DNA from: Tolypothrix bouteillei VB521301
GTDB taxonomy: Bacteria; Cyanobacteriota; Cyanobacteriia; Cyanobacteriales; Nostocaceae
Assembly: GCF_000760695.4 (NCBI RefSeq)
Contig: NZ_JHEG04000001.1
Coordinates: 4,608,895 to 4,672,894, forward strand
Length of the DNA: 64,000 nt
Direction of reading: 5' to 3'
Position 1 is the first letter of the stretch, and every line of letters begins with the position of its first letter. The notes beneath the pieces are model-generated. The model did not search any database. It saw only the letters and a program-made list of their open reading frames with translations, and had not been told where the DNA came from. This document shows positions 1 to 64,000 of this stretch, piece by piece. The translations under genes and the position numbers were made by a program.

Positions 1-1054
1 TTGTATTGATCAGCGATTCCCGCTTTGCCAAAGCGCGGACTTGCTCGTAAGCATAGGCTTGAGAAAGAGCAAGTGCTGCTTGATCGGCTACCATCATCAC
101 TAACTGCACCTCGTCTTCCTCCCAAATTCGGGGTATTTTGCATTGGTGCAGGGCAAGTACAGCCATCAGTTCTTGTCGGCAGATGAGCGGTACTATCAAA
201 CTAGAGCAAATCTCCGCCGCCGCAAAAGCTGTTGCACGGCTCTTCAATTCAGGGCGATCGTCGCTTTGGATGCGATCGTCCGTAGCGACTTGATTGATAA
301 CTTGAACTTCACGAGTTTCCCACAGTGTTTGGGAGAGGAGAGATGAGGGGGTAGACAAGGGAGAGAGGGGAGATGGGGAAGACAAGGTAGACAAGGTAGA
401 AAGTTCTACTGTATCTACCTTGTCCCCCTCGTCCTCCTTGTCCCTTCCCACGGCTTTCTGATAAATAAATTCCTCATTTACCAGTTGGTTATCTTGAAAG
501 GGACGTAAAAGACACACGTCCACCTCCAACATATGACCTACGGTATCTACAATTGCTTGTAAAATTTGCCGATAATCTAGAGCGCTACGAATCGTATTGG
601 TAACGGTGTTTAGAAGCGACTCTTGGCGCAAAGTACGAGTTAACTCGCGGGTTCGGGCTTTCAAAACATTGTGGGTATCCAATGCTTGGCGTACCACTGT
701 TTTCAGTTCTTCGGCTTCCCAAGGTTTTGTGACATATTTGAATACCTTACCAGCATTGATTGCTTCCACCAGGTCTTCGACATCGGTGTAGCCAGTTAAA
801 ATAATCCGGATAATGTCTGGATATTGAGTTGCTGTTAAACTTAAAAATTCTGTACCACTCATCATTGGCATCCGTTGATCGGAGATGATGACTGACACGT
901 CTTCTTCTTTTGCCAGCAGTTCTAGTGCTGCAGGACCGGAGTTTGCTCTCAGTACCCTATAGTCTCGGTAAAAGGTACGATATAGCAAATCAAGGTTGTC
1001 GGGTTCATCGTCAACAACCAAAATCGTGGGTTTACTGTTTGCTTGGGATTTCAT
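1..1054 (-). CDS. Receiver-GAF sensor protein (probable hybrid histidine kinase), 3' part outside the window
   Basis: The frame starts at the ATG at 1054 and runs off the window without a stop, so about 351 residues are visible. Residues about 8-125 form a receiver domain: ILVVDDEPDN acidic patch, SDQRMP around the phosphoacceptor Asp, ILTGYTD, and the Lys of YVTKPW. A coiled linker and a GAF domain follow (about 150-330), and the visible end (LAKRESLINT) looks like the start of a second GAF domain. Receiver-GAF-GAF-kinase proteins are common in cyanobacteria, so a kinase C terminus is expected but not seen. The GAF domain is interrupted by about 37 low-complexity residues (acidic, then Ser/Thr/Leu/Pro rich) encoded by a dispersed repeat at roughly 336-450. 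The signal sensed is unknown. Confidence 0.85.
   Translation of the reverse strand, partial: MKSQANSKPTILVVDDEPDNLDLLYRTFYRDYRVLRANSGPAALELLAKEEDVSVIISDQRMPMMSGTEFLSLTATQYPDIIRIILTGYTDVEDLVEAINAGKVFKYVTKPWEAEELKTVVRQALDTHNVLKARTRELTRTLRQESLLNTVTNTIRSALDYRQILQAIVDTVGHMLEVDVCLLRPFQDNQLVNEEFIYQKAVGRDKEDEGDKVDTVELSTLSTLSSPSPLSPLSTPSSLLSQTLWETREVQVINQVATDDRIQSDDRPELKSRATAFAAAEICSSLIVPLICRQELMAVLALHQCKIPRIWEEDEVQLVMMVADQAALALSQAYAYEQVRALAKRESLINT
336..450. repeat. Purine/pyrimidine-skewed dispersed repeat inserted in frame in a GAF domain
   Basis: On the plus strand this stretch holds GACAAGGTAGACAAGGTAG-type units followed by the complementary CTACCTTGTCC-type units, so it can fold back on itself. 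The same word family occurs at 7176-7258, 28584-28690 and 59249-59330, where it is intergenic. Here it lies inside the sensor gene and keeps the frame open. Confidence 0.7.
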
Positions 1055-1646
1055 GCACCGCTTTCCTGCTGCAACGGCAGACGCATAAATAATAATCCGA
1101 TCGGGTAGTTATGTATCAGAGTCAGGTGAAAGCAGAGCATTTTAAGTGGTAGGGTTATTTGCCTACGTAACTGCTGAGCGGAGGAAAGTTTGTTCACAGC
1201 CAATTGCCTCAATTGCCGGTCTAGATTACCATTTACAAGGGATGCACTCCTTGGGAGGTTGATGGGTAACCTTTAGTCTTACAGAATCATTAAATTCTTG
1301 CCAACTCTATCCCTCACCTCCGGCGAGAATTGTTAAACACCACTATGCAGCTTTCAGGAGTCGGTGAATAAATCCATCTAGTTAGGCTGCATATTTAAGT
1401 TTTCCCGCCACAGAACCATCGCTAACATTTTTCGGGAAATTTATTTAGGGCGAGCGTGGTAGAGTTTGTAATATTACTACAATACGGTTACAAATCAAAG
1501 TATACTATTAGACAAATAACTAACTCTAATTTAACAGTCAACACGGGCAAATTGCCACAACCCTCCCTATATTACCCGCAGTCCGATTTTAACTTCATCG
1601 GAAATCTTAAAATTATCGTCTAAGGTTAGATGGTGTTTTAGGATAG
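1055..1646. other. Divergent intergenic region, no gene seen
   Basis: 592 bases between the sensor gene (minus) and the GNAT gene (plus). It must hold both promoters. I see no convincing open frame, RNA fold or operator; the 1441-1530 part is AT rich with a small GTAATATTAC palindrome. Confidence 0.4.
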
Positions 1647-2297
1647 TTGAGAACAGTTACACTCCATAAAATCAAGATTAAACTAGCTTTGAAACCCTGG
1701 TTTTTTCATTCGCCTTATCAAGAGCCAGCTACCGCCGCTCCCAACGCCCCCTCTAAGTTTCAAATCCGTGCAGCTACACCTGCTGATTTGACTGGCGTTG
1801 CTCAAATCATTGCTGAGAGTTTTCACTCCAAAAATGGTCTTCTGGGATGGCTTTTTCCAATATTACGTTTGGGTATTTATGAAGATTTAAGACATCGGCT
1901 TGCATCAAGTGCTCCCCATCACGTTTGTTTGGTCGCGGCTAACACGACGAACCTTAGAGCGGATGATTTAGTCGGTACAGTAGAGATGGGTGTTAGATTC
2001 AATGATTCGTGGACTGAGGTTTCGAGGAGCGTTCTTTATTTATCCAACCTGGCTGTTCATCCCTTATATCGCAGGCAAGGAGCAGCGTCAAGTTTACTTT
2101 TAGCTTGTGAAAAAGTAGCCTTGAATTGGGGATTTCAAGATTTATACCTTCATGTTTTAGAAAACAACCACGAGGCACGCCACCTTTATTTCAAGCTGGG
2201 ATATCGAGTCTATAAGGTAGAGTCTTGTTTAAACGCTTTTTTCCTGAGACGTTCGCGGCAGATTCTCTTACATAAGCGTTTGACCAGTGACCAGTGA
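1647..2297 (+). CDS. GNAT family N-acetyltransferase
   Basis: About 216 residues with one GNAT fold. The predicted acetyl-CoA pyrophosphate loop is VHPLYRRQGAASSLL (about 132-146, an R-R-x-G-x-A type motif A), preceded by the beta-strand LYLSNLAV and followed by motif B residues ENNHEARHLYFKLGY, where Tyr is the usual general acid. This fold transfers acetyl from acetyl-CoA to an amine; the substrate cannot be read here. The start is uncertain: the frame opens at a TTG directly after a stop, and a second TTG at 1689 (MKPWFFHS) is an equally plausible start. It is monocistronic, with long gaps on both sides. Confidence 0.8.
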   Translation: MRTVTLHKIKIKLALKPWFFHSPYQEPATAAPNAPSKFQIRAATPADLTGVAQIIAESFHSKNGLLGWLFPILRLGIYEDLRHRLASSAPHHVCLVAANTTNLRADDLVGTVEMGVRFNDSWTEVSRSVLYLSNLAVHPLYRRQGAASSLLLACEKVALNWGFQDLYLHVLENNHEARHLYFKLGYRVYKVESCLNAFFLRRSRQILLHKRLTSDQ

Positions 2298-3013
2298 CTT
2301 TTTTTCAGATCGCAGACGCTACTTGTGAACTCCCAATGCCGCAGGCTGTACTCCCAAAGCTGTGCGGCGGTAGCCGTGGTATGATTGGCCGACTGTGCCA
2401 AAAAGGCTGTACGCTAGATCCATAAATTGAGCGGCGGCTCAACGCTTGATACCCAATCTTCAATCGTTAGTTAGCCTTCATGTCACTGGCTAATGTTAAA
2501 AAGACTTTTGCGTATTATAACGATAAAATTTTTATCTTTTGATTATAAGTATCTTAGTCTTTCTTGCTCAATAAATTTATTATTTTTTAATATAGAAAAA
2601 TACTATATCTTACAGGTGTATAATTCTTCCTAAACTTATAGAAAAGTTTATCAGTTTTCTTTTTAGTAAATACGAGTGTCCTAAAACCAAATCTTTTTAT
2701 GGTGTATCTGCTTGTGAAATAACATCAAAAACAGTAAAAGCTTTCTTGTAGAATAGATATTTAGATTGGCATCAGTAATATTACGATAAATATTCTGTTG
2801 AATCCTTACAAGAACTTTGTATTCAAAGTATCCATCTTTATAGAAACTTTAAAAAAATACTTCTACAGTTGGAGACAAATCCAGTTAAATCTCATAAAAT
2901 ATGATTACTCTAATACAGAACATTGTCTGTTTATTAAAATTTTTGTAAATAGGCTGTGGAATTATTAATATTAAAAATCAAAACTTTGATTTTACAACCT
3001 TTCTTTTATCAAA
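2298..3013. other. AT-rich intergenic region, no gene seen
   Basis: 716 bases. After a tandem TGACCAGTGACCAGTGAC at the end of the upstream gene the sequence is strongly AT rich (about 2500-3000). I find no open frame with protein-like composition and no clear RNA. Confidence 0.4.
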
Positions 3014-3613
3014 TTGACAACTATCCCCAAAATCCTTCAATTTAGAGAAAAAATGGATAGCGCAAAGCGCCAACGCTATCAGTCTGCTATGGTATCTACT
3101 TATTACCCTGACACCAGATTCCTTGACTATTTTGTCATGCCAGATGGAACTGAGCAACCCTATGGCTCGGACCTCCTAACAATGCTGCTTAGTGGAAAAG
3201 TTTTCACAGTCAACAGTCGCAGGCGAAATGGTTTAATACTTTTTAAACATTTCCATGCTGAGTTTGCCGGACCGGGAGCAGCGGTAGGAGGCGATTACGA
3301 TCGCGATTGTGTGGGGGCGCTACCAATAGGAAATTTATCTTTATTAACCCCAGAGACTCATGATGAACGCCAAAAGGCTTACTTAATCCGGCGACAGTGG
3401 ATTAGATTGATTAAACAAATAACAGAAAATCCCATTCCCCAACAGCGCGTTCAGAAGGTTTTAGATCAATTTGAGCAATATTTTCCTCCAGAAATGGTTG
3501 CTCAGTTACCTGATGAAGCATTTGCTTTTTTGGTAGGTGTTTTACCACAAACAGTACGAATATCGCGTCGTTTGGGAAGTGATGACTCAGCCGACGAGGG
3601 TTATGATGAGTGA
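3014..3613 (+). CDS. Conserved hypothetical protein
   Basis: 199 residues from a TTG at 3014; an ATG at 3053 (MDSAKRQRYQ) preceded by AGAG is an alternative start. The protein is soluble, without signal peptide or membrane segment. It has a basic N-terminal helix, a central glycine-rich patch (FAGPGAAVGGDYDRDCVG) and an acidic C-terminal tail (DDSADEGYDE). I do not recognise a catalytic motif or family. Even codon use and a long uninterrupted frame in an AT-rich setting support a real gene. It converges with the esterase gene, separated by 11 bases. Confidence 0.6.
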   Translation: MTTIPKILQFREKMDSAKRQRYQSAMVSTYYPDTRFLDYFVMPDGTEQPYGSDLLTMLLSGKVFTVNSRRRNGLILFKHFHAEFAGPGAAVGGDYDRDCVGALPIGNLSLLTPETHDERQKAYLIRRQWIRLIKQITENPIPQQRVQKVLDQFEQYFPPEMVAQLPDEAFAFLVGVLPQTVRISRRLGSDDSADEGYDE

Positions 3614-3624
3614 GTCGTTAGTGG

Positions 3625-4269
3625 CTAGCAGTTAGTAGTTAGCAGACAAAAGAGTTGAATGGCTTGCCAGATTTCTAACATAACGTTGCTTAAACTGTGG
3701 TCGCTACCAAGTTCTAATAACTTCACCCAAGGACGTTGGAGCGCAAAGTCACGGCTAGCTTGAATGGGAATGACTTCATCGTGTTTGCCGTGCAAGATCA
3801 AAGTGGGAATGGGACGTTGCAAAATCTCCTCTTTGTACTGACTCGCATCCAAAACAAAATCATAGCTGAGAGGAAGAGAACGTTTCTCTCCATAATGATG
3901 AACCATCAAATATTTTTCTCGTTGCCATTGCTGTAACGCTTCATCCCCCAGCTTAGGTAACCAATGAGATAAAAACCCAAAAGCGGGTGCTAGTAACACA
4001 AGGCGTTTCACTTGTTGATGCTGCTGTCCCAAATAGGCGGATGTTAAACCCCCCAAACTTGAACCAATTAACGTCACAGATGTAGAAGGTTCTGGTAATT
4101 CTAACGCGATTTGAGCCAACTGACGCGAGATGGTCAAGTTTGTGAAAGAAAGCGCATTTAAATCGGGAATTTTTAACTCAATATTAGCTTGGGTAAAGCG
4201 ATCGCGAAGGTATATTGCTTTCGCAGAACAAGGACTTGATGCAAAACCATGAAGGTAGATATACTGCAT
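3625..4269 (-). CDS. YqiA/YcfP-like alpha/beta hydrolase (esterase)
   Basis: 214 residues. It begins with the family-typical YIYLHGFASSP (oxyanion-hole HGF) and has the nucleophile elbow GSSLGG with Ser71. Late in the chain are ILHGKHDEVIP (acid Asp) and GSDHSLS (catalytic His), completing the Ser-Asp-His triad. The length fits the YqiA/UPF0227 esterase group, which hydrolyse short acyl esters in the cytoplasm; the physiological substrate is unknown. The start ATG at 4269 abuts an ATTATGAAT-type repeat. Confidence 0.85.
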   Translation of the reverse strand: MQYIYLHGFASSPCSAKAIYLRDRFTQANIELKIPDLNALSFTNLTISRQLAQIALELPEPSTSVTLIGSSLGGLTSAYLGQQHQQVKRLVLLAPAFGFLSHWLPKLGDEALQQWQREKYLMVHHYGEKRSLPLSYDFVLDASQYKEEILQRPIPTLILHGKHDEVIPIQASRDFALQRPWVKLLELGSDHSLSNVMLEIWQAIQLFCLLTTNC

Positions 4270-4270
4270 A

Positions 4271-4350
4271 AATTATGAATGATGAATGATAAATTATGAA
4301 ACAAGTGCGTCCTTCTTCATAATTCATAATTCATAATTCATAATTCATAA
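4271..4350. repeat. ATTATGAAT / AATTCATA short tandem repeats
   Basis: Heptamer-like repeats: AATTATGAATGATGAATG at the left, then several AATTCATA units at the right, giving an inverted arrangement. The same family lies at 22441-22485, 22619-22655, 29741-29803 and 53148-53199. Confidence 0.8.
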
Positions 4351-4354
4351 TTTC

Positions 4355-5734
4355 TTATCGCATTGTGACAAATTCTTCTGCGGATGTGGGATGGATACCA
4401 ACCGTGGCATCAAAATCTTTTTTGGTAGCACCCATTTTAACAGCAATTGCTACACCTTGAATGATTTCACCTGCACTGTCTCCAACCATGTGAGCGCCTA
4501 AAACTTTGTCAGTGGCAGTATCGACAACTAATTTCATCATTGTTCGATCGCTTGCGCCCGTCAAACTATGGAACAAGGGACGGAAGCGAGTGCGATAAAT
4601 TTTAACTCCGTCTTCTCCTAGTTTTTCCTTAGCTTCGGTTTCTGTTAAACCAACTGTAGCGGCTTCTGGAGTGGAAAACACGGCAGTGGGAACATCTTGG
4701 TGACTGAAGACACGACGGTTCTCACCGAATTCGCTATCTGCAAAAGCACGACCCTCGCCTATAGCTACGGGGGTTAGGTTCATTCTGTCAGTTACATCAC
4801 CGACAGCAAAGATGTTGGGTTGGGAAGTTTGGCTGTATTCGTTGACAGCGATCGCATTCATGGTACTGTAGCCCGGTCCTTCAATATCACTCGGAACAAC
4901 ATCCACTCCGGCGTTTTCCAAACCCAAGTCTTCTACATTCGGTGCTCGACCCGTCGCAGCAAGAAAAACATCGGCAACGATCGATTCTGTATGTTCTCCT
5001 GATAAATTAAGCTTTAATCCTTCTGGGACTCGTTCTACTGAGTCCACAATAGAATTTTTCACAATTCGCACGCCGTGCTCAATAGCTCCTTCTTGGATTC
5101 CAAGACGAATATCCTCATCAAAACCCTTCAACATTAGGTCTTTCCGAATGATTTGCGTTACCTCGCAGCCCAAACCACGCATAATACAAGCAAATTCCGT
5201 ACCTATATATCCAGCGCCAATGATGGCAATGTGCTTTGGTTTCTCCTTCAGGTGAAACATTTCGTTAGAGGTAATCGCGTTTTCTATTCCAGGGATATCT
5301 GGTTTAACGGGACGTCCCCCAACAGCTATCAAAATTTTGTCTGCGGTTACCTTACGTCCATCAACTTCCACAGTGTGTGGGTCCACGATGGTAGCACGGC
5401 TTTTAAAGAGTTCAACTCCTGCTTTTGCTAAGAAGTTAATGTGGAGTTCTGATAACCGCCGGACTTCTTTATCTATAGATGTAATGAAACGTTCCCAGTC
5501 TAATTCGGCTTCACCAACTTTCCAACCATAACCAGCTGCATTTTGAAATAATGCTGGAAAGTGAGAACTGTAAACCATGAGTTTTTTAGGAACGCAGCCA
5601 CGGATCACGCAGGTTCCGCCGACTAAATCGTTTTCGGCAATGGCTACTTTTGCCCCATAGCTAGCAGCTCTTTTGGAAGCTGCCAAACCCCCAGAACCAG
5701 CACCAATAACAAACAGGTTATAGTCATATGTCAT
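4355..5734 (-). CDS. gor: Glutathione reductase (NADPH)
   Basis: 459 residues, the usual length for the family. It catalyses NADPH-dependent reduction of glutathione disulfide in the cytoplasm. Visible: the N-terminal FAD dinucleotide fold GAGSGGLAA, the redox disulfide in GGTCVIRGCVPKKL (Cys42 and Cys47), the second dinucleotide fold IIGAGYIGTEFA with downstream Arg for NADPH, the FAD-contacting FAVGDVTD, and the C-terminal HPTSAEE whose His acts as general base on the partner subunit. The VIRG form of the disulfide motif is typical of cyanobacterial enzymes. It lies 21 bases downstream of a paralogue in the same orientation. Confidence 0.93.
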   Translation of the reverse strand: MTYDYNLFVIGAGSGGLAASKRAASYGAKVAIAENDLVGGTCVIRGCVPKKLMVYSSHFPALFQNAAGYGWKVGEAELDWERFITSIDKEVRRLSELHINFLAKAGVELFKSRATIVDPHTVEVDGRKVTADKILIAVGGRPVKPDIPGIENAITSNEMFHLKEKPKHIAIIGAGYIGTEFACIMRGLGCEVTQIIRKDLMLKGFDEDIRLGIQEGAIEHGVRIVKNSIVDSVERVPEGLKLNLSGEHTESIVADVFLAATGRAPNVEDLGLENAGVDVVPSDIEGPGYSTMNAIAVNEYSQTSQPNIFAVGDVTDRMNLTPVAIGEGRAFADSEFGENRRVFSHQDVPTAVFSTPEAATVGLTETEAKEKLGEDGVKIYRTRFRPLFHSLTGASDRTMMKLVVDTATDKVLGAHMVGDSAGEIIQGVAIAVKMGATKKDFDATVGIHPTSAEEFVTMR

Positions 5735-5755
5735 AATTGAATTTCCTTGAATGAA

Positions 5756-7096
5756 TTAGGAAAGATCGAGAAACTCTTCACCTACAGTTGGGTGAATGCC
5801 AATAGATTCATCTAAGTCTTCCTTGGTAATACCTTTACGAATAGCAACAGCAAGACTTTGAATGATGTCCGCAGCATTTTCACCAACCATATGAGCACCT
5901 AAAACACGCTCTGAATCACCTTCAACGATTAACTTCATCGTAGCTTGTTCGCTCTCGTTGGTTAAAGACGACAAAGGTTGAAAGTGATGGCGATAGAATT
6001 TAACGGAATCACCAAATTTTTCCCGTGCTTTTGCCTCCGTCAAGCCTACACCTGAGCCTTCAGGACGACTAAAAACAGCAGAAGGAACTTCATCATAATT
6101 AATTTTTTGCTCTTTTTTGCCAAAAATTGTATTGGCAAAAGCGTTTCCTTGTGCTTTTGCCACAGGTGTTAATTGAGGGCTACTCGTGCAATCACCAACA
6201 GCAAAAATATTTTCCACGGTTGTACGATTGTACTCATCAATCTTGATTGTCCCTTTTTGCTCGAGTTCAACTCCAGCCTTTTCCAATCCTAGATTTTTCG
6301 TATTTGGAGCCCGACCAACCGCCACTAAAATCGTATCTGCTGGTACTGTTTTTCTTGATTCCCCAACAATTAAAAGCAAGCGTTCTTCCAAGTATTTAAT
6401 TTCTTTAACCATGCTGTTGTTAATAAAACGAATTCCTCGTTTGCTCAACCCTTGTTGAACGCCCCTGCGGATATCAATATCAAATCCCGACAAAATTGTT
6501 TCATCTTTATCTATGACCGTTACCTCGCATCCAAAAGCATTCATCATGCTGGCAAATTCCACACCAATGTAACCGCCACCAATGATGACTAATCTTTTGG
6601 GTAAGTAAGGTAAATGAAACATCTCACGAGATGTCAGGGCGTATTCAATCCCCGATATTTTTGGCTTGACGGCGTACCCACCCACGGCAATTAAAATTTT
6701 ATCAGCGGTGTATTTACGTCCATCGATATCTATAGTGTGAGCGTCAGTAAAGCTAGCATGACCTCGAATGAGTTCAATTCCTGCTTCTTGTAACTGTTTC
6801 AGGTAGGAGTCTTGGATGCTGTCGATATGCTTATCTACAGACTTAATAAATTTTGTCCAGTCAAAGTAAGTTTTGCAGTCACTCCATCCATAGCTGAGCG
6901 CGATTTGATTTTTCAGAGCAAAATCGGCGGCTTGGACGATGAGTTTCTTGGGAACACAACCGCGATTTACACAAGTACCACCAATAGCTTCTTTTTCAGC
7001 AATGGCGACACGCGCACCGTAGCTAGCTGCTTTTTTGGCGGCTGCTAGTCCCCCAGGACCAGCACCAATGACAAACAGGTCGTAGTCGAAGGTCAT
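5756..7096 (-). CDS. Glutathione-reductase-like FAD/NAD(P) disulfide oxidoreductase (paralogue)
   Basis: 446 residues with the same architecture as the next gene: FAD fold GAGPGGLAA, disulfide GGTCVNRGCVPKKL (Cys42/Cys47), second fold IIGGGYIGVEFA, FAVGDCTS, and C-terminal HPTVGEEF. All catalytic elements of glutathione reductase are kept. Divergence from its neighbour is spread over the whole length, so this is an old duplication. It could reduce glutathione or a related disulfide; substrate and cofactor preference cannot be read with certainty. The 21-base gap suggests cotranscription with the downstream gor gene. Confidence 0.85.
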   Translation of the reverse strand: MTFDYDLFVIGAGPGGLAAAKKAASYGARVAIAEKEAIGGTCVNRGCVPKKLIVQAADFALKNQIALSYGWSDCKTYFDWTKFIKSVDKHIDSIQDSYLKQLQEAGIELIRGHASFTDAHTIDIDGRKYTADKILIAVGGYAVKPKISGIEYALTSREMFHLPYLPKRLVIIGGGYIGVEFASMMNAFGCEVTVIDKDETILSGFDIDIRRGVQQGLSKRGIRFINNSMVKEIKYLEERLLLIVGESRKTVPADTILVAVGRAPNTKNLGLEKAGVELEQKGTIKIDEYNRTTVENIFAVGDCTSSPQLTPVAKAQGNAFANTIFGKKEQKINYDEVPSAVFSRPEGSGVGLTEAKAREKFGDSVKFYRHHFQPLSSLTNESEQATMKLIVEGDSERVLGAHMVGENAADIIQSLAVAIRKGITKEDLDESIGIHPTVGEEFLDLS

Positions 7097-7175
7097 GGCT
7101 TTTGGGAAGAATGAAAAGCAAAGAATTAGATCTTTTCTCTATCATCGCAATTCCTGAGCACATCGGCTAGGGGCA

Positions 7176-7258
7176 TTGGGGAGGAGTGGGGGAGGGGGAG
7201 AGGGGAGAGGGGGGAGAAATTTCTACCTTGTCTACCTTGTCTACCTTGTCCCCAATCT
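7176..7258. repeat. Purine/pyrimidine-skewed dispersed repeat
   Basis: A G/A-rich block (GGGGAGGAGTGGGGG and similar) is followed by TCTACCTTG units in tandem and CCCCAATC. It is the intergenic form of the repeat at 336-450 and ends directly at the stop codon of the antiporter gene. Confidence 0.7.
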
Positions 7259-7259
7259 C

Positions 7260-9356
7260 TCAAGAAGACACTGTTTGAACAACCACTCTGGGTTTTCGCA
7301 AAGTTTCCTGGTAACTTTGCGGTTCTCCTAGCAGGACGACCGAACAACGTATTTGCTGAACGACTTCAGTTGTTAGGTCGCTTATGGCTACCTGACCGAT
7401 GCTCAATCGCCGACGGCGCGATCGCAATACGACAAGGTCGGTTGATTGCGATGCTTTGACAATAGTACTCACTACATTATCTGCTGGTGTAACAGATATA
7501 TTGGTAGGGCTTTCAGGGAAGTATCTGGAAACAAGGAGTTCTAATTGGGACTTCATCCAGGAAATTCGGGCGGTGGAAGTCCGGCGATCGCACACGTGAA
7601 GTAATGTGACTTCTGCTTGATTGACATTTGCCAAAATCTTCACAAATTGCACGATTCGCACCGACTCTTGGGTCAAATTTTCAATGGGGATTAAAATTCG
7701 CTGTATGTTACTTGGGGAATCCAACAGACGGGTGACAGCTACCGGACAGTGAGATGCCCAAAGCACTCGATCGATGACATTACCAAACAAACGCGCACGC
7801 AATCCTGTTGTTCTACCCCAACCCATGACAACTAAATCAGCATTTTGCTCTCGACTGACATGGCTGATAGACTGAGGAATGTTGTAGTCGATCCGTGTCA
7901 CGGGTTCTACTTCTACACCCAATTCTTCACCCAATGATACTGCATTGGATAGAAGAATTTTGTTTTGCTGTAGGTTTTTTTCTAATTCCGGAGAGTCCAT
8001 ATGCATGTGGGCGGGTGTCACAGCTAAAGCCAGAATTTTACCCTTTTCACGGCGCACTAAAAGTCCTGCCATTTCAATCAAAGCTCTTTCCGTTTCCGGA
8101 TTGCGAACGGGAACAACAACGGTGAATCCTTCAACGGGTTCATTCCTCCAACTAAGCATTGTCCCATCTGTTTCATCTGTTTCATCTTGGGGACTGTTAC
8201 CCATTGTTGCCAACCCAGGTGCGCTGCGGGCTGTGATCAGTGGTCCCAATGTTGCTGTCACCATCATTAAAACTATGACCCCATTGAGTACATCTTCAGT
8301 CACTAACTTGGCTCTGTAAGCAACCAAAGTTGCTGCCAATGTAGCTGCAACCTGGGGAAGAGACAAAGACCACATTGTAATCATTTCCCGCCAGTTATAG
8401 CGGTACACCAGTTTTGCCAAAAGTGCTGCTGCAAACTTACTACCAATTAAACCGACCAAGATAGCTAGTGTCAGCCAGATGGAACTGATGCTTTTAATAA
8501 ATCCTGGAATATCAATTAACAAACCCAAATCCACAAAGAAAATGGGGATAAACAAGACATTACCAACAAAAACCACCTTTTCTTTTACGGGTCCCGAACC
8601 GATCACCTCATTCACCGCCAATCCGGCAAGAAATGCTCCAATAATCTTTTCTACGCCGATAACTTCTGCACCTAATGAGGAGATAAAAACTACCAGCAGA
8701 ACAAACAAAAATTGGTTTCCTTCTTCGTCACCAGTGCGTTTAAAGAATTGATGCCCGAGCCATTTAAAACCAAATAAAATAATCGCAGAATAAATAATAA
8801 GTCCCAGTAAAAGCTTGGTTATACTAAATGCTGAAAATTCTCCTCGGTGGATACCAACACATACCGCCAGTACGAGCAGCGAGCCAATGTCAGTGAAAAT
8901 GGTTGCACCGATGGTAACAGTCACTGCTTCGTTGTTAATGACTCCAAGCCTGCTGATGATAGGATATGCCAACAAGGTGTGCGAAGCAAACAAGGAGCCG
9001 ATTAAAACAGAAGCATTCCACTCAAAACCAAACATTCGCCCCACTATTGTTCCTGCAATCAACGGTAGGAGGAAAGTAAAGGTTCCAAATCCCATAGAAC
9101 GATGTTTGGTCTGCTGAAACTGTTCCATATCAATTTCCAGCCCTGCTACAAACATCAAGTAAATCAGCCCAATGCCTGAGAGAAGCTTGAGGGTTTCCGA
9201 CTCATTTTGAAAAAGACCCAAGCCTTGGGGTCCCAAGACAACGCCAGCTGCCAGCAAACCCAACAATCCCGGTATCTTAAAGCGTTCAAAGATGAGAGGG
9301 ACTATTAAGATGACAGTTAACAGAATGGCGAAAGAAACAATAGGCTCCAAATGCAT
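7260..9356 (-). CDS. CPA2-family cation:proton antiporter with tandem universal stress domains
   Basis: The N-terminal half (about 1-385) is a Na+/H+ exchanger domain with about twelve membrane helices, including GLLAAGVVLGPQGLG, the GLEIDM segment and FLAGLAVNEV. The C-terminal half holds two UspA-like domains (about 405-545 and 550-680); the first carries the nucleotide-loop pattern VVMGWGRTTG and HCPVAVTR. The protein should exchange monovalent cations for protons, with the soluble half as a regulatory sensor (inference). I chose the ATG at 9356 (MHLEPIVS, 698 residues) because AGGAG lies 6 bases upstream. The in-frame ATG at 9407 would add 17 polar residues and has no ribosome site. It is divergent from a TrmB regulator over a region with twin palindromes. 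Confidence 0.88.
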   Translation of the reverse strand: MHLEPIVSFAILLTVILIVPLIFERFKIPGLLGLLAAGVVLGPQGLGLFQNESETLKLLSGIGLIYLMFVAGLEIDMEQFQQTKHRSMGFGTFTFLLPLIAGTIVGRMFGFEWNASVLIGSLFASHTLLAYPIISRLGVINNEAVTVTIGATIFTDIGSLLVLAVCVGIHRGEFSAFSITKLLLGLIIYSAIILFGFKWLGHQFFKRTGDEEGNQFLFVLLVVFISSLGAEVIGVEKIIGAFLAGLAVNEVIGSGPVKEKVVFVGNVLFIPIFFVDLGLLIDIPGFIKSISSIWLTLAILVGLIGSKFAAALLAKLVYRYNWREMITMWSLSLPQVAATLAATLVAYRAKLVTEDVLNGVIVLMMVTATLGPLITARSAPGLATMGNSPQDETDETDGTMLSWRNEPVEGFTVVVPVRNPETERALIEMAGLLVRREKGKILALAVTPAHMHMDSPELEKNLQQNKILLSNAVSLGEELGVEVEPVTRIDYNIPQSISHVSREQNADLVVMGWGRTTGLRARLFGNVIDRVLWASHCPVAVTRLLDSPSNIQRILIPIENLTQESVRIVQFVKILANVNQAEVTLLHVCDRRTSTARISWMKSQLELLVSRYFPESPTNISVTPADNVVSTIVKASQSTDLVVLRSRRRRLSIGQVAISDLTTEVVQQIRCSVVLLGEPQSYQETLRKPRVVVQTVSS

Positions 9357-9476
9357 CAATAGCTCCTGTGTTAAGCTGCGGACTGCATCCCATATCTTCA
9401 GGGACATGGAAATATTTATCTTCTGCCATTAGATGGTGTCTGAGAGTGAAATTAACAATGTCAAAAGATTTTTTGA

Positions 9477-9528
9477 CACCACTTGTAAGTGGTGATATTA
9501 TTTTCAATAACACCACTTGTAAGTGGTG
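9477..9528. promoter_or_regulatory. Twin perfect palindromes, candidate operator for the TrmB-like regulator
   Basis: CACCACTTGTAAGTGGTG occurs twice, identically, at 9477-9494 and 9511-9528, start to start 34 bases. Each is an 8-bp inverted repeat around a GT centre. They sit in the 208-base region between the divergent antiporter (9356) and regulator (9565) genes, 36 bases before the regulator start. Autoregulation and control of the antiporter are inferred. Confidence 0.75.
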
Positions 9529-9564
9529 ACAAAAAAACTGGCTAGAACACGCAGCTAAAAGCAA

Positions 9565-10368
9565 GTGGAAAAGCAAATTGAGCTACTGAACGAATTAGGT
9601 TTGACTGGATATGAAGCGACAGCGTACTTGGCGCTGTTGGGGCGAAGCAGTTTCACGTCTACAGAGTTGGCTGCACGGGCAAAAATTCCACGACAACGCA
9701 TTTACGACGTTTTAGAATCTCTTGAGGAAAAGGGGTTGTGTATTTCTAAAGACACAACTCCACGTTCCTATTTCGCCCTCGACCCAAGTACGGCGCTAGA
9801 AGTGGTTAGTACACAACGTACTGAGAAACTCGAACAAGAGCGACAGAGAATAATTGCTCGCACGAAAGATTTGATTCAAGAATTGTCCCCCATTTATCAC
9901 ATGGGGCGAGGTGAGAACGATCCACTCGAATATATTGACGTGCTGGGTAATCCATCTCGGATAGCGAGCAGGGCGCTGGCGCTAGCACGAACAGTTCGCT
10001 CTCAAGTCAACTCGTGCATCAAACGTCCCTTTGTTCTTACAAAGGAGCAGAATTGGCGTTTTATTCGCGAACCTCTTTCTCGTGGAGTTAAGTATCGCGC
10101 AATTTATGAAATGTCTGCTCTAGCAGACGATGAACTCCGTATCTGGCTCAGTACTTTCCATGATTGGGGACAAGAAATTCGTTTGATCCCCGAATTGCCC
10201 ATTAAAATGCAGGCGTTTGATGACGAGGTTGTGCTGATCTCCATGCAAGATCCTGTGGGTAGTCCGCCTAGCTTGACTGCGATCGCAGTCGAGCACAAAG
10301 GCATGGTAGCGATGATGAATTTAGCTTTTGAGCAAATCTGGGAACGTAGCAAGCCTTATCAAAACTGA
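9565..10368 (+). CDS. TrmB-family transcriptional regulator
   Basis: 267 residues from a GTG start. The N-terminal winged helix (about 5-80) has the TrmB signature LGLTGYEATAYLALL, a recognition-helix region RAKIPRQRIYDVLESLEEKG and a wing ending SYFALDP. A coiled linker (KLEQERQRIIARTKDLIQEL) follows, then a C-terminal effector domain (about 110-265) resembling the TrmB/PLD-like regulatory region. Family members bind inverted repeats and respond to small ligands, often sugars or metabolites; the ligand is unknown here. The next gene starts 8 bases after the stop, so the two form an operon. It probably binds the twin palindromes just upstream. Confidence 0.85.
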   Translation: MEKQIELLNELGLTGYEATAYLALLGRSSFTSTELAARAKIPRQRIYDVLESLEEKGLCISKDTTPRSYFALDPSTALEVVSTQRTEKLEQERQRIIARTKDLIQELSPIYHMGRGENDPLEYIDVLGNPSRIASRALALARTVRSQVNSCIKRPFVLTKEQNWRFIREPLSRGVKYRAIYEMSALADDELRIWLSTFHDWGQEIRLIPELPIKMQAFDDEVVLISMQDPVGSPPSLTAIAVEHKGMVAMMNLAFEQIWERSKPYQN

Positions 10369-10376
10369 CATATCCA

Positions 10377-10916
10377 ATGAGAAAACTAAGTATGTTGAAA
10401 CAAAACAATGCAATCTACGTTGAGGGATACCAACCAGGCTGTATCGGACGTATTACCGAATTGCACGGAGTTTATTACAGCCAATGTTGGGGCGTAGGTG
10501 CAGAGTTTGAAATCTTGATGGCTCGAGAACTTTGCGACTTTTGCGAGCAGTACGATATGGAAAGCGACCTTTTGGTGAGTGCTCGAGCAGATGAACGGCT
10601 TATAGGTTCTCTTGCAGTACAAGGAAATGCCGATCGCTCAAACAACAAGCAGGAAGCACGATTGCGTTGGTTTATTCTTGACCCAATTTACCAAGGTCAA
10701 GGCATTGGTAAAGCACTCCTCCAGCAAGCATTGCATTTCTGCCGTCAAAAAGCATTTTCAAAGTTATATCTTTGGACAGTTGATGGGTTACCTCAATCAA
10801 GGCACCTTTACGAAGCTTTTGGGTTTCATGTCGTTGCACGAGAGGTAGATGCGAGATATGGCACTCCACTCATTAGCCTCAAGATGGAAATGACAGTAAA
10901 CTACCCCGCCGTATAG
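10377..10916 (+). CDS. GNAT acetyltransferase of the type often fused to MarR regulators
   Basis: 179 residues. The N-terminal part (about 15-50) has the pattern YQPGCIGRITELHGVYYSQCWG...FE. That pattern is characteristic of GNAT domains that in many bacteria follow a MarR winged helix. Acetyl-CoA loop: DPIYQGQGIGKALL (Q-x-x-G-x-G/A). Later SRHLYEAFGFHVV is the usual motif B. Here the domain stands alone but is coupled to the TrmB gene 8 bases upstream, so the regulator plus GNAT pairing is kept as two genes (inference). Substrate unknown. A second ATG lies at 10392. Confidence 0.82.
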   Translation: MRKLSMLKQNNAIYVEGYQPGCIGRITELHGVYYSQCWGVGAEFEILMARELCDFCEQYDMESDLLVSARADERLIGSLAVQGNADRSNNKQEARLRWFILDPIYQGQGIGKALLQQALHFCRQKAFSKLYLWTVDGLPQSRHLYEAFGFHVVAREVDARYGTPLISLKMEMTVNYPAV

Positions 10917-11137
10917 ACGGAAGAGGCTTGTGTTAGTGATATAATCCCCTATCCCAAAAAATTTTGGCAATTGTTCGGATATCCAAAGGATATGCAAACA
11001 AATTGCTTGGGTTATCTATCCCCACCGAATTCGTTAAAGAAGATTAAAACAGAACAAAAAAACTACCAAAGTGATTTAAAATGCCATAAAAATACGGTAC
11101 TGCGCTCAAACTACCGTATAGATTGCGGAGAACTGTA

Positions 11138-12295
11138 ATGACCAAGTGGCAAAATAGGTTGATGGTAGGGATACGCGGGATTGGGCAAATCCATGCTCGC
11201 ATGAAAGAGGCTTTTTGGTCGATCGAACACTGGAGCAATAGAGTTGCACGAAATTGGTCAAAGGGACATTCTCTTCGAGACTTTGCGTGTCTGTTTCTGG
11301 TAGGCGCTAGCTTGAGTGTTGCGATCGCAGCCTGTTCTGGAAGCACCTCGGCTACGAAACCCGAGGTCAAATTAAACCTCGTTTCTTTCTCAGTAACTCA
11401 AGCCGCTCACGACCGAATCATTCCTAAATTTGTAGAAAAGTGGAAAAAAGAACACGGTCAAAATGTGATTTTTGAGCAGAGTTACGGTGCATCTGGAACT
11501 CAAGCTGAAGCTGTGATTAAAGGTTCACAAGAGGCTGATATCGTACACCTAGCACTTCCCCTTGATGTCAATAAAATTCAGCAAGCTGGTTTAATCGAAA
11601 AGAATTGGGAATCGAGAGCGCCTAAAAGCAGCATTGTGACCAGATCTGTAGCGGCGCTTGTAACTCGTGAAGGCAATCCCAAAGGCGTTAATACTTGGGC
11701 AGACTTGACAAAAGATGGTGTTAAGGTAATCGTCGCTAACCCCAAAACTTCTGGTATTGCTATTTGGGAATTTTTAGCTTTTTGGGGTGTTATCACTCAA
11801 ACAGGCGGTGACGAAACGCAAGCACAAACCTTTACGACTAATGTTTATAAAAATGCCCCCGTGCTAGCCCCAAGTGCGCGTGATGCGAGCGATCTCTTTT
11901 TCCAACAAGGAAAGGGAGATGTGTTGATCAATTACGAAAACGAAGTGTCTTTGGCTGAGCAGAACGGTCAAAAATTGCCTTACGTGGTGCCTAATGTGAA
12001 TATTTCTATCGACAACCCTGTCACCATAGTGGACAAAAACGTTGAGAAGCACGGTACTAGAGAAGTTGCAGAGGCATTTGTAGATTTTCTTTACTCAACA
12101 GAAGCCCAACGTGAATTTGCCAAGTTAGGATACCGTCCTGTTAACCCAGCTGTCGTTGAAGAAGTGGCGAAGAAATACCCCCCCATTCAAACCTTTTTTA
12201 CAGCTCAAGATTTAGGAGGTTGGGATCTTCTCCAAAAAAGATTTTTTAATGACGGGGCAATTTTCGACAAAATTTGGACTGCTAGCAAGGCGTAA
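11138..12295 (+). CDS. Sulfate/thiosulfate ABC transporter substrate-binding lipoprotein
   Basis: The Sbp/CysP family binds sulfate or thiosulfate in the periplasm and hands it to a CysTWA permease. Visible hallmarks: LNLVSFSVTQAAHD, FEQSYGASGTQAEAVIKG, ADIVHLALPLDV, ANPKTSGIAIW, GDVLINYENE, and the terminal GGWDLLQKRFF. A lipobox AIAAC puts the lipidated Cys at about residue 66. That is far from the start, so the true start may be one of the later in-frame ATGs. I chose the ATG at 11138 because GGAG lies about 7 bases upstream. No permease or ATPase gene is nearby. Confidence 0.9.
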   Translation: MTKWQNRLMVGIRGIGQIHARMKEAFWSIEHWSNRVARNWSKGHSLRDFACLFLVGASLSVAIAACSGSTSATKPEVKLNLVSFSVTQAAHDRIIPKFVEKWKKEHGQNVIFEQSYGASGTQAEAVIKGSQEADIVHLALPLDVNKIQQAGLIEKNWESRAPKSSIVTRSVAALVTREGNPKGVNTWADLTKDGVKVIVANPKTSGIAIWEFLAFWGVITQTGGDETQAQTFTTNVYKNAPVLAPSARDASDLFFQQGKGDVLINYENEVSLAEQNGQKLPYVVPNVNISIDNPVTIVDKNVEKHGTREVAEAFVDFLYSTEAQREFAKLGYRPVNPAVVEEVAKKYPPIQTFFTAQDLGGWDLLQKRFFNDGAIFDKIWTASKA

Positions 12296-12341
12296 ATAGC
12301 GAACACAGAGCGCTTAGAAAAAAAGTACAGGAATTTCAGTT

Positions 12342-13343
12342 ATGAGCTTTTACCGCAAATTTAAGTATCAAAGTCTGTTAACACCTTTGGTCATTTTAAC
12401 GCTTGGTATAACTTCTTGTAATAGAGCTAACGAGAAGGCAACGGAAGTCAGTATAGATGGTGCAGCTGTCGGTTTTCCCATATCCTTAGCAGTTGCTGAA
12501 GAATATGAGAAAGCTTCACCCAAAGCAAATGTAAGCGTTGCTTCAAGCGGTACGGGAGGTGGCATCAGTAAGTTTTGTGCAGGTGATATAGATATCGTTG
12601 GTGCTTCACGTACCATTAGAGATGAAGAAATCAAAACTTGTGCCAAAAAGGATATTACCTTTGTAGAAATACCTATTGCTCTTGATGGAATTGCTGTCAT
12701 TGCCAATCGTCAAAATAACTTTGCTCAATGTTTGACAATTGATGAACTGAAAAAGATGTGGAATGCAAAGGCAACTAATAAAATCAAGACCTGGAATCAA
12801 ATCAATTCCAAATTTCCTAACAAACCACTAAAGTTATATGCTCCGGCTTCTGACACGGGAACATTTGATTATTTCACACAAGCTGTCACTGGAAAAGCAA
12901 AAAACGGACGCACGGACTATACTCCAAGCCACAATCAAAATATTCTTGTCCAAGGGGTTGCGGGGGATGAAAATGCCCTTGGGTATGTTGGGATATCTTA
13001 CTATTTGCAGAACCAAGATAAGCTCAACTTAGTTGCTGTAGAAAGCCCTAAAGGAAAATGTGAAAAGCCTGTTCCCGTAGATAATGTTGTCAAAAATATT
13101 TATACCCCTTTGTCTAGACCGCTATTCATTTATGTGAGTAAGAAGTCATTGGATAACAAACCAGCTGTTAAAGACTTTGTAAACTTCTACATAGAAAATT
13201 CTTGGAAATGGGTTGAGTCAGTCGGTTATGTTTCACTACCGGATGAGGCTTATCCCAAGGTAAAACAAAAAGTGGCTAAAGGTACAACTGGAACTAAGTT
13301 TAAGAAGGCAAAACCGGGAGAACCAATTACGAATTTTATTTAA
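12342..13343 (+). CDS. Phosphate-binding lipoprotein, PstS/SphX family
   Basis: 333 residues. The lipobox GITSC gives Cys26 as the lipidated residue. The mature protein has the phosphate-binding signatures SIDGAAVGFPIS, SSGTGGGISKFCAGDIDIVGASR and APASDTGTFDYF, which supply the Ser/Thr/Arg/Asp ligands. Internal Cys pairs and the ending FKKAKPGEPITNFI are like cyanobacterial SphX, a phosphate-starvation binding protein, rather than E. coli PstS. An AGGA lies 9 bases before the ATG. It follows the sulfate-binding gene by 46 bases, possibly cotranscribed, and no PstC, PstA or PstB gene is present in the window. Confidence 0.88.
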   Translation: MSFYRKFKYQSLLTPLVILTLGITSCNRANEKATEVSIDGAAVGFPISLAVAEEYEKASPKANVSVASSGTGGGISKFCAGDIDIVGASRTIRDEEIKTCAKKDITFVEIPIALDGIAVIANRQNNFAQCLTIDELKKMWNAKATNKIKTWNQINSKFPNKPLKLYAPASDTGTFDYFTQAVTGKAKNGRTDYTPSHNQNILVQGVAGDENALGYVGISYYLQNQDKLNLVAVESPKGKCEKPVPVDNVVKNIYTPLSRPLFIYVSKKSLDNKPAVKDFVNFYIENSWKWVESVGYVSLPDEAYPKVKQKVAKGTTGTKFKKAKPGEPITNFI

Positions 13344-13371
13344 TAGTAAATTTCCCAAAGTGTATTGTAGT

Positions 13372-13388
13372 GCAGGCATCTTGCCTGC
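13372..13388. repeat. GCAGGCA-TCT-TGCCTGC inverted repeat
   Basis: A perfect 7-bp hairpin with a 3-base loop, 28 bases after the phosphate-binding gene. The word is familiar as a dispersed cyanobacterial repeat. There is no T run, so terminator function is uncertain. Confidence 0.6.
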
Positions 13389-13469
13389 TCCTTACTTAGG
13401 AGGGGTAGGAGTATACCCATCCTTCTTGAAAGAATTAGGCAGGATGACCATCCAACAAAATGAAATAAT

Positions 13470-14189
13470 TTATATCAAGCCAACTTCTCCAGTATCGAGG
13501 TCATAACGACCTCCAACAATTTTCAGCTTACCCTCCAACAATCGCTGAGATACAATCTTTGAATTTTGTTTCAATTTCTGAATTTGATACTGAACGTTTG
13601 CAATGACAGCTTTATCAACAGCAGCGTCTAATGAATCGTCTTTTGTTTCAGAAATTACAGGTTTGATGGCTTTAACAAAAGAGCTAATATGACCGGGAAG
13701 ACTTTCTCCCTGAACTGCTGCTGTAACAGCACCACAGCGTTCGTGACCTAAAACCATAATCAAGGGAGTCTTGAGAATATCTACAGCATATTCTATGCTT
13801 CCTAACACTTCATCTGTCACAATGTTGCCAGCCACACGAATATCAAATAGATCGCCTATTCCTTCATCAAATAAAATTTCAGGAGGGACTCGCGAATCTG
13901 CACAGCATAACAAAGTGGCAAAAGGATGTTGCGATCGCGAAACTTCTGTGACTCGTGATTTTGATTGGTCTGGATGCGTGCCTTTTTGCTCAACAAAACG
14001 TTGATTGCCATCCATTAAACGTTTTAAAGAAGCATCAGGATCTAGAGGTTCAACTGAAGCAGCAGTTGCACGTTTGGGCTGTATGCTCCAAAAGAAACTT
14101 CCCGTAACGGCAGTTACTAAGGCAATTCCACTCGTTCTTGTTAGGTTCAAGAAACTTCGACGATCCATCAATTCATGATTTTCATCCAT
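13470..14189 (-). CDS. Beta-class carbonic anhydrase with Tat signal peptide
   Basis: 239 residues. It interconverts CO2 and bicarbonate. Zinc ligands Cys96 (in CCADSR, with the Asp98-Arg100 dyad), His149 and Cys152 (GHERCGA) are all present. Residues 1-43 form a twin-arginine signal (DRRSFLNL, then a hydrophobic stretch and cleavage near ATA). A folded zinc enzyme should therefore be exported to the periplasm or thylakoid lumen, as for EcaB-type enzymes. It is the last gene of an sbtA-sbtB-CA cluster, so it probably works with bicarbonate uptake or CO2 recapture. Confidence 0.92.
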   Translation of the reverse strand: MDENHELMDRRSFLNLTRTSGIALVTAVTGSFFWSIQPKRATAASVEPLDPDASLKRLMDGNQRFVEQKGTHPDQSKSRVTEVSRSQHPFATLLCCADSRVPPEILFDEGIGDLFDIRVAGNIVTDEVLGSIEYAVDILKTPLIMVLGHERCGAVTAAVQGESLPGHISSFVKAIKPVISETKDDSLDAAVDKAVIANVQYQIQKLKQNSKIVSQRLLEGKLKIVGGRYDLDTGEVGLI

Positions 14190-14223
14190 GTTACTTGTTT
14201 GAATTTTAAATTTTGGATTCTAA

Positions 14224-14340
14224 AGAATATTGGGTTTCGTCCCTCAACTTTGTAAATAACTGAGGAATGTTGGGTTTTGTTCCTCAACTTTGTAAATAAC
14301 TGAGGAATGTTGGGTGTCGTTCCTCAACCCAACCTACTCG
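14224..14340. repeat. 40-base tandem repeat between sbtB and the carbonic anhydrase gene
   Basis: Three near-identical units begin at 14224, 14264 and 14304, each containing GGAATGTTGGGTTTCGTTCC-like sequence followed by TCAACTTTGTAAATAACTGA in the first two. The TTGGGTT/AACCCAA parts can pair. It may attenuate or separate expression of the carbonic anhydrase from sbtAB. Confidence 0.75.
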
Positions 14341-14652
14341 TTACAATGATGCGACACATCTCATCGAACGAATTTCTGTAGCATCTGAAATATAGCAAGT
14401 TCCACCAAATTTGTTTAAAATTGGTCGGATAATTTCCACAGTTGATTTAATTTTGTCTGGAACACAAAAGGCAATTATGTAAACATTGTCCAGCAGAGTC
14501 ATTTCTAAATCTTGAGAACCGCCCATAAAACCTTGTCCGGCAACATTTCGGATCAATAAATATCCCGAAATATTTGCCTGTTTTAAACCATCTAACATTT
14601 TTCCAAGTTCAACTGAATTCACAATGATTTCTATTCGTTTAACTGGATGCAT
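14341..14652 (-). CDS. sbtB: SbtB-like PII-family regulator of bicarbonate transport
   Basis: 103 residues with a PII-like ferredoxin fold: RIEIIVNSVELGKMLDGLKQ (first beta-alpha), SGYLLIRNVAGQGFMGG (T-loop base) and NVYIIAFCVPDKIKSTVEIIRPIL. SbtB proteins are trimers that bind adenine nucleotides and sit on SbtA. The assignment rests on the fold and on the position 4 bases after sbtA. The chain ends RSMRCVASL and lacks the C-terminal CGxxxC redox loop of the classical Synechocystis protein. Confidence 0.82.
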   Translation of the reverse strand: MHPVKRIEIIVNSVELGKMLDGLKQANISGYLLIRNVAGQGFMGGSQDLEMTLLDNVYIIAFCVPDKIKSTVEIIRPILNKFGGTCYISDATEIRSMRCVASL

Positions 14653-14656
14653 AATT

Positions 14657-15628
14657 TTATCTCCAAAGTAGATTAATGCCGTACAGATATAAGGGAATTC
14701 CTACAATGATATTGAAAGGAAACGTTACAGCTAGGGCAGTAGAAACATATAAGCTGGGATTTGCTTCTGGAACTGTTAACCTCATAGCTGCAGGAACGGC
14801 GATATAAGAAGCGCTGGCACACAGCACTGAAAATAACAAAGCATCTCCCTGAGACATTCCAATTAATTTCGCGATGAGGAGTCCAATAGTTGCATTAACA
14901 ATTGGAATTAGTATTGCAAAAGATATCAAGAAAGCGCCTGTTTTTTGTAAGTCTTTGATTCTTCTAGCAGCGACTAGTCCCATATCAAGTAAAAAGAATG
15001 TCAGGATACCGTAAAATAATCCCTGAGTAAAAGGTTCTAATACTTTCCAACCGTGTTCTCCTGTCAGCACTCCAATCACAAGGCTTCCTACTAGTAAAAA
15101 GACAGAACTATTTAAGAACGCTTCTTGTAAAACTTCAGGCCAGGAGAAATCTCGCTCTTTTGAATCTGCTGTAAATAAATTGACGAGAATCAAACCGACG
15201 ATAATAGCCGGGGATTCCATGAGTGCCAAAGCCGCCACCATATAACCATCGAAGACAATCCCTAGTTCGTTGAGAAAAGATCCGGCTGTAATAAAGGTTA
15301 CAGCACTGATAGAACCATAGGTTGCTGCGATCGCTGCAGCATCATAGGTGTCGAGTTTGATTTTGAGAACAAAAAAAGTGTAAATTGGTACGAAGATAGC
15401 CATCAGCATAGCTGCCAAAAGCGTTAACACGACTTCCTGGGTCACTCCACTTTTGATAAGTTCCACCCCTCCCTTAAATCCTATAGAGAAAAGCAGGTAA
15501 AGGGATAACAGTTTTGGAAAAGGAGCCGGAATTTCAAGATCTGACTTCACAAAGACTGCGATCATCCCCAGAAAGAAGAATAAAACTGGTGGATTCAGAA
15601 TATTTGAGACGATTAGACTTGCATTCAT
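14657..15628 (-). CDS. sbtA: Sodium-dependent bicarbonate transporter SbtA
   Basis: 323 residues, about ten membrane helices in two inverted halves. Recognisable family segments are FSIGFKGGVEL, AAIAATYGSISAVTFITA, MESPAIIVGL, FLLDMGLVAARRI and CASASYIAVPAAMRL. It imports bicarbonate with Na+ across the plasma membrane for the CO2-concentrating mechanism. I place the start at 15628 (MNASLIVSNILNPP) because GGGGAG lies about 6 bases upstream; an earlier in-frame ATG at 15706 would add 26 residues that look untranslated. sbtB follows after 4 bases. Confidence 0.9.
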   Translation of the reverse strand: MNASLIVSNILNPPVLFFFLGMIAVFVKSDLEIPAPFPKLLSLYLLFSIGFKGGVELIKSGVTQEVVLTLLAAMLMAIFVPIYTFFVLKIKLDTYDAAAIAATYGSISAVTFITAGSFLNELGIVFDGYMVAALALMESPAIIVGLILVNLFTADSKERDFSWPEVLQEAFLNSSVFLLVGSLVIGVLTGEHGWKVLEPFTQGLFYGILTFFLLDMGLVAARRIKDLQKTGAFLISFAILIPIVNATIGLLIAKLIGMSQGDALLFSVLCASASYIAVPAAMRLTVPEANPSLYVSTALAVTFPFNIIVGIPLYLYGINLLWR

Positions 15629-16014
15629 ACCTACTCCCCACCCCAAAAAGCAAAGAATTTCAGAAAGTTTTCTATCATGAACATAGACCATCACAGCTGT
15701 GTACAACCACTGTATGGCAATTAAGTCACTAAAAATATATAAGTAATTTTAATTTTAGTTATAAATAAAACTTTTCTAGTGATGTGGCTTTCTGATTTTT
15801 GACAATAATAATTGCGTAATTTCACTATAAAATTGTATTTTATTAGTCTTTTTAATACTTTTTGTACTGAAGAAACCCTATATTCATCGTTATCCTCAAC
15901 GTAAATATTTAACGTTTTTTCCACGCCTGTTCGTACTTTCTTAATTCTTGGGCTATAGCTCCCGGGTTTTTATATGCGCGAGCACTTGAGTGTTGTGGTA
16001 AATGCGGTCAACCT
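15629..16014. other. Upstream region of sbtA, no gene seen
   Basis: 386 bases, AT rich next to sbtA. It should carry the sbtA promoter. A 67-codon minus-strand frame (15721-15924) has no ribosome site and low-complexity AT-driven composition, so I do not call it a gene. Confidence 0.4.
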
Positions 16015-16284
16015 TCACGCCATTTCAAGAGTAGTTACAGTGCGAAAGCGGATTGGTAGAATTTGAATAGAAGCAGTGCGGCGTGGAACTAAATAAATTA
16101 CAAAAGGTTGGTTGGAAGCCTCTGCTAAATCTAAAACTTCTCGGAGGTTTTCACTATGAGCGATTAAACCCTTAGCATTGTAAGCAATATATTGATTTCG
16201 ATAGAGGTCCAACAACATCTGTCGATTTTGGTTTAGCCACTTCAGCATCTGGCGGCTTTCATCTTGAGAAAATGTGTGGCTCAT
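16015..16284 (-). CDS. Small conserved protein, DUF5678-like
   Basis: 89 residues. The central part WLNQNRQMLLDLYRNQYIAYNAKGLIAHSENLREVL matches the pattern of DUF5678-type proteins: a short helix, a beta-hairpin with an A-x-x-x-x-G-x-I/V-A-H-S turn, then a helix. It ends with PFVIYLVPRR. Such proteins are often encoded beside small aspartic-protease-like proteins, but none is adjacent here. No function is known. Confidence 0.6.
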   Translation of the reverse strand: MSHTFSQDESRQMLKWLNQNRQMLLDLYRNQYIAYNAKGLIAHSENLREVLDLAEASNQPFVIYLVPRRTASIQILPIRFRTVTTLEMA

Positions 16285-16368
16285 ATATTTTTCATTTACT
16301 AAGCTTTATTTTATTTCACAAAGTCATCTTTAATCATAACTGGCGATCGCACTTTAACAATGTTTGAA

Positions 16369-16641
16369 TCAACTAACAGGTTGTAGCAAGGGATTAGTTC
16401 TTATTTCAGATAAACTCTCTTCTAAAGATAATCCTTGCAGAATTTCCCACCATTGTCCGGTGTGCCTCATATAAGCTATATTGAAGCAATTTGATTTTGT
16501 GTACTCTAAACGGGCAAATCTGAATTCAAAGGAGGGAGAAATTGCATTTTTTCCCGGACAGTTATAAATAGAGCAAAAATAAAAATAGTTACGATACCAC
16601 TTTCCAAAAACATCTACTATATAATTATTGATAATCTTCAT
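16369..16641 (-). CDS. C-terminal piece of a probably frameshifted conserved hypothetical gene
   Basis: 90 residues, containing YIVDVFGKWYRNYFYFCSIYNCPGKN, ISPSFEFRFARLEY and MRHTGQWWEI (a YMRHTGxWWE motif), which read as a compact conserved cyanobacterial domain. The apparent start overlaps the end of the upstream frame (16625-16780) by 17 bases. The joined product would read as one protein of about 140 residues: a Lys/Pro-rich N terminus followed by this domain. I therefore think a single-base indel near 16625-16641 splits one gene. A sequencing error or a real pseudogene are both possible; function unknown. Confidence 0.55.
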   Translation of the reverse strand: MKIINNYIVDVFGKWYRNYFYFCSIYNCPGKNAISPSFEFRFARLEYTKSNCFNIAYMRHTGQWWEILQGLSLEESLSEIRTNPLLQPVS

Positions 16642-16780
16642 TTCTTTGTTTAATAAATTTGGGTTTTAGCTCTTTGTTAATAAAATCGTTACACTGTTGT
16701 TCAATCAGTTCTTTTTCAGTAGCAGGTACTTGAGGTTTCGGCTTTTTCTCAGGTGAGCGTATCCATCTTTTCTTTGCCAT
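16625..16780 (-). CDS. N-terminal piece (51 aa) of the same probably frameshifted gene
   Basis: ATG at 16780 followed by 51 codons and TAA. It begins MAKKRWIRSPEKKPKPQVP and ends with KPKFIKQRNEDYQ. GGAG (CCTAAAGATT complement with AGGAGAAGT) lies just upstream, giving a good ribosome site. The short Lys/Pro-rich start plus helix looks like the N terminus of the domain encoded by 16369-16641 in the next frame. Confidence 0.55.
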   Translation of the reverse strand: MAKKRWIRSPEKKPKPQVPATEKELIEQQCNDFINKELKPKFIKQRNEDYQ

Positions 16781-16925
16781 GGGACTTCTCCTAAAGATTG
16801 TGTTTTAGCTTTATACTACCTAATGACTCTTGTAAACAGACTATACGACGAATAGTATAATTTATATTGTTAGCATTTAAATGTTACAAATTCAACAATA
16901 CTTTTTAAGTAGATCTCCTAGAAAA

Positions 16926-19250
16926 TCATCCTAGCGTATCAAGAAACAATTTCATTTCTTCTGCATCCCTTAACATTCCTAAAAGATTAAAACCATTCAT
17001 TGCTTGAATAGCGTACTGGCGAGATGATTCTGCACTTCCCCATTGTCTTTCCCAACGAGCAAAAGAACGCTGATAGCGAGCAAGACGACGTTTGTTGTTG
17101 CTACTTTCTGCTACCGTTAAACCTTTGGTTATTAGCTGTTGAGCTTCATGCTTTTCACCCTGTTCTATAGCTATATCAGCTAGCCAATTTTGAGCAGAGT
17201 TCATGACTCGATACCAGTTAATATTTTCTGCTTTTTGTATTACCTCTTGAAAAAGTGCTTTAGCTTTCATCCATTCATATTCTGAATGAAAAATTTCAGC
17301 ACGATGGTAGAGAACAGGGATTATATAACGAGTGTGCTGTCGCTCTTCTAGCTGAGCGTTTTGAACTAGTTCTTCTTCTAGTGTTAACCAGTACCTTGCA
17401 TCTTGATACATTTTCTGTCGAATTTTCAGTCTAGCCGTCCCTTCTGCTAAGTCAGCTCGAACGCACAAGTCTGCATGATCGCGCAAAACCCATGTCCGTC
17501 GCAAAATTTCTTCTGCTTCTTTCAAATTCTGTTGCGAACACATCCGAATTAACAGCCAGCTTTTGCGGATAGAAAATTTTATAAAAGATGACCATTCACC
17601 CCGCCGTTCCGATTGTTCTATAAGCCATTGCAACCAATGCAGGCGATCGTCCCAGTAAGAGTAAAGGTTGGCATAGTGATATAAAAGCAGCCATAAATCC
17701 CTGACTTCTTCATAACGCTCTTGAGCTTTACACCAGTAAAGTGTTGCTCGCAAATTCCCTTGCTCTTCGTCTAACTTGCTGTAATGTATCCACTTTTCCC
17801 AATCTTCTCCTGCGTTATGTTGAGCAAAATCTTGATAAAAGTTTACCCAACGCTTGCGTGCTTCTCTTTCAAAATCTGGGTATGCAGCCAGTTCGGCTAA
17901 GACATACTCTCTTGTTAAAGAAAGCATTTCATATCGTCCAGTTTCTTGGTTAAGATTCACTAGCGAGAGTTGCTGAAGACGTGCTAAACCCGCATTGACA
18001 GAATCAGGAGATGCTGTGAGTCCAGCGACCTCAGCTACAGCAGCAAGTATTGGTGGATCGGGAAAAATTGCTATTGACATTAGCAACTTGTGAGCTGGTT
18101 GTTCCTTTATACCTTGTACTGATTGCTCAAAGCAGAAACGAGCAACATCACTTGTTGCTGAAGCCAACCTTTCAAGGACAAAATTCATGGAATAGCCACT
18201 AGAGACTTGACCGATGGCATAAACAATGGCGAGAGGAATTCCTCCAGTCCGTTGGTAAAGTAGACTTGAATTTTGAGCGGCGATCGTGACTCCTTTTTCT
18301 TCAGCTTGTTGCTGAATTAACTTCAATCCATCATTCAAAGGTAAGTGGCGGAGACTAATAGGAAGCAAAGCAATCCGTTCGCGAGTCGTCAAGACAACTT
18401 TAACGCGAGCTGGTAAGTCATACAAGAAGCTGATAACTTGTTCCGTCTCCTCAATTGTTTCCATGTTGTCCACAATTAGCATTGTTCTTTGTCTGGACAA
18501 ACTTTGGCGAACGCGATCGAACTGATCGTCGAGAGGAGATTGAATAATAGTAGGGTCGTTGAGAGTATGAGCAATCTCGCGAAAAATGTCTCGCAGATTA
18601 CGTTGTCCCTGATTTCTTCGCAAAATACTATTGGGAATAAGTTCTTGTTGTTTGGCTGACGTGAAAATAATAGCTTCAAATTTGGGTGCGCTAGAAAGGT
18701 TTTCCTGACTGGCTTTCAGGCAATGATAGGCTGCTGCTAAAACCAGAGCAGTTTTCCCTACACCGCCAATACCATCCACTGTAATGATATGAGCAGCATG
18801 ATTGGGTGAAAGGCGTTGCAGTAAAAGTTTCATCTCTGGCTCACGCCCAATAAATTCTGTGTAAGTGGGCGCGGGTAAATTATGAGTGATTGTGGAACTA
18901 CCAACACTAGATACCGAAGCACCCTTACGATACCCGTGTCTTTCCAGAATATAAACTAAGTTACCTGACTTAACGCTTTTATCTGGCTCTCCTGTCAAAG
19001 CTTCTATATCTCTATAGATACTGCTAACACTTGTTCTGACGACAGCATTTTTTTTCAGCAGATCGATACTAATCTTTTTTAGGCTATACCCACATAACAA
19101 TCCTAGTAATAAGTCTTTTCTTGTATCCTGTCGGTATCGCTTTTGTGTTGTTGCCTCCAAATCAGTCAGTAGACGGTCTATGTGCCATTCCTTTAAAACA
19201 TTGCAATTCCAGCTTTTGGGTAAATTCCAATCCTCTGAGCGGTTTGACAT
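16926..19250 (-). CDS. STAND-family NTPase with N-terminal helix-turn-helix-like domain and TPR-like tail
   Basis: 774 residues. The N-terminal ~110 residues form a helical HTH-like region (RKDLLLGLLCGYSLKKISIDLL, SIYRDIEALTGE). The linker ends at FIGREPEMKLLLQRL, the usual entry to an NB-ARC/NACHT-like ATPase. ATPase motifs: Walker A DGIGGVGKTAL (about 160), Walker B TMLIVDNMET, sensor VVLTTRERIALL and the GGIPLAI (GxP) motif. The last ~300 residues are alpha-helical repeats resembling TPR. Such proteins act as ligand-triggered switches in regulation or defence. No effector domain or neighbouring defence gene is recognisable, so a regulatory role is as likely. Confidence 0.82.
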   Translation of the reverse strand: MSNRSEDWNLPKSWNCNVLKEWHIDRLLTDLEATTQKRYRQDTRKDLLLGLLCGYSLKKISIDLLKKNAVVRTSVSSIYRDIEALTGEPDKSVKSGNLVYILERHGYRKGASVSSVGSSTITHNLPAPTYTEFIGREPEMKLLLQRLSPNHAAHIITVDGIGGVGKTALVLAAAYHCLKASQENLSSAPKFEAIIFTSAKQQELIPNSILRRNQGQRNLRDIFREIAHTLNDPTIIQSPLDDQFDRVRQSLSRQRTMLIVDNMETIEETEQVISFLYDLPARVKVVLTTRERIALLPISLRHLPLNDGLKLIQQQAEEKGVTIAAQNSSLLYQRTGGIPLAIVYAIGQVSSGYSMNFVLERLASATSDVARFCFEQSVQGIKEQPAHKLLMSIAIFPDPPILAAVAEVAGLTASPDSVNAGLARLQQLSLVNLNQETGRYEMLSLTREYVLAELAAYPDFEREARKRWVNFYQDFAQHNAGEDWEKWIHYSKLDEEQGNLRATLYWCKAQERYEEVRDLWLLLYHYANLYSYWDDRLHWLQWLIEQSERRGEWSSFIKFSIRKSWLLIRMCSQQNLKEAEEILRRTWVLRDHADLCVRADLAEGTARLKIRQKMYQDARYWLTLEEELVQNAQLEERQHTRYIIPVLYHRAEIFHSEYEWMKAKALFQEVIQKAENINWYRVMNSAQNWLADIAIEQGEKHEAQQLITKGLTVAESSNNKRRLARYQRSFARWERQWGSAESSRQYAIQAMNGFNLLGMLRDAEEMKLFLDTLG

Positions 19251-19516
19251 AAATATTACCCTACAAGTTTTTTATCTCCGGTCCTTTTTATATATCTAAT
19301 AACATTTTACTGGATAAAATGTTAACAAATTACTAACAATTTTTTCACACTGTTAATTGGCTGTTTGTAATTCATTGATTACGCTAGTGTTTAAGCTCTA
19401 CATTCAGTTATTAAACTGAGAGTTGATTTTCAGCAGATAAAAATTTGACACCGTCAAAACAGTAGCAATAAAAAATTTTGCAAAGAATACTACGCTATCC
19501 TTCTAGGAGAACTTTG

Positions 19517-20362
19517 ATGAAAAGATTAATGCACTCCCTAGCTTCTTTTCTAGGTCTAGAGAAAAACAAGGTATGCTTTCCTGGGAAAAAACAAGTTTAT
19601 TTGTTCACAAAGCGTCCCATACTTCACCAAGACTTTACACCCAATTCTTTGGTGGACGCTATTAATGAATTACAAACTATATTACATTCTCAAGGCTTTC
19701 TTGCAAATGTTACTGGAAAATTTGACTTAGAAACGGAGGAAGCTGTTAAGGAATTTCAAAGAAAAAATCATTTATATGTTGATGGAGTTGTTGGGGCGTT
19801 AACTTGGGCTTGCCTTTGTTATCCAACAATTTATCGTGGTATTAAAATATTGACACCAAAATTACAAGAGTCAGTGAAAGAATTACAGAATATTTTGCAC
19901 CACGAAGGATTTCTTAAAAAAGAGCCTTATGGTGTTTTCGATTGGCAAACAGAAAAAGCAGTTAAACATTTCCAACGAAGTTACGGGCTGAAAGATGATG
20001 GTATAGTTGGGGCTGCAACTTGGGCTGTTTTATTAGGGATGAGGCAAAAAAAGGATGCGCGTGTTCCTAAAAATTTTTCTTTTCTGCCATTATCTGTGTT
20101 ATCTATTTGGAAACAATTGTTAATGCTTTGTTTCATAATACTAGGCATCTATAACAGCCCTATTGCAGGTCCAGATCCACAATTTAATAAGGCGTTAGTC
20201 ACTGGGTACGCGCTGACTTATATTGTTCCCTTTATGCTGGATTGTATTCCATTTAAGCAAGCTAGCGAGCAAAAACTACCACTTTTTGAATATGCTCCCT
20301 ATGTGTTAACTGGTATCTTTTGGAAACCGATTCTCAACTTCATAGAGCAACTAGTTAATTAA
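19517..20362 (+). CDS. Membrane-associated protein with two peptidoglycan-binding domains
   Basis: Two PG_binding_1 repeats are visible at about residues 40-100 and 110-175, each with the pattern LQxILHxxGF...TEEAVKxFQRxxxLxxDGxVGAxTW. Two hydrophobic segments follow in the C-terminal third (about 190-250), and there is no classical N-terminal signal. It probably anchors to the cell wall. I chose the ATG at 19517 because AGGAGA lies 6 bases upstream; a TTG at 19478 gives a longer but poorly supported frame. The two repeats are clear; the role is unknown. Confidence 0.75.
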   Translation: MKRLMHSLASFLGLEKNKVCFPGKKQVYLFTKRPILHQDFTPNSLVDAINELQTILHSQGFLANVTGKFDLETEEAVKEFQRKNHLYVDGVVGALTWACLCYPTIYRGIKILTPKLQESVKELQNILHHEGFLKKEPYGVFDWQTEKAVKHFQRSYGLKDDGIVGAATWAVLLGMRQKKDARVPKNFSFLPLSVLSIWKQLLMLCFIILGIYNSPIAGPDPQFNKALVTGYALTYIVPFMLDCIPFKQASEQKLPLFEYAPYVLTGIFWKPILNFIEQLVN

Positions 20363-20471
20363 GTTCTGTGTCCTTAAAAGACCAATTGAGAATCGGGGTA
20401 ACCCGCCAAGAAGTATCAAGGATAAAGGATGAAGTGTTTTGCACAATCCTTCATCCTAATTCCAAAATTAT

Positions 20472-22073
20472 CTATAGTTCGCCTGTCGCTAGCATTTGAA
20501 TGATGCGAGGTATTCCAGGGTCAAAGCCACCCAAATCCCAAGACAATGGATCTTTTGGATCTACTAATGTAATCTGGTAAGGCGCAAGAGTGATATACAC
20601 TGCCTTAGTATTAGAGTTCACCTTTTGACGGTACTCAGCTAACGCTTGGCTTGGGTGCTTGTAACCAGCCCATGATTCGCTGTCAGTCCAAAAGCAAACA
20701 ACATCAGCTTTGAACTTGTTTTTAATCATCCAGTCATAAGCAACAGAAGCATTTGTTCCACCAAAGTTTTGGTTGCTAGCTTTGCGGACTGCTGACCTAA
20801 AGCTATCATCGGCGGTAATACCCAAATCGCGGAAGTCGGTTGCAAAACCACGAATCGCGTAGTTCTTTTCTGCTTTTGCTGTCACCAGAGCCATTGTTGT
20901 AGCTACTTCACAACAAGTGAGTCCCATATCGACAATTGGGCAACTCATGGAACCAGAGACATCTACGGCATGCATGAAGGTTTTACCTGTAGATTCCACC
21001 ACATCAAAAGACAACGCCAAGGACTTTTCTAGGATTTCCACAATTTCATCAACTGGGTTCCAAGTCTTTTTGCTGCGTCCCAATGTACCACCAGATTGAT
21101 AGGTCTTGAGGGCTTTCAAAACATCAATTGGGTGGATGCGACCTTTCCGCAGATGTTCTTTGTTATTGAGCACTGCTTCCACTCTCTTCAAATTGGCACG
21201 TTCGTTTCGCCCTAACACACCTATTTCAGTGAGGGAACCTAAATTACGCAGCAATGCACCAATTGGCATTTCATGGAATAGCAACTGCCAAGCACTTGAA
21301 TCCATCTTACCTACGGGTGCAGCCATTTCATGAGTTAAGCGCCCTTGTAGTATGGCTTCATTGGTTTTTTCTGGATTTCGCTTCAACCACTCATACCACC
21401 AAATCTGCGCTAATGCCGCAGAAGGGATTGTCTCCGGTAGGGTTTCCCAACCTTTGACAACCCACTCAAACAATTGTTGATGGTCTTCTGTCATTGGTTT
21501 GACGTGAAACAACCGCAAAGCATCTCGGTTGGAAAATCCATGACGTTGCTGGTACTTCAGCAATTGGTAAGCCAAACCTTTAACATCTTCTTTTGCAAAC
21601 CAATTTTTACCAACTTCTCGCACAACTTTACCAAACCCTCTCATGGACTTGGTGTAGTTAAGCCATTCATAAAAATGACTTCCCGTGCGGACAACTTGTG
21701 GGAAAATTTCGCAAAATGCTTTCTTTGCTTCTGGTGCTTCCCCCATGGATAACAATACCAAAGCAAGAATAGGCGCACTGTTGTTGATGGCACGTCCATC
21801 ACTTGCATAAAGTATTTCTTCTGCGACTCGTCCTGGATTTTCTGCGATCGCCTGTCTGACAACTTCAACAAAATCTTCTGTCAGTTCGTGTTTGCCAGCA
21901 TAGTAAGTGCTTTTGGCAGTACCAACCAGCAAACAGCGACGCAGCATCTTCCAAGTACCCGCATCGAACATGAACCCACCCGAACGTCCTTGGATCATCT
22001 CTGCTTCCCGTCCGGGAATGGGCTGAGTTTGTGGTGTGGCTGTCTTTTTTTGAGTAAAAAATTTATAATTCAT
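20472..22073 (-). CDS. rsr: Ro60 orthologue (Rsr), TROVE and vWA domains
   Basis: 533 residues from the ATG at 22073, preceded by GGGAG at 8 bases. A longer frame upstream would read through an RNA gene and is rejected. Residues about 20-355 are the HEAT-repeat TROVE ring, which begins GGFMFDAGTWKMLRRCLLVG. The rest is a vWA domain with an intact MIDAS: DVSGSMS (DxSxS), the Thr of FGGTNAS, and TDSES. Known orthologues form a doughnut that binds misfolded RNA ends in its cavity and Y RNAs on its outer face; in Deinococcus a Y RNA tethers Rsr to PNPase. Here four Y-like RNAs lie directly upstream on the same strand, the nearest 37 bases before the start codon. Confidence 0.93.
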   Translation of the reverse strand: MNYKFFTQKKTATPQTQPIPGREAEMIQGRSGGFMFDAGTWKMLRRCLLVGTAKSTYYAGKHELTEDFVEVVRQAIAENPGRVAEEILYASDGRAINNSAPILALVLLSMGEAPEAKKAFCEIFPQVVRTGSHFYEWLNYTKSMRGFGKVVREVGKNWFAKEDVKGLAYQLLKYQQRHGFSNRDALRLFHVKPMTEDHQQLFEWVVKGWETLPETIPSAALAQIWWYEWLKRNPEKTNEAILQGRLTHEMAAPVGKMDSSAWQLLFHEMPIGALLRNLGSLTEIGVLGRNERANLKRVEAVLNNKEHLRKGRIHPIDVLKALKTYQSGGTLGRSKKTWNPVDEIVEILEKSLALSFDVVESTGKTFMHAVDVSGSMSCPIVDMGLTCCEVATTMALVTAKAEKNYAIRGFATDFRDLGITADDSFRSAVRKASNQNFGGTNASVAYDWMIKNKFKADVVCFWTDSESWAGYKHPSQALAEYRQKVNSNTKAVYITLAPYQITLVDPKDPLSWDLGGFDPGIPRIIQMLATGEL

Positions 22074-22109
22074 TGTAGTATCTCCCAGCCCTTGCGGACA
22101 AAAAGGAAG

Positions 22110-22235
22110 GTGGCGGAGCAGGACTCGAACCTGCGACATCCCGCGTGGAAAGCGATAACCCTAATTCTTCGTCCTTTTCAGGCAAGGGATGAATAAGGAT
22201 GTTTAGGCGTTCTATCCATCTGAACTATCCGCCAC
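22110..22235 (-). ncRNA. Y RNA-like tRNA mimic, copy 1 (nearest rsr)
   Basis: On the minus strand: acceptor UGGCGGA paired with UCCGCCA, extended by G-1:C73; D arm GUUC-AGAUGGAUA-GAAC; T arm GCAGG-UUCGAGU-CCUGC. No 7-base anticodon loop exists. The middle of about 70 nt holds an ACAUCC/GGAUGU stem enclosing a CCU-GAAA-AGG hairpin, the GACGAAG element and GGGUUAUCG (plus-strand 22153-22181). CCA is not encoded. GNCGAAG is the Ro60-binding consensus of bacterial Y RNAs, and tRNA-like domains are the hallmark of the YrlA class (established knowledge). It ends 36 bases before the rsr start. Confidence 0.85.
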
Positions 22236-22297
22236 ATGGGGATTAGGGATTGGGGATTCAATCCCTAATCCAAAATCTTAAATCTAAAATAAATTGG

Positions 22298-22437
22298 CGT
22301 GGGAAGCAGGATTTGAACCTGCGAATGATGGAGCCAACGATAACCCTCAATTCTTCAGCCTTTACAGACAAGTTTGTGAACCAAGGACTACGGGCAAATT
22401 GCCCATCCACTGCCTTACCAGACTTGGCTACTCCCAC
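22298..22437 (-). ncRNA. Y RNA-like tRNA mimic, copy 2
   Basis: Acceptor GUGGGAG with UUCCCAC (last pair G:U), discriminator G; D arm GCC...GGC containing GUCUGGUAA; T arm GCAGG-UUCAAAU-CCUGC. The insert carries an extra perfect hairpin GGGCAA-A-UUGCCC (plus 22392-22404). It is followed by the Y module (plus 22338-22367): GUCU-GUAA-AGGC hairpin, GCUGAAG and GGGUUAUCG. The GNCGAAG core has C to U, which can still pair as G:U. At 140 nt it is the longest copy. Confidence 0.82.
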
Positions 22438-22440
22438 ATA

Positions 22441-22485
22441 AATATTCATAATTCATCATTCATAATTCATCATTCATCATGAATT
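22441..22485. repeat. AATTCAT(A/C) short repeats between Y RNA copies 2 and 3
   Basis: A spacer made almost entirely of AATTCATAATTCATCATTCAT-type units. The spacer between copies 3 and 4 (22619-22655) has the same composition. That between copies 1 and 2 (22236-22290) instead holds a GGGGATTAGGGATTGGGG / CAATCCCTAATCC inverted repeat. Confidence 0.7.
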
Positions 22486-22488
22486 GGT

Positions 22489-22618
22489 GTGGTGGGGCGG
22501 GAGTCGAACCCGCAGCATACCCGATTCCGAAGTCGATAACCCTCAATTCTTCGGTCTTTTCAGACAAGGGGTGAACAAGGATTTTTTTGGTGCGTTTACC
22601 AATTTCGCCACCCACCAC
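22489..22618 (-). ncRNA. Y RNA-like tRNA mimic, copy 3 (tRNA-Leu-like backbone)
   Basis: Acceptor UGGUGGG with CCCACCA plus G-1:C73. The D arm GGCGAAAUUGGUAAACGC is very close to that of bacterial tRNA-Leu, and the T arm is GCGGG-UUCGACU-CCCGC. The Y module (plus 22534-22563) has the cleanest fold: GUCU-GAAA-AGAC, then C-C-G-A-A-G. CUUGUC pairs with GAC, a bulged C, GA and then G. This gives the same helix with bulged C as the conserved vertebrate Y RNA Ro-binding stem, but closed by a tetraloop at the opposite end. No anticodon loop. Confidence 0.85.
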
Positions 22619-22663
22619 ATAAATAATTCATAATTCACAATTCATAATTCATTATGGATTGGT

Positions 22664-22790
22664 GTAGCGGGGCGGGATTTGAACCCGCATCTCCGGTGAA
22701 TAAAGGGGGGGATCGTTAAAAGCGATAACCCTAAATTCTATCGTCCTTTTCAGGCTATGTTGGCGCTCTACCGTTTGAGCTACCTGCCAC
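22664..22790 (-). ncRNA. Y RNA-like tRNA mimic, copy 4 (promoter-proximal)
   Basis: Acceptor UGGCAGG with CCCGCUA (one A:C mismatch, one G:U) plus G-1:C73; D arm GCUC-AAACGGUA-GAGC; T arm GCGGG-UUCAAAU-CCCGC. The Y module (plus 22723-22753) is CCU-GAAA-AGG, GACGAUAG and GGGUUAUCG. Unlike the others, the module directly follows the D arm, and the pyrimidine-rich CCUUUAUUCACC lies 3' of it. It is the first transcribed RNA, starting about 12 bases after the predicted transcription start. Confidence 0.82.
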
Positions 22791-22808
22791 ATATCAGCTT
22801 GTAGTCTT

Positions 22809-22837
22809 AATGTAGTATATGTATTACTAGGTGTCAA
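22809..22837 (-). promoter_or_regulatory. Predicted sigma70-type promoter of the Y RNA-rsr operon
   Basis: Minus strand: TTGACA at 22837-22832, a 17-base spacer, then TACATT (4 of 6 matches to TATAAT) at 22814-22809. Transcription would start near 22802 and reach copy 4 at 22790. I see no comparable promoter between the RNA copies. Confidence 0.6.
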
Positions 22838-23099
22838 GTGGCTGGGTCAAAAATTTTCTCGCTGCTATTGTAAAGCGGATTCTGCCCACCCTACTTTTTA
22901 CTGAGCACTTGAGGCAGATCCTCCCTTAAGGCATTCCCTGGGTCAACCACCGGAGCGAGAGGGAGACGGTCGCTGCTCCTCATTTGCCAAATTTTTGCCA
23001 GGAAAATTTTTTGGCAAATAGACAATTGTTACAAACTATTGCCATCTTTTTTGCCAAGATTATATTATTTCTCAACAAAGACACTTGGCAGTAATCGGC
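22838..23099. promoter_or_regulatory. Divergent intergenic region with TTGCCAA hairpin
   Basis: TTTGCCAA at 22983-22990 and TTGGCAAA at 23011-23018 form an 8-bp inverted repeat. Its interior contains ATTTTTGCCAGG and AAAATTTT, which extends the pairing. It lies about 80 bases before the membrane protein gene and could be an operator or hairpin. No gene is seen in the rest of the region. Confidence 0.4.
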
Positions 23100-23834
23100 A
23101 TGAGTGAAAAAACAATAGAAAGCTACGGCAAGGGTTTTCTAGTTCTACTTTTGCCTATCTCGTTTTTAATTATTTTCCTAGTTGCCACCTGGCGAATCTG
23201 GCTGGGGATAATCCTTCTTGTCTTGATGCTTAATGTTTGGCAATTATATAAATGGCAACAATGGAGCCAACAAGTTAATCCAATGTTCCATCAATTGCTT
23301 AGGGAAAATCAAGGCAGGATTACACCTGTAGACTTGGCAATGAAAGGCAATTTTTCTGGGGAAACGGCAAAACGTTACTTGGAATCGAAAGCAGCAGAAT
23401 TTGGTGCTCGTGCTATTGACTCTGAAGATGGAGGTAAAGTTTATTACTTTATCACTGCTAGTACTCTGGGTAGCATTCTAGATGATAGCGAACCACCAAA
23501 AGAACTTCCTGCTGAACGTGTTGCCTACCAACCTCTACCAATTATTGCTCCACCTCCACCCAAACCGCTTGTGGAAGAACCAGAGGCTGAGTTACCACCT
23601 CAGCCACCTCAAGAGACTCCAAAAAAATCGCTGGAGAAACAGTTGTTTTTTGGTTCTCTGATTCAATCTGAACTTGCCAAGCGGCTCAATGTTTATTCCA
23701 GTACCGTCTACAAAAGGAGAGACGATCCAGATTTTCCGGAGTGGAGTCGCAGCAAAGATCCAGATGGCATTGCTTGGAAATACTCTCGAAAAACTAAGGA
23801 GTTTTTCCCATTAGAACTAGACGAAAAAAGTTAA
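23100..23834 (+). CDS. Membrane protein with N-terminal hydrophobic hairpin and C-terminal DNA-binding-like domain
   Basis: 244 residues from the ATG at 23100; a TTG at 23085 would add 5. Residues about 10-55 hold two adjacent membrane segments (FLVLLLPISFLIIFLVATW, IWLGIILLVLMLNVW). A cytoplasmic winged-helix-like segment follows (GRITPVDLAMKGNFSGETAKRYLESKAAEFGA). Then comes a Pro/Glu-rich linker, and a final domain (about 175-244) containing LIQSELAKRLNVYSSTVYKRRDDPDFPEWSR. That last piece reads as a helix-turn-helix of the kind that distinguishes sites before a basic tail. I do not recognise a named family. Confidence 0.7.
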   Translation: MSEKTIESYGKGFLVLLLPISFLIIFLVATWRIWLGIILLVLMLNVWQLYKWQQWSQQVNPMFHQLLRENQGRITPVDLAMKGNFSGETAKRYLESKAAEFGARAIDSEDGGKVYYFITASTLGSILDDSEPPKELPAERVAYQPLPIIAPPPPKPLVEEPEAELPPQPPQETPKKSLEKQLFFGSLIQSELAKRLNVYSSTVYKRRDDPDFPEWSRSKDPDGIAWKYSRKTKEFFPLELDEKS

Positions 23835-23854
23835 AAGTTAAAAGTCAAAAGTGA

Positions 23855-23941
23855 GCCAGTGCGGTGGTGAGGCAACGCGGTCTTAGGGGTTTCCCCCATA
23901 AGCGATTGCCGCGCATGGTTTCCCGTCATAAAGCAACTGGC
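23855..23941. repeat. GCCAGT...ACTGGC dispersed repeat
   Basis: An imperfect palindromic block beginning GAGCCAGTGCGG, with CTTAGGGGTTTCCCCCATAAG in the middle and ending AGCAACTGGC. This GTTTCCCCC-centred word is a familiar intergenic element in heterocyst-forming cyanobacteria. Confidence 0.6.
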
Positions 23942-24058
23942 TTACCCTTAAGGGTTAAAAGAAATTTCTTTTCACTTTTGCCTTTTTTCCCTAAAAAATA
24001 CCGGGATGCCCAAAACCCCTAAAAAGAGCTTTGATTTTCACAAAATCAAAATTATTTG

Positions 24059-25186
24059 TCAATTTTGAGATCCAATAGCTTCTGAGATAGAGTGAAAACC
24101 ATTTTGTTCTAACTTGAATAACAAACCCTGGAGGATAGACTTTACCATAGCTGGACCTTCATAAATCCACCCTGTATAAACTTGGAGAAGGCTAGCACCA
24201 GCAGTGATTTTTTCCCAGGCGTCTTCAGGGGTGAAGATTCCACCAACGCCAATAATTGGCATTTGACCTGCTGTTTGCTGCCAAATAAAACGAATCACTT
24301 CGGTGGAACGTTCTCTTAATGGAGCACCACTGATACCACCTGCTTCGTCTTGAGGTGATTTTCCTGTTTGGGGAACGATCTGAGTTTTCAATCCATTCCT
24401 ACTAATAGTGGTGTTTGTTGCAATAATCCCGGCAAGTTGATAAGTTTTTGCCAAGGAAATAATATCAGATATTGCTTGCCATTCTAAGTCAGGGGCTATC
24501 TTAACAAATAAAGGCTTATTTAGGGAATTTTCCTGTTGTAATGTTGCCAAAATAGAACTTAACATGGAAGCATCTTGGAGCGATCGCAATCCAGGTGTAT
24601 TTGGGGAAGAAACATTGACAACAAAGTAATCTCCATAATCCTTAAGTAAGTGAAAACTATTGCGATAATCAAGAGCAGCATCTTCTAGGGTGGTTACTTT
24701 AGATTTTCCCAAGTTGAGACCTATAGGTATTGACCTCAAATCTTGCTGAATTTCTGCCAATCGTACTGCCATTGCGGGAGCACCGCTATTGTTAAACCCC
24801 ATGCGATTGAGGGCGGCTTTGTCTAAAGGCAAACGGAACAACCGAGGGGGGGGATTTCCTGGTTGTTGGTGAAAAGTAACGGTTCCCATTTCTGCAAAGC
24901 CAAAACCCAGGCTAGACCAGATGGGAACTGCAACTCCATCCTTGTCAAAACCTGCAGCTAAACCAAGGGGATTGGGAAACGTCAGTCCAAATAAATTTTG
25001 CTCTAAGCGTTTATCCTCAAGACAAAACGATCGCATCAAAAGTTCGTTCATCCAGTTTGCGGGAGGACGACCTCGATTCTGTCCCAACCAGCTCAAGCTG
25101 CGGATAGTTTGCTGGTGTAGCCATTCTGGATCTGTTTTTGCCAGAGTGAACAAAAGGGGACGAATTGCATCTTTGTAAATATCCAA
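24059..25186 (-). CDS. pyrD: Dihydroorotate dehydrogenase (quinone), class 2
   Basis: 375 residues. It oxidises dihydroorotate to orotate in pyrimidine synthesis, passing electrons to quinone at the membrane. The N-terminal amphipathic extension (about 1-45) that docks to the membrane marks class 2. Core motifs: [54 protein letters not shown] (catalytic Ser region), [23 protein letters not shown] and [15 protein letters not shown]. The start is a TTG ([12 protein letters not shown]) with GGGAAG 6 bases upstream; no ATG fits the expected N terminus. Confidence 0.94.
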
Positions 25187-25303
25187 TTGAGTCTTCCCAA
25201 TTTTAAATTCAAAACTTCACAATCTCAAAGCGAAATTCGCTCGATCCACCTGCTTTTATGGGCATCTTAATATAGTAACAATCTAAGTTAACCGATAATT
25301 CAG

Positions 25304-28147
25304 ATGTTGCCCCCTCAAAAACCAACAGCAACCGACCAAAATATATTTTCCTTGGGGCGCGTCCTCCAGAGCCTCAGGGAAGAAAACGATGTTGACGTTT
25401 TAATCGAAACCACTATTTCTTACCTCAAAGAGCAGTTTGACTATAAATTGGTGTGGATTGCTCTTTACGATCGCCTGAATCACATCTTATTTGGTAAGGG
25501 AGGGCTATCACCTGTCGCCGAAAGCAGTTACTTGAGACAGCGAGTTGTACTCAGTCCGGGTGATTTGTTAGAGCAAGTCGTCATTGAGCAACGCTCCATA
25601 GGTGTAGCTGACTTAAAAGCTGAAAATCGCGCCGAACAATGGCAAGGATTTGCAGCAAAATTTAACATACAGGGAACGATTATATTACCAATTCGATACA
25701 AAGATCGCTGTTTGGGTGTTGTGTTGATGGGTTCGGAACGTTGGGGTTATATGCTTGGTGGTGAAGCAAAAGCTCGGCTGACGATGGTTTTGGGGGAACT
25801 GGGTGCAGCACTTTATCAAAGTGAAATAGATTTGCAGCAAAAGCAAACCAAGCGCTTGGACGAGCCGTTGTTGCGACTGTTGGAAAGTGTCAGAACTCTG
25901 AGTCACTTGGAGCAAAAACTGGAAGTTGTCGTACAAGCGACTCATGAATTCGTTTCACCAACCCGCACAAAAATTTACTGGTTCGATCGGGAAAAACGGT
26001 ATTTTTGGCTGCGGTTGAGCGACCGTCATAGCAAGACGCAAGGCGAACAGCACTCCAGTGGAATTACAGTGCAAGAACTGAACGACTTTTATTATGCACT
26101 GTCAGTCAATCAAATTGTCTCGATTGGCGAGGGTCGTAGTTCGTTAAAAAGTGCTTTTACAGTCAAGCTGCTGCAACGGTTAAACGTGCGATCGCTATTA
26201 GCCGCGCCCATTGTTTGGCAAAAGGACTTGCTGGGTTTTATGGCTGTTGAAGCCAGAGAAGCTCGAATTTGGTCGGATGTCGAAAAAAACTTCGTTGTTG
26301 GTGCAGCTGGTTTGCTTTCTCTAGCAGCACCTACCGAAGGTATGGAAACCACTATCAAACAAGTTCAAGACGATGCTCAACTTACCAGTCAAATTGCCAA
26401 AGCTATCTGTAAAGATTCTGATACTCTAGAGATTTTACACCTTTGTGCAACAAGAGTCTTGGAAAGGTTGGGAGTATCTCGTTTTTTGCTACTCGATCTA
26501 GATACCGACCAAAATCAATACCAAATTTTATACCAAAATCAACCCCGCAATCGCAGAAATCTGATATCATCTCTTGATGCTCTTAAAGAATTGGATTGGC
26601 AGTTATTGCAGCATTCATCAGAAGCTGTGGGCATTGAAGATGCTGAGGAAGATTTAAAATTTTATAACTGGCGGTCTGAGTTAGTAGAAAATGGAGTGCA
26701 TTCTTTTCTGATTAGTAACTGCACTCAAGGTCGTGCGCCAGAATCTCTTTTACTCGTTACTACCGAAACTCCTCGTTATTGGAAAACGCAAGAAAAGGAA
26801 CTCCTGCAAGCAGTGAGCCAGCAAATTGGTGTTATTGTTCGTCAATGGCGGCTGCATCAAGTGACAGAACAGCAGGAAAAAATATTGCGTAGCTTTCAGC
26901 AATGCTTCCGAATTTTGGAGCGCACTCAAACTTCCATCCCTCAACCCGCTCATCAGTTTGAACGAGCAGCACTCGAACAAATAGCTTCTGTTCTTGGCTG
27001 TCCTTTAGCATTATTGCTTTCTTGGACACCAGAACAAGACGTTGCAGAAATCATACCGGGTGTTATTGCTAACAATCAATTTACCGTAAATACTGATGCA
27101 ATCGTTCCCATTCAAACCGAGCCCCTGATCTATTGGGCGTTTGCAACAGACGGTTTATTAGCTATCAAAGCAGACGATTTACCCGAACAAACTAAAAAGT
27201 GGCTCAACGGTTCCGGAATCGGTCAGGTTTTGGTAATGGCGTTACGTACCAGTGCAGACTACCAACCTACAGGTGTTGTGTTGATAGCCGATCGGGCAGA
27301 ACGTCAGTGGTCAGAACAAAGCCTCACTGCTTTAGAATCTTTAATTTGTCAGTTTGCTTGGTCGCGTTGGCATTTGCATCTCACGCAAATTCTCCAATCC
27401 ACAACTAACAATCTCCAACAATTGAATTGGTACAAGCACCGTCGTTTGGAGGAAATGCAAAGAACACTCGTACTTTTATTGAGTCAAATGTACGATTTAG
27501 GTGTTCCTACAACCGAAATCACTCACACTCGTCACCTGCAATTATTGCGTCAAATTGATGCCGTGGCAGGATCGATGACACCCATGCTTAAATTGGAGCA
27601 GTGGCAAGTATGTGTTACCAAAGAAACCGTACCAATTGCTAGTTTACTCAAGCGATCGCTCGAGCGAGTGGAACTCTTGCTCAAACAACAAAAGTTGTGG
27701 GTCGGAGTCCATGGTTTAGGACAACCAATTGACAGTACGGAAAAAACATATTCTACTTTGTATAACTCTTCTGACGGGTCAAAAACCCAAGCCATGACAG
27801 TAATTGGCGACATAGTAAAAATTGAACTAGTTCTCTATGAGTTGTTAATCAATGCTTGTCGCCGTTCGGTGGGTGGCGGAAGAATTGACATTTGGTGTCG
27901 CCGTATGGACGAGCAGTTGCTAGAGGTATCAGTGACAGATAATGGTGTTATTGAAGCTCAACTTTTAGAAGAATTGCATCAAGATGCACCTAAGAAAGTT
28001 CTATCTCCTTCCAGCCTCAGTCAACCACCAGGTTTGCATTTGTTAATCTGTCAAAACCTCATGCAACTTATGGGAGGCGAACTGCATTTTTATCAGTTAC
28101 CAGATGGTCGGGTTGTCAGTCGATTGTTATTACCTTTGACTGGTTAA
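25304..28147 (+). CDS. Multi-GAF sensor protein with a degenerate histidine kinase-like ATPase
   Basis: 947 residues, soluble. Three or four GAF-like domains are visible: about 20-175, 185-345, 360-520, and a weaker one about 555-700. The last ~250 residues resemble a kinase core: the helical segment WYKHRRLEEMQRTLVLLLSQMYDLG, N-box ELLINACRRSVGGGRIDIW, G1-like VTDNG and G2-like PGLHLLICQNLMQLMGGELHF. No clear H-box with a phosphoacceptor His-Glu/Asp is visible unless KHRRLEE serves, so autophosphorylation is uncertain. It is divergent from pyrD. A strong terminator follows 20 bases after the stop. Confidence 0.75.
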   Translation: MLPPQKPTATDQNIFSLGRVLQSLREENDVDVLIETTISYLKEQFDYKLVWIALYDRLNHILFGKGGLSPVAESSYLRQRVVLSPGDLLEQVVIEQRSIGVADLKAENRAEQWQGFAAKFNIQGTIILPIRYKDRCLGVVLMGSERWGYMLGGEAKARLTMVLGELGAALYQSEIDLQQKQTKRLDEPLLRLLESVRTLSHLEQKLEVVVQATHEFVSPTRTKIYWFDREKRYFWLRLSDRHSKTQGEQHSSGITVQELNDFYYALSVNQIVSIGEGRSSLKSAFTVKLLQRLNVRSLLAAPIVWQKDLLGFMAVEAREARIWSDVEKNFVVGAAGLLSLAAPTEGMETTIKQVQDDAQLTSQIAKAICKDSDTLEILHLCATRVLERLGVSRFLLLDLDTDQNQYQILYQNQPRNRRNLISSLDALKELDWQLLQHSSEAVGIEDAEEDLKFYNWRSELVENGVHSFLISNCTQGRAPESLLLVTTETPRYWKTQEKELLQAVSQQIGVIVRQWRLHQVTEQQEKILRSFQQCFRILERTQTSIPQPAHQFERAALEQIASVLGCPLALLLSWTPEQDVAEIIPGVIANNQFTVNTDAIVPIQTEPLIYWAFATDGLLAIKADDLPEQTKKWLNGSGIGQVLVMALRTSADYQPTGVVLIADRAERQWSEQSLTALESLICQFAWSRWHLHLTQILQSTTNNLQQLNWYKHRRLEEMQRTLVLLLSQMYDLGVPTTEITHTRHLQLLRQIDAVAGSMTPMLKLEQWQVCVTKETVPIASLLKRSLERVELLLKQQKLWVGVHGLGQPIDSTEKTYSTLYNSSDGSKTQAMTVIGDIVKIELVLYELLINACRRSVGGGRIDIWCRRMDEQLLEVSVTDNGVIEAQLLEELHQDAPKKVLSPSSLSQPPGLHLLICQNLMQLMGGELHFYQLPDGRVVSRLLLPLTG

Positions 28148-28167
28148 AAGACTCGCGCAATCAATAA

Positions 28168-28193
28168 AAAATCCGCATATTATTGCGGATTTT
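28168..28193. terminator. Rho-independent terminator
   Basis: AAAATCCGCA and TGCGGATTTT form a 10-bp perfect hairpin with a 6-base loop and flanking A/T runs, so it can work in both directions. It ends the GAF sensor transcript. Confidence 0.85.
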
Positions 28194-28412
28194 ACGTGGC
28201 GATTGTTAGAAATACGTATAAACGAGCAATATCGCTTTATGCCGAGCGTCATATTTTGCGGAAAGCAAGTAGCGCAACCCCCTACAGAAAGTTTTTTTTC
28301 TTGGTTCTGCCCAAAATAATCAGTCACCAAAATTACCATACCGTTGTGACAAATGCGGTTATAATGTACAACCAAATCTCAGAAATCAAACTCAAATCAG
28401 CACCGTATTTAT

Positions 28413-28583
28413 ATGGGACGTGCTCGTTCTAAATCGGACTTACCTGCAAAAATGTGTCCGGTATGTCAGCGACCTTTTACTTGGCGCAAGAAATGGGCTG
28501 ATTGCTGGGATGAAGTCAAATACTGCTCGGAAAGATGCCGTCGTCGTCGTTCTGAAGCTAAAGATCCTGAGACAGGGGACTAG
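28413..28583 (+). CDS. Small zinc-ribbon-like protein, DUF2256
   Basis: 56 residues: the chain starts [15 protein letters not shown]. It contains [14 protein letters not shown] (CxxC), then [14 protein letters not shown] (CxxxC), the four Cys expected of this short zinc-binding family, and a basic end. DUF2256 proteins are often encoded beside photolyase/cryptochrome genes; none is present in this window. Function unknown. The stop codon sits at the edge of a dispersed repeat. Confidence 0.85.
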
Positions 28584-28690
28584 GGATTGGGGACTGGAGA
28601 CAAGGAAAACAAGGGAGACAAAGAGGACACGGAAGACAAGGGAGATAAGGTCAAATTTTATTCCTTGTCTACCTCCTTTGTCTCTTGTCC
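28584..28690. repeat. Purine/pyrimidine-skewed dispersed repeat
   Basis: GGGATTGGGGACTGGAGAC, then GACAAGG/GACAAAG units and, after an AT-rich centre, CCTTGTCTACCTCC and TTGTCTCTTGTCC. The halves are complementary, as in the copies at 336-450, 7176-7258 and 59249-59330. Confidence 0.7.
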
Positions 28691-28781
28691 TCAACTCCCT
28701 CATTCCCACTTCATGGGAGCCCCGAGTTGCTCAAGCCCCACAATATATAACCGCAAAGGCACGGAGTCAAGAAATAAACAG

Positions 28782-29735
28782 ATGGATATACAGGTGCAAC
28801 CTAAATTAATTATTCATGGAGGGGCTGGCGCTTCTCTTAAAGGGAAAGGAGGATTAGAAGCAGTTCGTCGATCGCTCCATAAAATAGTGGAAGAAGTTTA
28901 TGCTCTCCTTTTGTCTGGAGAAAGTGCTAAAGAAGCTGTGGTAAGAGGCTGTCAACTATTGGAGGACGAACCCCGCTTTAATGCCGGAACTGGTTCGGTT
29001 TTGCAATCAGACGGTCAAATTCGTATGAGTGCTTCTCTAATGGATGGGGCTTGCCAGAGTTTTAGTGGAGTGATTAACGTATCGCGGGTCAAAAATCCTA
29101 TTGATTTAGCTCTTGCTCTCCAAAGCTCTCCCGATCGCGTATTGTCCGATTACGGTGCTGCTGAATTAGCACGAGAATTACAAATTCCAAGTTATAACGG
29201 CTTAACTGAATTGCGTTTACAAGAATGGATACAGGAACGTCAAGATAACTTTAAAAGGGCAATGGCTGGGGTCATTGCTGAAGAAGAATTGCTAGAAACA
29301 AGCAGTGCCCGACGCGGTACTATCGGTGTAGTCGTTTTGGATACTCAAGGCAAACTCGCAGTAGGTACTTCCACTGGTGGAAAAGGATTTGAGCGTATCG
29401 GTCGCGTTAGCGATTCCGCAATGCCTGCAGGTAATTATGCCACCAAATTTGCTGCTGTCAGCTGTACGGGTATCGGTGAAGACATTATGGATGAGTGCTT
29501 GGCTCCACGGATTGTAGTACGCGTCACTGATGGAATGCCGCTTTTGGAAGCGATGCAGCGATCCTTTACAGAAGCACGGGAAAACCACCGGGATTTTGGC
29601 GCGATCGCTATTGATGCAAGTGGGTCAATAGGTTGGGGTAAAACTAGCCCTACTCTTCTTGCTGCATTTCACAACGGCGAGCAAATTGGTGACACTTTGG
29701 AAATACCCGGTGGTACAGAAGTAGGTGTTGTTTAA
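28782..29735 (+). CDS. Isoaspartyl peptidase / plant-type L-asparaginase
   Basis: 317 residues from the ATG at 28782 (MDIQVQPKLIIHGGAGA). Codons further upstream are the dispersed repeat and are rejected. This is an Ntn hydrolase that cleaves itself before a Thr: the site is in SSARRGTIGVVVLD, giving alpha (about 1-180) and beta subunits with Thr as nucleophile. Other signatures: NAGTGSVLQSDG, MDG, STGGKGFERIGRVSDSAMPAGNYA and the VSCTGIGE loop. It hydrolyses isoaspartyl dipeptides and asparagine, including those released from cyanophycin breakdown in cyanobacteria (established for the family). Confidence 0.92.
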   Translation: MDIQVQPKLIIHGGAGASLKGKGGLEAVRRSLHKIVEEVYALLLSGESAKEAVVRGCQLLEDEPRFNAGTGSVLQSDGQIRMSASLMDGACQSFSGVINVSRVKNPIDLALALQSSPDRVLSDYGAAELARELQIPSYNGLTELRLQEWIQERQDNFKRAMAGVIAEEELLETSSARRGTIGVVVLDTQGKLAVGTSTGGKGFERIGRVSDSAMPAGNYATKFAAVSCTGIGEDIMDECLAPRIVVRVTDGMPLLEAMQRSFTEARENHRDFGAIAIDASGSIGWGKTSPTLLAAFHNGEQIGDTLEIPGGTEVGVV

Positions 29736-29740
29736 GGAAT

Positions 29741-29803
29741 TATGAATTATGAGTTATGAATGATGAAACTCTCAATTCATAATTCATAATTTATCATTCA
29801 TCA
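29741..29803. repeat. ATTATGAATT / AATTCATA repeats that include the glmU stop codon
   Basis: Inverted sets of ATTATGAATTATGAGTT and AATTCATAATTCATAATT. On the minus strand the last codons of glmU (Asn-Asp-Glu-stop, AATGATGAATGA) are read from the repeat itself. Confidence 0.8.
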
Positions 29804-31149
29804 TTTTTCAAGCGCCAGCCTGGTTTCTCTACCTGGCGAGCACGGGCAATGACCAGACAATCATCAGGAACATCTTTTGTCACAGCAGAGCCGGCTGCTA
29901 TATAAACATCATTGCCGATTGATAAAGGAGCGACTAAAACGCTATTTGCTCCGGTTTTGGTGCGATCGCCAATTGTGGTTGGGTGTTTTTTCACTCCGTC
30001 ATAATTGGCAGTAATTGTTCCCGCACCAATGTTAACTCGGGTTCCTGCAGTCGTATCACCTAAGTATGATAGGTGCGCTGCATTGGAATGGTCGCCTAGC
30101 TTGGTATTTTTAAGTTCTACAAAATTTCCGATTCGGCATCTAGCACCAACCACCGCGTGACCGCGTAAATGAGTATAGGGACCGACTGTAGTTTCTGAGT
30201 GTATAATACTGTTTGTGACTACAGAATATCGAATAGTGACATTTTCACCGATTTGACTGTTTTCAATTAAACTGCCCGGTCCAATCCGACTTCCGGTTTG
30301 AATAACTGTACTGCCTCTGAGGTGAGTTTGAGGTTCAATAATTACATCTGGTTGTAATTGTACCGTGTCGTCAATTGTAATACTAGCTGGATCTATGAGA
30401 GTCACGCCAGCCAACATCCATTTTTCTTTGATTCGCCTTTGCAAAATTTCGTATGCGGTAGCGAGTTGCAAGCGATCGTTGATGCCGAGAATTTCCTGAT
30501 AATCCTCTAAATCCACTGCCATCACTGGCTCAATTTGACTAACCGCATCAGTGAGATAGTACTCTTTCTGAGCGTTATTTGCTTGTAGATGGGGCAAAAT
30601 GTTGGCTAAATCTGGCCATCGGAAGCAATAAATGCCAGCATTAATACGTTTGTTCTCTTTTTGCTCTAGAGTGCAATCTCGATCTTCAATAATTTGTTGA
30701 ACTATATTTTCACTATTACAAAAAACGCGTCCGTAGCCCTTGGGATTATCTACCTTTGCTGTCAGGATAGTGGCGGCGTTTTGATTTTTAGTATGAGTTT
30801 CTAACAAATTTGTCAGGGTTTCTGAACGCAGCAACGGTACATCTCCATACAGTACCAGTAAATCTCCCGTGTAACCTTCTAAATAGGGCAGTAACTGCTG
30901 AACGGCATGGCCTGTCCCAAGTTGTTGGGTTTGTTCTACAAACTCCAAACCTGGAATTGGCTGTAGGGCTGTCTTGACTTCTTCTGCTTGATACCCTATA
31001 ATAACAAGCTGTCTGGTTGGCAAAAGCGGTTTGACGCTCTCCATCACTTGTTCGATGAGCGATCGCCCACCTAGGGAATGTAAAACTTTAGGCAGGCTGG
31101 ATTTCATACGCGTTCCACGTCCGGCTGCCAAAATTGCTACAACTACCAT
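29794..31149 (-). CDS. glmU: Bifunctional N-acetylglucosamine-1-phosphate uridyltransferase / glucosamine-1-phosphate acetyltransferase
   Basis: 451 residues, full length. The N-terminal pyrophosphorylase domain begins [20 protein letters not shown] (nucleotide loop) with YGDVPLL, GYGRV and NAGIYCF. The C-terminal part (about 250-445) is a left-handed beta-helix of hexapeptide repeats with the acetyltransferase motifs [20 protein letters not shown] and [17 protein letters not shown]. It makes UDP-GlcNAc for peptidoglycan and outer-membrane glycans in the cytoplasm. The last residues come from an invading short repeat. It lies 30 bases after the HD-GYP gene on the same strand. Confidence 0.95.
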
Positions 31150-31179
31150 AATAAAAGTGTATCGCTGTGACTGGCTTAC

Positions 31180-32457
31180 TTATTCGAGTGTAGACTCAAT
31201 TAATACTAAGTTACCCATTTCACCCAAGCAATTCTTACAAGAAGTCATCACAAACTCCTCAAACTGCTTCATAAGTTCGGGATTTCGCCAACCCTTGTTT
31301 GTTTCCTCTGCCATCACTTTGAGCGCTTCTTCAGGGGACAATGCCTTTTTATAGGATCTTTCGCTTGTTAAAGCGTCAAAAATATCAATTATTTGAAAGA
31401 CCTGTGCTAATCGGGGAATTTGCTCGCCTACAAGTCCATCAGGATAACCCGAGCCATCCCACCGTTCGTGGTGGTGTCGGATGATAGGAACCACACCCCG
31501 CATACTGCGTAGTGGCTGGCAAATTTTTTCTCCAATTAAAACGTGCTGCTGCATTATTGTCCATTCTTCAGGGGTCAGTTTTCCCTGTTTTAGCAGTACA
31601 GAATCGGGAATACCTACTTTGCCAATATCATGAAGATAACCGCCCCACATCAAATCTCGAATCTGGTTGCGGGTTAAACCAAGGTACTCACCAAAAGCCT
31701 GACCCAATTTCATTAATCGTTCGCAGTGATCTCCGGTGCTGGGATCGCGACTTTCAATGGCTCTGGCAATAGAAAACAGAACTTGTTCGGCGTGATCTAA
31801 ATCTTCGTTTAACCGCTTTTGTTGCACCAAAGACTTAACACGGGCGGCTAGTTCTACGCGATCGAATGGTTTGGTTAAGAAATCATCTGCACCGACTTCA
31901 ATTCCCCGAATCCGCGATCGCCTATCGTTTAAAGCAGTGATAAAAATCACTGGTATAAGCCTGGTTAATTCTTCCTGTTTGAGCAACTGGCAAACTTCAA
32001 ATCCATCCATTCCTGGCATCATGACATCTAATAGAATCAGGTCTGGTTGTTTTTGCGTTACCAGTTCTATAGCAGTACCACCGCTATCTGCTTCTATGAC
32101 TTCGTAGCCTTCCATCGCTAAAAGAGCAACAGCTGTCATCCTACTAGCAGCATGGTCATCAACGACTAAAACTTTAGGTGCATCCGAATCATTACCATTC
32201 ACTGTCCAATGTGCAGTTTGTATCGTTCTAGATACTAACAAATCAAATATAGGATTCACGCGAGAGCTTACCCAAGAGGCAGGTGTTTCCGGCTCTTCAA
32301 GCTCAATTTCTTTTATTGGTGAACTCAAAGCACCATCCTTATGTTGTAAAGACGGTGTATTATTTTTAACTATAGTATTATTAACTTGATTTGACAAGTT
32401 CGACTCACTGACAATTCCTTGGGTAGAGTCTGTAAATTTGGATTTCCATTGAACCAC
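31180..32457 (-). CDS. Response regulator with HD-GYP phosphodiesterase output
   Basis: 425 residues from a GTG with GGAG 7 bases upstream. Residues 1-90 are a low-conservation linker. The receiver domain (about 93-210) has VLVVDDH, LLDVMMPGMDG (phospho-Asp), ITA and the Lys of TKPFD. The HD-GYP domain (about 225-410) keeps SRDPSTGDHCERL, LHDIGKVGIPD, HHHERWDGSGYPDGL and IIDIFDAL. HD-GYP enzymes hydrolyse cyclic di-GMP. All metal ligands and the GYP motif are kept, so activity is likely. The partner kinase is not adjacent. Confidence 0.92.
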   Translation of the reverse strand: MVQWKSKFTDSTQGIVSESNLSNQVNNTIVKNNTPSLQHKDGALSSPIKEIELEEPETPASWVSSRVNPIFDLLVSRTIQTAHWTVNGNDSDAPKVLVVDDHAASRMTAVALLAMEGYEVIEADSGGTAIELVTQKQPDLILLDVMMPGMDGFEVCQLLKQEELTRLIPVIFITALNDRRSRIRGIEVGADDFLTKPFDRVELAARVKSLVQQKRLNEDLDHAEQVLFSIARAIESRDPSTGDHCERLMKLGQAFGEYLGLTRNQIRDLMWGGYLHDIGKVGIPDSVLLKQGKLTPEEWTIMQQHVLIGEKICQPLRSMRGVVPIIRHHHERWDGSGYPDGLVGEQIPRLAQVFQIIDIFDALTSERSYKKALSPEEALKVMAEETNKGWRNPELMKQFEEFVMTSCKNCLGEMGNLVLIESTLE

Positions 32458-32921
32458 AAGGGTACTCCAATTTCAAAATAGTTAACAGCGATCGCTATTA
32501 AAAACAAGTTTACTTTTTATCAGTATTTATTATGCTAGCAAAACACGGTTTTTCTGATAAAGAGCATAAATATTTCACGGTTTTTTAAGATATGAGAAAT
32601 GATGATATATTCTTTCATTCCTATCTCTCCAGTATGAGCAATTCCTGGTTGAGTTAAATCGGGTTTTTTACGGAGATTTCTTAGCATGGTATTAAAAGAA
32701 GATTGTTGCTGAGCTTCCGATGCCTATTAAAATTAAGTATCGGTATTTTAAAATTTTGACTTCAAGGTAAGTATTTACGCATTTTGTCACAAAATTTACA
32801 ATAACCATAAAAATCATGTCATTTTTTTTACCTTTCAAGATATCTTAAAAGACAAATTTGTATTTTAAATTACAAAAAAATAGTTTTCCCCCTAAAGTCA
32901 ATCTTCCTATAGTAATAAATT
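32458..32921. other. Intergenic region, no gene seen
   Basis: 464 bases, AT rich, upstream of the HD-GYP gene and downstream of the methyltransferase gene on the minus strand. No open frame or stable hairpin stands out. Confidence 0.4.
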
Positions 32922-33821
32922 TTACAATATTTCTTTGAGACTTTTAGAAAGCCATCTTTTTCGCCAATGGGAAGTAGGTTCTAGAGATGAGTCTTGTTGC
33001 TCTTGCTGGCGTCGTCTCAAAATGACATCAGCAGAATCGTTCAGTTGTGGATCTCGATAGGGAATTGCTGCACGGGTTAACAAATGTTCTTTTTCGACTT
33101 GGGAGATCTCGTAAAAGTCCCCATCCTCCCCTCTTCCTAAATGAGCAGCAACAGTACCAGGTGTGCGCCTTCCCACAGGTGGTGTGGAACCAAACTGCAG
33201 TCCGGCATTTCCAAGTGCAGTACGTACAGCAGCAGCACAAGAGTAAGTTGCAAGTAAACCTTTCAAGTCCAAGCACAGGGAAAGTTGCTGAATAAATTCA
33301 ACAGTCCACAACTGCGGACACTGAGGGGGAGAAAATGGATCGAGAAAAATAGCATCGGCTTTAAAACCGGATTTGTTCACAAGCTGAATTGTGCTTCTAG
33401 CATCACCAATTAAAAGATTTGCTGTCAGACCATCTTGGACGACTTGATGCTCGCAAGCTAACTGAGTCAAAATTTGAGTGTACTCATATCCCCAATTGTC
33501 ATACAAATGATGGGCAATCGCAGCTTGTGGTATTGCAGCATTTATCTCTAAACCAATCACTTCCACATGACACTTAGGGTTAGCTTCCCAAATGGTTTGT
33601 AAAGCTGCTGCTGTGTTATATCCCAATCCGTAACAAACGTCTAAAAGCTGCACCTTTGCTTTATGTGCAGCGAAAGCAAGTTGGGTTGGTACGGAGAATT
33701 TGAGAAAACTCTCTTGACGAGCTCCATAGTGACTGTGGAACAATTCACCAAATTCGTGTGAAAAGAAGGTGAATGAACCATCTGCCGTTGACTCTGGTGT
33801 AAAACTTTCTCTCATATACAT
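32922..33821 (-). CDS. MnmC/MnmD-like SAM-dependent tRNA (U34) methyltransferase
   Basis: 299 residues. The N-terminal SDGSFTFF-like start (TADGSFTFFSHEFGELFHSHYGAR), the SAM motif LLDVCYGLGYNTAAAL, the acidic loop EVIGLEIN and the signature DAIFLDPFSPPQCPQLWT match the methyltransferase half of MnmC (DUF752). That half finishes 5-methylaminomethyl-2-thiouridine at tRNA position 34. The FAD oxidase half is absent, as in stand-alone MnmD. A later insert YSCAAAVRTALGNAGLQFGS and GRRTPGTVA are typical. A homologue acting on another substrate is possible. Confidence 0.82.
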   Translation of the reverse strand: MYMRESFTPESTADGSFTFFSHEFGELFHSHYGARQESFLKFSVPTQLAFAAHKAKVQLLDVCYGLGYNTAAALQTIWEANPKCHVEVIGLEINAAIPQAAIAHHLYDNWGYEYTQILTQLACEHQVVQDGLTANLLIGDARSTIQLVNKSGFKADAIFLDPFSPPQCPQLWTVEFIQQLSLCLDLKGLLATYSCAAAVRTALGNAGLQFGSTPPVGRRTPGTVAAHLGRGEDGDFYEISQVEKEHLLTRAAIPYRDPQLNDSADVILRRRQQEQQDSSLEPTSHWRKRWLSKSLKEIL

Positions 33822-33829
33822 TTTGTAAA

Positions 33830-33900
33830 TTGCTAATGGCTAATAGATAATTGCTAATGGTACTAATAACAATTAGCCTTTAGCCTTTAGCCAATAAACT
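33830..33900. repeat. GCTAATGGCTAAT / TTAGCCTTTAGCC repeats
   Basis: Short direct units GCTAATGG on the left and TTAGCCTTTAGCC on the right, complementary to each other, fill the gap between the divergent methyltransferase and rhodanese genes. Confidence 0.6.
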
Positions 33901-33903
33901 TTT

Positions 33904-34731
33904 ATGAGCGACAAACATTTCGTTGTTTCTTGTGAATGGCTCTTAGAACATCTTGAAGATCCACAAGTTGTTATAGTGGATTGTCGCTTTTCTCTGGCAG
34001 ATCCACAACTGGGACAGCAACAGTACAAAGAGTGTCATATAAAAGGATCGCACTACTTAGACTTAAATCTAGATCTTTCTAGCCCTGTTGGAAAACATGG
34101 AGGTAGGCATCCTTTACCAGAATCTCATGAATTAGCTCAAAAGTTGTCATTAATTGGCGTCAATTCTGAAGACACTCTTGTCGTTGCTTATGATGATTCT
34201 CGTTACGCCTTTGCATCTCGTTTGTGGTGGTTGTTGCGCTATCTCGGACACGAGAATGTGGCAGTACTAAATGGGGGTTTTGCTGCATGGCAAAAAGCTG
34301 GTTACCCTGTAACAGATATTGTGCCAGAATACAAAGTATCAGTAGGACTTACTTCGCTTCCTAAGATACAAACAGACATGGTAGTGGATATCGCTACAGT
34401 GAAAGAGCGAAAAGATTTACCGGAAGTCGTGTTAGTTGATTCGCGAGAAACGGAGCGTTTCCTAGGAATTAGAGAACCGATTGATAAAATAGCCGGACAC
34501 ATTCCTGGTGCAGTCAATTATCCTTGGCAAGAAGTGGCAGACTCTGCTGGATATCTGCTGTCCAGTATAGAGCAACGTCATCGATGGTCTGAGATTGAGA
34601 ATGCCAAGGAAATTTTTGTTTATTGTGGTTCTGGAGTGACTGCTTGTGTCAATTTACTATCGTTGGAATTAGCGGGTATCCATACAGGAAAACTTTACGC
34701 TGGTAGTTGGAGTGATTGGATTAGTTATTAG
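33904..34731 (+). CDS. Thiosulfate/3-mercaptopyruvate sulfurtransferase (two rhodanese domains)
   Basis: 275 residues. The inactive N-terminal rhodanese domain spans about 1-145 (VVIVDCRFSLADP, GSHYLDLNLDLS, GGRHPLP). The catalytic domain spans about 160-275 and holds the active loop YCGSGVTAC, whose first Cys carries the persulfide. Its sequence CGSGVT is closer to mercaptopyruvate sulfurtransferases (CGxGVTA) than to classical rhodanese CRKGVT. It transfers sulfane sulfur to a thiophilic acceptor in the cytoplasm. Confidence 0.9.
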   Translation: MSDKHFVVSCEWLLEHLEDPQVVIVDCRFSLADPQLGQQQYKECHIKGSHYLDLNLDLSSPVGKHGGRHPLPESHELAQKLSLIGVNSEDTLVVAYDDSRYAFASRLWWLLRYLGHENVAVLNGGFAAWQKAGYPVTDIVPEYKVSVGLTSLPKIQTDMVVDIATVKERKDLPEVVLVDSRETERFLGIREPIDKIAGHIPGAVNYPWQEVADSAGYLLSSIEQRHRWSEIENAKEIFVYCGSGVTACVNLLSLELAGIHTGKLYAGSWSDWISY

Positions 34732-34735
34732 TTGG

Positions 34736-34787
34736 TGGTTAGTGGTTAGTGGTAGCCGTTTTTCCAATAACAACTAACCACTAACCA
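34736..34787. terminator. Inverted repeat between convergent genes
   Basis: Perfect 15-base arms at 34736-34750 and 34773-34787 (TGGTTAGTGGTTAGT and complement) with a 22-base loop containing a T5 run. Made of GTTAGTGG-type repeat words. It probably limits read-through between the rhodanese and barrel genes. Confidence 0.55.
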
Positions 34788-34790
34788 ATT

Positions 34791-36248
34791 TCAAAATCTC
34801 CCCAATTCCAAATTGTAATTAATTGTGAAGAACCAGCCCTCAAAATCAATATTTTGCTCGGTAGAACTACCTAAATTGAATCCACCTTGTAAACTTAGAT
34901 TTGTATAAGTAGATATTCCATAAGTTAAGTGTCCGTATATGCGATGATATTGGTCTTGTCTTTCGCGACGGGTAAAGTCGGACAAACTAAATTGGTAGTT
35001 CAGACCTACTTGAAGTGCTTTTTGCCAGTAGTAGTTTAAAGACAGCCATACGGTATTGGAGATGCGATCTCGATTATCTTGATTGCTTGGAGGGTTAGTA
35101 AAACTAGCTCGCAATTCATAAAAAGTATCTAGCATTAATTTGGGTGTGAGGGGGTCTCGCCTCCCAAAAGACAATTGAACGGAATTTTCGTTCAGGAAAC
35201 GGTCTCCCGCATTGTAAAAACTACCGTTTCTAGCGTAAAAAAACTGTTGATTGCTCCAACCCAGTTCTCCGTACATTCGTGGTGATAGCTGTTGGTAGAC
35301 ACTGGTGTTGAATCTTATTTGGTTGTAATTGTACTTAGATTGGTCTAGGTAACGAATGATATTTCCATCAATTGATGCATTCAAATACGTTTTAGACCCA
35401 AGGCGCAGAGGAGCAGAAGATAACGACAATCCTGTATAGAATAAACCATCTTGTTTTGGATCGACTGCTGAGGAAAAAATATTATTGGTTTGAAAGTAGC
35501 CAACCCGAGCAAATAGGAAACCTACTGGTTTCGGTTGAATGACGGGCTTTGGTTGAGGTGGAAGCGGTGATTGCTCCAATGGCTGTTGTCGAACCAAGAG
35601 TGTACCCAATTCTCCAAAAGAACCTTCCGATTCTTGATTTTTTTTCAGTAGTTCTTGCAATCTTTCTATTCGCTGTTTGCGTTCTATGTCGGGCGATTGC
35701 AGGCGTTGCTCTATTTGCGGCAAACTGGACGGATCGGTAAAATTACCCGGTTGCCCTTCTAGCTGAGGATTTTCAAGCTGAGGTGGGGTAAGTTGTCTGT
35801 TGATTTCGGGAGATGACGGTTCTTGAGAGGGTGTCTCTGGGACAGGCGCTGGTTGTGGTTGTTCTTGAGGTGTGGAAGTTTCTGGTGGTTGGTTTGTACC
35901 TGCTTGTGCTTGCGTATTTGAACTCATGCCCTCACTACAATGAAGATCGCAAAGCTCGGCATTTCCTGCTGTTGAAAGTAAAAATTCTGAAGTTAGCAGT
36001 TTTTTTTCAATTTCTTTATGAAGACTTTGTAATTTGTTCTGTAATGCGAGTTGCTCTCTGGTGTAGTAGTTGGAATCAGTTTCGCGTATAATTCCTAAAG
36101 ATGATATCCTTAGTAAGAGATCTTGATTCTCATCTCGGTAATGAGGATTTGCAGCCCACACCGCATCTACTTTGTTTAAACAGCACCAAGTTGTACTACT
36201 GGCTAGTAGGATCGGAAAGAGCAAGTTGTTCCAGCCATTGGGTTGCAT
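34791..36248 (-). CDS. Outer-membrane beta-barrel protein with Pro/Gln-rich linker
   Basis: 485 residues. A hydrophobic N-terminal segment (about 8-30) is a signal peptide. A helical stretch (about 45-90), a Pro/Gln/Glu-rich linker (about 105-230) and a C-terminal ~250-residue domain of alternating beta-strands follow (for example YFQTNNIF, LNASIDGNIIRY, WLSLNYYWQKALQVGLNYQFSLS). It ends NYNLELGRF with the terminal Phe typical of barrel insertion signals. It probably sits in the outer membrane; function unknown. It is divergent from a FecR-domain gene, suggesting a shared envelope role (inference). Confidence 0.72.
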   Translation of the reverse strand: MQPNGWNNLLFPILLASSTTWCCLNKVDAVWAANPHYRDENQDLLLRISSLGIIRETDSNYYTREQLALQNKLQSLHKEIEKKLLTSEFLLSTAGNAELCDLHCSEGMSSNTQAQAGTNQPPETSTPQEQPQPAPVPETPSQEPSSPEINRQLTPPQLENPQLEGQPGNFTDPSSLPQIEQRLQSPDIERKQRIERLQELLKKNQESEGSFGELGTLLVRQQPLEQSPLPPQPKPVIQPKPVGFLFARVGYFQTNNIFSSAVDPKQDGLFYTGLSLSSAPLRLGSKTYLNASIDGNIIRYLDQSKYNYNQIRFNTSVYQQLSPRMYGELGWSNQQFFYARNGSFYNAGDRFLNENSVQLSFGRRDPLTPKLMLDTFYELRASFTNPPSNQDNRDRISNTVWLSLNYYWQKALQVGLNYQFSLSDFTRRERQDQYHRIYGHLTYGISTYTNLSLQGGFNLGSSTEQNIDFEGWFFTINYNLELGRF

Positions 36249-36593
36249 GCGAAATATTTTTTAGCAAAATTAGACCTGAAATATGCACTTGAAGTTCCGT
36301 GGAGATGTTAAGTTCTCCTTTAAAACTTCATGAATACTGTGTGATAACGATTACCTATTGGTTCATCAGAAACTATGAATTTTATAATGTATCCTTTAAG
36401 ATTTGTTTTTTCATTAACATAACTTAATATTCTAAAGATAGTATTTACACGTACTTCATAAAATCTAAATAGTTCATCAGGTTTAAGCAAAATTACTGAA
36501 AAAAATTGTTATAACAGATAACAGGTCAAGACCTTTACATTAAAATTCATTCTTATTGGTTTGGTTCAGTATAAATATCAGAGGCTCCAAACA
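36249..36593. other. Divergent upstream region, no gene seen
   Basis: 345 bases, AT rich, between the barrel gene (minus) and the FecR gene (plus). It holds GAGG about 10 bases before the FecR start and should hold both promoters. Confidence 0.4.
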
Positions 36594-38102
36594 ATGTTAC
36601 GCAAGTTTTATATACTACTGGTGATTAGTCTTATAGAAGTTGTGGTGTTGCCTTTGCCGAATCGGGCAAGTGCAGCCACTCCTCTCACTCAAGCTGTCAT
36701 TCAGGAACTTCGCAACTTAGTACAACTTATGCCCCAGGATCGACCGAAGCGTCAAGCACGTCGTTCGGATGCCATGACGCCCGGTGATGGGTTGTCTACG
36801 GGAAGGTCGTCTTTAGCAGACTTGCGCTTTAACGATGGTTCTTTGGCTCGGATAGGGGAACAAGCAGTATTTCGCTTTTTACCAAAAACACGTAATTTTA
36901 GTCTGAAAAATGGAACCGTACTTTTGTTGATTCCACCCGGAAACGGTCAAACACGAGTCAACACTCCAAATGCTGCAGCAGCAATTCGCGGTTCGGCATT
37001 ATTTGTACGTTACGATCCAAGCACTGACACCACAATTGTAGGTGCATTGACAACTAGTGGTATTGAAGTCCTTAATAAAGATGCTTCTCAACGAAAGGAG
37101 CTTCAAGCTGGGCAATTGATGGTTGTTGTCAAGGGAAAATTTCAAGGTCTGTATGATTTTGATTTAAGAACTTTTTATAATACGAGCGATATAGTTCGGG
37201 GTCTAGATTTGCCCTTAAGAACAGGTGTACCGAGTACTGACCCAGCGATCGCCAGCGTTCAAGCAGAAACTTCTGCTGCTCTGGCATTACAGCGACCCGT
37301 TATCGGTAAAGGGGTTATAGAAAATCCTTCTTTCTTAAAGTCAAATACTTCTTCTGAAGAGCCACTCAATAATGTTAGTAGAGATGATGCTCCTGTAAGT
37401 ACGTTCCTCGAAACAGGGCAAGTTGTATCTAATAATGATGGGCGCTCGAATGGTAGAAATGGCCAAGATACTGACACAAGTACTCCACCTACAGTAACTC
37501 CACCCACAGTAACTCCACCCACAGTAACTCCACCCACAGTAACTCCACCCACAGTAACTCCACCCACAGTAACTCCACCCACAACTACACCTACAGTAAC
37601 TCCACCTACAACTACACCTACAGTAACTCCACCCACAACTACACCTACAGTAACTCCACCCACAACTACACCTACAGTAACTCCACCCACAACTACACCT
37701 ACAGTAACTCCACCCACAACTACACCTACAGTAACTCCACCCACAACTACACCTACAGTAACTCCACCCACAACTACACCTACAGTAACTCCACCCACAA
37801 CAACTACAACTCAACCAACAGTAACAAATCCAGCCACTGTTTCCACTCCACCCACAACGACAACTCAGCCAACAACGACAACTCCACCCACAACGACAAC
37901 TCCACCCACAACGACAACTCAGCCAACAACGACAACTCAGCCAATAACTACAACTCAGCCAACAACTACAACTCCACCAACTACAACTCAGCCAACTAAC
38001 CCAACTGAAACTGGACCTACTTCGTCTCAGCCACAGCCTGCTACGCCATCACAACCACCTCCACTAGTTTCAACCGCGCCAACACCATCTCCTGCACCGT
38101 AG
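36594..38102 (+). CDS. Secreted FecR-domain protein with Thr/Pro repeat tail
   Basis: About 502 residues from the ATG at 36594 (MLRKFYILLVISL); an upstream GTG-type extension is rejected because the signal peptide begins here. Signal peptide about 1-27 ending NRASA. The FecR domain spans about 60-190: SSLADLRFNDGSLARIGEQAVFRF, FSLKNGTVLLLIP and ANTPNAAAAIRGSALFV-like segments. Residues about 300-402 are perfect PTVTP / PTTTPTVTP repeats from tandem DNA repeats, and the last 100 residues are a Thr/Pro/Gln low-complexity tail. FecR domains in cyanobacteria often sit next to CHASE2 sensors, and a CHASE2 kinase is the next gene. Confidence 0.8.
   Translation: MLRKFYILLVISLIEVVVLPLPNRASAATPLTQAVIQELRNLVQLMPQDRPKRQARRSDAMTPGDGLSTGRSSLADLRFNDGSLARIGEQAVFRFLPKTRNFSLKNGTVLLLIPPGNGQTRVNTPNAAAAIRGSALFVRYDPSTDTTIVGALTTSGIEVLNKDASQRKELQAGQLMVVVKGKFQGLYDFDLRTFYNTSDIVRGLDLPLRTGVPSTDPAIASVQAETSAALALQRPVIGKGVIENPSFLKSNTSSEEPLNNVSRDDAPVSTFLETGQVVSNNDGRSNGRNGQDTDTSTPPTVTPPTVTPPTVTPPTVTPPTVTPPTVTPPTTTPTVTPPTTTPTVTPPTTTPTVTPPTTTPTVTPPTTTPTVTPPTTTPTVTPPTTTPTVTPPTTTPTVTPPTTTTTQPTVTNPATVSTPPTTTTQPTTTTPPTTTTPPTTTTQPTTTTQPITTTQPTTTTPPTTTQPTNPTETGPTSSQPQPATPSQPPPLVSTAPTPSPAP
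37491..37796 (+). repeat. Coding minisatellite: six 15-base then eight 27-base units
   Basis: 37491-37580 is six copies of ACAGTAACTCCACCC. 37581-37796 is eight copies of a 27-base unit made of ACAACTACACCT plus that 15-mer, with only one single-base variant. Near identity points to recent expansion by slippage or recombination. Confidence 0.92.
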
Positions 38103-38366
38103 CAGCAATATTCCTCAAGGATTTTTTGATGTTGGTAAAACCAGAGAATCCTTGGTACTGCGAAGACCCAAATACCGTTGTTAGCTGTAGTGTCACGAAT
38201 GTTGCCATGGGAGCAGACTCTGCTCTCAAACTTTAAAAACCAAAACTGGCGTGTTGCGGGAATGTATTTGCTGTCTATTAAAGAAAGTGAAGGAAAGTTA
38301 GCGCTTGTTAGCGCTCAAACAATTAGTTGATTACCCTTATCCCCGGAACTCCACCTTCCCCAATCC

Positions 38367-40739
38367 CTAATCCCCGATCTTTACAGTTGATTGAGAACTT
38401 TCATCAGATATTCCCGACCAAGGTGTCGTTGGGGTGTCTGAATCTTCTAGATAAAGGGTATCTGTAGGTAATTCTTCAGGTGACCAGGTTGGGATTCTCT
38501 CAGTTATTTCTATCTCTTCTAATGCCTTAAGTGCCTCTGATGCTGACTGATAGCGTTGTTGAAAATCTTCACGCACCATTGTGCTGAGAATATTTGCTAA
38601 TGAAACGTTGACTTGTGCCTTATCAACCCATTTCACTTCTCCATTTCCATCTCTGTCAAGCTCGTGAGGAGCCATACCCGTTAGAGCTTTAATCCCAATC
38701 ATGCCAACTGCATAAATATCACTACTGTACTGGGGACGTCCATAACACTGCTCGCTTGGAGCATAGCCTTTAGTCCCAATACCGATGGTAAAGGCTGTGT
38801 GCTCTGAAGCATCAAGCAATTGTGTAGTCATTTCTTTAACTGCTCCAAAGTCAATCAACACTAACTTACCATCTGAATCGCGCCGAATAATATTGCTGGG
38901 CTTAATATCTCGATGAATGACGTTATATCTATGGACAAAGGTTAATGTTTGCAATAAGTCTCGCAAAATCTGAACAACAGCTATTTCATGAAGAGGTCTA
39001 CCGCTTAGTAACTCTTGACTGAGAGCGTGACCTTCTATATATTCTTGAATCAAATAAAATTCTTCTTCCTCTTCAAAGTATGCTAACAATTTCGGTATTT
39101 GCTCGTGATTACCCAATTTTTGAAGGGTTTGAGCTTCTGAAGTAAATAACCGTCTGGCAATTGCCAGCTGTTCTGGTTTACTATTTGCTGGTTTTAGTTG
39201 CTTGACAACACATTGAGGATTGCCAGGAAGCTTAATATCTTCGGCAATATAAGTTTCGCTAAATCCGCCTGCACCTAGAACTTTGACAATTTTGTAGCGA
39301 CCATCCAGAATTTTTCCTGAGATTGCCATCTCCCTTTCCTGGAGCAAGTCTTTTAAGTCCTCTTGCTGGCTGAGAATTTCTTGAACAACTCGATGCGAGG
39401 AATATTTGCGAAAAATATCTAACAATTGACTTCTTCTGGCAATTTCCTTAACAAATTCGGTTCCCAAATAGGAAAATCCAACAAACATAATTCCCATAAC
39501 GGGTATAGCTGTAGGCAAAATAAGTAGCCCAGACACAAAGCTTACGTAACTAATTCCTCCCCAGATGATGGCAAGACCAATACTTGAAAAAAATCTAACT
39601 GCGCCCCTCTGCTTCCAAGAAATAATTGCAGCAGAGCCACCTAATAAACACAACACAAATAAACCCCGTCCTTCAGGGCTGGGGATTGCTTGTACGAGCG
39701 CTTTATTTTCCATTAGGGTTGCGATCGCATTTGCGTGAATTTCTACCCCTGCCATTTTTTCAGGTTGCAACAAACCTCTAGCCGCCGCCGCCGAATGATA
39801 ATCGTTTGCTAGCTGGGATGTTGCGCCAATCAGGACTATTTTATCTTCAAAAAACTTGCCTTGCTGTAAATAACTGTTCCAGTTCTTTGGATCTAGTACG
39901 TACCAAAAGGGAATTTGCTCAAATGTTCCTGGCGGTCCGTAGAAATGTATGCGATCGCCCTTTGGTGGAGGATAGTTTACCGCACCGGCTCTGAGAGCAG
40001 CTTCATCAAAGGAGAGAACTTTCTCGGTTAAAGTATCACCATTCCCTAACGATTTAGAAAACTCGCTAGCCAATTTGTGAACTTTACCGTTTATTTCTAT
40101 AGGAAAATTAACAGAACCGACTCCTACAGATCCCACTTGAAACATCTGTTGGGGTTGCGTCAGTTGCGTAAATATGCCTTGATGTGTCGCAAAATTTTCG
40201 TAAAGAGCTGCTAAAGTGACCTTGCTGCCATAAAGTTGCAATGCTTGTTGCAAACTCTTGTCATCATCCACACCATAGGAACTTGGTGTATCAAAAACTA
40301 CATCAACAGCCACGGAGCGTGCGCCGGAACGCACTAATTTTTCAATAACCTGTGCGTATGCAGCACGTTTAAAAGGAAAAGATCTTAGTGGTTCTAAGTA
40401 AGAGAATTCTTGGGGATTGGTTTTATAATACTGTTCGCCAATAGATATAGACTGTTCGTCAATCGCCAAGATCACGATATTTTTTGGAGGAACGACCGAT
40501 CCCCGTATTAAATAAAACAGGCTTTGTGCCTGATTTTCCATGAATTGAGTCAAATTAGTATTAAAAGCTGAAAGCAACGCCGCGCTGACAACTGAAGTGC
40601 CAGCCAGCACATGGCCCAAACGAGCCCACAGTTTCGATCGACGTACTGCCAAGGTCGAAGTTGCTTTTGTCAGGCGTGATAACGGTCGATTGGCAGCCTC
40701 GACGTATTGTTTAGTTGTAGATTGAGGTTCTTCTGCCAT
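38367..40739 (-). CDS. CHASE2-domain serine/threonine protein kinase
   Basis: 790 residues. One N-terminal membrane helix (about 42-60) precedes an extracytoplasmic CHASE2 domain (about 70-340: NIVILAIDEQSI, GARSVAVDVVFDTPS, DKIVLIGATSQLANDYHSA). Three membrane helices follow (about 355-430). The cytoplasmic kinase spans about 480-745: LGAGGFSETY glycine loop, CVVKQL (Lys), HRDIKPSNII catalytic loop, DFGAVKEM and GYAPSEQC. All catalytic residues are present. The sensed signal is outside the plasma membrane. It converges with the FecR gene, whose product may act in the same pathway. Confidence 0.92.
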   Translation of the reverse strand: MAEEPQSTTKQYVEAANRPLSRLTKATSTLAVRRSKLWARLGHVLAGTSVVSAALLSAFNTNLTQFMENQAQSLFYLIRGSVVPPKNIVILAIDEQSISIGEQYYKTNPQEFSYLEPLRSFPFKRAAYAQVIEKLVRSGARSVAVDVVFDTPSSYGVDDDKSLQQALQLYGSKVTLAALYENFATHQGIFTQLTQPQQMFQVGSVGVGSVNFPIEINGKVHKLASEFSKSLGNGDTLTEKVLSFDEAALRAGAVNYPPPKGDRIHFYGPPGTFEQIPFWYVLDPKNWNSYLQQGKFFEDKIVLIGATSQLANDYHSAAAARGLLQPEKMAGVEIHANAIATLMENKALVQAIPSPEGRGLFVLCLLGGSAAIISWKQRGAVRFFSSIGLAIIWGGISYVSFVSGLLILPTAIPVMGIMFVGFSYLGTEFVKEIARRSQLLDIFRKYSSHRVVQEILSQQEDLKDLLQEREMAISGKILDGRYKIVKVLGAGGFSETYIAEDIKLPGNPQCVVKQLKPANSKPEQLAIARRLFTSEAQTLQKLGNHEQIPKLLAYFEEEEEFYLIQEYIEGHALSQELLSGRPLHEIAVVQILRDLLQTLTFVHRYNVIHRDIKPSNIIRRDSDGKLVLIDFGAVKEMTTQLLDASEHTAFTIGIGTKGYAPSEQCYGRPQYSSDIYAVGMIGIKALTGMAPHELDRDGNGEVKWVDKAQVNVSLANILSTMVREDFQQRYQSASEALKALEEIEITERIPTWSPEELPTDTLYLEDSDTPTTPWSGISDESSQSTVKIGD

Positions 40740-41583
40740 ACTCTAGTGCTCGTTTATTTACGTATAACATCAAGCTCTCAGTCTCTGCACTGTATTTGCA
40801 CCCCCGACTACTGCTGTTTGAAATTCGTTTATCAATTAGCAGTCACTACTAAGCTACTCTATACGGAATACCACTTCGCTGTAAATAAGAAAATTTCTAC
40901 AAGTGTTTGTTTGGAAAGCGCTATATAATGAGACCCAGTAGATGCGCTTGCAAGATGTTCTCATAAATCTACAGTAGTGTAGACATGGGAAACAAGCAAC
41001 TCGAGCACTGCCTAACGCCATAGCAGAACAAAGAACGCTGACTTTTTGCTAAAAGACCCACATCTTCATTTTGTGCCTTCTACCCTCTGTATTTTCTTCA
41101 AAGTAAGGCAGAGTAGAATCGTTGGGAGTTAGGATAAACACAAAGCGTACTGGAATTTGCCCGTGGTTCGGCGCGATCGCTTCAACAATCGTGTAAGAGT
41201 AGTAAGCCCTCCTATATTTTAACTTCTATGACAAAAGCTATAAATTTCGGCTTGTGAATACCTCATGGCTCTTTGCCTATTTCATACCTCTTTAGGAGTA
41301 AACTTAACAGGTATAGAGCAAATAATGCTGCTATGCCATCTCTTTTATTGGTAAATTTTAGATTGCGGGTTCTCCTGAGTGTACTTGGGTAAAAAGGTTA
41401 GTACCAAGATCGCTTAGGGGCATACCTACTCCAATGTTCAGCAAATTTTCTGATATGCGAGAGGTTAAATAAAAGCTATATATGACAATATATTTTATAG
41501 ATATTAGCAAGATAGCCATTTTATAATTGCTATAATCTATTGTTCAATCTAAATTCTTTTATATTATTAGGTGTAACTTTACT
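40740..41583. other. Long intergenic region, possibly with a gene remnant
   Basis: 844 bases between the divergent CHASE2 kinase and NYN genes. Apart from the protein-like open stretch at 41049-41225 on the minus strand I see no gene or RNA. The last 130 bases are very AT rich. Confidence 0.4.
41049..41225 (-). pseudogene. Possible remnant of a protein-coding gene
   Basis: A minus-strand frame of 58 codons without a start reads as protein-like sequence: YYSYTIVEAIAPNHGQIPV, then FVFILTPNDSTLPYFEE, ending KMKMWVF. HIP1 is read as Ala-Ile-Ala, as usual in coding DNA. There is an in-frame stop upstream and no start codon, so at most this is a decayed C-terminal fragment. Family not recognised. 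Confidence 0.3.
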
Positions 41584-42105
41584 ATGGGTTCCCCGATGAA
41601 TCGTCTGTCTATATTTGTAGACGGAAACAATATGTTCTATGCTCAGCAAAAAAATGGCTGGTTTTTTGACCCGAGGCGGGTGTTGGAATATTTCAAAAAC
41701 GAACAGTCAGAGACAACGTTAATTAATGCTTTCTGGTATACGGGCTTAAAAGATCCGCAAGATCAGCGAGGATTCAGAGATGCTTTAATTAGTTTGGGTT
41801 ATACAGTCAGAACTAAGATTTTAAAAGAATATTATGATGATTCCTCAGGTCGCTACTCGCAAAAAGCGAATTTAGATATAGAAATTGTAGTAGATATGTT
41901 TAATACAGTAGATCAGTATGACAGAGTAGTATTATTTAGTGGAGATGGAGATTTTGAAAGAGCTATTGAGCTATTGCGTTCTAAGAACACCCATATTACA
42001 GTAGTATCTACAGAAGGAATGATAGCTAGAGAATTACGTAATGCTACCGATCGCTATATAGATTTAAACGATATTCGAGACCTGATAGAAAAAGTAGATG
42101 CTTAG
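41584..42105 (+). CDS. NYN-domain (LabA/DUF88-type) protein
   Basis: 173 residues. PIN-like NYN fold with the conserved acidic residues: [12 protein letters not shown] (first Asp/Asn), [12 protein letters not shown] (second Asp) and [15 protein letters not shown] (third acidic pair), then ITVVST. NYN proteins are predicted metal-dependent RNases, and LabA members affect circadian gene expression in Synechococcus (established for LabA; unproven for this protein). ATGs at 41584 and 41596 are both possible starts. leuA follows after about 80 bases. Confidence 0.87.
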
Positions 42106-42188
42106 TATTTATTAACATAGTTAGTAGCAGAAAAAGTAAGAAAGACGGTATTTTAAGCCACAAGGAAAAACTTAACAATAAGTTGCAA

Positions 42189-43787
42189 ATGAAGAACAAA
42201 GCAGAACAAATCATCATTTTTGATACGACGCTCCGAGATGGAGAGCAGTGTCCGGGTGCAACTCTCAACATAGATGAAAAATTAGCCATAGCCAAACAAC
42301 TCAGCCGTTTGGGTGTAGATATTATTGAAGCAGGCTTTGCCTTTGCCAGCCCCGGAGATTTTGAAGCAGTGAGCAAAATTGCTCAAACAGTGGGAACGGA
42401 AGATGGTCCTGTGATTTGCAGTTTGGCAAGAGCACGCCATGATGATATCAAAGCAGCAGCAGAGGCAATCAAACCAGCTGCAAAAGGTAGAATTCATACT
42501 TTTATTGCCACAAGTGATATTCATCTCAAGTACAAACTGAAAAAAACGAAAGCAGAAGTCTTAGCGATTGCTGAAGAAATGGTCGCTTATGCTAAGACCT
42601 TCACAAATGATGTAGAATTTTCTCCAGAAGATGCAGGGCGCTCCGAACCGGAATTTCTTTATCAAGTGTTAGAACGGGCGATCGCAGCAGGAGCAACAAC
42701 AGTCAACATCCCTGACACTGTGGGTTACACAACTCCCACCGAATTTGGCTCCCTCATTAAGGGAATCAAAGATAATGTTCCCAATATAGATAAAGCCATT
42801 ATCTCCGTTCACGGGCACAATGATTTGGGCTTGGCAGTTGCCAACTTTTTAGAAGCGGTAAAAAATGGTGCAAGACAATTAGAATGCACGATCAACGGTA
42901 TTGGCGAACGTGCGGGAAATGCAGCACTTGAAGAATTAGTTATGGCATTGCACGTCCGGAGACAGTTCTTCAATCCCTTCTTGGGAAGATCGGTGGAATC
43001 AGAAGAACCGTTAACAAATATTGACACAAGGCAAATTTACAAAACCTCACGTCTAGTGTCCAATTTGACAGGAATGCTAGTTCAGCCTAATAAGGCAATA
43101 GTGGGAGCAAACGCGTTTGCCCACGAATCTGGAATTCATCAAGATGGCGTGCTAAAAAACAAGCTTACCTACGAAATTATGGACGCTCAATTGATTGGAT
43201 TAACAGAAAATCAAATTGTCTTGGGCAAACATTCAGGAAGAAACGCTTTCCGCACGCGTTTGCGAGAATTGGGCTATGAACTCACAGACGCCGAACTTAA
43301 TAAGGCGTTTGTTCGCTTTAAGGAGATTGCGGATAAAAAGAAAGAAATTACGGATTGGGATTTAGAAGCTATTGTTAATGATGAAATTCAACAAGCGCCC
43401 GATTTATTTCGGTTAGAACTTGTACAGGTTTCTTGTGGTAGCAACGCCCGTCCCACAGCAACTGTAACCATGCGTACACCAGAGGGCGAAGAATTAATGG
43501 ATGCAGCCATTGGTACCGGACCTGTGGATGCAGTTTATAAAGCAATCAACCGTGTCGTCAACGTACCAAACCAACTGATTGAGTTTTCCGTACAATCAGT
43601 TACAGCAGGTATTGATGCTATTGGCGAAGTTACCATCCGTCTCAAATCGGAAGACCGAGTTTTCTCCGGTCATGCAGCAAATACTGACATCATCGTGGCA
43701 TCGGCACAAGCTTACATAAATGCACTGAATCGATTATTTGCTGCTTCGCAAAGCAAACAACAACAGCAAGCAGTTGTGAATAATTAG
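42189..43787 (+). CDS. leuA: 2-isopropylmalate synthase
   Basis: 532 residues from the ATG at 42189; a TTG two codons earlier is in frame. It condenses acetyl-CoA with 2-oxoisovalerate in leucine synthesis. The TIM barrel starts [20 protein letters not shown] (metal Asp, Arg). It holds [12 protein letters not shown] and [14 protein letters not shown] (metal His pair), then [13 protein letters not shown] and HESGIHQDG. The C-terminal leucine-binding regulatory domain (about 395-520) is present, containing [15 protein letters not shown]. Full length, so feedback inhibition by leucine is expected. Confidence 0.94.
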
Positions 43788-43840
43788 CAATTGGGGCGTG
43801 ACTACCAGACAAATGACGTTCTTCAGGATTCGCCCTATCC

Positions 43841-43882
43841 GCTTACAGAGATGCTCCACTTTCGTGCAGCGTCTCTGTAAGC
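43841..43882. repeat. GCTTACAGAGA inverted repeat downstream of leuA
   Basis: GCTTACAGAGA at 43841-43851 and TCTCTGTAAGC at 43872-43882 are perfect 11-base arms around 20 bases containing TGCTCCACTTTCGTGCAGCG. It is a dispersed-repeat-like hairpin between convergent genes and may end leuA transcription. Confidence 0.6.
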
Positions 43883-43970
43883 AGATACACGATGCTATAA
43901 GCTATACCCGCAAGGGCTATACGCCAGTTCCCAGGACGAGAGAAACTCCCAAACTCCCCAATCATATTCG

Positions 43971-44867
43971 CTAAGCACTCGCGAATGCAGCCAGGTTATT
44001 TCGGACAAACTCGCGAAACAGAGTTGGTTCTTCTCCAAGAATTTGCGGGATATTGTGATAAACATCAGCAAAGTCAGGAAGTTGTCCGGCTTGTAGCAGT
44101 TCCATCTGACGAACAATACACTCAAAGTATGCAGGCTCCATAGTTTGACCGATGGGTAACTTTCGCAAATCCGCAGCAGGAAGAGGTTCGTAGGCGATTG
44201 TTTTGCCAAGTTCTTCTGAAAGAATTTGTGCGGCTTCATTCATAGTCAGGGCTTCTACACTTAGAAAATACTTTTGCCCGCTATGCTTTTGAGGAGCACG
44301 CAACGCCGCCGCCGCAACACGCGCAAGGTCAAAACAATCTACCAATCCGACACGCTCCTGACCGAAAAACATACGCAGTTTTCCATCTTGCACAGAGCCA
44401 AAGAAGTTTTGCATGAACGCGTTGGGAAGAAGATGAGTCCAACCAATACCGCTAGCTTCAATATAAGTTTCCACAAGTTGATGCCAAATGTAGTGGCGAA
44501 TCAACTTTGCTTGGGGACGACCGGGTTGATGGAAAGTACCGACGTGGACAATATACTCGACCCCTGCATCTTTTGCTGCATCGGTCAGGTTTTTTCCTTG
44601 GCTCAGCATATCTACGGTATAGCCTGTAACCATAAAGAGGCGCTGTACGCCCTGTAGTGCTTCTTCGTAAGTCGATATCTGGTCAAGGTCAAGATGTACG
44701 GTGGAAATACCTCGTTGTGCAAAGGTTTCTGCTTGTTCGGGTTTGCGAACGGCAACCCGTAACTGAAGGTTATCGGAACCACCGTCTTGCTCCAACAGAT
44801 TAACGAGGTGAGAACCCGTTCTACCGGTAGCACCGAGAATCAAAGCAACAGGATTTGAAGGACTCAT
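43971..44867 (-). CDS. NmrA-like NAD(P)-binding protein
   Basis: 298 residues. N-terminal Rossmann loop LILGATGRTGSHLVNLL (GxTGxxG), then the NmrA-type pattern: VAVRKPEQAETFAQRG, ALQGVQRLFMVTGYTVDML, GVEYIVHVGTF, WTHLLPNAFMQNFFG and a C-terminal substrate lid. No SDR catalytic YxxxK is evident, as usual in the NmrA/atypical SDR group. It may be a quinone oxidoreductase-like reductase or a redox sensor. Last of three same-strand oxidoreductase genes, 20 bases after the next one. Confidence 0.82.
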   Translation of the reverse strand: MSPSNPVALILGATGRTGSHLVNLLEQDGGSDNLQLRVAVRKPEQAETFAQRGISTVHLDLDQISTYEEALQGVQRLFMVTGYTVDMLSQGKNLTDAAKDAGVEYIVHVGTFHQPGRPQAKLIRHYIWHQLVETYIEASGIGWTHLLPNAFMQNFFGSVQDGKLRMFFGQERVGLVDCFDLARVAAAALRAPQKHSGQKYFLSVEALTMNEAAQILSEELGKTIAYEPLPAADLRKLPIGQTMEPAYFECIVRQMELLQAGQLPDFADVYHNIPQILGEEPTLFREFVRNNLAAFASA

Positions 44868-44887
44868 CTAATTTTGACTGCTAAAAA

Positions 44888-45622
44888 TTACCAAGGAAGG
44901 GGTTTGCGCGAATTAAAGAAACCACCTGTAGGACCATCTTCGGGTAGTGTAGCAAGCCATACAGGAGTGTCAGCCCCTTCTTCCACTGTTCCTGGTGCAT
45001 TCGCACTACCCATATCTGTTTGTACCCAACCAGGGCAAGCAGAATTGACTTTGATGGGAGTATCCGCAAGTTCCTTGGCAAATTGTACCGTGATGGCATT
45101 TAGTGCCGTTTTAGATGATTGATAAGCCAGACCTCGGTATTGAAAGTAATGTGAATTTGGATCGAGAGTATCTGTAAGGGAACCAAGCGTACTGGAAATA
45201 TTTACTATTCGACCTGCGTGGCTCTTGCGAATTAGAGGGAGCATTGCTTGGAGTACTGCAAAAGCACCAAAGACATTGGTCTCGAATGTGTCTTTAAAAA
45301 CTTTTACATCAAGGTTGCTGGGATTTACGCCTCCATCATGTAAAACACCTGCATTGTTTACCAAAACATCTAGCTTGCCAAAACGTTCTTCAATATTTTT
45401 AGCTGCTGTAGCAACAGAAGAAATATCGGTCACATTTATTTGAATAGATTGTACGTCAAGCCCTTCGGCTTGTAACTTTTCCGCAGACTCAGCACCTTTG
45501 TTTTCATCTCTAGCACCTATAAGGACAGTCAATCCTGTTTTTGCAAGTTGACGGCTAATTTCAAAGCCTAGCCCCTTGTTAGCACCTGTTACTAAAGCAA
45601 TTTTTTTGTCTTGATTCTGCAT
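44888..45622 (-). CDS. SDR-family oxidoreductase (carbonyl reductase-like)
   Basis: 244 residues. Classical short-chain dehydrogenase: ALVTGANKGLGFEI (TGxxxGxG), NNAGV, catalytic Ser in IVNISSTLGS and YQSSK (Tyr-x-x-x-Lys), then CPGWVQTDMG. The ANKGLG start and the tail VEEGADTPVWLATLPEDGPTGGFF are shared with carbonyl reductase-type SDRs that use NADPH. The substrate is unknown. Confidence 0.88.
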   Translation of the reverse strand: MQNQDKKIALVTGANKGLGFEISRQLAKTGLTVLIGARDENKGAESAEKLQAEGLDVQSIQINVTDISSVATAAKNIEERFGKLDVLVNNAGVLHDGGVNPSNLDVKVFKDTFETNVFGAFAVLQAMLPLIRKSHAGRIVNISSTLGSLTDTLDPNSHYFQYRGLAYQSSKTALNAITVQFAKELADTPIKVNSACPGWVQTDMGSANAPGTVEEGADTPVWLATLPEDGPTGGFFNSRKPLPW

Positions 45623-45688
45623 AGTTTTGTTGTGCTTAATCTATACAATTTGGGCAAAAAATAGGATGAGTTTGCCTCACCCCAAGAC

Positions 45689-46561
45689 TTATCCACCTAT
45701 GGCACTGACGACAGAGCCTTCATACGCAGTGTTGATAGAAACCTCTTTCCAAGCCTCAAGTTCTGCTTTTACAGAGTCAAGCTTGCCATTGATAGCGCTG
45801 ACAGCATCTTCACCTAACACCAATCTCAGTGGTGGGTTATCGCTTTTTACTGCTTGAATAATTGCCAATGCTGCTTTCTTTGGATCTCCCGGTTGCTTGC
45901 CATCCACCTCTTGCAACCACTGGCGGAACCGTCCTACAATTGCTTGGTATTCTTCTAATTGAGTATCGCTCATGACTAACGAGCGACCATTAAAATCAGT
46001 ACGGAATGCTCCTGGTTCAACAATTGTGACTTTAATGCCAAGATGCTTCACTTCTTGAGCCAATGCTTCGGAAATGGCTTCCAGTGCAAATTTTGTACTG
46101 CAATAAATCCCAGCTCCAGGGAAGCCTACAAAGCCACCTACGGAGGAGAAATTGAGAATGTGTCCGGTACGTTGTTTTCGCAGGTAGGGTAGGACTGCTT
46201 TTGTTAAACTCAACCCCCCAAAAACGTTGGTTTCAAATTGTTGGCGAATGGCGTCATCGCTGGCTTCTTCAATTGCTCCTACCAAACCATAACCGGCGTT
46301 ATTGACTAAAACGTCAATGCGTCCAAAGGTAGCAATTGCACTTTTAACTGCTTCTGCGACTTCTTGAGGTTTTGTCACATCCAGTCGTACTGCTAAGGAA
46401 CGCTCTGGAAACTGCTGTGTCAAATCTTCTACTTGCTGTGGCTTGCGTGCTGTGAGTACCGCAGTATCACCACTTGCCAATACTGCTTCTGCTAGCGCTC
46501 GACCAAATCCAGTTGAACTACCAGTAATAAACCATACTTGTGTCCCAGGAGAGTTTGTCAT
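45689..46561 (-). CDS. SDR-family oxidoreductase
   Basis: 290 residues. VWFITGSSTGFGRALAEA (TGxxxGxG), LDVTK (Asp for adenine), NNAGYG, Ser in NFSSVGGFVGF, YCSTK (Tyr-x-x-x-Lys) and PGAFRTDF. It belongs to the common retinol dehydrogenase-like SDR group. It is the first gene of the three-gene cluster (66 bases before the next) and is divergent from a TetR regulator, its likely controller. Confidence 0.9.
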   Translation of the reverse strand: MTNSPGTQVWFITGSSTGFGRALAEAVLASGDTAVLTARKPQQVEDLTQQFPERSLAVRLDVTKPQEVAEAVKSAIATFGRIDVLVNNAGYGLVGAIEEASDDAIRQQFETNVFGGLSLTKAVLPYLRKQRTGHILNFSSVGGFVGFPGAGIYCSTKFALEAISEALAQEVKHLGIKVTIVEPGAFRTDFNGRSLVMSDTQLEEYQAIVGRFRQWLQEVDGKQPGDPKKAALAIIQAVKSDNPPLRLVLGEDAVSAINGKLDSVKAELEAWKEVSINTAYEGSVVSAIGG

Positions 46562-46699
46562 GACAAATCTTTGTGTTTTAGAAGCTTCAGTATTTTACGG
46601 AAACTCAAACACCTCCTTCTTGCATATTATTGCGAAATCTATCTAATTCTTGTTTTCTCTCGGTTACTAGATTTTTCAAATCTTGCATATACTTTAATT

Positions 46700-46717
46700 A
46701 GACGCACCGTAACGTCT
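46700..46717. promoter_or_regulatory. Candidate TetR operator AGACG-N8-CGTCT
   Basis: An 18-base inverted repeat in the region between the divergent SDR (46561) and TetR (46740) genes, 23 bases before the regulator start. Short arms, so only suggestive. Confidence 0.45.
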
Positions 46718-46739
46718 TATAAAAAAGCAGTCTGTACTT

Positions 46740-47363
46740 ATGTCACAAAAGGTAGAACACAACCGCACTCAAATAAAATCTTCCACGAAAACGCCTTCAA
46801 CGCGCAGGCGAAATCAGCATTCCCATCAAGCAATTCTTAAGGCTGCTTCGGAGTTGTTGGAGGAAAAGGGTTATGGTGGTGTCTGTATTGAGGCGATCGC
46901 ATCTCGTGCGGGAGTGGGAAAGCAAACTATCTATCGGTGGTGGTCATCCAAAGCATCTGTGATGATGGAAGCCTACGCCGCCCAAGCCACAAGCAACATC
47001 CCCACACCAGATACAGGTTCAGTACGAGAAGATTTATACAAAATTTTACAACAATTGTTCGAGCTATTGACAAAAACTTCTACAGGTGCAGCTGTTGCCG
47101 GACTCATTGCGGAAGCACAAATAGATCCGGAAGTGGCTGAGGTATTTCACGAGCGGTTTGTGCAAAGTCGCAGACAAGCCACGCACACTATTTTAGAGCG
47201 AGGAATTGCGCGTAGAGAATTACGCTCGGATTTCAATTTGGAAGTAGCGATCGACGCAATTTACGGTCCGGTATGGTATCGATTGTTGTTGAAGCACGCA
47301 CCGTTGGATGATGCTTTTGCCCGAGAATTGGTGGATTTGGCTATGGTGGGGATACAAGTTTAG
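46740..47363 (+). CDS. TetR/AcrR-family transcriptional regulator
   Basis: 207 residues. After a basic N-terminal tail, the HTH (about 25-70) reads HQAILKAASELLEEKGYGGVCIEAIASRAGVGKQTIYRWW. The all-helical ligand domain follows (about 80-205), including the TetR_C-type ALIAEAQIDPEVAEVFHERFV-like segment. It is divergent from three reductase genes and probably represses them until a ligand, perhaps a reactive carbonyl or quinone, is bound (inference). Confidence 0.9.
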   Translation: MSQKVEHNRTQIKSSTKTPSTRRRNQHSHQAILKAASELLEEKGYGGVCIEAIASRAGVGKQTIYRWWSSKASVMMEAYAAQATSNIPTPDTGSVREDLYKILQQLFELLTKTSTGAAVAGLIAEAQIDPEVAEVFHERFVQSRRQATHTILERGIARRELRSDFNLEVAIDAIYGPVWYRLLLKHAPLDDAFARELVDLAMVGIQV

Positions 47364-47591
47364 GGGAGATATCAAGAGGTGAAGAATCGAAAGAGTGGGA
47401 GGAGTATTTCTGTTGGAGTTCTACTTTTTCCATAAATTTTGCGATCGCTAATAATCCTGTAAACAATATCAATCTTTTCTAATGATGAAACTGCCATTTC
47501 AAGCTACAAAACTCCTATTTCTTTTTGAAAAAATTTTAATTAAAGATTTTTAGTATAGCAGTTTTAATTGCTTGTATAACCACTCAACACT

Positions 47592-49061
47592 TTAAAAAGT
47601 GTTCAAACTGTCAGCCAATCTATTAATACCCTCCACCAATTGCTGCTCTGTCAATTCTCCATAGCCAAAAATAAACTCACCTTTTGAATGCGGTTTTAGA
47701 TAATGAGGCGCAGCAGATATAATTCCTACGCCTGCTTGTTCTGAACGTTGCATAATTTCTTCATCACTAAAAGGAGTTTGCAACCGCACCATTAAATGGA
47801 TTCCTGCTTTTTCTCCTAATATCGTTGCTTTCTCTCCAAAATTCTTGTTGAACGCTTTCACTAAAACTTGACGGCGCTTGTCGTAAACGGCTCGCATTTT
47901 TCTAATGTGTCGTTCTAAATGCCCTTCCCCGATAAAATCTGCAAGTACTTGCTGTTCTAGTAAAGGTAAGTGGCGATCGCTCAACCATTTTGCACGAGCA
48001 AAAACAGAAACTAAACTTTTTGGTAACACTAAATACCCAATTCGTAGGGAAGGGAACAGCACTTTTGAAAACGTACCAATGTAGAGAACGGAATCACTTT
48101 TATCCAACCCTTGCAACGCAGGAATGGGGCGATCTCCATAACGATACTCACTATCATAATCATCTTCTATAATCAACGCCCCAGTTGCACCAGACCAAGT
48201 CAGTAATTCCAAACGTCTCGGTAGGGAAAGTATTGCTCCTGTGGGAAATTGGTGAGAAGGTGTGATATAAACGAGCCGAACTTGTTCTTTTGCATAGTTT
48301 GCCAAGTCTTCAACCACTAAACCAGACTCATCCACAGCCACAGGCAAAAGTTTTGCGCGTTGTGTTTCAAAAATGAGCCTTGCACTCAAGTAACCGGGAT
48401 CTTCCAAGGCAATAACGTTCCCAGGTTCAATAAACAAACGCATAATTAAATCTAAAGCTTGCTGTGTCCCATTTACAACTAACACTTGGTCTGGATCGCA
48501 GTTAACAGCACGGGAACGGGAGAGGTATCGAGCGATCGCATCACGCAAAGGCTTGTATCCCAAAATATCCTTTGAATAATCCAGCCATTCTATGTTGGAG
48601 TAACAGTAGCGAGAAAGCAGCTTGCGCCACAGTTCTATGGGAAATTGGTCAAAAGCCGGTCGCCCGTAGCGGAAGTTGATGAACAATTCCGGTTCGGGAA
48701 CTCTCGGTACATTCTCTGTCTGAGCCAAATTCACTCCGTATTTAGAGAGTTGAACTGGCGGACGGGTTTTTGTTCTGGTAGATTGAACGGGTGCAGAACG
48801 CAATAAATCATCGGGAAGTTGAGAGCAAACAAAAGTCCCAGAACCCACAACAGTCTCTATATATCCCTCACTGAAAAGTTGGTCGTAGGTTTGAGTGACA
48901 GTTGTGCGGGAAATGCCTAGAGATTTAGCAAGTTGACGTGTGGAAGGAATGCGCCCACCCGGTAACAATCGTCCATTGAGAATAGCTTGGCGCAGTTCCT
49001 CGTAAAGCTGTTGGTGGAGTGGTACTGGGGAATTGCTGTTTATCGTAATGGCAAAATCCAT
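47592..49061 (-). CDS. MocR/PdxR-type GntR regulator with aminotransferase domain
   Basis: 489 residues. N-terminal GntR winged helix (about 8-78): PLHQQLYEELRQAILNGRLLPGGRIPSTRQLAKSLGISRTTV. Fold-type I aminotransferase-like domain about 115-480, with the NGTQQAL loop, DDYDSEYRY, and the PLP lysine in YIGTFSKVLFPSLRIGYLV. Such regulators bind PLP and often control vitamin B6 or amino-acid genes. Divergent genes on its other side, past a toxin-antitoxin pair, encode a GNAT and a PPOX-family flavin protein, plausible targets (inference). Confidence 0.9.
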   Translation of the reverse strand: MDFAITINSNSPVPLHQQLYEELRQAILNGRLLPGGRIPSTRQLAKSLGISRTTVTQTYDQLFSEGYIETVVGSGTFVCSQLPDDLLRSAPVQSTRTKTRPPVQLSKYGVNLAQTENVPRVPEPELFINFRYGRPAFDQFPIELWRKLLSRYCYSNIEWLDYSKDILGYKPLRDAIARYLSRSRAVNCDPDQVLVVNGTQQALDLIMRLFIEPGNVIALEDPGYLSARLIFETQRAKLLPVAVDESGLVVEDLANYAKEQVRLVYITPSHQFPTGAILSLPRRLELLTWSGATGALIIEDDYDSEYRYGDRPIPALQGLDKSDSVLYIGTFSKVLFPSLRIGYLVLPKSLVSVFARAKWLSDRHLPLLEQQVLADFIGEGHLERHIRKMRAVYDKRRQVLVKAFNKNFGEKATILGEKAGIHLMVRLQTPFSDEEIMQRSEQAGVGIISAAPHYLKPHSKGEFIFGYGELTEQQLVEGINRLADSLNTF

Positions 49062-49126
49062 AGCGCCAAGGTTTGAGCGATCGCAATGTTAATTATTACA
49101 GTGTGGATGTTAGGATTATCTCAAAA

Positions 49127-49648
49127 TTATTCTTGTTTATCTGGCGTTACTTCAGTCTCTGGGTTTAACAGTTCGATAGGACGGAAATCGACTTCCCCGA
49201 CTGCCTCAAAATTTGCTAGCAGTTCATCCAAATTGTCTGGGAATGTTCCTTGCGCTACCATCTTAGTAAAAACTTCGTAACAGTCATTCTTGGCACCTTC
49301 TTTACGGGGAAACCCCAACCATAGAATCACAATAGCTTTTAATTGTGGAGTATCAAACGCCCGAAAAAACAAGCGGTATCTTTCGGGTAAACCCATCTTT
49401 TTCACTCGTCCATATTGTTTTAATGCCTTGGTTAAAACAAAATGAGATGCCTTGGGATCTGATGGAATTTTAGTTTCAATTGCAGTAGTAATTGCCGCAA
49501 ATAGCTTTACGCTTGCATGGAGTTTAAACTCTTTCTTTGGAAGTTTTTCTCGCAGATTAGAAACACGGTCAAACAACTCTTGATATTGAGTACCAAATAG
49601 TTGTGGGTGAAAATAAATCTCCCAACCATGACTGACAAACTTAGGCAT
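49127..49648 (-). CDS. Type II toxin, YhaV family (predicted RNase)
   Basis: 173 residues. The pattern GWEIYFHPQLFGTQYQELFDRV, RYRLFFRAFDTPQLKAIVILWLGFPR and YEVFTKMVAQGTFPDNLDELL is that of YhaV toxins, RelE-superfamily ribonucleases paired with PrlF antitoxins. An extra C-terminal tail (about 145-173, acidic) is beyond the usual end. It overlaps the upstream antitoxin by 8 bases, the usual coupling. Confidence 0.82.
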   Translation of the reverse strand: MPKFVSHGWEIYFHPQLFGTQYQELFDRVSNLREKLPKKEFKLHASVKLFAAITTAIETKIPSDPKASHFVLTKALKQYGRVKKMGLPERYRLFFRAFDTPQLKAIVILWLGFPRKEGAKNDCYEVFTKMVAQGTFPDNLDELLANFEAVGEVDFRPIELLNPETEVTPDKQE

Positions 49649-49970
49649 CTTCTAGTAAATCATCCTCTAATTCCACACCCTCAATCAATTTATGAGCAGC
49701 CTCAGACATTTCTGTAGTATAGGGCTGTAAAGTATTATTTTTCAGCGCTTCTGTTAGTGCAAAATCAAGAAACAGCTTCATCAATAGCGAGTCTTCTGCA
49801 TCATCCTCAGATTGTGGGACAATCCGCACAATTGCAGTATCTGGCGACAATACCTCTATCCAACCATTTGCATTAGCGAACTGGGGATGTTCGCGGTAAA
49901 ACTCGGCAGGTAGACGAAATCCCGCACTATTACCAATTTTTGTACTGCGAATACTGTAAGAGTTACTCAT
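49641..49970 (-). CDS. Antitoxin (PrlF/AbrB-like) of the YhaV pair
   Basis: 109 residues. The N-terminal swapped-hairpin-like segment SIRSTKIGNSAGFRLPAEFY resembles AbrB/SpoVT DNA-binding domains. The C-terminal half is helical and acidic (LMKLFLDFALTEALKNN, ending EDDLLEDA), suited to binding the basic toxin. Gene order antitoxin then toxin with an 8-base overlap supports the pairing and autoregulation. Confidence 0.8.
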   Translation of the reverse strand: MSNSYSIRSTKIGNSAGFRLPAEFYREHPQFANANGWIEVLSPDTAIVRIVPQSEDDAEDSLLMKLFLDFALTEALKNNTLQPYTTEMSEAAHKLIEGVELEDDLLEDA

Positions 49971-50288
49971 TGTGGGAGTGTATGTACAGGATGTACTTAC
50001 ATATTAACAGTTTATGCACCACCAATTTTCTTAATAAACAAGGTTGTTTCAGTTCAAAAATTATAGGACTTACGCAAAGCCCCCCTTTTTAAGGGGGGTT
50101 GGGGGGATCGGCAACGCGTGAAATACCCAAAATATTGTTGAAGTTGCGTAAGTCCTAGCTGAGTTTGCTTTAGTTGTGACGACCTACTTAAGTGGACTTA
50201 TCCAAAACGACAAAAGTGGCTCTTGTTAAAGACCACTTGGAAAAAGTATGAAAGATAAAGTAAAAGATTTCATCCTTCATACTTCTTT
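49971..50288. other. Intergenic region carrying the MITE
   Basis: 318 bases between the antitoxin (minus) and GNAT (plus) genes. Besides the element at 50064-50157 only an AT-rich promoter-like stretch (AAAGATAAAGTAAAAGATTT) near 50250 is seen. Confidence 0.4.
50064..50157. mobile_element. MITE-like element with 14-bp terminal inverted repeats
   Basis: TAGGACTTACGCAA at 50064-50077 and its exact complement at 50144-50157 bound a 94-base element. Inside, CCCCCCTT...AAGGGGGG forms a second hairpin, and ACGCGTGAAATACCC follows. No coding capacity. The flanks show no clear target duplication. TAGGACTTACGCAA termini are a well-known non-autonomous element type in Nostocales. Confidence 0.75.
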
Positions 50289-50774
50289 ATGCCGATCGCA
50301 CAACAAATCATTATCAAAGAAGCGACTGCATCAGAAGACTCCCTCATCGCCGAGCATTTCTATAAAATGTGGCTGGATCTGGGAGTTCCAGATGATGCGT
50401 TCGCTCCCGATTGGTTGGATATTTCCCTTAAGTTTATAGAACAGGCTCGGCAAGAGTTATCCTATAAAGCTTTTGTGGCAGAGGTTGAAGGTAACGTTGT
50501 TGGTTCTGCCAGTTGTCAAATCCACAACGGTCTCTACCCTAACATTATCAAGCAACAACACCGCAAATATGGATATATTTGGGGAGTTTATGTTGAACCT
50601 TCATACCGCAGACAAGGAATTGCCAAGCAACTGACAAGTCAAACAGTAACCTATTTAAAAGAGATTGGTTGTACGCGAGTCGTTCTCAACGCTTCTCCAT
50701 TAGGAAAACCAGTTTATGAAAGTCTTGGTTTTTCCAACAGCAATGCCATGCAATTAGATTTGTCAATTCTTTAA
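50289..50774 (+). CDS. GNAT family N-acetyltransferase
   Basis: 161 residues. Clear GNAT core: FVAEVEGNVVGSASCQI (beta 2-3), YIWGVYVEPSYRRQGIAKQL (acetyl-CoA loop R-R-x-G-I-A) and VVLNASPLGKPVYESLGF (motif B). Substrate unknown. It precedes a PPOX-family gene on the same strand by 62 bases; the pair probably forms an operon facing the MocR regulator. Confidence 0.87.
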   Translation: MPIAQQIIIKEATASEDSLIAEHFYKMWLDLGVPDDAFAPDWLDISLKFIEQARQELSYKAFVAEVEGNVVGSASCQIHNGLYPNIIKQQHRKYGYIWGVYVEPSYRRQGIAKQLTSQTVTYLKEIGCTRVVLNASPLGKPVYESLGFSNSNAMQLDLSIL

Positions 50775-50836
50775 GAAGGTGGCTACTGTCCCCTCTAACG
50801 CTCACAGATGTTTTTTTACAATTGGAACGCACATTT

Positions 50837-51514
50837 ATGACTACATTCAACAATCGTAGCGAGATAGAACAGTTGACTGTTACAAAACGCAATCAGATTA
50901 AGCGGATACCTCAACGCGGTCATTACGAATCTCAAGTCATCTACGAAATTTTAGATGAAGGGTTAGTTTGCCATGTAGGGTTTGTTGTGGATAACCAACC
51001 GTATGTTATTCCAACTGCATACGGTCGTGTGGGAGACGAACTTTATATCCACGGTTCTCCTGCAAGTCGCATGCTTCGTTCTTTACTTCACGGAATTGAA
51101 GTATGTGTCACAGTGACTTTACTAGATGGGTTAGTTCTCGCACGTTCTGCATTTCACCACTCCATGAATTACCGTTCTGTCGTCATATTTGGTACGGCAA
51201 CTTTAGTACAAGATACACAACAGAAGTTAGAAGCATTGAAAGCTTTTACCGAGCATATTGTACCGGAACGGTGGGCAGAAGTACGGCAACCCAATCGTCA
51301 GGAATTAGAGGGAACTTTAGTGCTTTCCTTACCTATAACAGAAGCTTCTGCTAAGGTGCGGACAGGACCACCAAAAGATGATGAAGCTGATTATGCTTTA
51401 CCCGTTTGGGCTGGTGTTTTGCCTTTAAAACTAGTTACAGAAGATGCAGTTCCAGATTCACGTTTGGATGCTGAAGTTTCTTTACCAAGTCATGTGCAAA
51501 ACTACAGAAGATAG
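50837..51514 (+). CDS. Pyridoxamine 5'-phosphate oxidase-family flavin-binding protein
   Basis: 225 residues from the ATG at 50837; a TTG at 50822 is in frame. Split-barrel FMN-binding fold: RNQIKRIPQRGHYESQVIYEILDEGLVCHVGFV (start typical of the Pyridox_ox_2/NimA-like group), YVIPTAYGRVGDELYIHGSPASRML, and HHSMNYRSVVIFGTATLV. It likely binds FMN; whether it acts on B6 vitamers or on another small molecule is unknown. Proximity to a PLP-binding MocR regulator hints at a B6 link (inference). Confidence 0.85.
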   Translation: MTTFNNRSEIEQLTVTKRNQIKRIPQRGHYESQVIYEILDEGLVCHVGFVVDNQPYVIPTAYGRVGDELYIHGSPASRMLRSLLHGIEVCVTVTLLDGLVLARSAFHHSMNYRSVVIFGTATLVQDTQQKLEALKAFTEHIVPERWAEVRQPNRQELEGTLVLSLPITEASAKVRTGPPKDDEADYALPVWAGVLPLKLVTEDAVPDSRLDAEVSLPSHVQNYRR

Positions 51515-51706
51515 CTACAGATGTAAATACATTGTTTTTAAAATTGGTTACGTAACACCGTAACACCTAAGTAGAAGCTTCAATAATTAACAGAAATTGC
51601 GTATCAGTTACATGATACGCAATTGGCATATCTCAGTAAATAAAATTCCGGAGTTAGTAACTTTACGAAAGTAGGTATATATAATCACTTACAAAAAGTG
51701 CTACTT

Positions 51707-53161
51707 ATGAATCACCCTGCCACAACATCTTGGAACGAAGTTCGGGCTGCATTTCAAAAGATCTGGGGTTATGAGGACTTCCGCCCACCGCAGGGAGAAA
51801 TTATTCAAAGTTTGTTGGCGAAAAAAGACGCACTAATTATTATGCCAACAGGTGGAGGGAAATCTATTTGTTTTCAGTTACCTGCATTATTACAAACTGG
51901 GCTGACACTGGTGATTTCGCCTTTAGTGGCGCTGATGGAAAATCAAGTACGGGAATTACAAGAACGTAACTTAGCAGCTGCTCTTTTACACGGTGAATTG
52001 CCTTCGTTTCAACGACGCCAGACTTTGCAAGCTCTAGAAAAACAACAACTGCGACTGCTGTACCTGTCGCCGGAAACTTTACTCAGTTCACCTGTATGGG
52101 AAAGATTGTGCAAACCTCAACTGATCGTTAATGCCCTCATTTTAGATGAAGCACATTGTTTGGTGCAGTGGGGAGATACTTTTAGACCTGCTTATCGAAG
52201 ATTGGAAGCCGTCAGACCCGCACTCCTGAAATATAAACCAGTGGGAACAACGATCGCGATCGCTGCTTTCACTGCTACGGCTGACCCCACAGCCCAAGCA
52301 ACGATTCAACAAGTCTTACAATTAAACGAACCAACAGTTTTTTGCGTCAATCCTTACCGTCCCAATATTCATCCCTCGGTTCGCATAGCTTGGACCCCAA
52401 GAGGGAGAAAGCAACAGATTTTGAAGTTTCTGAAGGATAAAACAAAACAAACTGGCTTGATCTACGTTCGGACAAGGAGAGACAGTGAAGAGTTAGCCGC
52501 ATGGCTGCAACAAATGGGTTACTCTACCACTAGCTATCATGCAGGGCTTGGTGCAGAAGAACGTCGCGCTGTAGAAGCAAAATGGCTGAGTGGAAAAATA
52601 TCGTTTGTTGTTTGTACCTCGGCTTTTGGTATGGGAATCAACAAATCTGATGTGCGTTGGGTGATTCACTTTCACTCACCCTTACTGCTATCAGAGTACG
52701 TACAGGAAATTGGACGTGCTGGAAGAGATGGGAAACCAGCCCAAGCGCTAACTTTGATAAGTGAACCTACGGGATGGTTGGACCCGGAAGACAAACAAAG
52801 GCAAAAGTTTTTTGAAAAGAATTTGCGATCGCTCCAAAACTCCGCACAGCAACTCGTGAAAAAATTGCCTTCTACTGGTGAAGTAGCGACAGTAGCACGA
52901 CAATTTCCCGAAGGAGCGATCGCTTTATCTTTACTGCACGCTAGCGGTCAACTCAAGTGGCTCGATCCATTCCATTACAAAATTCTTGCCAGTACAAAAA
53001 CTCCACCCGTTACACAAGTAGGTGCTACCAAGCAGATGAACAAGTATCTTCTCACAAGGCAATGCCGTTGGGGATTCTTACTGAACGCTTTTGGTTTTCA
53101 CCAAGAAGCCAACTGGCGTTGCGGACATTGCGATAATTGCTTAAAAAATTATGAATTATGA
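51707..53161 (+). CDS. recQ: RecQ-family ATP-dependent DNA helicase
   Basis: 484 residues from the ATG at 51707. SF2 helicase motifs: GYEDFRPPQGEII (motif 0), Walker A MPTGGGKS, TLVISPLVALMENQV, Walker B DEAHCLVQWG, FTATAD, IYVRTRRDSEELA, VVCTSAFGMGI and EIGRAGRDG. A short C-terminal zinc part keeps CRWGFLLNAFG...CGHCDNC, but there is no HRDC domain, so it is a short RecQ. It unwinds DNA 3' to 5' in recombination and repair. The last residues (Asn-Tyr-Glu-Leu-stop) come from an ATTATGAATT repeat. Confidence 0.9.
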   Translation: MNHPATTSWNEVRAAFQKIWGYEDFRPPQGEIIQSLLAKKDALIIMPTGGGKSICFQLPALLQTGLTLVISPLVALMENQVRELQERNLAAALLHGELPSFQRRQTLQALEKQQLRLLYLSPETLLSSPVWERLCKPQLIVNALILDEAHCLVQWGDTFRPAYRRLEAVRPALLKYKPVGTTIAIAAFTATADPTAQATIQQVLQLNEPTVFCVNPYRPNIHPSVRIAWTPRGRKQQILKFLKDKTKQTGLIYVRTRRDSEELAAWLQQMGYSTTSYHAGLGAEERRAVEAKWLSGKISFVVCTSAFGMGINKSDVRWVIHFHSPLLLSEYVQEIGRAGRDGKPAQALTLISEPTGWLDPEDKQRQKFFEKNLRSLQNSAQQLVKKLPSTGEVATVARQFPEGAIALSLLHASGQLKWLDPFHYKILASTKTPPVTQVGATKQMNKYLLTRQCRWGFLLNAFGFHQEANWRCGHCDNCLKNYEL

Positions 53162-53199
53162 ATTATGAATTATAAATTCTCAATTCATAATTCATAATT
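53148..53199. repeat. ATTATGAATT / AATTCATA repeats between recQ and pheS
   Basis: Three ATTATGAATT-like units then two AATTCATA units, inverted. The recQ stop codon lies inside the first units and the pheS stop follows directly. It fills the whole 38-base gap between the convergent genes. Confidence 0.8.
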
Positions 53200-54192
53200 C
53201 TAAAATTGTCGTAAGAAACGTAAATCGCTGGCGTAGACGCGGCGAATATCATCGATTTGGTGGAGTACCATGGCAAAACGTTCTACTCCAAAGCCTGCAG
53301 CAAAGCCAGTATAAACTTCTGGGTCGTAGCCAACAGCTTTCAGTACGTTTGGATCGACCATCCCGCAACCCATCACTTCCAACCAGCGACCGTTCCATCG
53401 CAAGTCAACTTCTGCAGAGGGTTCTGTGAAGGGAAAATAGCTGGCGCGGAAGCGAATTTCCACGTCACCAAACATTTCTTGTAAAAATACTTTTACAGTT
53501 CCTTTGAGGTCGGTAAAGGTTAACCCTTCATCGACTGCTAAAAGTTCTATTTGATGGAAAACTGCTGAATGAGTGGCATCTACATTATCTCTCCGGTAGA
53601 CTCGTCCGGGGGCGATGACTCGAATCGGTGGTTCTTCCGTTTCCATGTAACGAATTTGTACTGATGAGGTATGAGTCCGCAGGAGATTTCCATCTGGTAG
53701 ATAAAATGTGTCCTGCATATCGCGGGCTGGGTGATCGGGTGGAGTGTTGAGTGCTTCAAAGTTGTAGTAATCTGTTTCCATCTCCGGACCGTTGGCTACC
53801 GTATAGCCCATACCTACAAAGATGTCTATTGCTCTATCGATTATCCCATTCAGCGGATGGACGCGACCTTGAGAACGGTAGATTCCTGGCATTGTTACAT
53901 CCAAATTTTCAGCTTCTAGCTGTGCTTGAATTTGGGCTTTTTCTAAAGCTGTATGTTGTTGGTCTATCCTGGCTTGTAAGGCATCTTTTACCGTGTTTGC
54001 GATCGCACCAATTTTTGGTCTTTCTTCTGCACTCAGTTGACCCATACTTCGCAACAGCGCCCCTAGCTGACCTTTCTTACCCAGGTAGCTGACTCTTAGT
54101 TCCTCAAGGCGTTCTAATGTATTGGCGGCGGCGATCGCCTTTTCTCCTTCCTCTTGCAGTGCTAAAAGTTGCGCTTCTAAATTGTTAGTCAT
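53200..54192 (-). CDS. pheS: Phenylalanine-tRNA ligase alpha subunit
   Basis: 330 residues, full length. An N-terminal coiled coil (about 1-85) precedes a class II core. Motifs: [16 protein letters not shown] (motif 1 region), [20 protein letters not shown] (motif 2) and [22 protein letters not shown] (motif 3). It charges tRNA-Phe as an alpha2-beta2 enzyme; pheT is not in the window. It is convergent with recQ. Confidence 0.95.
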
Positions 54193-54386
54193 TAGTTAAT
54201 AGTCATTAGTTAATAGTCATTTGTCATTTGTCATTTATAAAGGACAGATGACGTTAGCATGGCATCCACGAGCCAAAGACAGCGGCCAAGACCAAACTGT
54301 TGTTTTCTAGCACCCAGGACTAAACTATTATATGAGATTCTCGCTGTACCTCTTAATTAGCGCTCGCTAACCACTAACCACTAACT

Positions 54387-55184
54387 ATGAAATTACTAAT
54401 TAGTAATGATGATGGTATTTCATCTCTAGGTATTCGTACTCTTGCCAACACCTTAGCCGAAGCAGGTCATGATGTGAGTGTAGTTTGCCCGGATCGGGAA
54501 CGTTCGGCTACCGGACATGGGTTAACGTTACACCAGCCAATTCGTGCTGAAATTGTAGAATCTATCTTTCACCCAAATGTCAAGGCTTGGGCTTGCGATG
54601 GGACTCCTTCGGACTGTGTTAAGTTAGCTCTGTGGGCTTTGTTAGAATCACCACCCGAGTTAGTTCTTTCTGGCATCAATCAGGGTGCCAATTTAGGGAC
54701 TGAAATTCTTTACTCCGGTACCGTTTCTGCAGCAATGGAAGGTTTGATTGAAGGTATTCCCAGTATCGCTTTCAGTCTAACTAGCCGGAATAGTAAGGAT
54801 TTTCAACCTTCTGCTGACTTTGCCAAAATTCTAGTGGGGCAAATTGAGAAAAACCCCCTACCGGAGTTGATGTTGCTTAATGTTAATATTCCCCCAGTTA
54901 AGTGGGAAGAAATTGCCGGAGTGACTCTTACCCGTCAAGGGGTGCGACGTTATGTCGATGTTTTTGATAAGCGAATCGATCCTCGTGGGAAAACTTATTA
55001 TTGGTTAACTGGTGAAGTTTTGGAGGATATTGAACCACCCATTGGTTTGAATCTTTCTGAGAACATACCCATTGATGTTCGCGTTATCCGTGAAAACTAC
55101 ATCAGTATCACACCCTTACAATACAATCTGACCTATGCACGGGGACTGAGTGAATTGTCTAAGTGGGAATTTAAATTTCCGTAA
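54387..55184 (+). CDS. surE: 5'/3'-nucleotidase SurE
   Basis: 265 residues. Starts with the metal-site signature [20 protein letters not shown] (Asp-Asp pair), followed by [16 protein letters not shown] (Ser loop), [40 protein letters not shown] (Asn ligand). It dephosphorylates nucleoside monophosphates with divalent metal. The upstream gap contains short TAGTCATTTGTCATT and CTAACCACTAAC repeats. Confidence 0.94.
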
Positions 55185-55475
55185 AGTTTATTGAATATAC
55201 GGAGAACTTCAATAAGTTGCTGAAATGCAACTGGGCAAAATTTAGGTTATAAAGTGAGGAGTCGATTTTGACGTTAAACGGTAGATAAATATTTGAAGAT
55301 ATGAAAATTCAGCTAAAAAGTTTTTTATCCCTAAAAACAAAAACAATGTTATATAGGGTGTGCTGTCTTCCTAATAAGTTTCTTGTCTAGAAAAAGCCTT
55401 AAGACAGCATAAACTTATTAATTAAAGTAAAAATTCTTTGTATTGATCGCCCACTCAGTCCAGCAAGCAAAACTC

Positions 55476-56357
55476 ATGTCTAGGATAGAGAATTTATTTT
55501 CCGTGTATTTTTGGGGCGTTCGCGGCAGTATCCCCTGTCCGGGACCTGATACCGTTCGTTATGGCGGTAATACCCCTTGCGTTGAGATGCAAGTGGGCGG
55601 CAAACGCTTAATTTTTGATGGAGGCACGGGTTTACATGTTTTAGGACAATCTTTATTGTCCAAAATGCCAGTGGAAGCACATATTTTTTTCACCCACTCC
55701 CACTGGGACCACATGCAAGGGTTTCCCTTCTTTAGCCCTGGGTTTATTCCGGGAAACACGTTTCATATCTATGGTGCGATCGCTCCCGATGGCTCTACCA
55801 TAGAACAGCGTTTAAACGATCAAATGCTGCATCCAAATTTTCCGGTTCCGTTGCAAATCATGCAAGCGAATTTATATTTTCATGATGTTATACCGGGAAA
55901 CGCAATACACATTAATGATATTACGGTAGAGACTTCCCCGCTCAATCATCCTGGTGAAGCCGTAGGATACAGGGTAAACTGGCGTGGAAGATCGGCTGTT
56001 TACGTGACCGATACCGAACATTATCCTGACAGAATAGATGAAAATGTTCTGAAGTTATCTCGTGATGCTGATATCCTCATCTACGATTCTACTTATACTG
56101 ATGAAGAATACCATTCTCTAACCAGACCTAAAATTGGTTGGGGACACTCTACATGGCAAGAAGCTGTGAAAGTAGCCCAAGCTGCCAATGTCAAAACTTT
56201 GGTTATCTATCATCACGACCCCTCTCATGATGATGAATTTCTCGATCGTGTCGGTCAAGAAGCTGCAGAAAAATATCCGGGGGCTGTCATGGCACGTGAA
56301 GGCATGGTACTTCAGATTCCCGTACCTGTTACCTTATCAGAATCTTTTCGGTGTTAG
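55476..56357 (+). CDS. MBL-fold metal-dependent hydrolase
   Basis: 293 residues from the ATG at 55476 (MSRIENLFSVYFWGVRGS); a TTG at 55443 is in frame but less likely. Metallo-beta-lactamase fold with GVRGSIPCPGPDTVRYGGNTPCVEM, FDGGTGLHVLG, HxHxDH in FFTHSHWDHMQGFP, the second Asp/His in YVTDTEH, YDSTY, and a late YHHDPSHDD. The N terminus is that of cyanobacterial proteins with a similar GVRGSxP start, related to RNase Z-like or phosphodiesterase-like hydrolases. Substrate unknown. Confidence 0.85.
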   Translation: MSRIENLFSVYFWGVRGSIPCPGPDTVRYGGNTPCVEMQVGGKRLIFDGGTGLHVLGQSLLSKMPVEAHIFFTHSHWDHMQGFPFFSPGFIPGNTFHIYGAIAPDGSTIEQRLNDQMLHPNFPVPLQIMQANLYFHDVIPGNAIHINDITVETSPLNHPGEAVGYRVNWRGRSAVYVTDTEHYPDRIDENVLKLSRDADILIYDSTYTDEEYHSLTRPKIGWGHSTWQEAVKVAQAANVKTLVIYHHDPSHDDEFLDRVGQEAAEKYPGAVMAREGMVLQIPVPVTLSESFRC

Positions 56358-56596
56358 AAAATTCTTTGTTTAGAGGTGCATCAAGGAAGCAAAGGGGGAT
56401 TTTGGATTAGATTGGTGAATAGAAGCTCATGCGCTTTTCGCGCACGCTTTGCCAACAGCCCTTCAGCAAAAAACGGTCAACTGCCAACTGCAAGCGGTTT
56501 GCTGTTAGCCATCGGTCATCAGCCAAAAATTATAATTAGGTTGATATCAGATCGCCAAGCTGAAAGCTTAAACATTTCTAAAATCCCAGAATCGAC

Positions 56597-57613
56597 GTGC
56601 TAAATCTGTCTCAAAATGGGTTTTCTGTGTGGGTTACTTCTTCAACCGAACTGGCTCTAACACCAACGTGTGTTGCACTGGGCAAATTTGACGGCGTACA
56701 TCGCGGTCACAAGCGGGTTATTCAACCCATATTGCCTGATGTTACGGCATCCTCACACGGCTACTCAACGGTTGTCACCTTTAATCCTCATCCTCAGGAA
56801 TTTTTCACGGGTCTTGCCCGCACTTGGTTGACACCGTTGGATGAAAAAATTTTTCAGTTGCGATCGCTCGGGGTAGAACAATTAGTACTGCTACCCTTTG
56901 ATAAGGAATTGTCCGCGTTACCTCCCGAACAGTTCGTAGAAAAAATTCTCATCCAACAATTACAAGCCAAACGGATTAGCGTCGGGCAAGATTTTTGTTT
57001 TGGCTCCAATCGTAGTGGGACTGCCAAGGATTTGCAAGTCTTGGCTGCCAAATTTGACATTCCCGTCACCATTGTTCCCATAGAAACTTGTGCATCTCCT
57101 GAAACCGCACTTAACAGTGATGTCAGCGATTCTTCCGATCGCCAGACTCGCATTAGCACTTCACTTATCCGTCAAGTCCTGCAAAATGGTGATATCTGTC
57201 AAGCAAACAAACTGTTAGGAAGACCTTACACGCTGATAGGTCATGTCATCAAAGGTCAACAACTTGGTAGAACAATTGGTTTTCCCACTGCCAACCTACA
57301 GCTGCCAAAAGATAAATTTTTGCCTAGCTTTGGGGTTTACGCCGTTCGTGTTTTCACTCTCAGTGAGCCACTGAACACTCCAGAAGATACTTACTTAGGC
57401 GTAATGAATATAGGTAACCGTCCAACAGTAAATGGTACGTATCAATCCGTAGAAGTCCATTTATTTGATTGGTCTGGCGATCTATACGGAAAAAAACTAG
57501 CAGTCGAGCTAGAACAATTTTTGCGCCCTGAGGAAAAGTTTTCTTCATTGGAAGCCCTAAAACAACAAATTCAGCAAGATTGTATTGCTGCAAGAGCATT
57601 TTTGGCTGGTTAG
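56597..57613 (+). CDS. ribF: Bifunctional riboflavin kinase / FAD synthetase
   Basis: 338 residues from a GTG (MLNLSQNGFSVWVTSS). N-terminal FMN adenylyltransferase: CVALGKFDGVHRGHKRVI (HxGH), VVTFNPHPQEFF, and the RTRISTSLIRQ-like loop. C-terminal riboflavin kinase (about 205-335): GRPYTLIGHVIKGQQLGRTIGFPTANL and LGVMNIGNRPTVNG, with the catalytic Glu in SVEVHLFDW. Converts riboflavin to FMN then FAD. Followed by a long hairpin. Confidence 0.93.
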   Translation: MLNLSQNGFSVWVTSSTELALTPTCVALGKFDGVHRGHKRVIQPILPDVTASSHGYSTVVTFNPHPQEFFTGLARTWLTPLDEKIFQLRSLGVEQLVLLPFDKELSALPPEQFVEKILIQQLQAKRISVGQDFCFGSNRSGTAKDLQVLAAKFDIPVTIVPIETCASPETALNSDVSDSSDRQTRISTSLIRQVLQNGDICQANKLLGRPYTLIGHVIKGQQLGRTIGFPTANLQLPKDKFLPSFGVYAVRVFTLSEPLNTPEDTYLGVMNIGNRPTVNGTYQSVEVHLFDWSGDLYGKKLAVELEQFLRPEEKFSSLEALKQQIQQDCIAARAFLAG

Positions 57614-57651
57614 TTCTCAGTGATGGGTGGGAATACTGTAATTGGTTGTTG

Positions 57652-57704
57652 GTTAGCGGTGAGTCGTTAGTGGTTAATTGTTCCACTAACGACTCACCGC
57701 TAAC
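57652..57704. terminator. Long perfect hairpin downstream of ribF
   Basis: Perfect 22-base arms (57652-57673 and 57683-57704) with a 9-base AT-rich loop, built of GTTAGTGG / GTGAGTCG words. It may end the ribF transcript, and it lies 31 bases before the MoxR gene. No long T run follows. Confidence 0.6.
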
Positions 57705-57735
57705 AACTAACTACTAACAATTCCCTAATTTCTAT

Positions 57736-58644
57736 ATGAGACAAAAAATCGACGCTTTAACACAAAACTTGGGACTAGCCATTGTTGGTAAAGCTGAGGC
57801 AATACGTTTAGTACTAGTTGCCCTGCTAGCAGGTGGTCATGCTTTATTAGAAGATGTACCTGGGGTAGGCAAAACCCTTCTGGCCAAATCTTTAGCTCGT
57901 TCCATAGACGGAAAGTTTCAAAGGTTACAGTGTACTCCCGATTTACTCCCAACAGATATTACGGGTACCAATATCTGGAATCCAAAAAGCGGTGAATTTA
58001 CTTTTCTTTCGGGTCCGGTATTTGCTAATGTCCTACTAGCAGACGAAATTAACCGTGCCACACCTCGGACCCAATCAGCTTTGCTAGAAGTGATGGAAGA
58101 ACATCAAGTCACGGTGGATGGCGTTTCTCGTAACGTTCCCATGCCATTTTTCGTCATTGCGACTCAGAACCCAATTGAATATCAAGGTACCTTTCCCCTA
58201 CCTGAGGCGCAGATGGATCGATTCATGTTGTCCTTAAGTCTTGGCTATCCCACTGAAGCAGAAGAACTTCAGATGTTGCAACGCCATCAAGATGGAATTA
58301 ATGTTACCGATTTACAGCCGTGTATTTCTTTAGTAGAAGTGCAAGAGTTACAACAAATCTGTTCAAAAGTCAAGGTTGATACTTCGCTACAACAGTATAT
58401 TCTTGAATTAGTGCGAGCAACACGACATGATGAGGAAATCACACTTGGTGTCAGTCCTCGCGGTACTGTTGCCTTACAACGGGCTACTCAAGCCCTAGCT
58501 TTTCTATTGGGGAGAGACTACGCCATTCCCGATGATGTAAAATTCTTGGCACCTTATGTTCTTTGCCACCGTCTTATACCGAGTGGAGGACGCAGGGCAA
58601 AAACTGTGATGGAACGATTATTGCGTTCTGTCCCCATTCAATAA
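57736..58644 (+). CDS. MoxR-family AAA+ ATPase
   Basis: 302 residues. ALLEDVPGVGKTLLAKSLARS (Walker A), VLLADEINRATPRTQSALLEVMEEHQVTVDG (Walker B and MoxR signature), ATQNPIEYQGTFPLPEAQMDRFM (sensor 1 and Arg finger), GVSPRGTVALQRATQA (sensor 2). MoxR ATPases act as chaperones for activating vWA-domain or membrane partners. The usual DUF58/vWA gene is not next to it; instead a diheme cytochrome follows after 64 bases. Confidence 0.9.
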   Translation: MRQKIDALTQNLGLAIVGKAEAIRLVLVALLAGGHALLEDVPGVGKTLLAKSLARSIDGKFQRLQCTPDLLPTDITGTNIWNPKSGEFTFLSGPVFANVLLADEINRATPRTQSALLEVMEEHQVTVDGVSRNVPMPFFVIATQNPIEYQGTFPLPEAQMDRFMLSLSLGYPTEAEELQMLQRHQDGINVTDLQPCISLVEVQELQQICSKVKVDTSLQQYILELVRATRHDEEITLGVSPRGTVALQRATQALAFLLGRDYAIPDDVKFLAPYVLCHRLIPSGGRRAKTVMERLLRSVPIQ

Positions 58645-58708
58645 CTAGTGACGGGTAACCAGAGAGCGGTAACTAATCCAAAATCTAAAATTCCCAATCT
58701 CCAATCAA

Positions 58709-59248
58709 ATGTCAAAGATTGTCAAACGTCAATTCCGCAATCAAAAATTAAAGGGAAAGCCGCTTGGCTTCCTCTTAGTCATTCTAGCTTGGAGTTTGGC
58801 TATGGGTTTAGCGATGGCATCTCATGTCCAAGGCGTACCGCCAACCTCTTCTGAAGTCGGTACTGTTGATGTCGTTCCCCCACAACAGCGACTTGGACAA
58901 GAATTGTATTTGGAAAATTGCTCGACTTGTCACATTCCCTTACCTCCCGCTGTTTTTCCCACCCAAACTTGGAAAAATTTGTTGGAGGACTCACAGCACT
59001 ATGGAGTACAAATCAAACCATTAGTCGATCCGCCACGTATCCTAGTTTGGAGGTATCTTTCCGCTTTCTCTCGTCCCCAATTGCTAGAAGACGAACAAAT
59101 ACCCTATCGCGTCGGGAGTTCCCGTTATTTCAGAGCTTTGCACCCTCAAGTTAAGCTACCCAAGCCGATTCAAATTGGGAGTTGTGTCACCTGTCATCCC
59201 TCAGCCTCAGACTTTAATTTTCGTCGCCTCAGCCCGGAGTGGGAATAG
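58709..59248 (+). CDS. Diheme cytochrome c
   Basis: 179 residues. An N-terminal hydrophobic segment (about 18-40) is a signal or anchor. Two CxxCH haem sites are present: CSTCH at 71-75 and CVTCH at 159-163. The protein is about the length of cyanobacterial diheme cytochromes with unknown partners. It should act in electron transfer on the luminal or periplasmic side. No Met ligand is obvious near the end. It follows the MoxR gene by 64 bases. Confidence 0.85.
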   Translation: MSKIVKRQFRNQKLKGKPLGFLLVILAWSLAMGLAMASHVQGVPPTSSEVGTVDVVPPQQRLGQELYLENCSTCHIPLPPAVFPTQTWKNLLEDSQHYGVQIKPLVDPPRILVWRYLSAFSRPQLLEDEQIPYRVGSSRYFRALHPQVKLPKPIQIGSCVTCHPSASDFNFRRLSPEWE

Positions 59249-59330
59249 GATATAGGGACAAGGAGAAATTTTCTCCCTTGTCTTCCCCCTCTCCCTTTTC
59301 CCCAATCCCTACTCCCCAAGGAGGGAAATC
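59249..59330. repeat. Purine/pyrimidine-skewed dispersed repeat
   Basis: GGACAAGGAGAAATTTTCTCCCTTGTC is a clear inverted centre, followed by TTCCCCCTCTCCC, TTCCCCAATCCC and TCCCCAAGGAGGG. Same family as 336-450. The rest of the 327-base gap before secA (to 59575) holds no gene; an AT-rich promoter-like region lies near 59380-59520. Confidence 0.65.
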
Positions 59331-59575
59331 GCTACCTCTCCTCAGTTGGGCTTTACTGCTTCAACTCTGGGCAAAATGATACTATTGAAACAGTTTACAT
59401 TTAAGATAAAAATTCAATCCAATCATTAGGAAATCTGATTGGCTGTTAATAATGCTGTTTTTGAGCGAGTTTTCATGACTAACCCATCTCAAACTAAGAC
59501 TGGGTTTAGTTAAGTGTTTATAATTAATCCCAATCCTTAAATCCCCGTCCCCCTTAATTCTGTTCATAATCTGCC

Positions 59576-62371
59576 ATGCTAAAAACTTTGTTGGGCGACC
59601 CCAACGCTCGTAAACTAAAAAAATACCAACCCTACATTACAGACATTAATCTTCTGGAAGAAGATATCAAAGCCCTTTCGGATGACGAACTCAAGGGCAA
59701 AACAGTCGAATTTAAACAGCGTCTTGGCAAAGGCGAAACTCTTGATGACATCTTACCAGAAGCGTTTGCCGTGGTTCGGGAAGCAGGACGCAGAGTCTTA
59801 GGGCTGCGTCACTTTGATGTTCAAATGTTGGGTGGTATTATTCTCCACTCAGGGCAAATTGCTGAGATGAAGACTGGGGAGGGCAAAACCCTAGTTGCGA
59901 CATTACCGAGTTATTTAAATGCTCTTACAGGTAAAGGCGTTCACGTGATCACGGTGAACGATTACCTAGCCCGTCGTGATGCTGAATGGATGGGACAGGT
60001 ACATCGTTTCTTGGGATTGAAGGTAGGGCTAATTCAGCAAAGCATGACGCCAACGGAACGCAAGAAGAATTACGATTGCGATATCACTTATGTCACCAAT
60101 AGTGAAGTGGGTTTTGACTACCTGCGGGACAACATGGCGACATCCATGGCGGATGTGGTACAACGCCCATTTAACTACTGTGTGATTGACGAAGTAGACT
60201 CAATCTTAATTGATGAAGCACGGACACCGCTCATTATTTCGGGACAAGTCGAAAGACCAACGGAAAAATATCTCAAAGCAGCCGAAATAGCTCTAGCACT
60301 GCAAAAAGACGAGCATTATGAAGTAGACGAAAAAGCTCGTAACGTGCTGTTGTCGGATGAAGGTTTTGCACAAACAGAACGGCTTTTGGAAGTTAAAGAT
60401 TTATTTAACCCAGAAGACCCTTGGGCGCACTTTATTTTTAATGCGATTAAAGCTAAAGAACTTTTCCTAAAGGATGTAACTTATATTGTCCGGAATGGAG
60501 AAGTGGTTATTGTCGATGAATTTACAGGTCGAGTTCTTCCAGGACGCCGTTGGAGTGATGGACTTCACCAAGCAATTGAAGCCAAAGAACGGGTAGAAAT
60601 TCAGCCAGAAACTCAAACTCTCGCGACAATTACTTATCAAAACCTGTTTTTGCTGTATCCCAAGTTATCCGGGATGACGGGAACAGCAAAGACTGAAGAG
60701 GCGGAGTTTGAAAAAATTTACAAACTGGAAGTTACTGTTATTCCTACTAACAGAACGAGAAAACGCCAAGATTTGCCAGATATGGTCTTTAAGACTGAAG
60801 CAGGGAAATGGAAGGCGATCGCACAAGAATGTGCCGAAATGCACGCACTTGGAAGACCAGTTCTAGTGGGAACTACGAGTGTAGAAAAATCAGAATATCT
60901 CCGACAACTGTTGAGAGAAATGGAGATTCCCCATGAGTTGCTGAACGCCAGACCGGAAAATGTGGAGCGGGAAGCAGAAATTGTTGCACAAGCAGGACGT
61001 AAAGGTGCTGTGACCATTGCAACTAACATGGCAGGTAGAGGGACTGATATTATTCTTGGTGGTAATGCCGAGTACATGGCACGTCTTAAGATAAGAGAGT
61101 ACTTCATGCCTCGTGTTGTCAAACCGGATGATGAAGATGCTTTTGGTATCCATCGGGCGGCTGGCTTACCCCCGGCGGGAACGGGTGGCGGTCAAGGCTT
61201 TGTACCCGGTAAAAAGGTGAAAACTTGGAAGGCGTCACCACAGGTATTCCCAACCCAGCTGACAAAAGAAGCAGAAAAGTTGCTGAAAGATGCAGTTGAT
61301 TTTGCCGTGCGGGAGTACGGCGAACGCAGTTTGACAGAGTTAGAAGCTGAAGATAAGGTCGCTGTAGCCGCAGAAAAAGCACCAACTGACGACGTTGTGA
61401 TTCAAAAATTACGGGAAGCGTACAACCGAGTTAAGCACGAGTACGAAGAGTTCACCAAAAACGAACACGATGAAGTGGTACAACAAGGCGGTTTACACGT
61501 TATTGGTACAGAACGTCATGAATCGCGCCGGATTGACAACCAGTTGCGGGGACGTGCGGGACGTCAAGGTGACCCCGGTTCGACAAGATTCTTCCTCAGC
61601 TTGGAGGATAACTTACTGCGGATTTTTGGTGGCGATCGCGTTTCACGTTTGATGACAGCATTTAACGTAGACGAAGATATGCCTATTGAATCTGGAATGC
61701 TGACCCGTAGTTTGGAAGGTGCTCAGAAAAAAGTTGAAACCTACTACTACGACATCCGGAAACAAGTCTTTGAGTACGACGAAGTGATGAACAACCAACG
61801 TCGGGCGATTTATGCGGAACGCCGTCGGGTTTTGGAAGGACAAGACCTGAAAGAACAGGTGATTAAGTACGCTGAAAAAACGATGGATGACATCGCTGAC
61901 TACTACATCAACCCCGATTTACCTTCCGAAGAGTGGGAATTGGATAAGTTGGTTGAAAAAGTCAAAGAATTTGTTTATCTGCTAGCAGATTTACAGTCAA
62001 GTCAGCTAGAAGATATGTCAATGAGCGAGATTAAAGCGTTCTTGCACGAGCAAGTGAGGATTGCTTACGACCTTAAAGAAGCTCAAATTGACCAAATTCA
62101 GCCCGGATTGATGCGTCAAGCGGAACGATTCTTTATTTTACAAAGAATCGATACTTTGTGGCGCGAACACTTGCAGCAAATGGATGCTTTACGTGAATCT
62201 GTAGGATTGCGAGGTTACGGTCAGAAAGATCCGTTGATTGAGTACAAGAGTGAGGGTTACGAGTTGTTCCTGGATATGATGGTTAACATTCGCCGAGATG
62301 TTGTTTACTCCTTATTCATGTTCCAACCACAACCTCAGCCAATGATGCAAACATCTTCAGAGATGGTGTAG
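59576..62371 (+). CDS. secA: Preprotein translocase ATPase SecA
   Basis: 931 residues, full length for a cyanobacterial SecA. Motifs: [14 protein letters not shown] (Walker A), [36 protein letters not shown] (Walker B and following), [55 protein letters not shown]. The C-terminal helical scaffold is intact. The tail ends [15 protein letters not shown], with no SEC-C cysteine cluster, which is normal in cyanobacteria. It drives export through SecYEG at plasma and thylakoid membranes. Confidence 0.96.
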
Positions 62372-62423
62372 AAATAAACACCAACTCATTCTAACTTCCA
62401 CCTTCATTACCCTACCCCTCTCG

Positions 62424-62444
62424 TTCCCAGGCTGAGCCTGGGAA
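62424..62444. repeat. TTCCCAGGCT-G-AGCCTGGGAA hairpin downstream of secA
   Basis: Perfect 10-base arms with a 1-base centre, followed by TGCCATTTTTA. A dispersed cyanobacterial word (CTCGTTCCCAGG) that could also end the secA transcript. Confidence 0.65.
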
Positions 62445-62615
62445 TGCCATTTTTATGAAGCTTTGAACTCCATGCCAAACCACATGGCGATTTGATAGGT
62501 TGGTTATGGAATTACAAAATTGCCACTCTAGATGTCAGACTGGGCGATAATCCTACTGTGCGTTTGGATTGAGACAATCAACATTTATAGCAAGTTTGCA
62601 TGAGAACAGCAAGTC

Positions 62616-63386
62616 ATGACACTAGACCAAGTAAAAATTATCTTAGTTGAGCCATCTGGACCTATGAATGTGGGATCGGTGGCGCGAGTTATGAAAAATT
62701 TTGGCTTTCATCATCTAGTGTTAGTCAATCCTCAATGCGATCCGCTTTCACTCGAAGCACTGCACATGGCAGTTCATGCCAAAGATATTTTACACTCATC
62801 TCAATCTGTAGCAACTCTACCAGAAGCTTTACAGGGATGTCAGCGAGCGATCGCAACAACTGCTCGCGTTAGGGACTGGGGAACGCCCATGGAAAATCCC
62901 CGCACGGCATTACCTTGGTTGCTTGAAAACCCACAACATTCAGCAGCACTAATCTTTGGTAGAGAAGATCGGGGTTTGAGCAATGAGGAACTGAACTACG
63001 CTCAAAGATTTGTTCGCATTCCTACAAGTTCCACTTATCCATCCCTCAACTTAGCAACTGCTGTTTCTCTATGCTGCTACGAATTAGCAACATTTTATAC
63101 TGAAAACCTAAAAAATATGGAAAACAAACAACTTATCGCATCAGAAAATGCCTTGGATGATGACCTTGCTGCTTTGGATGTTGTAGAAACGTATTACCAA
63201 GAACTCGAATCCCTTCTCCTCAAGATTGGTTATCTTTATGCCCATACATCATCAAGTCGCATGGAAAAGTTTCGACAATTGTACAATCGGGCTCGACTAC
63301 AAACTAAAGAAGTTGCAATGTTGCGAGGTATTTTACGACAGGTAGAATGGGCTATTAGGAACCTTTATAACCGCGAAGAATCATAA
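62616..63386 (+). CDS. TrmJ-like SpoU-family RNA 2'-O-methyltransferase
   Basis: 256 residues. SPOUT fold: ILVEPSGPMNVGSVARVMKNFGFHHLVLVNP (motif 1), ALIFGREDRGLSNEEL (motif 2), IPTSSTYPSLNLATAVSLCCYEL (motif 3, knot). These match TrmJ/TrmH family 1, which methylates the ribose at position 32 of tRNA. The C-terminal extension (about 170-256) is helical, as in TrmJ. Confident about the family; the exact tRNA target is inferred. Confidence 0.9.
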   Translation: MTLDQVKIILVEPSGPMNVGSVARVMKNFGFHHLVLVNPQCDPLSLEALHMAVHAKDILHSSQSVATLPEALQGCQRAIATTARVRDWGTPMENPRTALPWLLENPQHSAALIFGREDRGLSNEELNYAQRFVRIPTSSTYPSLNLATAVSLCCYELATFYTENLKNMENKQLIASENALDDDLAALDVVETYYQELESLLLKIGYLYAHTSSSRMEKFRQLYNRARLQTKEVAMLRGILRQVEWAIRNLYNREES

Positions 63387-63528
63387 TTCATGATGTTTGG
63401 GAGACTGACTCGTAAAAAAAATCTTTTTTGCTTGGAATTAGGGATTAGTATGTAATTGCAAGCCTGCTGTAGTGTTTACCTTTTATAAAAGCCAATTATA
63501 ATATAAAATCTTATCATTATTATATATT

Positions 63529-64000
63529 ATGAATACAAGAACTCGTATAAAAGTTATCCCACAGCGTCAGTCTTCGAGCCGTCGTCCCGATTTACGAAAA
63601 GTCCAAAAGCTACCACAGAATAAGGAAGCATTACGCAACCAACAACGCCCGCCTCAGAAAAAACAAACATCGACACGTGTAAAAGTAATTTCACCACTAC
63701 AACCTACTCCTTTACCTAGAAGACAACCAAGGGGAGTCGCTCCACCCCAGCACTCTGCTACTTTTAAAGGGAGAATTCCTCCATATAACCCCAACGTTGT
63801 ACCGTTAAAAACTGTCAGAGTGCAAAAGCATCCGGTGATGAAACAATCTTCTCGAAAAACGCGGTTAAAGCCGATGGCAAGAACAATTTTGTATGCCATA
63901 CGGTTGTTAATTGTGGGAGTCGGGATAGGTGCGATCGTAGGTACTGTTTTATCTGTGTTAGACCCCGCTAATCGTCTCGCTACACCACCAGACTCATCAT
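63529..64000 (+). CDS. N-terminal part of a membrane-anchored protein, possibly a serine hydrolase
   Basis: 157 codons are visible before the window ends. A very basic, Gln/Pro-rich cytoplasmic N terminus (about 1-122) is followed by a membrane helix (about 123-143, LLIVGVGIGAIVGTVLSVL) and the start of an extracytoplasmic Pro/Ser stretch. This layout (basic tail, one helix, then exported domain) is seen in cyanobacterial class A beta-lactamase-like serine hydrolases, but no catalytic motif is in the window, so the identity is a guess. Confidence 0.6.
   Translation, partial: MNTRTRIKVIPQRQSSSRRPDLRKVQKLPQNKEALRNQQRPPQKKQTSTRVKVISPLQPTPLPRRQPRGVAPPQHSATFKGRIPPYNPNVVPLKTVRVQKHPVMKQSSRKTRLKPMARTILYAIRLLIVGVGIGAIVGTVLSVLDPANRLATPPDSS

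What the first reader, a model, noticed from the sequence alone, without database searches (positions are those of the whole stretch)
20472..22837. Ro60-Y RNA operon with four tRNA-mimicking Y RNAs
Directly upstream of the Ro60 gene (rsr), on the same strand and behind one promoter, lie four tandem RNA genes. Each has tRNA acceptor, D and T arms but no anticodon loop. In place of the anticodon arm all four share a module: a 3-4 bp stem capped by a GNRA loop, then (G/A)N(C/U)GA-A/U-AG, then an A/U-rich spacer and GGGUUAUCG. The first part matches the GNCGAAG Ro-binding consensus of bacterial Y RNAs, and tRNA-like domains are known for YrlA-type Y RNAs. Four copies for one Ro60 protein, all of them tRNA mimics, is a large set. 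It suggests one receptor with several alternative RNA lids or guides.
Basis: partly seen in the sequence, partly recalled or inferred. Interest (0 to 1): 0.92.

Follow-up and report, generated by a model that had tools for sequence, protein, structure and literature searches.

The report
Rotated tRNA-shaped Y RNAs beside Ro60
A cyanobacterium carries four small tRNA-shaped RNAs just ahead of the gene for Ro60, an RNA quality-control protein; each holds the protein's predicted docking site in place of the anticodon, in an order rotated relative to known bacterial Y RNAs, and a copy of that docking site also sits at the ribosome start site of the Ro60 gene, which suggests self-control.

Summary
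Window 20472-22073 (-) encodes an Rsr/Ro60 protein. Directly upstream, on the same strand and behind one conserved promoter element, lie four RNAs with acceptor, D and T arms and a Y RNA module in place of the anticodon arm. In 291 genomes of the same order, 68 have such units and all 68 have rsr; the other three of 71 rsr-positive genomes hold two remnants and one distant rsr; none of 220 rsr-negative genomes passes. Three to four units per locus is usual.

YrlA ends in the Ro-binding stem and closes its acceptor; these end at the acceptor and close the Ro stem with a GNRA-type loop. A model of rotated units outscored the unrotated one in 10 of 10 distant Ro60 loci. (2) The rsr leader carries a small copy of the Ro-binding hairpin with the Shine-Dalgarno in its 3' strand, in 80 of 80 named loci; I infer autoregulation. 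The evidence is comparative; no transcript or binding was measured. The key 2014 bacterial Y RNA paper was not readable here, so priority is unchecked.

The parts
22809..22837 (-). Promoter TTGACA-17-TACATT in front of the array; the conserved ATACTACATTAAtACTACAA stretch (22799-22818) overlaps and follows it
   Evidence: 10 of 12 consensus; a like element within 330 nt upstream of the first core in 53 of 73 loci examined, all 53 with TTGAC; 0 hits in 127 kb of rsr CDS
22664..22790 (-). Unit 1 (leader type, CCA encoded after it): acceptor 5', D arm, Ro hairpin GCCUGAAAAGGACGA, GGGUUAUCG, then the CCUUUAUUC strand on the 3' side, T arm, acceptor 3'
   Evidence: RF00005 38.5 bits spanning a large insert; R1 51.0 bits; leader-type relatives aligned, 97.0% cells paired
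22489..22618 (-). Unit 2 (tRNA-Leu-like D arm, by recall; ACCA encoded)
   Evidence: R1 116.1 bits
22298..22438 (-). Unit 3 (tRNA-Gln-like D arm, by recall; extra hairpin GGGCAAUUUGCCC; CCA encoded)
   Evidence: R1 66.4 bits; MFE contains a long module helix
22110..22235 (-). Unit 4, no encoded CCA, next to the rsr leader
   Evidence: R1 128.8 bits
22082..22109 (-). rsr mRNA leader hairpin: CUUCC-UUUUU-GUCC-GCAA-GGGC-U-GGGAG; UUG..GGNYG matches the Ro-binding core, and the Shine-Dalgarno GGGAG is the 3' strand of the outer helix
   Evidence: pattern in 80 of 80 named loci within 50 nt of the start versus 13 hits in 127.2 kb of rsr CDS; MFE
20472..22073 (-). rsr (Ro60) CDS, TROVE plus vWA domain, DVSGSMS MIDAS-like motif
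20352..20407 (-). Eroded 5' half of a downstream unit without D arm, intact in the same-genus locus L002
   Evidence: local alignment of 20302-20460 scores 104 versus a maximum of 81.5 in 200 shuffles

Best explanation
This is an rsr operon whose upstream RNAs are Y RNAs in tRNA order. SHOWN by comparison: each unit is acceptor(8 bp)-D arm-module-T arm-acceptor; the module carries the Ro60-binding core (CUUGNC ... GN(C)CGAAG) closed by a GNRA-type loop, a flanking complementary stretch, and an almost invariant GGGUUAUCG. The units are circular permutants of the YrlA-type RNAs beside other ro60 genes. They occur with rsr and were not found without it. INFERRED: one transcript covers the array and rsr. 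RNase P and tRNA 3' processing cut at the tRNA-like ends and release the Y RNAs and the rsr mRNA. Rsr binds the module at the outer rim of its ring; the tRNA-like body projects outward and acts as gate and as a handle for tRNA-recognising proteins or PNPase. The rsr leader hairpin is a minimal copy of the binding site that includes the Shine-Dalgarno, so free Rsr would block its own translation, while newly made Y RNAs, or structured and damaged RNAs, would titrate Rsr and relieve the block.
For: Co-occurrence 68 of 71 rsr genomes and 0 of 220 without. Of 179 R1 matches in 41 rsr loci, 178 are on the rsr strand, and all 41 loci have an upstream unit. Covariation. Rotated model R2 beats unrotated R1 in 10 of 10 distant Ro60 loci, e.g. 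69.0, 65.0, 60.1 and 54.0 bits; the reverse holds in cyanobacterial loci with one upstream unit, L017 94.6 (R1) against 44.0 (R2) and L014 126.8 against 47.2. The 5' core of the nematode Y-like consensus, GGUCCGGAG-ucga-UGGGUUAUC, aligns without gaps to simple Y RNAs of the same phylum (37.4 bits, cut-off 38). Leader hairpin 80 of 80. Positions recalled as Y RNA contacts (K170, R174, H187, Xenopus numbering) are conserved in the window's Rsr. In Chlorogloeopsis fritschii PCC 9212 a TROVE transcript rises after erythromycin (PMC6424891, passages) and, with RtcB, in coculture (PMC11423583, passage); its sister strain PCC 6912 has the array (L105).
Against: No transcript, processing or binding was measured. 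The flanking module helix rests mainly on conservation: only 1 of 10 pairs in A2 and 0 of 9 in A5 show changes on both sides, and MFE folds of window units 2 and 4 do not show it. Fold z-scores of the units are modest (-0.73 to -2.20). L112 has no unit and L117 only one decayed upstream match at 23.4 bits. In the order-wide search only 12 candidates per genome were scored and stricter filters were on, so absence is less certain than presence. An ordinary tRNA gives R2 up to 32.1 bits, so of the ten distant hits 32.4 and 26.0 are not above background by score. The leader loci are related by descent, so 80 of 80 is not 80 independent events.
Confidence: 0.82

Rival explanations
1. They are ordinary tRNA genes interrupted by a small intron in the anticodon loop.
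For: ARAGORN with introns allowed models all four as intron-containing tRNAs; unit 1 passes RF00005 (38.5 bits, cut-off 29). The four bodies resemble different tRNAs.
Against: Anticodons and insertion points are inconsistent. No group I/II intron family is among the listed matches at E up to 10. The acceptor has 8 bp, with double changes in all 8 pairs. The insert carries the Ro-binding core and the locus travels with rsr.
Confidence: 0.03
2. The functional RNAs are ordinary YrlA-order RNAs: the transcript is cut inside the module loops, so each RNA runs from the T arm of one unit to the D arm of the next.
For: RF02553 matches across the unit 2/unit 3 junction at 24 bits; the rotated model R2 scores up to 108 bits across junctions in multi-unit arrays. 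YrlA-order RNAs seem to exist elsewhere in the same genome.
Against: 24 bits is noise level: two ordinary adjacent tRNAs in L210 give 27.8. Loci with a single upstream unit exist (L014, L017). The first unit has a complete 5' acceptor strand and the last a complete 3' strand. The acceptor is not closed, and spacers between units are long and variable. Unrotated R1 scores far higher than R2 in loci with one upstream unit.
Confidence: 0.06
3. The RNAs are tRNA decoys for stress nucleases or tRNA-modifying and repair enzymes, and Rsr only stabilises them.
For: A decoy role for YrlA against an anticodon nuclease is proposed in PMC7790460 (passage); the bodies resemble several tRNA types; TROVE and RtcB transcripts rise together in C. 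fritschii.
Against: No anticodon is present; the most constant part is the Ro-binding module, not the tRNA body. Not exclusive of the best explanation.
Confidence: 0.09

Closest known systems
YrlA, Rfam RF02553 (Salmonella type; also in phages)
   Same: tRNA-like T, acceptor and D arms plus a Ro60-binding stem; encoded beside ro60; homologous module (rotated model finds them)
   Different: Opposite ends: YrlA opens in the Ro stem and closes the acceptor, the cyanobacterial RNAs open at the acceptor and close the Ro stem with a GNRA-type loop. RF02553 scores only 24 bits here. That YrlA is a circular permutant of tRNA is known (PMC11472068, passages); these RNAs are the unrotated counterpart.
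Simple hairpin Y RNAs (animal Y RNAs, nematode sbRNAs RF01656)
   Same: GGNCCGRAG, UUAUC in the loop, CUUGNCC; UUAUC is reported as shared by sbRNAs and vertebrate Y RNAs (PMC4726728, passages)
   Different: No tRNA-like body; ends in the Ro stem
D. radiodurans Rsr-Y RNA-PNPase (RYPER)
   Same: Rsr orthologue (2nvo, 3.1e-72); Y RNA as gate and tether
   Different: The tether to PNPase is described there (PMC8058203 and PMC8394870, passages), only assumed here; RNA topology differs
tRNA (RF00005)
   Same: 5' to 3' order of arms, T loop, encoded CCA after 67 of the 150 best of 179 matches
   Different: 8-bp acceptor, no anticodon arm

Membership tests
Ro60/Rsr protein | TROVE plus Ro60-type vWA domain | tested here: met
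   PF05731 62.3 bits and PF25045 128.2 bits, both over cut-off. NCBIfam NF041674 matches at 1.8e-91 but below its equivalog cut-off (307 of 900 bits)
Ro60/Rsr protein | Y RNA-contact residues K170, R174, H187 (Xenopus numbering; roles recalled) | tested here: met
   KYQQR and FHVKP aligned to KYKQR and SHIKP in 1yvp
Ro60/Rsr protein | Ring-shaped fold that binds Y RNA on its outer surface | not tested
   No structure was predicted
Y RNA | Encoded next to ro60 | tested here: met
   41 of 41 loci; 73 of 75 named loci with at least 1400 nt upstream
Y RNA | Ro-binding core GNCGAA(N)G (consensus recalled) with its partner strand CUUG | tested here: met
   Columns in A1/A2; consensus of RF02553 and RF01656 for comparison
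Y RNA | Bound by Ro60 in the cell | not testable with these tools
   Needs immunoprecipitation or EMSA
YrlA (RF02553) | Score over gathering cut-off (69 bits) | tested here: not met
   24.0 bits
YrlA (RF02553) | Order Ro stem 5' - T - closed acceptor - D - Ro stem 3' | tested here: not met
   Order is acceptor - D - module - T - acceptor; R1 exceeds R2 in cyanobacterial loci with one upstream unit
tRNA (RF00005) | Anticodon arm and 7-bp acceptor | tested here: not met
   No tRNA by ARAGORN without introns; 8-bp acceptor. Unit 1 does pass the RF00005 score
Group I/II intron host | Intron covariance match | tested here: not met
   No intron family among the matches listed at E up to 10 in 20000-23500

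The most novel reading that the evidence does not exclude
Cyanobacteria carry a distinct, circularly permuted class of Y RNA in tRNA order, made in tandem sets of up to ten, and their Ro60 controls its own synthesis: the rsr leader contains a stripped-down Y RNA whose Ro-binding helix sequesters the Shine-Dalgarno, so the Y RNA set, tRNA-like cargo and Ro60 level form one feedback loop. Because simple, YrlA-type and permuted Y RNAs all occur in one phylum with the same GGNCCG-GGGUUAUC-CUUG core that nematode Y-like RNAs have, the core would be ancient and the tRNA-like body would have been joined to it, with a change of ends in tandem arrays producing the permutation.
Probability: 0.45. Interest if true: 0.86.

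Novelty: new variant of a known kind. Interest (0 to 1): 0.74.

Why it matters
It gives a natural circular permutation of a structured non-coding RNA with both forms available for comparison, and a route by which tRNA-like Y RNAs could have arisen. It predicts a testable autogenous control of Ro60, a protein conserved from bacteria to humans whose Y RNA roles remain debated. A review states that bacterial Y RNAs are not homologous with the vertebrate clades (PMC4726728, passage); the shared core and UUAUC motif seen here speak for a common module. A copy in Synechococcus PCC 7002 (plasmid pAQ7) makes the questions accessible in a laboratory strain.

Tried and rejected
Rejected: spliced tRNAs and intron hosts; plain YrlA membership. 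RF02553 at the unit 2/3 junction (24 bits) carries no weight: two ordinary adjacent tRNAs in L210 score 27.8. I first took the 25.5-25.8-bit YrlA matches elsewhere in the own genome for ordinary tandem tRNAs; ARAGORN finds none at two of them and the third lies between tRNAs, and by eye they have YrlA order with a closed acceptor, so that reading was dropped. A promoter-like repeat was searched in the own genome for a regulon: 11 matches with up to 3 mismatches against 7 for the reversed control, so nothing to claim from the count. An exact core pattern in viral contigs gave 0. MFE folds of single units are not decisive.

Rows dropped before counts: one search printed 67 candidate units from 18 loci (L018, L020-L022 skipped); A1 used 48 of them (downstream units without D arm and units with badly fitted ends left out). 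A2 used 34 of those 48 (six leader-type, five with an extra hairpin, three divergent L013 units left out). R2 used 18 of the 34. A5 used 29 of 42 first units extracted plus the window unit; 13 left out, mostly standard-type units, and a further 13 loci were skipped by the script itself. In one search, 73 of 80 loci were examined, 75 of 80. The genome-contig scan kept 80 of 141 relatives. Ten of 411 phage and plasmid records with a match were fetched, one of them (L161) cyanobacterial. The 68-genome list was taken by eye at E <= 2.5e-10 (best rsr-negative 2.8e-9) and recounted; R1's tally of 291 of 291 there counts tRNA matches and means nothing by itself. The list was cut (28 of 328 not shown), so per-locus counts come from the motif script. 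An earlier count said that R2 hits lie upstream of ro60 in 10 of 10 loci; in L164 the hit lies downstream (corrected).

Not read: Chen et al. 2014 (10.1261/rna.047241.114), Sim and Wolin 2018, Wang et al. 2018, Chen et al. 2013, Boccitto and Wolin 2019 and Sim et al. 2020 are not held. That I saw no report on cyanobacterial or tRNA-order Y RNAs rests on the listings of searches only, several of them capped (e.g. 25 of 2,056, 20 of 44, 15 of 32, 10 of 30).
Full report
What is in the window. On the - strand, a promoter (TTGACA 22837-22832, TACATT 22814-22809) is followed by four RNA units (22664-22790, 22489-22618, 22298-22438, 22110-22235), a short leader and rsr (ATG at 22073, stop at 20472). 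No terminator-like site was found in 20300-23200 (0 against a shuffled mean of 3.3). The protein is a Ro60 orthologue: Pfam vWA_Ro60 3.7e-37 and TROVE 6.4e-17, D. radiodurans Rsr 2nvo 3.1e-72 and Ro60 1yvp 3.3e-68. It misses the NCBIfam equivalog cut-off (307 of 900 bits). The motif DVSGSMS and the positions that I recall as Y RNA contacts (K170, R174, H187) are conserved. It is the only rsr in the genome found with the protein or with PF05731.

The units are real and constrained. I extracted candidate units from the rsr loci of relatives, aligned 48 of 67, and kept 34 with standard layout. For a structure that I derived from that alignment (8-bp acceptor, 4-bp D, module helix, 4-bp Ro hairpin, 5-bp T) 97.0% of cells pair, against 88.8% in 500 shuffles and 41-53% for slid versions; 17 pairs show changes on both sides, against 8.7. 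RNAalifold on all 48 gave 19 pairs, 16 with double changes. Weak points: the module helix AUCCUU.NUUC/GAAUN.AGGGU is 95% paired but only 1 of its 10 pairs has a double change, and single-sequence folds are ambiguous (z -0.73 to -2.20; the helix appears in the MFE of unit 3 and, in its 3'-side form, of unit 1, not of units 2 and 4). UUAUCG is invariant in the 34 rows.

A second layout. The first unit of the window's array has the CCUU(N)AUUC strand on the 3' side of the core instead of the 5' side. Thirty such units (29 from named loci plus the window's) pair in 97.0% of cells under the swapped structure, slid versions 39-48%; the swapped helix is 92.9% paired with no double changes. The complementarity is kept while its strand order changes, which is a small permutation inside the module.

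Distribution. In 291 genomes of the order, every genome matches R1 at tRNA level, but 68 have a best E of 2.5e-10 or lower; rsr is found in 71 genomes (E <= 1e-20); the 68 are a subset of the 71, and 0 of 220 rsr-negative genomes pass (best 2.8e-9). Only 12 candidates per genome were scored. The three exceptions are two 64-residue remnants (G077, G191) and one distant Rsr (33% identity, G274). In 41 rsr loci R1 gives 179 matches, 178 on the rsr strand, with an upstream unit in all 41. In 75 named loci with at least 1400 nt upstream, core counts are 0:2, 1:3, 2:10, 3:23, 4:20, 5:12, 6:2, 7:1, 8:1, 10:1; 51 of 75 also have a core within 600 nt downstream of rsr; controls are 0 in 127.2 kb of CDS and 6 on the opposite strand in 585 kb. 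L112 has no unit, L117 one decayed match on either side of rsr (23.4 and 25.1 bits). The four units of the window are therefore ordinary for this lineage. In the own genome only these four exceed tRNA size. The downstream unit lacks a D arm in relatives and survives in the window only as an eroded 5' half. The promoter element is found in 53 of 73 loci, all 53 with TTGAC.

Topology. The Rfam YrlA model reads, 5' to 3', Ro strand - T - closed acceptor - D - Ro strand (consensus). The cyanobacterial units read acceptor - D - Ro strand (CUUGNC) - GNRA-type loop - Ro strand (GN(C)CGAAG) - T - acceptor. To test whether one is a rotation of the other I rotated units by script, cutting in the loop and joining the 3' end with its four natural trailing bases to the 5' end, and built model R2 from 18 of them. 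On ten distant Ro60 loci (eight phage, one Bosea plasmid, one cyanobacterial genome with the distant Rsr), R2 against best R1 bits were: L164 69.0/39.5, L165 65.0/37.5, L163 60.1/41.5, L170 54.0/39.3, L171 50.5/37.4, L167 48.2/39.4, L166 45.3/22.3, L168 38.1/20.7, L169 32.4/28.0, L162 26.0/none. R2 is higher in 10 of 10, and several R1 values are ordinary tRNAs. Background: R2 gives 32.1 bits on an ordinary tRNA-Asn of the own genome and up to 23.7 on tRNAs of L171, so eight of the ten exceed background by score and two do not. Rfam YrlA itself scored 46.8, 42.2 and 39.3 on its best three. In cyanobacterial loci with one upstream unit the relation is reversed: L017 94.6 (R1) against 44.0 (R2), L014 126.8 against 47.2. 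In two phage loci the acceptor is visibly closed by UUCG, GAAA or similar loops.

Three topologies in one phylum. In two further genomes of the class (L206, L207; Rsr 73% and 72%) R1 gives 117 and 92 bits against R2 52.0 and 45.7, so the permuted form extends there. Outside the class, L210 (36%) has a YrlA-order RNA beside a row of tRNAs (R2 56.4; Rfam YrlA 38.4). L211 and L212 (34%, 33%) have, by eye, simple hairpins GGGCCGGAG..UGGGUUAUC..UUUG(C/U)CC; against the nematode Y-like family RF01656 (cut-off 38) L211 scores 37.4 (E 6.8e-5) and 31.3 (E 0.0028), L212 only 23.5 (E 0.3), with consensus GGUCCGGAG-ucga-UGGGUUAUC...ACUUGACC. All are below the cut-off. sbRNAs are described as Y RNA homologues, and UUAUC in the loop as shared with vertebrate Y RNAs; the same review calls bacterial Y RNAs not homologous with the vertebrate clades (PMC4726728, passages). 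The shared order and spacing of core and UUAUC argue for a common module.

The rsr leader. In 80 of 80 named loci the 50 nt before the codon after the rsr start hold UUG(C/U)C-N-loop-N'-GG with a paired closing position; the same pattern occurs 13 times in 127.2 kb of rsr CDS (0.10 per kb). There are 17 distinct hairpins, with C-G, U-A and U-G closing pairs and GCAA, GAAA, GUAA, GCGA and other loops. The stem is in the MFE of 75 of 80 leaders, and the GGN after the loop ends 14 nt before the start codon in 62 of 80 (the script counted 17, to the codon after it). In the window the Shine-Dalgarno GGGAG pairs with CUUCC in the outer helix. In three Prochloron-type leaders (L148, L151, L153) GGCCGUAG replaces GGCCGGGAG, so the hairpin persists where the strong Shine-Dalgarno does not. 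PCC 7002 and L206/L207 have comparable hairpins by eye. These loci are related, so the count measures conservation, not independent origins.

Mechanism. The array and rsr are probably one transcript. tRNA-type ends (67 of the 150 best of 179 matches have an encoded CCA next to the end) suggest release by RNase P and tRNA 3' processing, which would free both Y RNAs and the rsr mRNA. Rsr should bind every module; several bodies of different tRNA types would give several surfaces on one receptor. Free Rsr should also bind the leader and block ribosomes, so Rsr would be made only when Y RNA or competing structured RNA is in excess. In C. fritschii PCC 9212 a TROVE transcript 'increased dramatically' with erythromycin (PMC6424891, passages) and by 4.5 log2 units together with RtcB (3.5) in coculture (PMC11423583, passage and abstract); I did not verify that locus in PCC 9212 itself, only in PCC 6912 (L105). 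Processing, binding and feedback are inference.

A second array in the same genome. While checking a 41.3-bit R2 match outside the rsr locus (G000:C1:264680-264813) I found another RNA array (L214). It starts behind TTGACA-17-TACATT with ATACTACATTTGTAGTAT, the same kind of promoter element as the rsr array. It holds tRNA-like and Y-like pieces in repeated frames (GUGCCCUGA..AAAAAGCUUAC ... AGCUUUUU..ACUUGCAUG), two of them around ARAGORN tRNAs with anticodons CUA and UAA and one in YrlA order with a closed acceptor. It ends at a 498-aa vWA protein whose only matches among solved structures are 'TROVE domain-containing protein' chains (7.2e-4), followed by a 277-aa protein and a ThiF-family protein. 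So this genome seems to hold both Y RNA orders, each with its own TROVE-like partner. This was read by eye and is not tested further.

Verdict. The finding is a new variant of a known kind: Y RNAs, but circularly permuted relative to YrlA, in arrays, with a likely autoregulatory mimic in the rsr leader. Whether the 2014 survey of bacterial Y RNAs already listed cyanobacterial members could not be checked.

Noticed in passing
L214 (G000:C1:255500-275000), - strand, 10250 to 4988: Second array of tRNA-like/Y-like RNAs in the same genome behind the same kind of promoter element, with tRNAs of anticodon CUA and UAA inside Y-like frames, a small ORF, a 498-aa vWA protein distantly like a TROVE protein (7.2e-4), a 277-aa protein without family match and a ThiF-family protein.
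   Followed up: partly
G000:C1:160725-161013 (L078, L079, L215): Two tandem YrlA-order tRNA-like pieces with closed acceptors (RF02553 25.5 and 25.7 bits, R2 31.6 and 29.6), no ARAGORN tRNA and no rsr beside them.
   Followed up: partly
L171 (G274:C31:42500-49500) and L210: A distant rsr (33-36% identity) lies inside or beside a row of tRNAs (L171: 17 by ARAGORN, 20 by RF00005; L210: 8), with YrlA-order Y RNAs. Ro60 and Y RNAs may travel with tRNA arrays.
   Followed up: partly
window 22980-23091, also L004, L010, L020: Several TTGGCAAA / TTTGCCAA repeats between the array promoter and the divergent gene at 23085; they look like operator sites, perhaps of that gene.
   Followed up: no
phage records, e.g. 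L164 (Gordonia phage Sixama) 3453-3874: 344 phage records encode a Ro-like protein; beside one of them a tmRNA match of 88.1 bits, four tRNAs and a Y RNA lie together.
   Followed up: partly
L161 (NC_010474.1, plasmid pAQ7 of Picosynechococcus PCC 7002): A genetically tractable strain carries rsr with three upstream units and, by eye, a leader hairpin on a plasmid.
   Followed up: partly
window 22622-22660 and 22443-22485: Spacers between units are short A/T-rich direct repeats (ATGAATTATGAATT...), other repeats in relatives; their role, if any, is unknown.
   Followed up: no
window 16926-19250: An NB-ARC/AAA ATPase with TPR repeats lies downstream of rsr on the same strand; no link to rsr was tested.
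   Followed up: no
L112, L117: Two of 75 rsr loci lack recognisable upstream cores; both are draft contigs. The rsr leader hairpin is still present in both.
   Followed up: partly
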